34,882 bases of DNA. Source: Bacteroidales bacterium. Lineage in GTDB: Bacteria > Bacteroidota > Bacteroidia > Bacteroidales > JAIPAP01. Below, piece after piece: positions 1 through 34,882 of this stretch. The position numbers and the translations under genes were made by a program. The notes under the pieces were generated by a model. That model was not told the DNA's origin. It did no database searches and saw nothing but the letters and a program-made list of their open reading frames with translations. Each line of letters begins with the position of its first letter. The stretch's first letter is position 1. The stretch covers positions 1 to 34,882 of the forward strand of contig JAIPAP010000043.1 of the NCBI GenBank assembly GCA_021740045.1, in the 5' to 3' direction.

Positions 1-1872
1 ATGTTACCAGTATATGATGTAATAGTAGTTGGTGGCGGTCATTCGGGGAGCGAAGCCGCTGCGGCAGCAGCCAATTTAGGATCAAAAACCTTGTTGGTTA
101 CAATGAATTTGGCAAATATTGCCCAGATGTCATGTAATCCTGCAATGGGAGGTATAGCAAAAGGACAAATCGTAAGAGAAATAGATGCGTTAGGAGGATA
201 TTCAGGGATTGTTACCGATAAAACCATGATTCAATTCAGGATGCTCAACCGCTCCAAAGGGCCAGCTATGTGGAGCCCCCGTGCGCAAAGCGACCGTATG
301 TTGTTTTCATGGGAATGGAGATTGACGCTTGAGAGATTGCCCAATTTGGATTTTTGGCAGGATATTGTTACCCGTATTATAGTTGAGGAGAATAAAGTAA
401 CCGGGGTTAAAACAGCTATGGGTCAAGAAATAAAAGCTAAGTCGGTAATATTGACGAATGGTACTTTCTTGAATGGAAAAATCCATATAGGTTCGAAGAA
501 CTTTGGAGGAGGAAGAATAGGTGAAAGAGCTTCGGAAGGAATAACAGAGGATTTGGTTCGCCTGGGATTCACCGCTGACCGTATGAAAACAGGAACACCA
601 GTAAGAGTTGATGGGAGAACTATTGATTTTACAAAGCTTGAAGAACAAAAAGGTGATGAAGATACAGGGAAATTCTCCTTTACTGATACACCAAAATTAG
701 CTCAGCAACGAAGTTGCTGGTTGGCATTCACCAATACACATGTGCATGATGAATTGAAAATTGGTTTCGATGAAAGTCCTATGTTCAAGGGGAGGATAGG
801 CGGAACCGGGCCGCGGTATTGTCCAAGCATCGAGGATAAGATCGACCGGTTTTCTCAAAAAAATAGCCACCAGCTTTTCATAGAGCCTGAGGGATGGAAT
901 ACCATGGAATTTTATGTAAACGGGTTTTCATCCTCATTACCGGACCACGTGCAATATAAAGCCTTGCGAAAGATACCGGGTTTTGAAAATGCTAAAATAT
1001 TCAGACCGGGATATGCTATTGAATACGATTATTTTCCGCCCAACCAACTGAAGTATACACTGGAAACAAAATTGGTTGAAAATTTATTTTTAGCCGGTCA
1101 GATTAATGGAACAACAGGTTATGAAGAAGCTGCCGCCCAGGGAATCATTGCAGGTATAAATTCGCACCGTAAAATTAATGGACAATCGGAGTTTATTCTC
1201 ACCCGTAGCGAAGGGTACATTGGTGTATTAATAGATGATTTGATCACAAAAGGAGTTGATGAGCCCTACCGTATGTTTACCTCAAGGGCCGAATACCGGA
1301 TTTTACTCCGTCAGGATAATGCTGATTTAAGGCTAACACCTAAAGCTTATGAAATAGGATTAGCTGGCCGGGAACGCTTCCAAAAAGTACAGGATAAGAA
1401 AGAAAAAATGGATAAGATACTTAGCTTCCTGAAAAAAGAAAGTGTATCGCCTGAAGAAATGAACCCTGTTCTAGCGGAAAAAGGGACGCAGCCCCTAAAG
1501 CAAAAAGTGAAATTAAACTCACTGCTTTTACGGCCCCAAATAACCATTTATGATTTGATGAAGGGAAGCGAAAATTTTGCCAACTTTATCGACCATAAAT
1601 ATGAATTCTCTAAGGAAGTAATTGAAGAAGCAGAAATTTTCACAAAGTATGAAAGTTACATTAATAAAGAACAGGAAATAGCCAACAAGCTTTCACGGTT
1701 GGAAAATATTCAACTTCGGAATGATTTTGATTATTCGAAATTACAATCATTATCGTTTGAGGCTCGCGAGAAACTAACCCGGATCAGGCCGCAAACACTA
1801 GGGCAGGCATCGAGAATCGCGGGCGTTTCCCCTGCAGATATTAATGTTTTAGCTGTATATATGGGTAGATAA
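1..1872 (+). CDS. mnmG: tRNA uridine-5-carboxymethylaminomethyl synthesis enzyme MnmG (GidA)
   Basis: FAD-dependent partner of MnmE. Together they install the carboxymethylaminomethyl group on wobble U34 of certain tRNAs in the cytoplasm. The 623 residues match the usual family length of about 620-630. An N-terminal FAD-binding GGGHSG loop lies at residues 11-16. The conserved SCNPAMGG segment follows at 44-51 and [14 protein letters not shown] at about 368-381, and the C-terminal GQASRIAGV helix region is present. The window begins exactly at the ATG, so upstream sequence cannot be checked, but the FAD loop sits at the normal distance from this Met. A parS-type site begins 6 bp after the stop. 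In many bacteria mnmG/gidA lies near the replication origin and parAB. No parA or parB is in the window. Confidence 0.98.
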
Positions 1873-1877
1873 TTATA

Positions 1878-1893
1878 TGTTCCACGTGAAACA
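1878..1893. promoter_or_regulatory. parS centromere site (perfect 16-bp match)
   Basis: TGTTCCACGTGAAACA matches the ParB-binding parS sequence known from B. subtilis and many other bacteria at all 16 positions. It is noncoding, in the 33-bp gap between the mnmG stop and the next start codon. ParB-CTP loads at such sites and spreads, and they mark origin-proximal DNA. The match is seen directly. Its function in this organism is inferred from the broad conservation of the site. Confidence 0.88.
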
Positions 1894-1905
1894 TTCATTA
1901 AAAAT

Positions 1906-2787
1906 ATGAAAGAAGTTAATCAATGCCCGGTGTGTAAAAATACCGGGTTTGTTTCTGTTATGGAGGTAAAAGATCATTTTTTGAGTGGAGAAACTTTTTC
2001 CATTATGAGATGTGAAAATTGCCAACACCGGTTTACCAATCCCATTCCTGAGCCTGATGAATTACCCGGCTACTATCAATCGGAAGAATATATTTCGCAT
2101 AGCAGCTCGAATAAAGGGCTGGTTAACCAGGCTTATAAATTGGTTAGAAAATATACGGTTAAGCGGAAATACAATCTGATAAATCATCATAAAAAGGGAC
2201 ATCGGATATTGGATATTGGCTCAGGAACCGGTGAATTTTTGCATGAATTTTCAAAAAATGGCTGGGAAGCTTCAGGCATCGAACCCAATAACGAGGCCAG
2301 GCAAACAGCCATAAATGAATATAATTTGGACATCCGTGATGAACATGAGTTGAATGATCTTCCCTCCGGATATTATGATGTGATCAGTATGTGGCATGTG
2401 TTGGAGCATGTCCCTAATCTGCAAGAACGAGCTAGCGAGATTTCAAGGCTTATTAAGGATGAGGGATTGCTGGTGATCGCTTTACCTAATTTTTATGCTA
2501 ACGATGCACAAAAATATGGTGCTTTTTGGGCTGCCTGGGATGTTCCGAGACACCTTCATCATTTTACAAAATCATCATTAATTACACTTTTTGAACCTTT
2601 CGGCTTTAAGATTAAAAAGAAAAAACCCATGAAATTTGATGCGTTTTATGTAAGCCTGCTGAGTGAAAAATATCAATCGGGTAAGGTCAACTATGTCTCT
2701 GCACTTAAAAATGGAGTGGTCTCAAATCGTAAAGCCAGGAAAGAAATGAATTATTCAAGCTTGGTCTATTTGTTGTACAAAAAATGA
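1906..2787 (+). CDS. Class I SAM-dependent methyltransferase with N-terminal zinc-ribbon
   Basis: Probable SAM-dependent methyltransferase of the Methyltransf_11/23 type; the substrate cannot be read from the sequence. Residues 7-45 carry two Cys pairs (CPVC and CENC), which fit a small zinc-ribbon. The SAM-binding motif I, ILDIGSGTGEF, is at about 100-110, and a post-motif WHVLEHVPN lies at about 165. The total of 293 aa is normal for this family. It begins 33 bp after mnmG, with the parS site in the gap, so cotranscription with mnmG is likely. Methyltransferases of this kind with a zinc-ribbon often act on sugars, lipids or small molecules. A role linked to mnmG is suggested only by position. 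Confidence 0.85.
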   Translation: MKEVNQCPVCKNTGFVSVMEVKDHFLSGETFSIMRCENCQHRFTNPIPEPDELPGYYQSEEYISHSSSNKGLVNQAYKLVRKYTVKRKYNLINHHKKGHRILDIGSGTGEFLHEFSKNGWEASGIEPNNEARQTAINEYNLDIRDEHELNDLPSGYYDVISMWHVLEHVPNLQERASEISRLIKDEGLLVIALPNFYANDAQKYGAFWAAWDVPRHLHHFTKSSLITLFEPFGFKIKKKKPMKFDAFYVSLLSEKYQSGKVNYVSALKNGVVSNRKARKEMNYSSLVYLLYKK

Positions 2788-2847
2788 ACCTCCTTGCTGA
2801 TTAAATGAAAATAACATAATCAAGCATATTTAAACCGGATAAGTGAG

Positions 2848-5800
2848 ATGCGAAAAACGATCATTATAAGCCTGCTTTTAGCTGCATTTTTTGTGATCCT
2901 TGCTAGCTTTATTAGCAGATATTACTTTATTGAAAATAATTTTGAAAGGCTTCATAATGATTTTCAAACAGAGCTCAATTTAAAAGAAAAGCAGCTTTTA
3001 AATGAATTGACATCGTTTCAAACTGAATATCCATTCACAAATGACTCATTGAAAAGGTATGCCCAACAGCAGAAGAAAATTTATAACGATGACGGTTTTG
3101 CCTTTTTTGTTTATCGAAATGATTCCCTGGCTTATTGGTCAACCAATGAAATTCCGGTTAACGCCGTTTACAACAAAAAGTATTCTTCACAGGAATTGCT
3201 TAGGTTAGATAATGGTTTTTACCTGGTTAAATCGGCCTCAAAAAATCAGTTTAAATTTCTGGGTTTGTTTTTGATCAAAAAGGCCTATCCATATCAGAAT
3301 CAATATTTGAATAACCAGTATCATGAAGATTTAAACCTGCCGTCTCAAGTTGATATCAAGCTGCAAAGGGACTCTTACAATATACTGTCACTTAATGGAA
3401 ATTTCTTGTTTTCGCTGGAATTTCCCGGTCAGCTAAAACCCCAAACTTCCCAATTATTATTCCTGTTTGCTCTTTATTTTTTGGCCTTCATTTTTATTGT
3501 ATCCTCGCTAGTTAACGGCTATCGGGTTGTAAACAGAAAACAAATACATCCATACTTAACTCTTGGATCATTTGTGTTGATCATACTTTTGATACGGTAT
3601 GTGATTATGTATTTTAAGATTCCCGGAATTCTATATTCTGCTCAATTATTCGGGCCTTATTATTACGCAACTTCCATTGTCTTTTCCTCACTGGGCGACC
3701 TGATCATTAATGCCTTTGTTCTGTTCATTATAGGTTTTGTTTTTTATCAATACTTTCGGGTTGATGAAAAGAAATTAAGGAAGAAAAACGAGTTTAGAAA
3801 ATACTTTGCCATAACCACCTTGGTATTCCATGTATTTATATTTTTAAAAGTTCTGCTTGAAATATTGGACGGAATCATCAAGAATTCATCGGTTCCCCTT
3901 GACCTGAACAATGTATTTAGTTTTAACGAATTTAGTATTCTTGCTTATTTAGCCATTGCTTTTCTATTATTCGCTTATTTTTTCATAGCGATAAAGTTGA
4001 TGCACTTTGCTTTTATCCAAAGTAACAATTTCAATCAGTACCTTATTTCTGCTATTATAGCATTAGGTGTTTTCGGGCTGCTTTGTTCCTTTTCATCCGG
4101 GAGTTGTAATGTGGTAAGCGCTGTTTTTGGATTATCGATTATTATTACTTATTGGTTCCTCCGGTATAAAGGTAATAAAGTCCTGTCGTTTTATAGCCTG
4201 GTGTTTTACCTGGTTATATTTACTGCATTTTTCACCTACTTCTTACAGGTTTTTAATCATGAAAAGGAAATAACCAACCGTAAACTGATGGTGCAAAAAC
4301 TTTCGACTGAAAGGGATAAAATTGCAGAATTTAGTTTTAGGGAAATGGAAAATAAGATCATGACCGATAGCACCATTATTCGCATGATGGATATGGAATC
4401 GCAGAATATGGAGGTGGAACAAAAAACAGCAAAATACCTTAAGGAAAATTATTTTACCGGATACTGGGGAAAATATAATATTCAGGTAACTATTTGTCAT
4501 GCAAACAAAGAACTCAGTATTCAACCCGATGATTATATCATTAATTGTCATGAATATTTTAACAATATCATTAACCGGATGGGAGGTAAAACCATTTGCG
4601 AGCATTTGTATTTTTTAGATGACGGCACCGAATCGATCAATTATATTGCCGTTTTACCTTTTAAAAGTGATACTGTAAAACCCAATTATCCTATAAAAAT
4701 GTTCCTTGAAATTAGTTCCCGCTTTGTTCCAAAAGGACTGGGTTACCCGGAACTTTTAATCGACAAGGAGCAGCGTATTGCTTCTGACATTTCGGGGTAT
4801 TCCTATGGTATTTATGTGGATGGTGAATTGATCAAAAATGTGGGAAATTATTTTTACAGCATTAACCTTGATGATTATCAAAAATCCGACAACGAATTTC
4901 ATTTTTTTGATAAGAACGGATACAATCATTTGCACTATAAAGCCGAAGGAAATACCCATATAATTATCAGTAAACCTAATCCGGGCTTCCTCGATCGCAT
5001 TGCACCCTTTTCCTATCTGTTAATCTTTTTCATCATTTTGGGAGGACTGTTTTACCTTATTCTAAATCCACCCAAGCGGTTCGACAGGGAAAAGATTACG
5101 TTCCGGACCCGCTTGCAGTTATCGATGATCGGTGTGGTTATCATTTCATTTATTATTATTGGGATAAGCAGTATCTCTTATATCGTTCGTTTAAATCATA
5201 ATAAAAACAAAGATACCCTGAGGGAAAAGGCCCATTCGGTTTTAATTGAGCTGGAACATAAACTGGCTGCCGAGGATGAGCTAACCGTTGCAATGAATCC
5301 TTATTTGAACTCAATTCTTACAAAATTCTCCCAGGTTTTTTTTACCGATATTAATCTGTATAATCTTAATGGTGAATTATTGGCTTCGTCGCGACCCGAA
5401 ATTTTTGAACAGGGACTCATTGCCTCAAGAATGAATGCCCCGGCCTATAAAAAGCTTACCCAATACAAACGGGCCTTGTTTATCAAAAATGAATGTATTG
5501 GCAATTACAATTACCTGTCGGCTTATGTTCCGTTCAGGAACGATCAGAATGAACTGATTGCATTTTTGAATTTACCTTATTTTGCCCGGCAAACAGAAAT
5601 TAAAAATGAGATCAGCAATTTCCTGGTGGCCTTTTTAAACATTTACGTAATCCTTATAGCGCTGGCTGTTTTCCTGGCTTTACTTATTTCAAATTATATA
5701 ACCCGGCCGCTGTTATTGATCAGGGAAAAAATGCGACGGGTACAGTTAGAGAAATCCAATGAAAAAATATCATGGATACGTGAGGATGAAATCGGGCAAT

Positions 5801-6558
5801 TGGTGATAGAGTACAACCGGATGATCGATGAGTTGGCCCGCAGTGCCGATCTGCTTGCCAAATCGGAACGCGAATTGGCCTGGCGGGAGATGGCAAGACA
5901 GGTGGCGCATGAGATCAAGAACCCGCTTACTCCCATGAAACTCAATGTACAATATTTGAAGCGGGCCTGGGATGAAGACCGAAAAGATATGGACGAACGG
6001 ATGAAACGGTTTACGCAAACTATCATCGAACAAATAGATTCATTATCGCTGATCGCATCGGAGTTTTCCGATTTTGCAAAAATGCCAAGAACCCGGCGCG
6101 AAAAAGTGGACCTCAACCAAGTGATTAATGATTCCATACAGCTTTACCAGGATTATCATAATATTCGAATTAAATATGAATACGACACCCAACCGCCATT
6201 CTTCATTTATTCGGATAAAAAGCAGATGTTGAGGGTGTTCAATAACCTTTTAAAAAATTCAACCCAAGCCATTGGAAAAAGTAAGAAAGGGGAGATCAAT
6301 ATCAATATTCAAACAGAAGAGGAGAATTACCTGATCAGCTTAAGCGATAACGGCTCAGGAATTCCTGCAGAGATGGCAAGCCGGATATTTTCACCCAGCT
6401 TTACCACCAAGTCCAGCGGAATGGGTATAGGGCTTGCGATGGTGAGAAGCATTATAATTAATTCAAAAGGTAACATTTGGTTCGAATCGGACGAAGGTGA
6501 AGGGACTACCTTTTATATCCGCTTGCCCAAATGGAATAAATCGGATGAAAGCAAATAG
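2848..6558 (+). CDS. Large NtrY-like membrane sensor histidine kinase with 7-8 TM N-terminal module
   Basis: Orphan two-component sensor kinase of 1236 aa. Order of parts: a TM helix (5-23), an extracytoplasmic region to about 200, a cluster of about seven or eight TM helices (203-466), a second extracytoplasmic region (470-720), TM helices at 721-740 and 758-780, a third sensor region (780-925), and a TM at 925-950. The C-terminus has a HAMP domain (about 952-1002), a HisKA domain with phospho-acceptor His1021 in HEIKNPLTPMKL, and an HATPase_c domain with N-box N1133/N1137, DNGSGIP at 1167 and GMGIGL at 1191. The H-box is typical of NtrY-like kinases. No response regulator is present in the window. 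The C-terminal third is a complete kinase by itself, so the N-terminal 700 residues look like an added module. It starts 60 bp after the methyltransferase. Confidence 0.9.
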   Translation: MRKTIIISLLLAAFFVILASFISRYYFIENNFERLHNDFQTELNLKEKQLLNELTSFQTEYPFTNDSLKRYAQQQKKIYNDDGFAFFVYRNDSLAYWSTNEIPVNAVYNKKYSSQELLRLDNGFYLVKSASKNQFKFLGLFLIKKAYPYQNQYLNNQYHEDLNLPSQVDIKLQRDSYNILSLNGNFLFSLEFPGQLKPQTSQLLFLFALYFLAFIFIVSSLVNGYRVVNRKQIHPYLTLGSFVLIILLIRYVIMYFKIPGILYSAQLFGPYYYATSIVFSSLGDLIINAFVLFIIGFVFYQYFRVDEKKLRKKNEFRKYFAITTLVFHVFIFLKVLLEILDGIIKNSSVPLDLNNVFSFNEFSILAYLAIAFLLFAYFFIAIKLMHFAFIQSNNFNQYLISAIIALGVFGLLCSFSSGSCNVVSAVFGLSIIITYWFLRYKGNKVLSFYSLVFYLVIFTAFFTYFLQVFNHEKEITNRKLMVQKLSTERDKIAEFSFREMENKIMTDSTIIRMMDMESQNMEVEQKTAKYLKENYFTGYWGKYNIQVTICHANKELSIQPDDYIINCHEYFNNIINRMGGKTICEHLYFLDDGTESINYIAVLPFKSDTVKPNYPIKMFLEISSRFVPKGLGYPELLIDKEQRIASDISGYSYGIYVDGELIKNVGNYFYSINLDDYQKSDNEFHFFDKNGYNHLHYKAEGNTHIIISKPNPGFLDRIAPFSYLLIFFIILGGLFYLILNPPKRFDREKITFRTRLQLSMIGVVIISFIIIGISSISYIVRLNHNKNKDTLREKAHSVLIELEHKLAAEDELTVAMNPYLNSILTKFSQVFFTDINLYNLNGELLASSRPEIFEQGLIASRMNAPAYKKLTQYKRALFIKNECIGNYNYLSAYVPFRNDQNELIAFLNLPYFARQTEIKNEISNFLVAFLNIYVILIALAVFLALLISNYITRPLLLIREKMRRVQLEKSNEKISWIREDEIGQLVIEYNRMIDELARSADLLAKSERELAWREMARQVAHEIKNPLTPMKLNVQYLKRAWDEDRKDMDERMKRFTQTIIEQIDSLSLIASEFSDFAKMPRTRREKVDLNQVINDSIQLYQDYHNIRIKYEYDTQPPFFIYSDKKQMLRVFNNLLKNSTQAIGKSKKGEININIQTEEENYLISLSDNGSGIPAEMASRIFSPSFTTKSSGMGIGLAMVRSIIINSKGNIWFESDEGEGTTFYIRLPKWNKSDESK

Positions 6559-6569
6559 AGCTTATTTTT

Positions 6570-6577
6570 TATTTTTG
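6570..6577 (+). promoter_or_regulatory. Candidate Bacteroidota -7 promoter element
   Basis: TATTTTTG fits the Bacteroidota -7 consensus TAnnTTTG. It lies 25 bp upstream of the flippase TTG start, in the 43-bp gap after the kinase. No clear TTTG -33 element is visible at the expected distance, so this is only a weak call. Confidence 0.35.
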
Positions 6578-6601
6578 TAGCAACTGCCAAAAACTACGGT
6601 A

Positions 6602-8080
6602 TTGAACCAGATAAAACAACTTGCAGGACAAGCAGCTATTTACGGATTACCGACCATTTTGGCCCGGTTTCTGAACTATCTGTTAGTTCCATTATACACG
6701 CGGGTTTTTATTCCCGAGGAATACGCCGTGGTTACCGAAATGTATGCTTATGTGGCCTTTCTTTTTGTGGTTTTAACCTACGGAATGGAGACGGCTTTTT
6801 TCCGGTTTACGCAAAAAGAAAATGGCGAAAGCGATGTTTATAGTACCACGGTGTGGTCCCTAATAGGTACAACAACCATTTTTCTATTGGCCGTTATTCT
6901 GTTTTCCGGATCAATTGCCCATGCATTGGAATATCCAAATCACCCTGAATATATCATATGGTTTGCCATGATCTTGTCTTTCGATGCCGTTAGCGCTATT
7001 CCTTATGCAAGAATCAGGCTTGAAAACCGGGCCAAAAAATTTGCATTAATAAAGTCGGCCAACATTGCAATCAACATTGGGCTCAACCTCTTATTCATTC
7101 TGCTTTTTCCTTATATTCTTGAGAATTCATCCAATCAAACCCTGGTAAGGTTCATTGATCTAATTTATACCGAAGAGATCGGTGTTGGATATATTTTCAT
7201 TGCCAACCTTGCTGCCAGCGGAATTACTTTGCTAATGCTAAGTCCGGTATTATTGAAGATAAAGCGAATATTCCAAAGGGTGCTTTGGAAAAGGATGCTT
7301 CGTTATGCACTACCTTTATTAATACTTGGACTTGCCGGAATTGTGAATGAAACTTTTGATCGCATTTTGCTAAAGCATCTTATCCCTGAAAGCGAAAATC
7401 CCATGCGGCAATTAGGGATTTATGGCGCCTGTTATAAAGTTGCCATGCTGATGACTTTATTTGTACAAACCTTCCGCTATGCAGCCGAGCCTTTCTTTTT
7501 TAACAAGATGGGACAAAAAGACGCCAAAGAGCTTTATGCCACCGTGATGAAATACTTTGTTATGGTAACCTCACTGATTTTCCTGGGCATCATGATGTAT
7601 ATCGATATTGTGATGAAGTTCATTGGAGAAGAATTCCGTATTGGGATTGATGTAGTGCCGATTCTTTTAATGGCAAATTTGTTCCTGGGAATTTTTTATA
7701 ACCTTTCCATCTGGTTCAAGTTTACCGGTAAAACAATGCATGGTGCTTTAATTGCTATTATGGGAGCTGTTATAACTTTGGTTTTTAACTTTATTCTCGT
7801 TCCCGAAATAGGCTATATGGGAGCTGCCTGGGCAACCTTCATCTGTTATGCTGCTATGATGATCGTGTCATATTTTGTAGGACGCAAGCATTACCCTGTG
7901 GATTATAATGTTGGTAAGATTGTTCTTTATGTGGGTTTATCGGTTGTTTTATATTTGTTGAGCAATTGGATTGAAATAAAAGACCAGTCACAGGAATTAA
8001 TCATCAACACGTTGTTTTTGTTAACGTATGTATTGATTATAATTGCAATAGAAAGAAGAAATTTAATTAAACTGGTGTGA
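6602..8080 (+). CDS. Lipopolysaccharide/oligosaccharide flippase (MOP superfamily, Wzx-like)
   Basis: Integral membrane protein of 492 aa with about 12-14 hydrophobic helices. It resembles polysaccharide biosynthesis proteins of the MOP (Wzx/MATE/MurJ) superfamily that flip lipid-linked sugars across the inner membrane. The start used here is TTG at 6602: the reading frame contains the characteristic amphipathic N-terminus ([17 protein letters not shown]) right after it, and the next Met is at about residue 47, inside the first conserved region. The gene stands next to dut, a pairing common in Bacteroidota, and precedes it by 22 bp. The exact lipid-linked substrate (O-antigen, capsule or murein precursor) cannot be decided. 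Confidence 0.88.
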
Positions 8081-8102
8081 TAAATTCCGAAAACAAAAGA
8101 AG

Positions 8103-8537
8103 ATGAAGATTAAGATTGTAAATAGTTCTAAGCACACTTTACCCCAATATGAAACCGGGGCCTCAGCCGGCATGGATTTAAGGGCCAATCTGAATGAAGC
8201 TGTGGTTTTAAAGCCCCTTGAGCGAACTATTGTACCCACCGGCCTGTTTATTGAATTACCCATAGGTTATGAGGCTCAAGTTCGCCCAAGGAGTGGATTA
8301 TCCATTAAGAAAGGGATCACCGTACTCAACACACCGGGTACGATCGATGCCGATTACCGGGGTGAGGTAAAAGTCATTTTAGTCAATTTATCCAATGAGG
8401 GCTACCAGATTAATGATGGCGAGCGTATTGCCCAGATGATCATCTCAAAACATGAAAAAGCTGAATGGGTGGAAGTTGACCATTTGGAAGAAACCACCCG
8501 GGGTGCTGGCGGTTTTGGCCACACCGGCTCCGGGTAG
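8103..8537 (+). CDS. dut: Deoxyuridine 5'-triphosphate nucleotidohydrolase (dUTPase)
   Basis: Hydrolyses dUTP to dUMP and pyrophosphate, which keeps uracil out of DNA and supplies dUMP for thymidylate synthesis. It is a homotrimeric cytosolic enzyme. The 144-aa protein shows all five trimeric dUTPase motifs in order: AGMDLRA (about 22-28), [21 protein letters not shown] (with the catalytic Asp), GERIAQMII, and the C-terminal [10 protein letters not shown] that closes over the active site. The length is typical. It is likely cotranscribed with the upstream flippase, 22 bp away. A 100-bp gap separates it from the following TPR gene. Confidence 0.97.
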
Positions 8538-8637
8538 GAGAAGGGTCAATTAACGACATAATAAAAAAATATTTACATATTTCCTGAGTTTAGGAATGAA
8601 GTGAAATACGCTGGAAAATCAAATTAAGAAGAGGTTC

Positions 8638-10395
8638 ATGAGAAGAATTTTTTGGATATTAACCATCGCCATATTTGCCTTGTCGGCGTGCAAAACTCAG
8701 CAGCCTCCGGCAAAAGCCGAAAAAGAGAAGCAGGATAGCCGGGGAATACCGTCGCGTTTTTCCGATGCTTATCAGCGTCGCACCACCGAGCTGTTTGTTG
8801 ATGCAACCAAAGAACGCATATTGGAAAATTATGATAAAGCCATTGAAAAGTATCAGCAATGTGTTAAGCGTGACTCCCTTCATCATGCAGCCTATTATGA
8901 AATGGCTCGCACCCACATCAAGAAAGATGATTTGGAACAGGCTCTTGAAAATGCCCAAAAAGCCGAAGCTATCAATGATACCAATAAATGGTATAAACTA
9001 TTACTGGCCGATCTATATCAGCAATCGGAAAAGCACCTTAAAGCTGCTCAAATTTATGAAGAATTGGTAGAGCTGGAACCTGAGGAGTTGCGGTATATGG
9101 ATCAATTGGCCATGAATTATGTTTATGCCGGTAAGTATATGAAAGCCATTGAAGTATATGACAGGCTTGAAAAGAAAATGGGACTCAACCCAAAACTTAT
9201 CCTGCAAAAGAAGCAAATTTACATGATGCAGGATGAGGTTAAAAAGGCGGCAAAGGAAGTGCGTAAGTTAATTGATGAATTTCCCGATAAAGCCGAGTAT
9301 TATCTTGAACTTGGGGACTTATATATGAATGCGGGAAAAAAGAAAAAAGCATTGGAGGTATATAAGCAAGCCCGCAAAATAAACCCCAATAACCCATATG
9401 TAAACCTTTCACTGGCCGATTACTATCAGCAAGCCGGTGAAAAGCAAAAAGCCCTTGAGGAATTAAAGTCCGCATTCAAGAGCCCTAAACTTGATGTGGA
9501 AACCAAAATGCGGATGTTAAAGAACTATTTTGCCATATCGGAAGTGAATGAAAAATTTGTGGATGATGTAAAAGAGTTGATCAGTATTGTAGTCGAAACG
9601 CACCCCGGAAATCCCGAGATCAATTCTCTTTATGCAAGCATTCTCTTACAGCAGGAAAAATACCAAGAAGCACGGGATCAATTAAGGGCGGTGATTAAAG
9701 TGGATAGCAGTAAGTATTCTGTATGGGAAAACCTCCTAAGGCTCGAAAATCAACTGCAGGATCATAAAGCTATGGCCAAGGAAAGCGCTAGGGCGAAAGA
9801 GCTGTTTCCCATGCAACCACTGCCTTATCTTTTTAACGGTATAGCTAATTACCAGTTAAAAAATTATGAACAGGCAGTGGATGCGCTGGATAAGGGTAAA
9901 CGGCTGGTGCTTCGCGAAAATCAGGAAATGCTGGAGCAGTTTTTCATTTTCCTGGGAGAAGCTTCCTATGAGCTGGGGGAACATCAACAAGCTTATCAGG
10001 CGTTCGATCGCGTATTAAAAATAAATCCACAAAATTCCTATGTGCTGAATAATTACAGCTACTACCTGTCGTTACGAGGTGAAAAGCTCGGGAAAGCAGC
10101 CGAAATGATCCAGAAAGCCATTCAGCTTAATCCGGGCAACTCCAATAACCAGGATACCTATGGGTGGATACTTTTTAAACAGGGTAACTATGAAGAGGCC
10201 AAAAAATGGATCTATAAGGCCATTAAAAACGGTGGAGATGAAAGCCCTGCAGTACTCGAGCATTATGGTGATGTCCATTACAAATTGGGCTATCAAAAAA
10301 CTGCCCTTGAATATTGGAAAAAAGCCCGGGACAAAGGTGGCGAATCCGAGGTTTTAATAAAGAAAATAGAACAAGAACAATACATTGAAGAATAG
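8638..10395 (+). CDS. TPR-repeat lipoprotein
   Basis: A 585-aa protein with a lipoprotein signal peptide ending in the lipobox LSAC (Cys18). Tetratricopeptide repeats then cover most of the chain, about residues 50-570. Clear units include ILENYDKAIEKYQQCVKRD, KALEVYKQARKINPNNPYV and AYQAFDRVLKINPQNSYVL. It is expected to be lipid-anchored at the inner or outer membrane and to act as a protein-interaction scaffold; its partner is unknown. It lies 8 bp upstream of the DUF4292 lipoprotein and close to the EnvC-type gene. This gene order (flippase, dut, TPR, DUF4292, M23/EnvC) is recurrent in Bacteroidota and suggests an envelope assembly role. Confidence 0.88.
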   Translation: MRRIFWILTIAIFALSACKTQQPPAKAEKEKQDSRGIPSRFSDAYQRRTTELFVDATKERILENYDKAIEKYQQCVKRDSLHHAAYYEMARTHIKKDDLEQALENAQKAEAINDTNKWYKLLLADLYQQSEKHLKAAQIYEELVELEPEELRYMDQLAMNYVYAGKYMKAIEVYDRLEKKMGLNPKLILQKKQIYMMQDEVKKAAKEVRKLIDEFPDKAEYYLELGDLYMNAGKKKKALEVYKQARKINPNNPYVNLSLADYYQQAGEKQKALEELKSAFKSPKLDVETKMRMLKNYFAISEVNEKFVDDVKELISIVVETHPGNPEINSLYASILLQQEKYQEARDQLRAVIKVDSSKYSVWENLLRLENQLQDHKAMAKESARAKELFPMQPLPYLFNGIANYQLKNYEQAVDALDKGKRLVLRENQEMLEQFFIFLGEASYELGEHQQAYQAFDRVLKINPQNSYVLNNYSYYLSLRGEKLGKAAEMIQKAIQLNPGNSNNQDTYGWILFKQGNYEEAKKWIYKAIKNGGDESPAVLEHYGDVHYKLGYQKTALEYWKKARDKGGESEVLIKKIEQEQYIEE

Positions 10396-10403
10396 TCGAT
10401 ATC

Positions 10404-11252
10404 ATGAGTAAGCTAATATCAACCTTGCCATTGAGGCATCTGAATAAATTATTCTTACTGCTCATTATCCCATTTGTTTTTTCCTGTAAAACAGAGCGTA
10501 GCATCATTAAGAAGCCTATAAAAAAAGAAGGTGCCGATTACCTTATAGAGAACCTCAAGAAAAATGAGTTTGCCTTTAAAAGCTTGAGTGCGAAGTTTAC
10601 AGCAAGTTTTGTTAATAACAATAAGAAGAATTCCATAAGGGGACAGATCCGTATTAAAAAAGACAGCGTAATCTGGATGAGCATTTCCCCGATGCTGGGC
10701 ATCGAAATGGCTAGGGTAAAAATTACCCCTGATTCCATTAAATTTATCAACCGGCTGGAATCCACTTATTTGGAAACGGATTTTAACTATGTAAACAAAT
10801 TCATCAATAGCGCGCTCGACTTTGACATGCTACAAGCCTTTCTGCTGGGTAATGATTTTTCATTTTATGAGAGGAGCAGGTTCAAAGCTTCCATTGATAG
10901 CAAAGAATACCGGTTAACCACGATTGAGCGTCGTAAGCTTAAAAAATATATCGATAGGAACGATCCTGAAGTAACCATTCCTTTGCAGAAGATATGGCTT
11001 AATCCGGATAATTTTAAAATTACTCAAGTGATGATCAAGGAACTTGTTGATGAAAAACGTAAATTTGAGGCTTCGTACACATCATTTGAAAAATTGGAGG
11101 AACAACTTTTTCCCAAATCGGTGAAATTCGAAATTGAATCGGTTGATAAAGAAATTGAGGTTGGTATTGATTATTCAAGAGTGATCATTAACCAAACTGA
11201 CCGTTTTCCGTTCGGAATTCCCGATCGCTACCAGGAAATACCACGAATTTGA
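10404..11252 (+). CDS. DUF4292 family lipoprotein (LolB-like fold candidate)
   Basis: Lipoprotein of 282 aa with lipobox VFSC (Cys28) in the signal region. The body resembles DUF4292 proteins of Bacteroidota. Visible markers are the SLSAKFTASF strand near residue 58, the RIKKDSVIWMSISPMLGIE segment near 80-98, and alternating beta-rich sequence to the end (NQTDRFPFGIPDRY). DUF4292 has been proposed to be related to LolA/LolB-type lipoprotein carriers, so a role in lipoprotein sorting is possible but unproven. It lies 8 bp downstream of the TPR lipoprotein and 14 bp upstream of the EnvC-type gene, so one operon is likely. Confidence 0.82.
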   Translation: MSKLISTLPLRHLNKLFLLLIIPFVFSCKTERSIIKKPIKKEGADYLIENLKKNEFAFKSLSAKFTASFVNNNKKNSIRGQIRIKKDSVIWMSISPMLGIEMARVKITPDSIKFINRLESTYLETDFNYVNKFINSALDFDMLQAFLLGNDFSFYERSRFKASIDSKEYRLTTIERRKLKKYIDRNDPEVTIPLQKIWLNPDNFKITQVMIKELVDEKRKFEASYTSFEKLEEQLFPKSVKFEIESVDKEIEVGIDYSRVIINQTDRFPFGIPDRYQEIPRI

Positions 11253-11266
11253 TGGTAAAGCAATAA

Positions 11267-12517
11267 ATGAACGAGCATAGCCATAAACCACATAGCATCT
11301 TCCCCTTTATGCTGGCGATAATATTCATCGGCATCAGTTTTTATGGCCTTGCCCAGGAAAAAAAAGAAGAGCTTAAAAAAAATAAAAAGGAGCTGGAGAA
11401 GGAGATTGAATACACCAACAAGCTGATCAAAAAGACCCAGCAATCGAAAAAGCTCTCCATGAATAAACTGGTCTTGTTGCGAAACAAGATTGCAAAACGT
11501 GAAGAGTTGATCGCCACCATCAACACCGAAATCAATTATTATAATTTTCGTATCCAGGCTACCGATGACACCATCCAGCAACTTTCGTCAAAACTAGGTC
11601 GGCTAAAGGAAGAATATGCCAAGTTGATCTATCATGCCTTCAAAAACCGGGACGCATACAACCGGTTGATGTTTATTTTCTCTGCCGAAGATTTTAACCA
11701 GGCCTATCAACGCTTGAAGTATTTCAAACAATATAGCGATTACCGCAAAACCCAAGTGGAGCTTATAAAGCAAACCCAGGCCCTTCTGAATCTCAAGATC
11801 GATCAACTTAAAAACCAGAAGCAACAAAAAATCGCATTATTAAGGGCTAAGGAGCATGAAAAAAAACGGTTAAAAAGTGAGGTAACCGAAAAAAACCAAA
11901 CCATTCGCGAGTTAACACAAAAGGAGAAAGACCTGCTGGCTGAGCTTAAAAAGAAAAAAGAAGCGGCGGGGAAACTTCAGGAAGCTATTGAAGATATTAT
12001 TGCCGAAGAAATGCGCAAAGCGCGTGAATCGGCTAAGGAACGTGGTGCTGTTGAATCGGAATCGGCTTTTGCGCTTACAGCTAATGAAATGGAACTGTCA
12101 AAGATGTTTTCCACCAACAAGGGTAAACTGCCGTGGCCCGCTGAAGACGGCATTATTTCCAGTACCTTTGGAGAGCATCAACATCCGGTTTTAAAATATG
12201 TAAAAACAAAAAACAATGGCGTCGACATACAGACCAGCAAGGGAGCAACTGCCCGTGCTGTATTTGAAGGTGTGGTAACCCGGGTGATGAGTGTTCCGCG
12301 TTTTAACAATGTAGTCATTATACGGCATGGAGAGTATTTAACCGTTTACTCAAATCTTTCGGTGGTATTTGTGGCCAAGGGCGACCAGGTTAAAACCAGG
12401 CAAAGCATAGGGATGGTTTATACCGATTCGGAAGTTTCAAAAACCGAACTGCATTTTGAGATCTGGAAAGGTAATCAACTATTGAATCCTCAACAATGGA
12501 TAAGTAGAAGAAATTAA
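11267..12517 (+). CDS. EnvC-type murein hydrolase activator (coiled coil + degenerate LytM/M23)
   Basis: Probable periplasmic activator of cell-separation amidases, as E. coli EnvC is for AmiA/AmiB. The 416 aa comprise a signal/TM segment (about 11-29 ending LAQ), a long Lys/Glu-rich coiled coil (about 30-255) and a C-terminal LytM domain (about 288-412, starting at LPWPAEDGIISSTFG). The zinc site is incomplete. The first ligand position of HxGxD reads N316 (D320 is kept), the TxYxHL position reads N363, and the HLHFE pair reads E394/H396. That points to an activator rather than a peptidase. It overlaps no gene and ends the TPR-DUF4292-EnvC cluster. A direct hydrolase role cannot be fully excluded. 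Confidence 0.85.
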   Translation: MNEHSHKPHSIFPFMLAIIFIGISFYGLAQEKKEELKKNKKELEKEIEYTNKLIKKTQQSKKLSMNKLVLLRNKIAKREELIATINTEINYYNFRIQATDDTIQQLSSKLGRLKEEYAKLIYHAFKNRDAYNRLMFIFSAEDFNQAYQRLKYFKQYSDYRKTQVELIKQTQALLNLKIDQLKNQKQQKIALLRAKEHEKKRLKSEVTEKNQTIRELTQKEKDLLAELKKKKEAAGKLQEAIEDIIAEEMRKARESAKERGAVESESAFALTANEMELSKMFSTNKGKLPWPAEDGIISSTFGEHQHPVLKYVKTKNNGVDIQTSKGATARAVFEGVVTRVMSVPRFNNVVIIRHGEYLTVYSNLSVVFVAKGDQVKTRQSIGMVYTDSEVSKTELHFEIWKGNQLLNPQQWISRRN

Positions 12518-12527
12518 GGACGCCCAA

Positions 12528-12557
12528 TTGCGTTGCAATGAAAAATATGTAATTTAG
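12528..12557 (+). promoter_or_regulatory. Weak candidate promoter for tatA
   Basis: TTG at 12528-12530, a 19-bp spacer, then TAATTTAG at 12550-12557. This is one mismatch from the Bacteroidota -7 consensus TAnnTTTG. It ends 38 bp before the tatA start codon. Confidence 0.3.
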
Positions 12558-12595
12558 CCAACAGGGATATATCAGAAAAACAAAAAGTCAACATC

Positions 12596-12820
12596 ATGAA
12601 TACATCAATCATATTATTAGGCATGCCTGGTTTACCGGAAATCATTATCATTCTCGTAATTGTACTTTTACTATTTGGAGGACGAAAGATACCTGAACTC
12701 ATGCGGGGCATGGGCAAAGGCATTCGTAATTTTAAAGACGGGATGAGCGGTCAGGAACCTGATGATGAGGAGGAGAAAAAAGATAAAGACGAGGGAAACC
12801 AACTTAAGGATAAGAAGTAG
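12596..12820 (+). CDS. tatA: Sec-independent protein translocase subunit TatA/TatE
   Basis: Small pore-forming subunit of the twin-arginine translocase, which moves folded proteins across the inner membrane. The 74 aa contain one TM helix (about 15-27), the diagnostic FGGRKIPEL hinge at 27-35, an amphipathic helix ([14 protein letters not shown]), and a highly charged Glu/Asp/Lys tail. The length is normal for TatA. It could be called TatA or TatE but is too short for TatB. No tatC is in the window, so the partner lies elsewhere. It starts 78 bp after the EnvC-type gene, with a possible promoter in between. Confidence 0.95.
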
Positions 12821-12888
12821 TTATCTTTATCTTTAGAATAGGATAGGAATAAGTTTTAGGATTCTTAGCAGATAACCCCAGGCAATGA

Positions 12889-13110
12889 AAATCCTATACG
12901 GAACAAAGGAAGAAAACAATCAACGCCGCCGGCAACAATTCATTTGAGCAAGCTTATCAGAATGCCGAGGTTTACATACCCCAAAATCAACCTAAACACA
13001 AAATGAAGGTCCTCTTTTTTGATGATTTGATAATGAGTAAGACAAAATCAGGTAGAACAAAGGATCTACTTGATGTGCATGAATTGAAAAAGATACGCGA
13101 AAACAAATAG
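12889..13110 (+). pseudogene. C-terminal remnant of a nucleotidyltransferase-like (DUF6036/AbiEii-related) gene
   Basis: One frame stays open from just after the TGA at 12886-12888 to a TAG at 13108-13110 (73 codons), but it has no ATG until 13003. Its translation contains NSFEQAYQNAEVYIPQ and then VLFFDDLIMSKTKSGRTKDL and LDVHELKKI. This closely resembles the C-terminus of small nucleotidyltransferases, where a strand is followed by a DLI.SK..SGR.KDL.DV..L motif. The N-terminal catalytic part is missing, so this is read as a decayed gene. The family assignment is from memory of the motif and was not searched. A 20-codon ATG frame at 12885-12947 overlaps it and may be another fragment of the same cassette. 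Confidence 0.5.
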
Positions 13111-13367
13111 GTCGAGAAGTCCGACTGATTATTAGATGGCAGTATAAATTATGATCAGCTCTCTGCTATATCCATAACTTCTTTCCGTATGTGTAAAATA
13201 TTTATTTACCGGTAGCAGTCTAATTTTGTGTTTTTTGTGAGGAATGAGGCCGAAAAATGTTTTATTTTGCATAACGTACTGAACGCCTTTTACGTTCATG
13301 CTTTGTTACTTTAACAGAATTAATAAAAGACTAAAAAAAACTTAAACCCGGAGAGATATAACGATTC
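13111..13367. other. Noncoding leader region upstream of mltD
   Basis: This is the downstream half of the 547-bp gap between tatA and mltD. It contains TAATTTTG at 13221-13228, a good match to the Bacteroidota -7 element TAnnTTTG, but no matching TTTG 19-21 bp upstream. If that element is used, the mltD leader would be about 135 nt long. No hairpin followed by a T-run and no recognisable riboswitch was seen. Confidence 0.35.
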
Positions 13368-15011
13368 ATGAAAAAACTAACATTGATCATACTGATCTTC
13401 ACACTATTTATAACCGCAGGCATGGCGAGTGAAGATAAGCACACCAACTTGAAGAACGATACGCTAAATCCCGATAACCCGGTAGCGGCAATGATGGATA
13501 GCCTGCTGGTAAGCAAGTATTACAAATACAGCAATTTCACAGCCGATACAGCTAAACTAAATATATATAACTTCCCACCCGATTCGGTCCCCAAATATTC
13601 CGATTCTATATACTTTGAACGAATCAGTAAGCTGAATGCTCAAACTCCTATCGAACTTCATTATAACCGGTACGTAAAGAGCTTTATTAATCTTTATGCT
13701 GTAAGAAAGCGCGAATTAACTTCACGTATTCTTGGATTGGCTGAATTTTATTTTCCGCTCTTCGAGGAGCAACTGGATAAGCATGATTTACCGCTGGAAT
13801 TGAAATATCTGGCAGTGATTGAATCGGCCTTAAATCCGGTTGCTGGTTCCCGGGCTGGCGCTAAAGGTTTATGGCAATTCATGTACGGAACAGGAAAAAT
13901 ATATAACCTAAAGGTGACTTCATACATCGATGAACGCTATGATCCCAGGGAATCAACTATAGCAGCTTGTCAGCATTTGAAAGACCTCTATGATGTTTAT
14001 GGTGATTGGATGCTGGTGCTGGCTGCCTATAACTCGGGAGGTGGTAATGTGAACAAAGCCATAAGGCGTTCCGGCGGAAGTACTGACTTCTGGGACATTA
14101 TGTATTATCTTCCACGTGAAACACGGGGCTATGTGCCGGCTTTTATAGCGGTTAACTATGTGATGAATCACGCTGCCGAGCATAACCTTTATCCGGTCGA
14201 TCCCGGTTTCAGGCATTATGAAACCGATACGGTTAAAGTGAATGAAGTGTTGTCGTTTGAACAGATCTCGGAGAAACTAGGGGTCAGTATGGATACCTTG
14301 GATTATCTCAATCCTGTATATCGTAAAAACATAATTCCTTCAACGGATGATAAAAAATACAGCCTCCGCCTTCCGAAGCCCTATATCGCTTCATTTATCA
14401 ATAATGAAAAAGAACTTTATCAATATAAAACACGTAAAGGTATAGAGCGCGATAAATTGCTGGCCGAAATGAAAAGAGCTAAGCAACGCATCACTCATCG
14501 TGTGCGTTGGGGCGAAAGCCTTAGCGTGATAGCCGAGCGCTACCACACTTCGGTAAGGGGCATCCGGCATTGGAATAATTTAAGAGGCTCGCGCATTTAT
14601 AAAGGACAGCGATTGACCATATATCCCAATGGAAATTACCGTGAATCTTCCTCATCAGTTAGTAAAGAAGGTAAGTCAATTCATTATGTGCGCCGAGGAG
14701 AAAACCTGGGCCTTATTGCCCGGAAATATAATTGCACGATAAATGAACTGATGCGTTGGAACGATCTTAATGGTTATACCATACATCCCAATCAGAAATT
14801 GATCGTAAGGGGAAAAGAATCGGTTAAACAGGTAGAAATACCTGAAAATGCTAAAATAGAATATTACGAGGTTAAGCCTGGCGACACCTTGTGGGATATT
14901 GCAAAACAGTATAAAGGATTGACCATCGACCAGATTAAATTGCTGAATAACATTTCTAATGCCAGGCAACTCAAGCCCGGGCAAAAGATCAAGGTAGCCA
15001 TAGGCGGATAA
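13368..15011 (+). CDS. mltD: Membrane-bound lytic murein transglycosylase D (SLT/GH23 + LysM repeats)
   Basis: Cleaves the MurNAc-GlcNAc bond of peptidoglycan to give 1,6-anhydro ends, in the periplasm. The 547-aa protein has an N-terminal signal peptide (1-20, ending AGMA) and an SLT/GH23 domain at about 135-275. Catalytic Glu152 is in IESALNP, followed by GLWQFM (167-172) and AAYNSGGGNV (219-228). Three clear LysM domains lie at about 376-419, 438-480 and 499-543, and a weaker LysM-like segment at 289-336. No lipobox is seen, unlike E. coli MltD. It forms a pair with the DUF4837 lipoprotein 18 bp downstream. A 15/16 parS-like sequence falls inside the codons for LPRET. Confidence 0.93.
   Translation: MKKLTLIILIFTLFITAGMASEDKHTNLKNDTLNPDNPVAAMMDSLLVSKYYKYSNFTADTAKLNIYNFPPDSVPKYSDSIYFERISKLNAQTPIELHYNRYVKSFINLYAVRKRELTSRILGLAEFYFPLFEEQLDKHDLPLELKYLAVIESALNPVAGSRAGAKGLWQFMYGTGKIYNLKVTSYIDERYDPRESTIAACQHLKDLYDVYGDWMLVLAAYNSGGGNVNKAIRRSGGSTDFWDIMYYLPRETRGYVPAFIAVNYVMNHAAEHNLYPVDPGFRHYETDTVKVNEVLSFEQISEKLGVSMDTLDYLNPVYRKNIIPSTDDKKYSLRLPKPYIASFINNEKELYQYKTRKGIERDKLLAEMKRAKQRITHRVRWGESLSVIAERYHTSVRGIRHWNNLRGSRIYKGQRLTIYPNGNYRESSSSVSKEGKSIHYVRRGENLGLIARKYNCTINELMRWNDLNGYTIHPNQKLIVRGKESVKQVEIPENAKIEYYEVKPGDTLWDIAKQYKGLTIDQIKLLNNISNARQLKPGQKIKVAIGG
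14108..14123. promoter_or_regulatory. parS-like site inside mltD (15/16)
   Basis: TCTTCCACGTGAAACA differs from the parS sequence at 1878 by one base, at position 2. It encodes the LPRET motif, which is itself conserved in MltD proteins, so codon constraint may explain part of the match. ParB tolerates single outer mismatches in characterised systems. Confidence 0.55.
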
Positions 15012-15029
15012 GAATCATTAAATGAATAT

Positions 15030-16058
15030 ATGATGAAACTCAAAAAGCTTTTTTTTCTTCAAATGGTTTTACTGTTAAGTGGGGTCATCCTCTTCACTTC
15101 CTGTGGAACACAGCAACGCAAAAAAGATAAAGGAACGCCTTCAACCGGCAGCACCTCCGAAATACTTGTGGCTAGCGGTGGAACTCTTTGGGAGTCCTAT
15201 GTGGGAGACTCCATAAGGAGCTTTTTAAAACAGCCATACCAAGTTTTACCCCAGCGTGAACCAAGTTATCAAGTGGCTCACATTCCCAACAAAGATTTGA
15301 ATAAGGATATTTTCCGAACGCATCATAACATCCTCATCATCAATACCGATACGGCCATAGAAAAGCCCTTTGTCCGAACCCGTAAAAACCGTTATTCAAA
15401 TCCGCAACAAATTATTGAAATGAATGCCAACGACTGGCATGCATTTCTGAAATTATGGAATAAGAATAAAAAAACGGTGAAACATAAATTCGATCAAAAT
15501 GAGCTGAAGAGGTTGAACAATACGTTTTCTCATTTTAGAGACATTAAGATCATAAACAAGCTCATGGAAAAGCATGATCTTACCTTAACAGTTCCTGAGA
15601 GCTTCTATATTGCTAAAAATAATGATCAGTTTATTTGGCTTAGAAAGGAAACCAAAGAAATCAGCCAGGGCATAATTATCTTCTATCACGATTATACTGA
15701 TACTCTTTCTTTTGATCGTGAACGCATTATGTGGAAACTCGACTCCATTACCAAACGGCATATTCCCGGCCCCAGCAAAGGTTCTTATATGGCTTTGGAA
15801 CGTGAGTTCAAACCTCCAATAGCCCAAGAAGTAAGCTTTAATGGAAAATATGCCATGCAACTCCGTGGCTTATGGAAGACCGAAAATGACTTTATGGGCG
15901 GTCCATTTGTAAGTTACACCTTGGTTGATGAACGAAAAAACCGGCTAGTTACAGCTTATGGTTATGTATATGCACCCAAAGATGATAAGCGAAACTTTAC
16001 CCGGCAGGTAGACGCCATCCTCCATGCGCTGAGATTTAAAGAAAAACAAAAAGAGTAA
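15030..16058 (+). CDS. DUF4837 family lipoprotein
   Basis: A 342-aa lipoprotein with lipobox LFTSC (Cys25). After a low-complexity linker (to about residue 42), the body resembles DUF4837 of Bacteroidota, with markers VASGGTLWESYVGDSIR at about 48-64 and GGPFVSYTLVDERKNRLVTA near 290-310. The function is unknown. Two adjacent Met codons are possible at the start, and the first is used. It is 18 bp downstream of mltD and is followed 26 bp later by a strong hairpin terminator, so mltD-DUF4837 is probably one transcription unit and the product may work with MltD at the envelope. Confidence 0.82.
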   Translation: MMKLKKLFFLQMVLLLSGVILFTSCGTQQRKKDKGTPSTGSTSEILVASGGTLWESYVGDSIRSFLKQPYQVLPQREPSYQVAHIPNKDLNKDIFRTHHNILIINTDTAIEKPFVRTRKNRYSNPQQIIEMNANDWHAFLKLWNKNKKTVKHKFDQNELKRLNNTFSHFRDIKIINKLMEKHDLTLTVPESFYIAKNNDQFIWLRKETKEISQGIIIFYHDYTDTLSFDRERIMWKLDSITKRHIPGPSKGSYMALEREFKPPIAQEVSFNGKYAMQLRGLWKTENDFMGGPFVSYTLVDERKNRLVTAYGYVYAPKDDKRNFTRQVDAILHALRFKEKQKE

Positions 16059-16084
16059 AATACAGAATATCAGAGTGATAGCAG

Positions 16085-16130
16085 TTGCCCTGTAAAATTT
16101 TTTCAAAAAAGTTTGCAGGGCAATTTTTTT
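16085..16130 (+). terminator. Intrinsic terminator after mltD-DUF4837
   Basis: Inverted repeat TTGCCCTGTAAA (16085-16096) and TTTGCAGGGCAA (16112-16123): 12 pairs with one G-U, plus extra A/T pairing inside the loop, followed directly by seven T (16124-16130). The TTTG at the start of the right arm also serves as the -33 element of the tetR promoter candidate. Confidence 0.85.
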
Positions 16131-16142
16131 ATTCTACTTTTG
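16112..16142 (+). promoter_or_regulatory. Promoter of the TetR-exporter operon
   Basis: TTTG (16112-16115), a 19-bp spacer, then TACTTTTG (16135-16142). This fits the Bacteroidota sigma-70 consensus TTTG-N19/20-TAnnTTTG at every fixed position. Transcription would start at about 16148-16150, exactly where the 13-bp repeat array begins. Confidence 0.72.
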
Positions 16143-16148
16143 CCCATA

Positions 16149-16200
16149 TGGTTTAACCAGGTGGTTAATCCAAATAGTTAAATCAAATGGTTAATAAACA
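16149..16200 (+). repeat. Four tandem 13-bp repeats, likely TetR operator array
   Basis: Four units start at 16149, 16162, 16175 and 16188, each beginning TGGTTtA, TGGTTAA, TAGTTAA and TGGTTAA. The last unit ends on the A of the tetR ATG. Within the array are two overlapping perfect inverted repeats: TGGTT-T-AACCA (16149-16159) and TTAACCA-GG-TGGTTAA (16153-16168). Its position between the promoter and the first codon of a TetR gene suggests the repressor's operator. Confidence 0.68.
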
Positions 16201-16814
16201 TGAATTTTAATAAAACTACCGAAGAGCATATTTTGCGAATAGCCCGCAATGTATTTGAACGGAAAGGATTCCAGGGGGCAAGGATGCAGGAAATCGCCAA
16301 TGAAGCTGGCATTAATAAATCACTTTTGCATTATTACTACCGTAGCAAGGAAAAACTGTTTCACAATGCCTACCGTAAGGCATTTGAAAGTATGATACCT
16401 GATGTTAGGGAAATATTCATGGGCCAAAAGCCCATTAAGGAGAAGATCAGGCTCTTTGCCGATAGCTACAGCCGTTTCCTGATGCAAAACCCGAATTTAC
16501 CTCATTTTGTATTGCATGAGTTAAACCGTGACCCCGAAAGCCTGCTTTCCATCATTAAAGAAGCAGGGATCGACCCTACACAATTCATAGGACAAATTAA
16601 AAAGGAAATGGAAGCCGGCAACATCATGCCTATGGATCCCCGGCAGTTGATGATAAACATCTTGTCGATGACTATTTTTCCATTTATTGCCAAGCCCATC
16701 ATCATGCCGGTTTTATGTGGAAACGATCAAGAGGTTTATAAACAACTTATTGAAGAGCGAAAGAAACTCATCCCTGAATTTTTTACCAATGTGATGATTA
16801 AAGATGATAATTAG
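16200..16814 (+). CDS. TetR/AcrR family transcriptional regulator
   Basis: A 204-aa regulator with an N-terminal TetR helix-turn-helix at about residues 8-55. Recognition segments are ARMQEIANEAGINKSLL and HYYYRSKEKLF. The C-terminal half is the variable ligand-binding and dimerisation domain. It is the first gene of an eight-gene exporter operon and probably represses it, sensing a toxic compound carried by the pump, as CecR (YbiH) does for ybhGFSR in E. coli. The tandem repeats immediately upstream are the obvious operator candidates and imply autoregulation. The inducer cannot be predicted. TolC follows 22 bp downstream. Confidence 0.92.
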   Translation: MNFNKTTEEHILRIARNVFERKGFQGARMQEIANEAGINKSLLHYYYRSKEKLFHNAYRKAFESMIPDVREIFMGQKPIKEKIRLFADSYSRFLMQNPNLPHFVLHELNRDPESLLSIIKEAGIDPTQFIGQIKKEMEAGNIMPMDPRQLMINILSMTIFPFIAKPIIMPVLCGNDQEVYKQLIEERKKLIPEFFTNVMIKDDN

Positions 16815-16836
16815 TTTGGATTAGAATGTTTAAAAA

Positions 16837-18159
16837 ATGAAGCATATGAAAAGGTTAATCAGCTTTTTATTACTACTGATGATGAGTTTGCAAATGCAGG
16901 CCGGATCAGCTGATACACTGGAACTATCAACCATTTACCAAGATTTACTGAACAAGCATCCGTTGGCCGAACAATCGGCCCTGTTGGCGAAATCAAGCCG
17001 GCTAACCCTTGAAAACATCCGGACCGGATATTTACCGCAGCTCAGCTTGAATGCCCAGGCCACTTACCAGTCGGAGGTAACGAAAGTAGAACTGGGATTT
17101 CCCGAAAGTTTTCCGGTATCCCCCGATCAGATTAAAATACCGGAAGTAAATAAGGATATGTACAAGGCCACTTTGGACGTAAATCAAATGATTTATGACG
17201 GGGGCATTACAGCTCATCGAAAAGATGTGGAAGAAGTTTCGCTGGAGATAAACCGCAAAGAAGTGGATGTGGAATTTCATCAACTCAAACAGCGAATCAA
17301 CCAACTGTATTTTTCGGTTTTGATGTTCGAAAAGCAAAAGGAGCAAATGCTTTTAAGGAAACGCGATATTGAATCCCGTTTGGATAATCTTCGTTCGGCC
17401 GTGGAAAGTGGCACCGTGTTAAAAAGCAATGCCCGGGAGCTGGAAGCAGAATTGCTTAAGATCGATCAGCAGCTTGAAAGTATAGATGCATCACGTGTTG
17501 CTGCTGTTAAAGCCATAAGAAGAATAAGCGGTAAGAAGATGCCGCTTGATATTACCTGCAAGCTGCCTGATTTGAACCTGGGTAATATGAAGCACCAATT
17601 CAACTCACGCCCCGAAATGGAAAAAATAAGTCTGCAAAAGGAGCAGCTTGGCTTTTCCAAGGATTTGTTAAAAGCTAAAAAACGACCCCGGTTGGTGGGA
17701 TTTGGTCAATTAGGATATGGACGTCCTGGCTTGAACATGCTCTCCGATGAACTCGATTCATTTTATTTATTGGGTGCCAAGCTCCAATGGAATATATGGG
17801 ATTGGGATCAGAACAAGAATGAACGAAAAATCCTCAATGTGAAAAGAGCATTGCTTGATAACCGGCAGGAAGTGATGAAGAATAATTTCGATGCAGCTCT
17901 TAAGCCTGTTCTTGCCGACATTGAGAAATATAACAGCTTATTAATGACCGATAAAGAGATCATAGAGCTAAGAGAAGAAATTGCAGAAAGCGCTGCCTCT
18001 CAGCTTGAAAACGGTACGATTACCTCAACCGAATATCTCATCAAGGTCAACGCCGAAAGCCGTGCCAGGCTCGACCGCGAGGTGCACCGTATTAAACTGG
18101 TTCATGCAAAACTGCAGTATTTGGAAATAACCGGACAATTGGAAAAAATTATAAAATAA
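16837..18159 (+). CDS. TolC family outer membrane efflux protein
   Basis: Outer-membrane channel component of a tripartite exporter. The 440-aa protein has a signal peptide (about 1-22, ending MQAG) and two long helical OEP-type repeats: about 35-220 with LENIRTGYLPQLSLNAQATY, and about 245-435 with SRPEMEKISLQKEQLG and PRLVGFGQLGYG. The sequence AQLQWNIWDWDQ-type strand (AKLQWNIWDWDQ) is the expected beta-barrel segment. The length is normal for the family. The gene sits between the regulator and the adaptor (6 bp gap), so the system carries a dedicated outer-membrane factor, unlike E. coli ybhGFSR, which has no linked tolC. Confidence 0.92.
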   Translation: MKHMKRLISFLLLLMMSLQMQAGSADTLELSTIYQDLLNKHPLAEQSALLAKSSRLTLENIRTGYLPQLSLNAQATYQSEVTKVELGFPESFPVSPDQIKIPEVNKDMYKATLDVNQMIYDGGITAHRKDVEEVSLEINRKEVDVEFHQLKQRINQLYFSVLMFEKQKEQMLLRKRDIESRLDNLRSAVESGTVLKSNARELEAELLKIDQQLESIDASRVAAVKAIRRISGKKMPLDITCKLPDLNLGNMKHQFNSRPEMEKISLQKEQLGFSKDLLKAKKRPRLVGFGQLGYGRPGLNMLSDELDSFYLLGAKLQWNIWDWDQNKNERKILNVKRALLDNRQEVMKNNFDAALKPVLADIEKYNSLLMTDKEIIELREEIAESAASQLENGTITSTEYLIKVNAESRARLDREVHRIKLVHAKLQYLEITGQLEKIIK

Positions 18160-18165
18160 ATTGTT

Positions 18166-19050
18166 ATGAAAAATCATTGGATGCTAATTTTATTAATGGC
18201 ACTGTTGGCTTCCTGCTCCGAAAATGGAAATAAGTCGGATGCTTACGGAAACTTCGAATCAAAAGAGATCACGGTCTCTGCCGAAGCCAATGGAAAACTG
18301 GTAAACCTGAATCTGGAAGAGGGGGATCAACTGAAAAAGGGGCAGAAAGTGGGTATGATCGATACCACTGCTTATTGGTTGAAGAAAAAGCAACTCTTGT
18401 CGCAAAAAGAGGCCGTGGCTTCTAAACTGGACAACATCGAAGCACAGATTAATGTGCAGAAGCAGCAAAAAGAGAATCTGACGGTCACAAAAAAACGGAT
18501 TCAAAAAATGCTTGACGATGGCGCCGCCACCGGGCAGCAGATGGATGATATCATTGGTAAGATCAAAGTGGTGGAAAAGCAAATACAAGCCACCAAAACT
18601 CAGCGCGATAATATCTACAAAGAACTCGAAACACTGAACACAAAGCTTGAAGAGGTTCAGAAAAATATTAATGATTGCTTTATCATCAATCCGGTTAAGG
18701 GAACCGTACTTACAAAATATACCCATGAAAATGAATTCACTGCAATGGGAAAACCGGTTTACAACATCGCCGACCTGTCATCAATGGAACTTAGGGTATA
18801 TGTGAGCGGAGGTCAGCTTCACAAGGTAAAACTGCGGCAAGAAGTTGATGTTTTGATCGACAAAGGAAAAGAGGATTACAAAACCATGCCGGGTACCGTA
18901 AGCTGGATTGCCGATGAAGCCGAATTCACACCCAAGATCATTCAAACCAAGGAGGAACGTGTTAACCTGGTTTATGCGGTTAAAATAAGAGTTAAAAATG
19001 ACGGTAGCATTAAAATAGGGATGCCCGGCGAAATTCGAATTAAAAACTAA
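18166..19050 (+). CDS. HlyD/YbhG-type membrane fusion lipoprotein
   Basis: Periplasmic adaptor that links the ABC-2 permeases to TolC. The 294 aa start with a lipoprotein signal, lipobox LLASC (Cys17). A first biotinyl-lipoyl half is at about 35-65 (ANGKLVNLNLEEGDQLKKGQ), a long coiled-coil hairpin at about 68-175, and the second lipoyl half and barrel at about 180-290 (INPVKGTVLTKYTHENEF). The lipid anchor replaces the N-terminal TM helix found in many HlyD proteins. The closest operon analogue is E. coli YbhG. The gap to TolC is 6 bp and to DUF2147 11 bp. Confidence 0.9.
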   Translation: MKNHWMLILLMALLASCSENGNKSDAYGNFESKEITVSAEANGKLVNLNLEEGDQLKKGQKVGMIDTTAYWLKKKQLLSQKEAVASKLDNIEAQINVQKQQKENLTVTKKRIQKMLDDGAATGQQMDDIIGKIKVVEKQIQATKTQRDNIYKELETLNTKLEEVQKNINDCFIINPVKGTVLTKYTHENEFTAMGKPVYNIADLSSMELRVYVSGGQLHKVKLRQEVDVLIDKGKEDYKTMPGTVSWIADEAEFTPKIIQTKEERVNLVYAVKIRVKNDGSIKIGMPGEIRIKN

Positions 19051-19061
19051 ATCAATTGAAT

Positions 19062-19526
19062 ATGAAAAGAACTGCTTATTTAATAATTGGCCTGTTGATA
19101 GTTCTTGGTGTCAAGGATATCCAGGCTCAGGAATTTCCTGCCGAAGCCATAACCGGTGTTTGGTACAATGAGGAAAAAACCGCCCGGATTAAGATCTATC
19201 AGCAAGATGAGCAATTTTTTGGCAAGATCATCTGGCTAAAAGAACCCCTCGATCCCGAAACCGGAGAGCCCAAACTGGATAAGGAAAATCCCGAAGAGGA
19301 ATTACGCAACCGCCCGGTAAAAGGATTGGTAATGCTGAAGAATTTTGAATACGATGGTGATAGCGAATACACCGGGGGAACTATTTACGATCCGAAAAAT
19401 GGAAAGACCTACAAATGCAAAATGACATTGGAATCAGAAGACCAACTCGATGTACGCGGCTACATAGGATATTCATGGATGGGTCTTGGAAGAACCACGG
19501 AATGGACAAGGTATAAAGGAAAATGA
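19062..19526 (+). CDS. DUF2147 family secreted protein
   Basis: A 154-aa protein with a signal peptide (about 1-23, ending IQAQ) and a DUF2147 domain (about 25-152). Hallmarks are ITGVWYNEEKTARIKIYQ, FFGKIIWLKEP, GGTIYDPKNGKTYKCKMTL and RGYIGYSWMGLGRTTEW. The ATG at 19062 is preferred over the in-frame TTG two codons earlier. DUF2147 proteins are small beta-rich exported proteins, and their biochemical role is not established. Here the gene lies inside the exporter operon and overlaps the first ATPase gene by 4 bp (ATGA), so it is translated in step with the pump. It may bind the exported compound or damaged lipid in the periplasm; that is inference. Confidence 0.85.
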   Translation: MKRTAYLIIGLLIVLGVKDIQAQEFPAEAITGVWYNEEKTARIKIYQQDEQFFGKIIWLKEPLDPETGEPKLDKENPEEELRNRPVKGLVMLKNFEYDGDSEYTGGTIYDPKNGKTYKCKMTLESEDQLDVRGYIGYSWMGLGRTTEWTRYKGK

Positions 19527-20437
19527 TAAACACAGCGGTTAGCATAAAAAACGTAAAAAAAACCTATGGTGAGGTCGAAGCGTTGCACAACATTAATGTT
19601 GATGTTAGCGAAGGTGAATTGTTCGGATTCATTGGCCCTGATGGTGCAGGAAAAACTTCCCTGTTCAGGATACTGGTCACTCTTTTGCTGCCCACCGAAG
19701 GAGCGGCTTCAATCTTCGATATGGATGTGGTAAAAGATTTTAAAAAGCTAAGGCGGATATTGGGCTACATGCCGGGGCGATTTTCCCTATACCAGGACCT
19801 GACCGTGGAGGAAAACCTCAATTTTTTTGCCACCACCTTTGGCACTACCATAAAAGAGAATTATTATCTGATAGAAAGTATTTATAAGCAGATAGAACCT
19901 TTTAAAAAACGGCGTGCCGGTGCTTTGTCGGGCGGTATGAAGCAAAAGTTGGCCCTTTCCTGTGCACTCATTCATAAACCCAGGCTGTTGGTGCTGGATG
20001 AACCAACTACAGGAGTTGATGCCGTTTCGCGAAGTGAATTCTGGGACATGCTAGGGAACCTGAAGAAAATGGGCATAACCGTGGTAGTTTCCACTCCCTA
20101 TATGGATGAAGCGGGCTTATGCGACCGGGTGGCCCTGATTCAAAAAGGGCGGCTCCTGAGTGTTGATACCCCGCAAAATATCATGAACGGATATGATGAG
20201 GATCTCTGGGCTGTGCGAAGTAAAAACATCTACAAGCTTATTGAAGACCTGAGGCAGTTGGAGGAGGTTAGTTCGGCTTTTCCATTCGGTGAATATGTGC
20301 ATGTATCAACACCACCGGATAGAATCAATCAAAAAATGATTGAAAATTTACTGGAAAAGAAGGGACATGACACGGTGGAGGTGAAAAAGATCGGCGCCAC
20401 CATTGAGGATTGTTTTATGAAATTGATGAAAAACTAA
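19523..20437 (+). CDS. ABC exporter ATPase, YbhF N-half type (degenerate catalytic site)
   Basis: First nucleotide-binding subunit of the ABC-2 exporter, 304 aa. Walker A GPDGAGKTS (38-46), signature LSGGMKQ (135-141) and Walker B LLVLDE (155-160) are present. Two residues are missing: the Q-loop position in GYMPG reads Gly85 instead of Gln, and the H-loop position in STPYMDEA reads Pro192 instead of His. It resembles the first half of E. coli YbhF, where both halves form one chain. A C-terminal tail of about 85 residues follows the ATPase core. It overlaps DUF2147 by 4 bp and is 4 bp from the second ATPase. Confidence 0.92.
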   Translation: MINTAVSIKNVKKTYGEVEALHNINVDVSEGELFGFIGPDGAGKTSLFRILVTLLLPTEGAASIFDMDVVKDFKKLRRILGYMPGRFSLYQDLTVEENLNFFATTFGTTIKENYYLIESIYKQIEPFKKRRAGALSGGMKQKLALSCALIHKPRLLVLDEPTTGVDAVSRSEFWDMLGNLKKMGITVVVSTPYMDEAGLCDRVALIQKGRLLSVDTPQNIMNGYDEDLWAVRSKNIYKLIEDLRQLEEVSSAFPFGEYVHVSTPPDRINQKMIENLLEKKGHDTVEVKKIGATIEDCFMKLMKN

Positions 20438-20441
20438 CAGC

Positions 20442-21176
20442 ATGGCAGGAGAAAATGGATATATTGTTGATGTTAAAGAGCTGACTAAAAAATTCGGGAA
20501 TTTTATTGCAAATGACCGCTTAACTTTCAATGTATCGCCCGGGGAAATTTTTGGCTTTCTGGGAGCTAATGGGGCAGGTAAAACCACCGCCATAAAAATA
20601 TTGTGCGGGCTTTCGTCGCCCACTTCCGGCGAAGCTACCATTGCCGGTTACAATGTATACCGCGAAACAGAAAAGATAAAGCAAAATATCGGTTACATGA
20701 GCCAACAATTCTCCCTGTATGAAGACCTGACGGTTTATGAAAACTTTAGGTTTTACGGGGGCATTTATGGCTTATCGCGAAAAGTGATCAGAAAACGCAC
20801 GGAAGAATTGCTGCACGAACTTAACATGGAAAAGGTTAAAAACCGGGTGATCCATTCCCTCCCATTAGGGTGGAAGCAAAAACTGGCTTTTTCGGTAGCC
20901 ATCATTCATCAACCCAAATTGATTTTTTTAGATGAACCCACTAGTGGTGTTGATCCCATTACCCGCCGGCAATTCTGGGAAATGATCTATAAAACCGCAC
21001 AAGATGGAATCACGGTATTCATTACCACGCATTATATGGATGAAGCCGAATATTGTGGGCGGGTTTCCATAATGGCCGAAGGAAAGATCAAAGCCATTGG
21101 ATCACCCAACGATCTGAAAAGTCAGTATGATGCTCACAATATGAATGACTTGTTTATCAAACTGGTAAGAAATTAA
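20442..21176 (+). CDS. ABC exporter ATPase, YbhF C-half type (degenerate signature)
   Basis: Second nucleotide-binding subunit, 244 aa. Walker A GANGAGKTT (41-49), Q-loop Gln88 in YMSQ, Walker B IFLDE (161-165) and H-loop His197 in TTHYMDEA are intact. The signature reads LPLGWKQ (140-146) instead of LSGGQ. A heterodimer with the first ATPase would therefore have one full site (this Walker A, Q and H with the partner's LSGG) and one degenerate site. It corresponds to the second half of E. coli YbhF. The gaps are 4 bp on both sides. Confidence 0.93.
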   Translation: MAGENGYIVDVKELTKKFGNFIANDRLTFNVSPGEIFGFLGANGAGKTTAIKILCGLSSPTSGEATIAGYNVYRETEKIKQNIGYMSQQFSLYEDLTVYENFRFYGGIYGLSRKVIRKRTEELLHELNMEKVKNRVIHSLPLGWKQKLAFSVAIIHQPKLIFLDEPTSGVDPITRRQFWEMIYKTAQDGITVFITTHYMDEAEYCGRVSIMAEGKIKAIGSPNDLKSQYDAHNMNDLFIKLVRN

Positions 21177-21180
21177 TGAT

Positions 21181-22287
21181 ATGAAACGTTTTTTCGGATT
21201 TGTAACTAAGGAGTTTTATCACATCTTCAGGGATGTCCGAACCATTCTTATCCTGTTCGGAATGCCCATTGCACAGATTCTCATCTTTGGTTATGTGATC
21301 ACCAATGAGATCAAAGATGTGAACATTGCCGTCCTTGATCATTCCAAAGATGAGGTTACACGGGAGATAACCGATAAATTGCTGTCGTCCGGTTATTTCA
21401 TTTTGAACAAAAAGCTGGAGACCAATGACCAGATACAGGAAGAATTCGAAAAAGGAGATATCAGGGAGGTAATCATCTTTGGGGATAATTTTGCCCGGAA
21501 GCTTCAAAAGGAGAAAGCCGCCGATGTGCAAATTATAACTGATGCCTCCGATGCTAATACGGCCAATTTAGTAAGGAATTACACCCAGGCCATCATTAAT
21601 GATTATGTAAAAGAGAAAAACGCCACCATATTGCAACCTGCCAGGTTGGTTCCCGAAATACGCATGCTTTTCAATCCTGAGCTTAAGGGGACATATATGT
21701 ATGTTCCGGGTACCATGGCCATGATCCTTATGCTCATATCGGCCATGATGACATCAATAACCATTGCCCGCGAAAAGGAAATGGGCACCATGGAAGTCTT
21801 GCTGGTTTCACCACTCAGGCCCGCCCAGATCATTTTGGGAAAAGTGGCTCCTTATGTAATGCTGTCATTCGCCAATGCGGTTTCAATCATTGTTTTGGGC
21901 TATTTTGTTTTCGGTGTTCCGGTGCAGGGGAGTTTGGTACTACTGCTAGCGGAGAGCTTGCTGTTCATAACCCTTGCACTTTCATTGGGAATATTGATAT
22001 CTACCGTTAGCACCGGACAGCAAATGGCGATGTTTATTTCGATGTTTGCCCTGATGTTACCAACCATCTTGTTATCGGGATTTATTTTCCCCATCGAGAA
22101 TATGCCCGAGATCTTGCAATGGCTTACCCTGATCATGCCGCCCCGTTGGTTTATCACCATCATTAAAAATATTATGGTGAAGGGAACCGGGTTACTGTTT
22201 GTATGGAAAGAAACCCTCATATTGGTAGGGATTACTTTAGTTTTCATTGTTTTAAGTGTTCGGAATTTTAAAATCAGACTGGAATAG
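21181..22287 (+). CDS. ABC-2 type permease (YbhS-like)
   Basis: Inner-membrane permease subunit of 368 aa with the ABC2_membrane_3 layout: one TM helix near the N-terminus (about 22-42), a large periplasmic domain (about 45-175) and five TM helices in the C-terminal half. The conserved cytoplasmic coupling segment AREKEMGTMEVLLVSPL is at about 197-213. The LSGFIFPIENMP segment before the last helices is typical of drug exporters of this type. It resembles YbhS. With the second permease it would form a heterodimeric pore. It lies 4 bp downstream of ATPase 2 and 12 bp upstream of permease 2. Confidence 0.92.
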   Translation: MKRFFGFVTKEFYHIFRDVRTILILFGMPIAQILIFGYVITNEIKDVNIAVLDHSKDEVTREITDKLLSSGYFILNKKLETNDQIQEEFEKGDIREVIIFGDNFARKLQKEKAADVQIITDASDANTANLVRNYTQAIINDYVKEKNATILQPARLVPEIRMLFNPELKGTYMYVPGTMAMILMLISAMMTSITIAREKEMGTMEVLLVSPLRPAQIILGKVAPYVMLSFANAVSIIVLGYFVFGVPVQGSLVLLLAESLLFITLALSLGILISTVSTGQQMAMFISMFALMLPTILLSGFIFPIENMPEILQWLTLIMPPRWFITIIKNIMVKGTGLLFVWKETLILVGITLVFIVLSVRNFKIRLE

Positions 22288-22299
22288 GAGGGGGAAGAT

Positions 22300-23430
22300 A
22301 TGCGAACAATAGGATTTATTTTGCAAAAGGAATTCATACAGATATTCAGGAACAAAACCATGCTTCCCATCATTTTTATAGTGCCTGTTGTACAGTTGTT
22401 GATCCTTGTTCACGCAGCAACCTTCGACATGAAACATATCGATATGTATGTGGTGGATAAAGACCTCTCCTCAGCGTCTCGTCAATTGGTAAGTAAGTTT
22501 GAAGGCTCGCCTTTTTTCTTTGTAAATCAGCAATCGTTTTCTGTGGAGAATGGAGAAGATCATTTGATCACCAATGAAGCCGATGTTGTATTGCACATTC
22601 ATGAAGGATTTGAAAAAGACTTGATGGTGCAGCCCGGAACTAAAAGCCAGGCTAAAATGCAGTTGCTAATCAATGCGGTTAACGGCACCAAGGCCGGCTT
22701 GATAAACGCATACTCCACCAATGTGATCGCCGATTTCAGAAAGGAGATCATTAAAAGCGAGAACCTGATAGCAAAAGGTGAAATTCCGTCAGCAATCAAT
22801 GTCAACTTTTCACATTGGTATAATCCGGAGTTGAATTATAAGATTTTTATGCTGCCGGGCATTTTGGTTATCCTGATCACCATTATCGGGATGTTTCTTT
22901 CGGCCCTCAACCTGGTGCGAGAAAAGGAAATGGGCACCAGCGAACAGATTAATGTAACACCTATCAGAAAATACCAGTTCATTATTGGGAAACTATTGCC
23001 GTTTTGGATCATTGCCTTATTTGAATTGGCCATAGGTCTTGTAATAGGATATTTTGCATTTAGTGTACCCATACTGGGAAATATCTCCACACTGGTTTTA
23101 TTTGCTGCCATATACCTGTTTGCAGTATTGGGAATAGGATTGTTTATTTCCACGGTTTCGTCTACACAACAGCAAGTCATGTTTGTGTCATTTTTCTTTA
23201 TGCTTACTTTTATTTTAATGAGTGGCATTTTTACTCCTGTGGAGAGCATGCCCGGATGGGCGCAAAACCTTAATATTATCAATCCTTTCGCTTATTTTAT
23301 CAGGGTGATAAGAATGATCCTGCTCAAGGGTTCAGACATGATTGATATTTCACGTGAAATTGTTTCAATGAGCTTATATGCGTTAATTTCACTAAGCTTT
23401 GCTGTTTGGCGCTACCGGAAAGTGGCATAA
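22300..23430 (+). CDS. ABC-2 type permease (YbhR-like)
   Basis: Second permease subunit, 376 aa, with the same layout as its neighbour: an N-terminal TM (about 22-42), a periplasmic domain (to about 178), then five TM helices. The coupling segment VREKEMGTSEQINVTPI is at about 205-221 and MSGIFTPVESMPGW near 307-320. It resembles YbhR and is the last gene of the operon. A 12-bp core palindrome of parS type (TTTCACGTGAAA) lies in the C-terminal coding part, at 23348-23359. No strong T-run terminator follows. Confidence 0.92.
   Translation: MRTIGFILQKEFIQIFRNKTMLPIIFIVPVVQLLILVHAATFDMKHIDMYVVDKDLSSASRQLVSKFEGSPFFFVNQQSFSVENGEDHLITNEADVVLHIHEGFEKDLMVQPGTKSQAKMQLLINAVNGTKAGLINAYSTNVIADFRKEIIKSENLIAKGEIPSAINVNFSHWYNPELNYKIFMLPGILVILITIIGMFLSALNLVREKEMGTSEQINVTPIRKYQFIIGKLLPFWIIALFELAIGLVIGYFAFSVPILGNISTLVLFAAIYLFAVLGIGLFISTVSSTQQQVMFVSFFFMLTFILMSGIFTPVESMPGWAQNLNIINPFAYFIRVIRMILLKGSDMIDISREIVSMSLYALISLSFAVWRYRKVA
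23346..23361. promoter_or_regulatory. Degenerate parS-like site inside permease 2 (13/16)
   Basis: TATTTCACGTGAAATT keeps the full 12-bp palindromic core TTTCACGTGAAA of symmetric parS variants but differs at three outer positions. It is within the coding sequence (Ile-Ser-Arg-Glu-Ile). Weak when taken alone. Confidence 0.35.
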
Positions 23431-23817
23431 TCGGTTTGGTTGATATTAACTTTTGGCAATTTATTTGATCAACCTTATGGACGTCAACAATAAGAAAAGT
23501 TGATGTCTGTTAGTTCGGGCTGTAAATAATCAATTGAAAAAAGAGCAGGTCAAAGCGAATATGGCTCAAGATGGATAAGAATTAGCCAAAAAAATTAAAA
23601 TGTGTGAACACCGGTAATTATTAATTGTTAGTTTTGCCGGCTCTTTTAAAACGGAAAATAAAGATGAAACAAATTTACTGTTTGACAATCAAAACATTCA
23701 CTCTAGCCACATAGGTTCAGGCCCGAACCGGCGACACCCCATGTATAAACATGAGGTGGGTTATCATAAAAGTTTCAAATTAAACCTATTGCAACAACTA
23801 AATATAAAAGAAAGCCT
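23431..23817. other. 387-bp structured intergenic region upstream of mltF
   Basis: No coding remnant was recognised. Four inverted repeats are visible. GGTTGAT (23438-23444) pairs with ATCAACC (23468-23474). GACGTCAAC (23480-23488) pairs with GTTGATGTC (23499-23507). GGTTC (23714-23718) pairs with GAACC (23725-23729). CACCCCATGT (23735-23744) pairs with ACATGAGGTG (23749-23758), with one mismatch. TAGTTTTG at 23629-23636 fits the Bacteroidota -7 element and would give a leader of about 175 nt that carries the last two hairpins. None has a T-run, so they are not clear terminators. Confidence 0.5.
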
Positions 23818-25272
23818 ATGGTTATGAAATTGAACCATAAGTTACTATCGGTAGCTCTGATCGTTTTGATGTTGGGAACATTTTCTTCCTGTAGCTTCCC
23901 TGAACAGGAAAAAAAGTATCCTACTGTAGAGGAAGCATCAAAAAGCGAATTGAGCGAAATAAGAGAAAAAGGTAAACTGGTAGCGTTAACCGATTATAAT
24001 TCCACCAGTTATTTCATATATCGCGGGGAACCTATGGGGTATCAATATGAATTACTCCGGCGGTTTGCCGATCATTTGGGAGTAGACCTGGAGTTGAAGG
24101 TAAGCAATAACCTGGATACGGCTTTTCATTCCCTTGAAAGGAAAAAAGTCGATTTGCTGGCAATGGACCTCACGGTAACCAAAAGCCGTAAGAAACGATT
24201 CGATTTTTCCGATCCGTTGAATACATCACGACAGGTTCTAGTACAAAGGCTTCCGTCCAATTGGCGTAAAATGAACACCTGGGATGAAGTGGAAAATAAT
24301 ATGATACGAAATCCATTGGATTTGGCAGGCGATACTGTGTATGTCCAGCAAAATTCATCATTTTATGACCGGTTGGTACATCTGCAGGAAGAAATAGGCG
24401 ATACCATTTATACCAAGGTAATGCCCGATAAGGAAGTGGAAGAACTCATCATAATGGTGGCCAAGGGAAAGATCGATTATACGGTTGCCGATGAGCATAT
24501 TGCCAAGGTGAATAAGAAGTATTACCCCAACCTGGATGTGGAAACGGCAATTAGCTTTCCACAAAAGATCTCATGGGCTATGCCCAAGGGTTCCGATTCA
24601 TTGCAAATGGAATTAAATAACTGGTTAAACGGATTCCAGAAAAAGAAAGTGGCCAGCGCTATTTATGATAAATATTATGAAAACCCGCGGGGCGTTAATG
24701 TAGCTTATCGCAAATACCACTCGGTTAAAAGTGGTCGGGTTTCAAAATATGATGAAATAATAAAGCGCGAGGCTAAGAAAATTGGTTGGGATTGGCGATT
24801 GCTGGCTTCATTGATCTACCAGGAATCCAGTTTCAGGCCTAATGCAGTTTCCTGGGCAGGAGCCTGGGGCTTGATGCAGTTCATGCCGAATACAGCGCAT
24901 AAATTTGGGGTGAGTAAGAAATCAACCCCGAAGCAACAGATAAAGGCGGGTGTGGAGTTCATTAAATACCTCGATAATAAATTTAAGGATACCATTAAAG
25001 ACCCTAAAGAACGCAAGAAGTTTGTTATGGCGGCCTATAACGTGGGAATAGCCCATGTTTATGATGCTCAGCGGCTAGCCGAAAAATTTGGTAAAGACCC
25101 TACGGTTTGGAATAATAACGTGGATCAATACTTGCTGAAAAAAGCCCATCCGGATTATTACCAGGATGCAGTAGTTAAATACGGTTATTGCCGTGGAGAA
25201 GAGCCCTATAACTACGTTTACCAGATACTGGAACGCTATGATCATTACAGGAATATTTTAGCGGCCGAATAA
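23818..25272 (+). CDS. mltF: Membrane-bound lytic murein transglycosylase F-like lipoprotein (SBP_bac_3 + SLT)
   Basis: Periplasmic lytic transglycosylase with a regulatory substrate-binding-like domain. The 484 aa start with lipobox FSSC (Cys25). An SBP_bac_3-type domain covers about 50-285 (LVALTDYNSTSYFIYRGEPMG, LLAMDLTVTKSRKKRFDFS). An SLT domain follows at about 310-480: catalytic Glu336 in IYQESSFRPNAVSWAG, GLMQFMP and AAYNVGIAHV. This is the MltF arrangement, in which the SBP-like domain responds to muropeptides. The first ATG is used; a second in-frame ATG lies two codons downstream. It stands alone behind a long structured leader and is closed by the bidirectional terminator. Confidence 0.93.
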   Translation: MVMKLNHKLLSVALIVLMLGTFSSCSFPEQEKKYPTVEEASKSELSEIREKGKLVALTDYNSTSYFIYRGEPMGYQYELLRRFADHLGVDLELKVSNNLDTAFHSLERKKVDLLAMDLTVTKSRKKRFDFSDPLNTSRQVLVQRLPSNWRKMNTWDEVENNMIRNPLDLAGDTVYVQQNSSFYDRLVHLQEEIGDTIYTKVMPDKEVEELIIMVAKGKIDYTVADEHIAKVNKKYYPNLDVETAISFPQKISWAMPKGSDSLQMELNNWLNGFQKKKVASAIYDKYYENPRGVNVAYRKYHSVKSGRVSKYDEIIKREAKKIGWDWRLLASLIYQESSFRPNAVSWAGAWGLMQFMPNTAHKFGVSKKSTPKQQIKAGVEFIKYLDNKFKDTIKDPKERKKFVMAAYNVGIAHVYDAQRLAEKFGKDPTVWNNNVDQYLLKKAHPDYYQDAVVKYGYCRGEEPYNYVYQILERYDHYRNILAAE

Positions 25273-25343
25273 AATTGATAAAACCTGCAGATATTGACAG
25301 GTGTAATTAATCATCTATAACTGGCTCTTCATATGAAGATAGT

Positions 25344-25381
25344 AAAAAAGCCTGCATTTATAGGTAAATGCAGGCTTTTTT
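25344..25381. terminator. Bidirectional intrinsic terminator between mltF and flavodoxin
   Basis: GCCTGCATTTA (25350-25360), loop TAGG, then TAAATGCAGGC (25365-25375): a perfect 11-bp stem. It is flanked by six A (25344-25349) and six T (25376-25381), so it can end transcripts from both the + strand mltF and the convergent minus-strand flavodoxin gene. Confidence 0.93.
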
Positions 25382-25414
25382 CATATTGACACACGCGCTT
25401 TTGCTTCGGTCAGT

Positions 25415-25957
25415 TTATACCTTTTCATGTTCTTCGGGGAAAATATAGCGGTTTTTAACCACGGTGGCCCATTGGTGTATCCGGCTGTCGGTGAGTTCGG
25501 GCTGTTGGTCTTCGTCCAGTACAAGGCCAATGAACTCACCATTTTCAATGGAGCGTGATTCATTGAATTCGTAGCCCTCTATGGGCCAATTTCCTTTGAT
25601 CACTGCCCCGGATCTTTCAAACTCTTCCCTGAGAGTGGCCATTTCATCCACAAACTGGTCGGGGTAAAGGATTTGATCGCCCAAACCAAAGAGTAATACC
25701 GTTAAGCCGGAAAGATCGGTTTTATTCAAGTCTTTAAAAAATGAATACCATGCATTTGAATCATCAGCATCTTCCCAGGTTTCTGATCCTACGGTTGATC
25801 CTCCTACGATCAGAAAATCATATTTTTTCAAATCGGCCGGTTTAATCGAAGCCGTATCGAACATTTCGATGTTATCGGTTTCGAATTCTTTATAAATACG
25901 GTTGGCAACGCGTTCAACATTGCCGCCTTTTGGCCAGTATAATAGTCCTATTTTCAT
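25415..25957 (-). CDS. Long-chain flavodoxin
   Basis: A 180-aa FMN-binding electron carrier of flavodoxin type. Features are the N-terminal strand KIGLLYW, the FMN loop GGSTVGSETWEDADDSNAW at about 52-70, and FGLGDQILYPDQFVDEM at about 90-106, a segment typical of FldA-type long-chain flavodoxins. The first phosphate loop reads WPKGGNVE instead of the usual (T/S)xTGNT, so binding of the FMN phosphate may differ. The redox partner is unknown. It may substitute for ferredoxin when iron is scarce, as in other bacteria. A perfect 6-4-6 inverted repeat lies 50 bp upstream of its start. Confidence 0.88.
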   Translation of the reverse strand: MKIGLLYWPKGGNVERVANRIYKEFETDNIEMFDTASIKPADLKKYDFLIVGGSTVGSETWEDADDSNAWYSFFKDLNKTDLSGLTVLLFGLGDQILYPDQFVDEMATLREEFERSGAVIKGNWPIEGYEFNESRSIENGEFIGLVLDEDQQPELTDSRIHQWATVVKNRYIFPEEHEKV

Positions 25958-26007
25958 CTTAAATGGGTTTTATGCATTCAACCTTATTTGTTTTCTCGTT
26001 TTTTCGC

Positions 26008-26023
26008 ACCTATAGTGATAGGT
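26008..26023. promoter_or_regulatory. Inverted repeat upstream of flavodoxin
   Basis: ACCTAT-AGTG-ATAGGT, perfect 6-bp arms with a 4-bp spacer, 50 bp upstream of the flavodoxin start on the minus strand and downstream of the epimerase gene. It could be an operator. No matching regulator is in the window. Confidence 0.4.
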
Positions 26024-26160
26024 TAATTTAAGGGGATAAAGTTAAAAATAATTTGGAAGTTGTTTATTGAAACTTGCAAGAGGATTCATCATATGTAAAA
26101 ATTATATATGTTAATCAGGTCTGTTTTTGGCATGTAATCGATATTCAAATTTCCTGTGAA

Positions 26161-27171
26161 TTATGTTTGTTCCGAAAGGAAATGACGGGCTGTGTCTTTG
26201 ATGCTGTCTTCAATGGAAATGAATTCATGATGGAGGTTTTGTTTGACTTTTTGGTTGGAGAAATAATACTTATTGTTTGCGGTTCGTGATGTTTCGCGGG
26301 TAATCAGCGGACTTTTATTTTGAAGGATACCCCTGATCTTTTCAATCCGCCAGGCAATGTTGCTCAAAAAACGGGTGGCATGGTAGGTGGGTGGAGATGC
26401 ATTGAGTTCTTTTGCGATTAATTCAAAAATATGTTTGTAAGAAACCGAAGAGGCGTTAACCACAAATCGTTCCCCGCTAATGTTGGTGTTCATCAATTGG
26501 ATCATGATGCGTGAAACATCCCTAACGTCGACAAATCCATTAATTCCCGTGGTATAAAACTTCAAACCATTCCAAACCGAGGTAAAAAGCCTGGAACTAC
26601 CTTCATCCCAGTTGCCCGGTCCAATAATGATGGAGGGATTGACAATAACGGCATTCAATCCTTCCACAATGCCGCGCCATACTTCGCGTTCTCCTTCGTA
26701 TTTGCTGATGGCATAAGGTGATTTGTTGCGATAACTTTTCCAGATAGCTTCTTCATCAATGGTGCCTTTGTTTTCCGATCGCCCTAAAGCTGACACCGAA
26801 CTAACATGACAGAATTTGCGAATGTCTTTTTCCAGGGCTGTATTGACCATATTGGCCGTACCCTGGGCATTGATCTTTAGCAACATCTCCCGGTCCCGGG
26901 GATCAAAAGAAACAAAACCGGCGCAATGATAAACATCTGATATATTGTTAAAAGCCTCTTCCAGGGAGAATAAGTCCAGCACATCTGCATTTACCCATTC
27001 AATCTTATTAAACAGTGTAAGAGCTTGATCGGAATAATAGGAAAAAATTTTTCGGGTGAGTTGCAGCTTGCTTGATGGCCGCTTGATAGCCCTCACTTCA
27101 TGACCTTCCATCAACAGATCGAAAAGCACATGAGCACCTAATAATCCTGTTCCTCCCGTTACCAATTTCAT
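26161..27171 (-). CDS. NAD-dependent epimerase/dehydratase (extended SDR)
   Basis: NAD(P)-binding Rossmann enzyme of 336 aa. The nucleotide-binding TGGTGLLG is at 5-12, the catalytic Ser region HVSSVSALG at about 122-130, and the YxxxK pair Y153/K157 is in YAISKYEGE. The downstream NPSIIIGPGNWDEGSS segment is also typical of extended SDRs of the dihydroflavonol reductase/3-beta-HSD type. The substrate cannot be inferred: nucleotide sugars or sterol/terpenoid-like alcohols are both possible in this branch. It is on the minus strand between the serine hydrolase-like gene and flavodoxin, with short gaps to both. No operon partner clarifies its role. Confidence 0.9.
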   Translation of the reverse strand: MKLVTGGTGLLGAHVLFDLLMEGHEVRAIKRPSSKLQLTRKIFSYYSDQALTLFNKIEWVNADVLDLFSLEEAFNNISDVYHCAGFVSFDPRDREMLLKINAQGTANMVNTALEKDIRKFCHVSSVSALGRSENKGTIDEEAIWKSYRNKSPYAISKYEGEREVWRGIVEGLNAVIVNPSIIIGPGNWDEGSSRLFTSVWNGLKFYTTGINGFVDVRDVSRIMIQLMNTNISGERFVVNASSVSYKHIFELIAKELNASPPTYHATRFLSNIAWRIEKIRGILQNKSPLITRETSRTANNKYYFSNQKVKQNLHHEFISIEDSIKDTARHFLSEQT

Positions 27172-27220
27172 GTTGCAAAATTATGAATTTTAAAACAGGC
27201 TATTACGGGGTAATTCTAGC

Positions 27221-28456
27221 TTATTCATTTGAGGTAGTAAATAGAATATCCAGGGCTGAATGGCCTATATTGTACATAAATGCAAACTGGCCTTCAGGGT
27301 TTTCAGTATTCATAAACGAACAAGTAACCACAATGGAAGCCTGTTTGTCGGGATCATAACGCATTACGGTAACATAACCCCGATTCGATCCATTATGTCC
27401 ATACCCTAAATCTTCGGTAAATGCTGTTCCTAACCCGTAATCTTCAGAGTTATTTCCGGTGGGCCTCACATCCATCATCATTTCAATGTATTCAGGGGCC
27501 AGCCCGCTTTCCCCTCTATAAAGCCGGTAAGCCCAAGTGGCAAGGTCATCGGTAGTGGTTATCAAATTTCCATGGGCCACATGAGCAGAGATATTATCTT
27601 CCGAGACTTCCGATAACTTTTGATCGGTCCACAAATATCCATAAAAGTAAGGTTTGGGTAATGAAACATCATTGCCATCATACGGCAATGAACTTTCCGA
27701 TAGATTATTCGGCTCAAAAAACGATTCCCGGATAAACTCATGGTAAGCTTGCCCCGATACCCGTTCAATGATTTTCCCAAGCAAAGAATAGCCGGTGTTG
27801 CTATAATGAAAGCCGCTTCCGGGTTCAAAATAACTCAACTGATGTTCAGCCGCCACTCCTACTTGCTCATCGATGGTAAATGTATGTTCCGGCTGTTGCT
27901 CTTTGGTCCATGAAACATAATTCTTTCCGGCATAAGAAGCATCGGCGGAATCGGGAACAATACTTTCGGAAACATCGAATACCCCTGCGCGATGCCCTAA
28001 AAGTTGTTTTATGGTGATTTTATCCTTGAAAGGAATATCATATACTGTATTATGAGGAATATAGGATTGGTCGGTGCCGGGAATAAGCTGGGTGATAGTA
28101 TCATTGATATGGAGCTTTTCATTTTGCTGCAAATACAAAATAGCCGCTGCTGTGAAGGTTTTTGTAGTGGCTGCTGCTCTAAAATGATGTCCTTTACCGG
28201 CACCCGGCTGCTCCCCGGCCGAAACGAAATAATCTTCTTCACCGGCGGTTACGGCTTGCAAACAAATACTGCCTTGCCAATCCTTATGCTTAGCCATATA
28301 CCACATCCATTCATTTTCGATCATCCCCTTTAGTTGAGCCAATTTTTGAGCATGCGTTGAAGAAGAGTTTCCGGGCGGTTTATAGCAACCGGTTGCCAAA
28401 AGTAAAGTGGAAAGCAGTACCAGCAATGAAACCTGATAAACCAACCGTATCTTCAT
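27221..28456 (-). CDS. Serine beta-lactamase-like lipoprotein with missing nucleophile Ser
   Basis: Beta-lactamase/class C PBP-like fold (serine hydrolase family), 411 aa from the ATG at 28456. That start is chosen because it gives a clean lipoprotein signal with lipobox ATGC (Cys24); an in-frame start 24 codons earlier would bury it. The first motif of the family, usually SxxK in FRxxSVTKTFTA, reads FRAAATTKTFTA, so Ala96 stands at the nucleophile position and Lys99 is kept. The second motif YSN (218-220) and third HNG (354-356) are intact. It is therefore probably not a functional hydrolase and may bind peptidoglycan stem peptides or act as a regulator. The codon is GCC, so the change is not a single silent misreading of the usual serine. 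Confidence 0.85.
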   Translation of the reverse strand: MKIRLVYQVSLLVLLSTLLLATGCYKPPGNSSSTHAQKLAQLKGMIENEWMWYMAKHKDWQGSICLQAVTAGEEDYFVSAGEQPGAGKGHHFRAAATTKTFTAAAILYLQQNEKLHINDTITQLIPGTDQSYIPHNTVYDIPFKDKITIKQLLGHRAGVFDVSESIVPDSADASYAGKNYVSWTKEQQPEHTFTIDEQVGVAAEHQLSYFEPGSGFHYSNTGYSLLGKIIERVSGQAYHEFIRESFFEPNNLSESSLPYDGNDVSLPKPYFYGYLWTDQKLSEVSEDNISAHVAHGNLITTTDDLATWAYRLYRGESGLAPEYIEMMMDVRPTGNNSEDYGLGTAFTEDLGYGHNGSNRGYVTVMRYDPDKQASIVVTCSFMNTENPEGQFAFMYNIGHSALDILFTTSNE

Positions 28457-28586
28457 AAGGATATTTTTTTCCGAAAATAATAAAAACTTTTCATAAGGTT
28501 TAGCTAAGGAATAATGATTAATGCGCAAAATTGCTTACTTTTAATCCTTAAAATGATTAACCGGTGAAAATGTATTTAATTCGATT

Positions 28587-29330
28587 ATGAAGAGATTAGC
28601 TGCGCTTTTGATTGTTTTATTCCCCTTGGTGGCTTTAAACCAACCGATAAAGACCAATACCGATAGCCTTTGGGAAGAATTCAGGCAAGCTGAGACCGAT
28701 ACCGGCAAAATTAGCCTGCTGAATGATATCTCGTATAAACTGCTATTCACTGATAAAGAAGACACCCTTAAGATGTATATTGACTCCATGTATTTATGGT
28801 CCGAACGTATTGGTTTTGATAAGGGTTTACATTACGCCTATAAAACCAGGGGGTCATACTATTGGTTTAAACACAAGTTCGACAGCACCATTTACTTTTA
28901 CAAAAAAGCCGAAAAAATTGCAGAGCAACTTAAAAATAAGGCATTGATCGCCGATATAAACTATAACATGGCGCTTGCTTATGAAATGAAGGGCGATAAA
29001 AAAGAAGCCATTTTTCATCAGCGCACAGCAGTTGATTATTTTGACCGTTTCAACGATCGTAGTGGCGTGGCCAAGTCATTAAGAGGCTTAGGCGGGATAT
29101 ATAGCAGAACAGGACAATCGGAGAAGGCATTGTCCAAAATCCTCACGGCAATCCATATTTATGATTCTTTGGGAAAACAGGGAGAATTGGCGTCCACTTA
29201 TATTACCCTCGGTAACCTGTATACCAATATGGAAGAATATCGTAAAGCAATTGATTATCATGAAAAGGCTTTGAAGCTCGACTTAAAATTGGATGAGGTA
29301 AGTTGGTTACCTACCAATATAATAATTTAG
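28587..29330 (+). CDS. TPR sensor histidine kinase, N-terminal part (frameshifted)
   Basis: A 247-aa frame with a signal peptide (about 1-19, MKRLAALLIVLFPLVALNQ) and tetratricopeptide repeats from about residue 90: FDSTIYFYKKAEKIAEQLKN, KKEAIFHQRTAVDYFDRF, SEKALSKILTAIHIYDSLG and YRKAIDYHEKALKLDLKLD. It stops at 29330 within a repeat. The next frame (29303-30745) resumes with the following repeat (YQYNNLGNVYNS). The two together have the layout of one periplasmic-TPR, single-TM sensor kinase common in Bacteroidota. A one-base deletion between about 29297 and 29330 is the simplest explanation. It is divergent from the serine hydrolase-like gene, 130 bp away. Confidence 0.85.
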   Translation: MKRLAALLIVLFPLVALNQPIKTNTDSLWEEFRQAETDTGKISLLNDISYKLLFTDKEDTLKMYIDSMYLWSERIGFDKGLHYAYKTRGSYYWFKHKFDSTIYFYKKAEKIAEQLKNKALIADINYNMALAYEMKGDKKEAIFHQRTAVDYFDRFNDRSGVAKSLRGLGGIYSRTGQSEKALSKILTAIHIYDSLGKQGELASTYITLGNLYTNMEEYRKAIDYHEKALKLDLKLDEVSWLPTNIII

Positions 29331-30745
29331 GGAATGTCTATAATAGTATTCCCGGAAAGACCGACTCTGCAGTATATTACCTGAAAAAGGCTATCAAGGT
29401 TTCGGAAAAAGGTTCAAAATTTGGCAGTAAGCTTTCAGCCTATATCAACCTTGGCAATGTATATTTCGAAAAGGAACCGGAAAAAGCTTTAGCTTGGTAT
29501 ACCAAAGCCCGTGAAATGCCTTTATTCGAGCAAGGCTTATACCAGAAAGCCGGAGTAATCATTAATATGGGAGGCGTTAATATTGATCTGGGCAATCTCG
29601 ATACTGCAAAAAGTCTTCTTTACAATGGCATAAGGTACGCAAGAAGGGGAGGTTATCTCAATTTTGAAAGAAATGCCTATGAATCCCTGATTAGAATTGA
29701 TTCCATAAGGGAAAATATCGATTCGGCAATGGCCCATTTTAACAAGGTTAGACAATTATCTGACAGCATTAAAAATGAAAACATACGGAACCGGGTTTCT
29801 GAGCTCGAGATTGAATATGAAACCGAGAAAATGGAGGCAGAGAATGAACAGTTGAAGAAAGAAAACCGACTTAACCAGCAATTAATTCAAAAACAGAATT
29901 ACATTGTTATCATTAGTATTTCTGCCTCTTTGATATTGATCTTATTCATTATCTGGATATACATTAGTAACCGGCGGGTTAAACGATTGAATCAACAACT
30001 GGAAGAACAGAACCAAGAACTCGAAAAGCTAAACAACACCAAGGATAAGTTCTTTTCAATAGTGGCTCATGATCTGAAGAGCCCGTTTAATACACTGATA
30101 GGCTTTTTGGAGGAGCTTCATGATAATTATGATGAATTCACCGACGAAGAAAAGCGAAAGATCATTAAAGACCTGAAAACCAGTAGTGAAAACGCTTATA
30201 AGATGCTTGTCAATCTGTTGGATTGGGCTCGTTCGCAACGGGGAAAGATCGAAATTAAGCCACGCGAAATTAAAGTTAGAAACTTTGTGAATGAAGAACT
30301 GGCCTATGTAAAGGAAAGAGCAGGTGGCAAAACGCAAGACTTTAGGAACGAAATTCCCGAAACATTGTCGGTATATGCCGACCCTACCATGACTTCGACG
30401 GTTTTGGCCAACCTGATTAATAACGCGATAAAATTCACCCCCCGGGGAGGTTCAATCATTTTGTCAGGCTCCAGGAATAATGGAAATGCTCAAATCCTGG
30501 TAAAAGATACCGGAACGGGAATTCCTCCTGAAAAGCAACAAAATCTTTTCGATCCGGGTTCCGAATTCAGACAACAAGGTACGGAAGATGAAAAAGGGAC
30601 CGGCCTGGGGCTCATCATCTGTAAGGAATTTATTAATAAAATGAATGGAAATATAGGTGTTAGAAGTAAACCCGGAGAAGGCAGTACGTTTTATTTTACC
30701 TTACCGGCGGAGAAAGGCAAGTCCGACAGCCAGAAAGTTACATAA
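29303..30745 (+). CDS. TPR sensor histidine kinase, C-terminal part (frameshifted)
   Basis: Continuation of the preceding gene in the -1 frame. It has further TPRs (about 1-160), a coiled-coil linker, one TM helix (about 200-220), a second coiled coil (NQQLEEQNQELEKLNNTKDK), a HisKA domain with His256 in VAHDLKSPFNTL, and an HATPase_c domain with NLINNAIKFTP, DTGTGIPPEK and GTGLGLIICKEF. The apparent start is a TTG inside the overlap, with no independent signal peptide, so this is not likely to be a separate gene. A stop at 29294-29296 blocks the frame further upstream. It ends 8 bp into the convergent GIY-YIG gene. No response regulator is adjacent. Confidence 0.88.
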   Translation: MVTYQYNNLGNVYNSIPGKTDSAVYYLKKAIKVSEKGSKFGSKLSAYINLGNVYFEKEPEKALAWYTKAREMPLFEQGLYQKAGVIINMGGVNIDLGNLDTAKSLLYNGIRYARRGGYLNFERNAYESLIRIDSIRENIDSAMAHFNKVRQLSDSIKNENIRNRVSELEIEYETEKMEAENEQLKKENRLNQQLIQKQNYIVIISISASLILILFIIWIYISNRRVKRLNQQLEEQNQELEKLNNTKDKFFSIVAHDLKSPFNTLIGFLEELHDNYDEFTDEEKRKIIKDLKTSSENAYKMLVNLLDWARSQRGKIEIKPREIKVRNFVNEELAYVKERAGGKTQDFRNEIPETLSVYADPTMTSTVLANLINNAIKFTPRGGSIILSGSRNNGNAQILVKDTGTGIPPEKQQNLFDPGSEFRQQGTEDEKGTGLGLIICKEFINKMNGNIGVRSKPGEGSTFYFTLPAEKGKSDSQKVT

Positions 30746-30992
30746 TGAACTTTCCGCCCAACTTATCATGTAGAAATTCACTTCCTTTATGGCTTTTTAG
30801 GAAGGCTTCCCTTTTGAGGGCTTCGTTATGGGTTTGATATTCTTCTTTATACAAAAGCTGCCACGGGCCCCTGTCTTCACTATGGGCACTGAAATCAAGG
30901 TTGCCTGATTTCAGTTTGTTCATCAGGTTAGAGGTTATACCTATATATTGCTTGCCGGTTGAAGCGCTTTTTATAACGTATACGTAATACAT
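30738..30992 (-). CDS. GIY-YIG domain protein (UPF0213/YhbQ-like size)
   Basis: An 84-aa protein made of a single GIY-YIG nuclease-type domain. YYVYVIKS gives the GIY half and QYIGITSNL the YIG half, and the KREAFLKSHKG helix carries the expected Glu. The conserved Arg in the helix after YIG (usually NLEKRLxxHN) reads Lys in NLMNKLKSGN, and the following His is also absent, so activity is uncertain. Stand-alone small GIY-YIG proteins are frequent, often multi-copy, in Bacteroidota, and their role (DNA repair or selfish element) is mostly unknown. It overlaps the end of the convergent kinase gene by 8 bp. Confidence 0.88.
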   Translation of the reverse strand: MYYVYVIKSASTGKQYIGITSNLMNKLKSGNLDFSAHSEDRGPWQLLYKEEYQTHNEALKREAFLKSHKGSEFLHDKLGGKFIM

Positions 30993-31136
30993 ACCTATTT
31001 TTTACCAGCAGAACAGCTACATCCCCCACTTTTGTTCAGGATATCATGAGGCAAAGATATGTTCGGGGGATGCAACTGTTCCAATATTTCAATTCATCAA
31101 AATCTTTAGCTACCCTCTTGATTAAATCCTTAAGAA

Positions 31137-33368
31137 TTATTCAACCAATTTAAAATCAGCCTCTAACACTTCGATAGCATTCCCTCCGGCAAAAACTTTA
31201 AAGTCACCGGGTTCAGCAACGTAGTTCATATCTTTTGCGTAAAACCTTAGATCATCGGGGGTAAGGGAAAACATTACGTGTTTAGTTTCTGATGGATCCA
31301 GTGAAATTTTCTTGAAACCCTTCAATTCCTTAACCGGACGGGTTACACTACCCACTAAATCGCGCACATAAAGTTGCACTACCTCTTCTCCTCTTCTGTT
31401 GCCCGTATTGGTGACTTTTACAGAAACCTGTAACTTTTCACCGAATGTAATTTCTTCCTTGTCAAGCTCCAGGTCATCATATTCGAATGATGTGTAGCTT
31501 AAACCATATCCAAATGGATAAAGCGGTTCATTGGGGATATCCAGGTACCGGGTAGTGTATTTATTATCAGCATCGAAAGGCCGTCCCGTGTTTTTATGAT
31601 TATAGTAAATCGGGATTTGGCCGGTGTTTCTCGGAAAAGTGCAAACCAACTTTCCCGAGGGGTTATAGTCGCCGCTAAGCACCTCGGCGATAGCATCACC
31701 GGCACGGGTACCCAAATGCCAGGCATAAACTATGGCTGGAATGTTTTCGTCCATCCATCCTATTGTTAGGGGACGTCCTGCCATAACTAAAGAAATGACG
31801 GGTTTGCCGGTTTGGTATATTTCCTTGATGAGTTCTTTCTGAGGCCCCGGAAGGTCAATGTTTGACCGGCTTGCTGCTTCACCATTTTGGCGATAATTTT
31901 CACCCAATGCCATAATCACCAGGTCAGATTGTTTGGCAACCTCAATGGCTTCCATAAAGCCTGATTGGTCATTACCTTCAAATCCTCCTCCAAAAGCATA
32001 ATTAAACTGAGCGTTAGGGAATTTCTTCCTGAGGCCCTTCATCAAAGTAACTACCTCGGAATCGACACCGGCTGCATGCCATGTTCCCAGCATATCAGTT
32101 TGATTATCGGCAAGCGGACCAATTACCGCTATAGTCTTGCCGGTGTTTGTATTAATGGGAAGTAACTCAGAACCGTTGAATTTTTCATTTTTCAATAGCA
32201 CAATGGATTGCATTGCTGATTCAAGGGCATGGTCTTTCATTTCCTGAGATAGAATGATGTTTTCTTCACGCGTTTCATCAATGTATTTATAAGGGTCATC
32301 AAAAAGTCCCAGGTCATATTTGAGCATAAGTACGTTTTTAACCGATGAGTTTATATCACTCATGGTCACCTTACCTTCTTCCAGGCTTTTTGCCAGGTAA
32401 TTGTAAAATGCGGCGCTCTGCATATCCATATCGATTCCGGCATTAAGCGCCAATTCTCCGGCGTGTTTTTCATCCTGTGCATATCCGTGATTCACCATCT
32501 CTTCAATGGAAGTGTAATCAGTTACCACCATTCCCTTAAAGTTCCATTCCTCACGGAGTATTTCCCTAAAGAGGAATTTGTTACCTGTAGCGGGAATCCC
32601 GTTCAGTTCGTTAAAAGCAGTCATTACTGTTGCCACACCGGCATCAATGGAAGCTTTAAAGGGAGGGAGATAAATTTCACGCAATCGCCGTTCCGACATA
32701 TCCACCGTGTTATAATCCCTTCCTGCTTCGGCTGCGCCGTATGCCGCAAAATGTTTCATACAGGCAGCAAGGGTCAGTGGGTCTTCCAGTTTTTTGCCTT
32801 GATAACCTTTTACTTTCGCAGCGGCTACTTTGCTGCTGTAATAGGGGTCTTCGCCTGAGCCTTCGGCAATTCTACCCCAGCGAGGATCGTAGGTTATATC
32901 CACCATGGGATTGAAAGTCCAGTTTAATCCCCCGGCGGCAGCTTCCCTGGCCGATAAACGGGCCGATTTTTCAATGAGGCCCAAATCCCAGGAGCAAGCT
33001 TCTGCCAAAGGGATCGGGAATATGGTTTTATAACCGTGTATGATATCATATCCGAATAGCAGGGGAATTCCCAGGCGGGTTTCTTCAACGGCCATTTGCT
33101 GGAGTTTGCGGTTATAAGCTGCGGTATGGGCATTAAAGATATTACCACATTTACCCGATTGAATATCCTGTTTGTATCCTTCTCGCAAAGTGGGGCCGGT
33201 AGATGCCCAATCGCTGGTAAAAAGGGTGAGCTGCCCGATTTTCTCTTCGAGCGTCATGCGTTGTATAAGGGAATCAACAAATTCCTCTCGCTCTGTATCA
33301 CCAACCTGGGCGCCGGCCGTCATGGTTATCATTATTGTTAGCGCCATGCCTATCCATTGTTTTTTCAT
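31137..33368 (-). CDS. bglX: Glycoside hydrolase family 3 beta-glucosidase (BglX-like)
   Basis: Exported beta-glucosidase of 743 aa that removes terminal beta-linked glucose from oligosaccharides. It has a signal peptide (about 1-20, ending TAGA). A GH3 N-domain covers about 25-360, with KHFAAYG at 205-211 and the nucleophile Asp284 in VVTDYTSIEE. The GH3 C-domain carries the acid/base Glu candidate in NGEAASRSNIDLPGPQ, and a fibronectin-III-like C-terminal domain starts at about 640 (VKVTNTGNRRGEEVVQLYVRD). The length fits periplasmic BglX. Its neighbour upstream on the same strand is a GH144/glycoamylase-like enzyme, which suggests they degrade the same beta-glucan in two steps. Confidence 0.93.
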   Translation of the reverse strand: MKKQWIGMALTIMITMTAGAQVGDTEREEFVDSLIQRMTLEEKIGQLTLFTSDWASTGPTLREGYKQDIQSGKCGNIFNAHTAAYNRKLQQMAVEETRLGIPLLFGYDIIHGYKTIFPIPLAEACSWDLGLIEKSARLSAREAAAGGLNWTFNPMVDITYDPRWGRIAEGSGEDPYYSSKVAAAKVKGYQGKKLEDPLTLAACMKHFAAYGAAEAGRDYNTVDMSERRLREIYLPPFKASIDAGVATVMTAFNELNGIPATGNKFLFREILREEWNFKGMVVTDYTSIEEMVNHGYAQDEKHAGELALNAGIDMDMQSAAFYNYLAKSLEEGKVTMSDINSSVKNVLMLKYDLGLFDDPYKYIDETREENIILSQEMKDHALESAMQSIVLLKNEKFNGSELLPINTNTGKTIAVIGPLADNQTDMLGTWHAAGVDSEVVTLMKGLRKKFPNAQFNYAFGGGFEGNDQSGFMEAIEVAKQSDLVIMALGENYRQNGEAASRSNIDLPGPQKELIKEIYQTGKPVISLVMAGRPLTIGWMDENIPAIVYAWHLGTRAGDAIAEVLSGDYNPSGKLVCTFPRNTGQIPIYYNHKNTGRPFDADNKYTTRYLDIPNEPLYPFGYGLSYTSFEYDDLELDKEEITFGEKLQVSVKVTNTGNRRGEEVVQLYVRDLVGSVTRPVKELKGFKKISLDPSETKHVMFSLTPDDLRFYAKDMNYVAEPGDFKVFAGGNAIEVLEADFKLVE

Positions 33369-33408
33369 CCGTTTATTTTTTAATTTTTTAATGGTCGGAT
33401 GGAACTAC

Positions 33409-33460
33409 GCATGGCTAAATAATTATTGTCGTGTGTGTCTTAATAATTATTTAGTCATGC
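33409..33460. repeat. 19-bp inverted repeat between GH144-like and GH3 genes
   Basis: The left arm 33409-33427 (GCATGGCTAAATAATTATT) pairs with the right arm 33442-33460 across a 14-nt loop. There are 18 Watson-Crick pairs and one G-T position. It is AT-rich, has no T-run directly after it in either direction, and lies 41 bp upstream of the GH3 start. It could be an mRNA processing/stability hairpin, an attenuator, or an operator. Confidence 0.7.
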
Positions 33461-33525
33461 TTCGTTTCATCTTTCTTTATCGTTTTTATTTGACAATAGT
33501 TTCTTCAACTTTAGCAAACCCAGTA

Positions 33526-34882
33526 TCAATATGAAAATCCCAGGGTGTTCAAACCGGCCTGGATTTCGGTATCGGCCATGAACAATTCCCATAGCAATTG
33601 ACTACGGTGGTTTTCGATCATGAGCACAATTGGGCCCTGATCTATTGAGATGTAAGAGTTGGCCCACCAGTTTTCGGTCACATTAAAAGCGTCGTAAAAC
33701 CCATGCTCACCCCATAAACGATCGCCAAGCTTGTAATAAAAATGATGGATCGCTTCCATTGATTTTTCCGGTGTATAGGGGAGCGATGCTACGGCTGCGG
33801 TCGGGGTGATCACGCCAAGATCATTGGTCGGGGAATGAGCGCTGTAGCCTTCGTGGTTATCGCTGGCAGTAAGTCCCCAGCATTTTGCATTATATCCAAC
33901 ATAATTCTTCGGATTATCAGCGCAATATGCTTGATGGATCAGGGCGTGACGTGTGTTCTGCTGCCAGTAATTCCCATAATCATCCTCAAGGTTCCGGGGA
34001 TCAAGCCCCAGGTAGGAATAATGAGTGAAAAATAAAGGACCTCCTAACGCCTGACCCATTGGAAGTGTATAACCGTAGTATTCATTGCCATTGACAATGC
34101 CACCGTTTATTGCGTAACCATTATGGTAAACCGAAGCTTCAATCGGATGAGTGGGGGAGGAGGCTGCTAAAATATAAGTGATCTGGGTTTCATTATGTCC
34201 CCTGATCTTCATATTCATTTCAAAATTATAATTGGGAGACCAATGCCAATACAGGGCCTCTTCATCATTGGTAAACCAATCCCATTCAACTTCATGCCAC
34301 AAGGCAGTAATCTTATCGATAAGTTCCTGCTCATCAGGATCGGTGGGATTAAGATATTGACGGAAAGTGAGAAGTCCTTGTATCATAAATGCAGTTTCCA
34401 CCAGGTCTGCGCCATCGTCCTTAGGACTAAATGGGATCACCTCCCCGGTGTTTCCGTTCATCCAATGCGGCCATGCTCCGTGGAACCGGTCGGCATTCTC
34501 AAGAAAATTCACGATCTTTTCCATACGCTGAATGCCTTCCTGACGGGTAATAAAGTTTCGCTCAACGCCTGCAATAATAGCCATCACCCCAAAACCAGAA
34601 CCGCCCGTGGTTACCGTATTGCCACTGCCTTTACGTTCTCTTGCCAAACCGCTTACCGGGTGCGCATAATCCCAAAAATACGTGAAGGTTTGCTGTTGAA
34701 TTTTAGTGAGTAATTCCTCATCAGTAATAACCGGAAATTTGTTGGTGCTATCAAGGCGGGTAAAAAAGCTGTTTTCAAATCCATCGAAGGTCCGTCCTGA
34801 ACTTCCAGCTAATTCATCCCTTAGCCGGAAGGTATATGGCCGGTAATAATCAAGTGGACTTGTATTATCAACCATTAATCTC
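33526..34882 (-). CDS. GH144/glycoamylase-like endo-beta-glucanase (5' end beyond window)
   Basis: A frame of at least 451 codons running off the right edge. The Met at 34875 is preceded by open codons, and the first residues (YYRPYTFRLRDELAGSSG) look like the end of a fibronectin-type domain, so the true start lies outside. The body matches the Glycoamylase (PF10091)/GH144 family: QQQTFTYFWDYAHPVSGLAR, GSGFGVMAIIAGVER, GAWPHWMNG, DGADLVETAFMIQGLL (its Glu is a candidate catalytic residue), GHNETQITYILAASSP, and the C-terminal ENWWANSYISIDQGPIVLMI. Characterised Bacteroidota GH144 enzymes act on beta-1,2-glucans. With the GH3 gene downstream it suggests glucan degradation to glucose. Confidence 0.88.
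   Translation of the reverse strand, partial: RLMVDNTSPLDYYRPYTFRLRDELAGSSGRTFDGFENSFFTRLDSTNKFPVITDEELLTKIQQQTFTYFWDYAHPVSGLARERKGSGNTVTTGGSGFGVMAIIAGVERNFITRQEGIQRMEKIVNFLENADRFHGAWPHWMNGNTGEVIPFSPKDDGADLVETAFMIQGLLTFRQYLNPTDPDEQELIDKITALWHEVEWDWFTNDEEALYWHWSPNYNFEMNMKIRGHNETQITYILAASSPTHPIEASVYHNGYAINGGIVNGNEYYGYTLPMGQALGGPLFFTHYSYLGLDPRNLEDDYGNYWQQNTRHALIHQAYCADNPKNYVGYNAKCWGLTASDNHEGYSAHSPTNDLGVITPTAAVASLPYTPEKSMEAIHHFYYKLGDRLWGEHGFYDAFNVTENWWANSYISIDQGPIVLMIENHRSQLLWELFMADTEIQAGLNTLGFSY

Follow-up and report, generated by a model that had tools for sequence, protein, structure and literature searches.

Operators of TetR-family regulators are usually considered to consist of one or two palindromes, and QacR is said to bind its operator cooperatively as two dimers. 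The nearest functional parallel to the locus analyzed herein is EthR of mycobacteria, a TetR/CamR family autorepressor which is reported to assemble as a cooperative homo-octamer, namely four dimers, on one operator (PMC5403819). In DarR, two dimers occupy overlapping palindromes (PMC10636190). In this study, we analyzed a 34,882-nucleotide stretch of Bacteroidales DNA (hereafter, the window), in which four phased dyads, three of them imperfect, precede a tetR gene and might offer EthR-like room for four dimers. The likeness to EthR would lie in autorepression from a multi-dimer operator, with cooperativity being reported for EthR; EthR differs in that it acts at the divergent ethA-ethR promoter, and a regular, variable-copy 13-bp array is not mentioned in the available part of the EthR account (PMC5403819). 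Among the open-licence papers listed in our literature searches, no report was found of a regular array, conserved across orders, in which dyads (mostly two to seven) recur every 13 bp in combination with a helix-residue code. While DarR and QacR place two dimers on a short site, arrays of the window type mostly comprise two to seven dyads set 13 bp apart.

Regulator, export operon, and predicted promoter

The gene directly downstream of the array (16200-16814, + strand) encodes a 204-aa TetR-family regulator (TetR_N, 7.6e-14), the proposed ligand of the array. Its membership of the TetR/AcrR family was indicated by the TetR_N helix-turn-helix PF00440 (51.7 bits against a cut-off of 24) and by the all-helical TetR fold of its structural model (pLDDT 89.1), with Foldseek matches to RutR, HlyIIR, FasR, and DarR. 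A palindromic operator at its own promoter was likewise found, at the level of sequence, in the form of the promoter array and the helix covariation described below. The best Foldseek matches were RutR chains (E 1.4e-07), HlyIIR and RefZ also being listed, and the best sequence-profile match was 3s5r, followed by HlyIIR. RutR, HlyIIR, and RefZ/YttP have the TetR fold in common with the window regulator but differ from it in operators and roles. An attempt to name the regulator by NCBIfam equivalog was unsuccessful, in that none of the 14 listed families exceeded its cut-off, the best being RefZ with 58.8 bits against 180. The recognition helix, starting from K40, lies within INKSLLHYYY (I38-Y47) and spans residues 40-46 in the model.

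The regulator gene heads an operon, tetR-TolC-HlyD-DUF2147-ABC-ABC-ABC2-ABC2, which runs entirely on the + strand to 23430. The putative first target gene (16837-18159) encodes a TolC-type outer-membrane efflux protein (OEP, 1.2e-21), and domain searches assigned the following genes to an HlyD-type periplasmic adaptor (18166-19050), a DUF2147 protein (19056-19526), two ABC ATPases (19523-20437 and 20442-21176), and two ABC-2 permeases (21181-22287 and 22300-23430). The DUF2147 gene, for which a TTG start is listed, lies between the HlyD and ABC ATPase genes, within the exporter operon.

Bacteroidota promoters follow the -33/-7 consensus TTTG-N19-21-TAnnTTTG. By fit to this consensus, a -33 element TTTG was predicted at 16112-16115 (+) and, after a spacing of 19 nt, a -7 element TACTTTTG at 16135-16142 (+), which matches TAnnTTTG, the -7 form expected for the primary sigma factor. 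Transcription was predicted to start near 16147-16150. Farther upstream lies a DUF4837 gene (15030-16058, domain search), followed by an inverted repeat (16085-16123, +; 19-nt arms, 89% complementary, 1 nt between) and a run of seven T (16124-16130, +). This repeat, whose 3' arm overlaps the -33 element, is a probable intrinsic terminator of the DUF4837 gene; a terminator consensus scan that required a 3-8 nt loop did not list it.

The 13-bp array in the tetR leader

Direct reading of the leader, together with a position weight matrix (PWM) and comparison of the units, resolved an array at 16144-16195 (+) of four 13-bp units in exact 13-bp steps with no indel, followed by AAAC and then by the ATG, whose A is at 16200. 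The sequence-only reading had placed four phased 13-bp repeats at 16149-16200; these are real, and that register corresponds to the conserved-register array shifted by 5 bp. Unit 1 (16144-16156, CCATATGGTTTAA) has its dyad centre at 16147/16148, and its left half-site is overlapped by the 3' end of the -7 element. Unit 2 (16157-16169, CCAGGTGGTTAAT; centre 16160/16161) carries the best palindrome, TTAACCA-GG-TGGTTAA with 7-bp arms at 16153-16168. This palindrome overlaps a second one with an odd centre, TGGTTTAACCA at 16149-16159, so that both overlapping palindromes claimed earlier are present. Unit 3 (16170-16182, CCAAATAGTTAAA; centre 16173/16174) is degenerate, and unit 4 (16183-16195, TCAAATGGTTAAT; centre 16186/16187) is imperfect. 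Dyad 2 is the only near-perfect one in the window; units 1, 3, and 4 are imperfect palindromes, of which unit 3 is the worst.

Within the array, 28 of 39 positions were identical at lag 13, and across all lags between 6 and 26 none of 5000 dinucleotide shuffles matched this fraction. When 52-base stretches of the window, spaced by more than 40 bases, were ranked by their highest lag identity, the array came first (0.77 at lag 26), with the runner-up at 0.68. In addition, a PWM built from 108 orthologue leaders, the window being excluded, gave the array 49.1 bits; the top scores elsewhere in the window were 13.2 bits (+ strand) and 11.2 bits (- strand). A periodicity arising by chance in AT-rich DNA was ruled out by these shuffles together with the controls and the conservation described below.

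The array was also confined to this gene. A search of the own 3.9-Mb genome for the two-unit pattern, allowing 3 mismatches, found only this array (five overlapping matches; reversed control, 0), and a wider regulon was rejected, since no second two-unit array occurred in that genome within 3 mismatches. Among 119 genomes of the order, the pattern at up to 2 mismatches was present in 18 (own included), with no match in the other 101; all 24 matches adjoined the 5' side of this tetR, and the reversed control pattern gave 2 matches. The position of all 24 copies just upstream of this tetR points to a cognate, single-target operator.

For comparison with other TetR genes, a control set was assembled from the own genome and 12 relatives, giving 32 loci for 38 listed matches, 31 of which were scorable (L248 was too short). 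TetR genes of other families scored below 7 bits with the PWM in all 25 cases, with a single unit. One of these 25 leaders (L264) reached 28 in the motif-free scan described below, so that the motif-free score alone is not proof of an array. Four members of the set (L236, L241, L242, and L247) are orthologues or near homologues and scored between 7.7 and 33.4; Leu40 and an altered half-site were present in the two with the lowest scores. No array was seen in L243, a homologue of greater distance (PWM -0.8).

Two other patterns were observed in the control set. In six leaders from another TetR family, whose helix is SKKTLY or alike (L244, L245, L257, L258, L262, and L266), GGAAAC and/or GTTTCC half-sites are located near the promoter, which suggests a different, family-specific operator. 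Likewise, L235 (own genome, C67) and L261 have in common CGTTCAGTCA soon after the TTTGAC of a -7-like box, perhaps another family-specific operator.

Conservation across orthologous loci

Homologues of the regulator (E 1e-15 or better) were found in 189 of 295 genomes of the same order. Leaders of orthologous tetR genes, whose proteins are 36-50% identical, carry the same repeats, mostly straight after the -7 box, with the unit consensus CCANNTGGTTAAA; many, not all, loci in other orders of the class carry them as well. The quantitative comparison was based on 108 orthologue leaders, namely 111 loci minus the window, the paralogue L002, and L057 at a contig edge. Their lag-13 identity was 0.461, while DNA lying farther upstream gave 0.276 and coding DNA 0.211; identity at lags 26 and 39 was raised too. 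With the PWM, at least 6 bits were reached by 106 of the 108 training loci, for which this count is circular, and, outside the training, by 27 of 540 leader shuffles and by 2 of 108 stretches of coding DNA; the window score likewise stands outside the training. The shuffles used for the PWM counts, for the motif-free scan, and for the scan of later-gathered loci preserve single-base content only.

As a motif-free approach, leaders were scanned under the assumption of palindromy and a 13-bp phase. From 233 loci, 207 distinct ones were obtained and 204 scanned, three with less than 60 nt upstream being dropped. Of these, 172, window included, were at or above the 99th percentile of the shuffles and 32 below it, with mean scores of 29.3 for the loci and 21.7 for the shuffles. 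A profile scan of named genomes, in which 80 of 583 loci were kept, extended the range: 55 of 65 distinct scored records of named organisms reached the 99th-percentile level, including 9 of 10 from Chitinophagaceae (the tenth unscorable), 4 of 5 from Rhodothermia/Balneolaceae, 2 of 3 from Ignavibacteria, and the sole Flagellimonas record. A single-protein scan of the named genomes confirmed no relative. One array (score 30) lies before a Bacteroidota-type tetR on a contig labelled Desulfobulbaceae (L226), representing either a transfer or a mis-binned contig.

The genomic context was conserved together with the array. Among 126 loci for which 600 nt or more of downstream sequence was available, 120 had TolC and/or HlyD genes next. 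The first unit began 0-1 nt after TTTG in 110 of 202 loci, and 107 of these 110 read TAnnTTTG; so close a spacing places part of the first dyad's left half-site within the -7 box. Conservation of the repeats upstream of orthologous operons, which the sequence-only reading had proposed as a check, was thus borne out, the repeats being kept with the operon.

Runs of the PWM in the 108 orthologues comprised one unit in 4 loci, two in 20, three in 47, four in 31, five in 5, and seven in 1. The seven-unit locus (L051) contains three identical 13-mers and one near copy; the identical copies point to gain of units by tandem duplication, and L051 would therefore represent a recent expansion of the operator array. 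This variation bears on whether binding is limited, as for ordinary TetR operators, to one or two dimers on the better dyads, with the remaining repeats being little-functional relics of tandem duplication. Such a reading would be in accordance with the single near-perfect dyad of the window, with the orthologues having runs of only two units or one, and with the gain by duplication seen in L051. On the other hand, at least three units in exact phase were found in 84 of 108 orthologues, loci that also trained the PWM, and useless copies should decay at 36-50% protein identity, whereas identity at lags 26 and 39 is still raised. We therefore regard occupancy of merely one or two dyads as unlikely, albeit to be taken seriously, and the best reading is autorepression by several dimers, probably in a cooperative manner. 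The varying copy number among orthologues also provides a natural series for how operator number shapes repression.

Dyad assignment, residue 40, and proposed mode of repression

Two dyads are embedded in the repeat, one centred on the NN of the unit and the other, GGTTAAACC, centred on A11. Isolated elements favored the former, with 24 of TTAACCNNNNGGTTAA against 5 of GGTTWAACC, and the A11-centred dyad was rejected as the dimer site on this ground. The dimer site is thus most likely TTAACCANNTGGTTAA, centred on NN, with dyads 13 bp apart. Chains of half-sites ended on a left half in 77 of 183 cases, i.e., not always on a complete dyad.

To relate half-sites to the regulator, 193 loci with a score of at least 24 and a readable helix were compared. 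In most Lys40 loci, unit position 7 is G or A and position 8 is G. The majority base at position 7 was T in 8 of 9 Arg40 loci (RT in seven, RA in one, and RP in one) versus 9 of 179 Lys40 loci (Fisher 6e-9, shared ancestry ignored), and the majority base at position 8 was G in 161 of 188 Lys/Arg40 loci versus 0 of 5 Ile/Leu/Pro40 loci (Fisher 9.5e-5, shared ancestry ignored). A search for more Arg40 members in two families yielded two further loci, L229 and L230. The shuffle threshold was reached by 8 of 9 Arg40, 5 of 5 Ile/Leu/Pro40, and 158 of 189 Lys40 loci. These counts suggest that replacement of Lys40 by Arg or by Leu/Ile/Pro is accompanied by a base change at position 7 or 8 of the array, whose 13-bp phase is mostly kept. 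This covariation between protein and DNA is the strongest evidence for the operator assignment.

Leu/Ile40 loci gathered later followed the same pattern: none of 31 had majority G at position 8 (13 ties), 27 of 31 had G at position 7, and the phasing of the array was maintained, with a mean of 31.1 against 22.3 for shuffled leaders over a search span of 200 nt upstream, compared with 140 nt in the earlier motif-free scan. Because L292 and L301 duplicate L136 and L139, the new loci number 29; in L290, L304, and L313 the best-scoring place is unlike the array. Apart from L241 and L242, the later loci were retrieved through their similarity to L144 and are hence not independent events. On the tree, Arg40 occurs at four positions, counted as three changes, although only one is required by branches with good support. 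A single supported clade comprises four of the five Ile/Leu/Pro40 loci, and the later loci were mostly found via similarity to one of its members.

A possible parallel is offered by DarR, in which Lys44 and Gly45 of the recognition helix make the base contacts (PMC10636190). Two orthologues with the helix INKG (L128 and L142) showed no tandem array in the motif-free scan. Upstream of L128, TTTACCC..GGGTAAA was present, and its occurrence with INKG raises the possibility that residue 41 sets position 9.

Recognition of the array by a regulator other than the adjacent TetR would be hard to reconcile with these findings. Every two-unit match in the 119 genomes adjoins this tetR, and the base preferences follow residue 40 of the neighboring protein. 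Furthermore, genome G191 has two paralogues, L033 with Lys40 and GGTTAA and L094 with Arg40 and TGTCAA, each accompanied by the array type that its own helix predicts. We consider such a foreign regulator highly improbable. That the leader array serves as the operator of the TetR encoded directly downstream, repressing the export operon, is accordingly held with high confidence on the sequence evidence, and the earlier proposal of several operator units for one downstream TetR is strongly supported by the operon-linked conservation, the location at this gene only, and the recognition-helix covariation.

The position of the array also raised the possibility of action at the RNA level, through leader hairpins or a block of translation initiation, the latter having been suggested in the sequence-only reading. 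The array does lie in the 5' leader and reaches the ATG, its palindromes can pair in RNA, and in 20 of 106 orthologues the ATG coincides with a unit's NTG (p 1.6e-4 for this single offset, with a scored stretch that ran 20 nt past the ATG and may favor the fit). Nevertheless, the fold energy of the leader was ordinary (z -1.40; 15 of 200 shuffles folded at least as well), no Rfam family reached its gathering score in the leader, and the base changes track the recognition helix of the regulator, unlike those of a purely RNA element. An RNA leader element was rejected on the Rfam and fold results, and the block of translation initiation found no support, the conserved symmetry being that of a DNA-binding site. 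Either form of RNA-level action thus seems very remote.

For multi-dimer autorepression, the following mechanism is proposed. Each TetR dimer would recognize one TTAACCANNTGGTTAA palindrome, and the four dyads, one near-perfect and three imperfect, would be aligned head to tail at exactly 13 bp, an arrangement in which neighboring sites share flanking bases. By arithmetic (34.3 degrees per bp), neighboring dyads lie approximately 86 degrees apart round B-DNA. Beginning at the 3' edge of the -7 box, the array stops just short of the start codon, and dimers bound simultaneously would mask the -7 box together with the transcription start and the DNA transcribed first. Dimers positioned over the -7 box and the start would repress the whole export operon, tetR included, and repression would be released by a ligand, presumably an exporter substrate. 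Cooperative repression is plausible from the geometry of the array; units 1, 3, and 4 of the window, being imperfect palindromes, could be occupied weakly or not at all.

As a broader and tentative extension, to which we give somewhat less than even credence, TetR proteins of this clade, Bacteroidota-wide and in Ignavibacteria and Rhodothermia, might form a one-dimensional polymer, with dimers side by side every 13 bp. The copy number, mostly two to seven, would shift by 13-bp duplication and thereby tune the strength and steepness of repression, while the geometry would stay constant and the half-site would be rewritten via residue 40. The array offers a compact, tunable control element for Bacteroidota. 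The covariation also suggests a simple code, residue 40 with positions 7 and 8, which could predict the operators of many unstudied Bacteroidota efflux regulators. In L066, L095, and L099, a single isolated TTAACCANNTGGTTAA is located farther upstream of the leader array, possibly representing a second operator.
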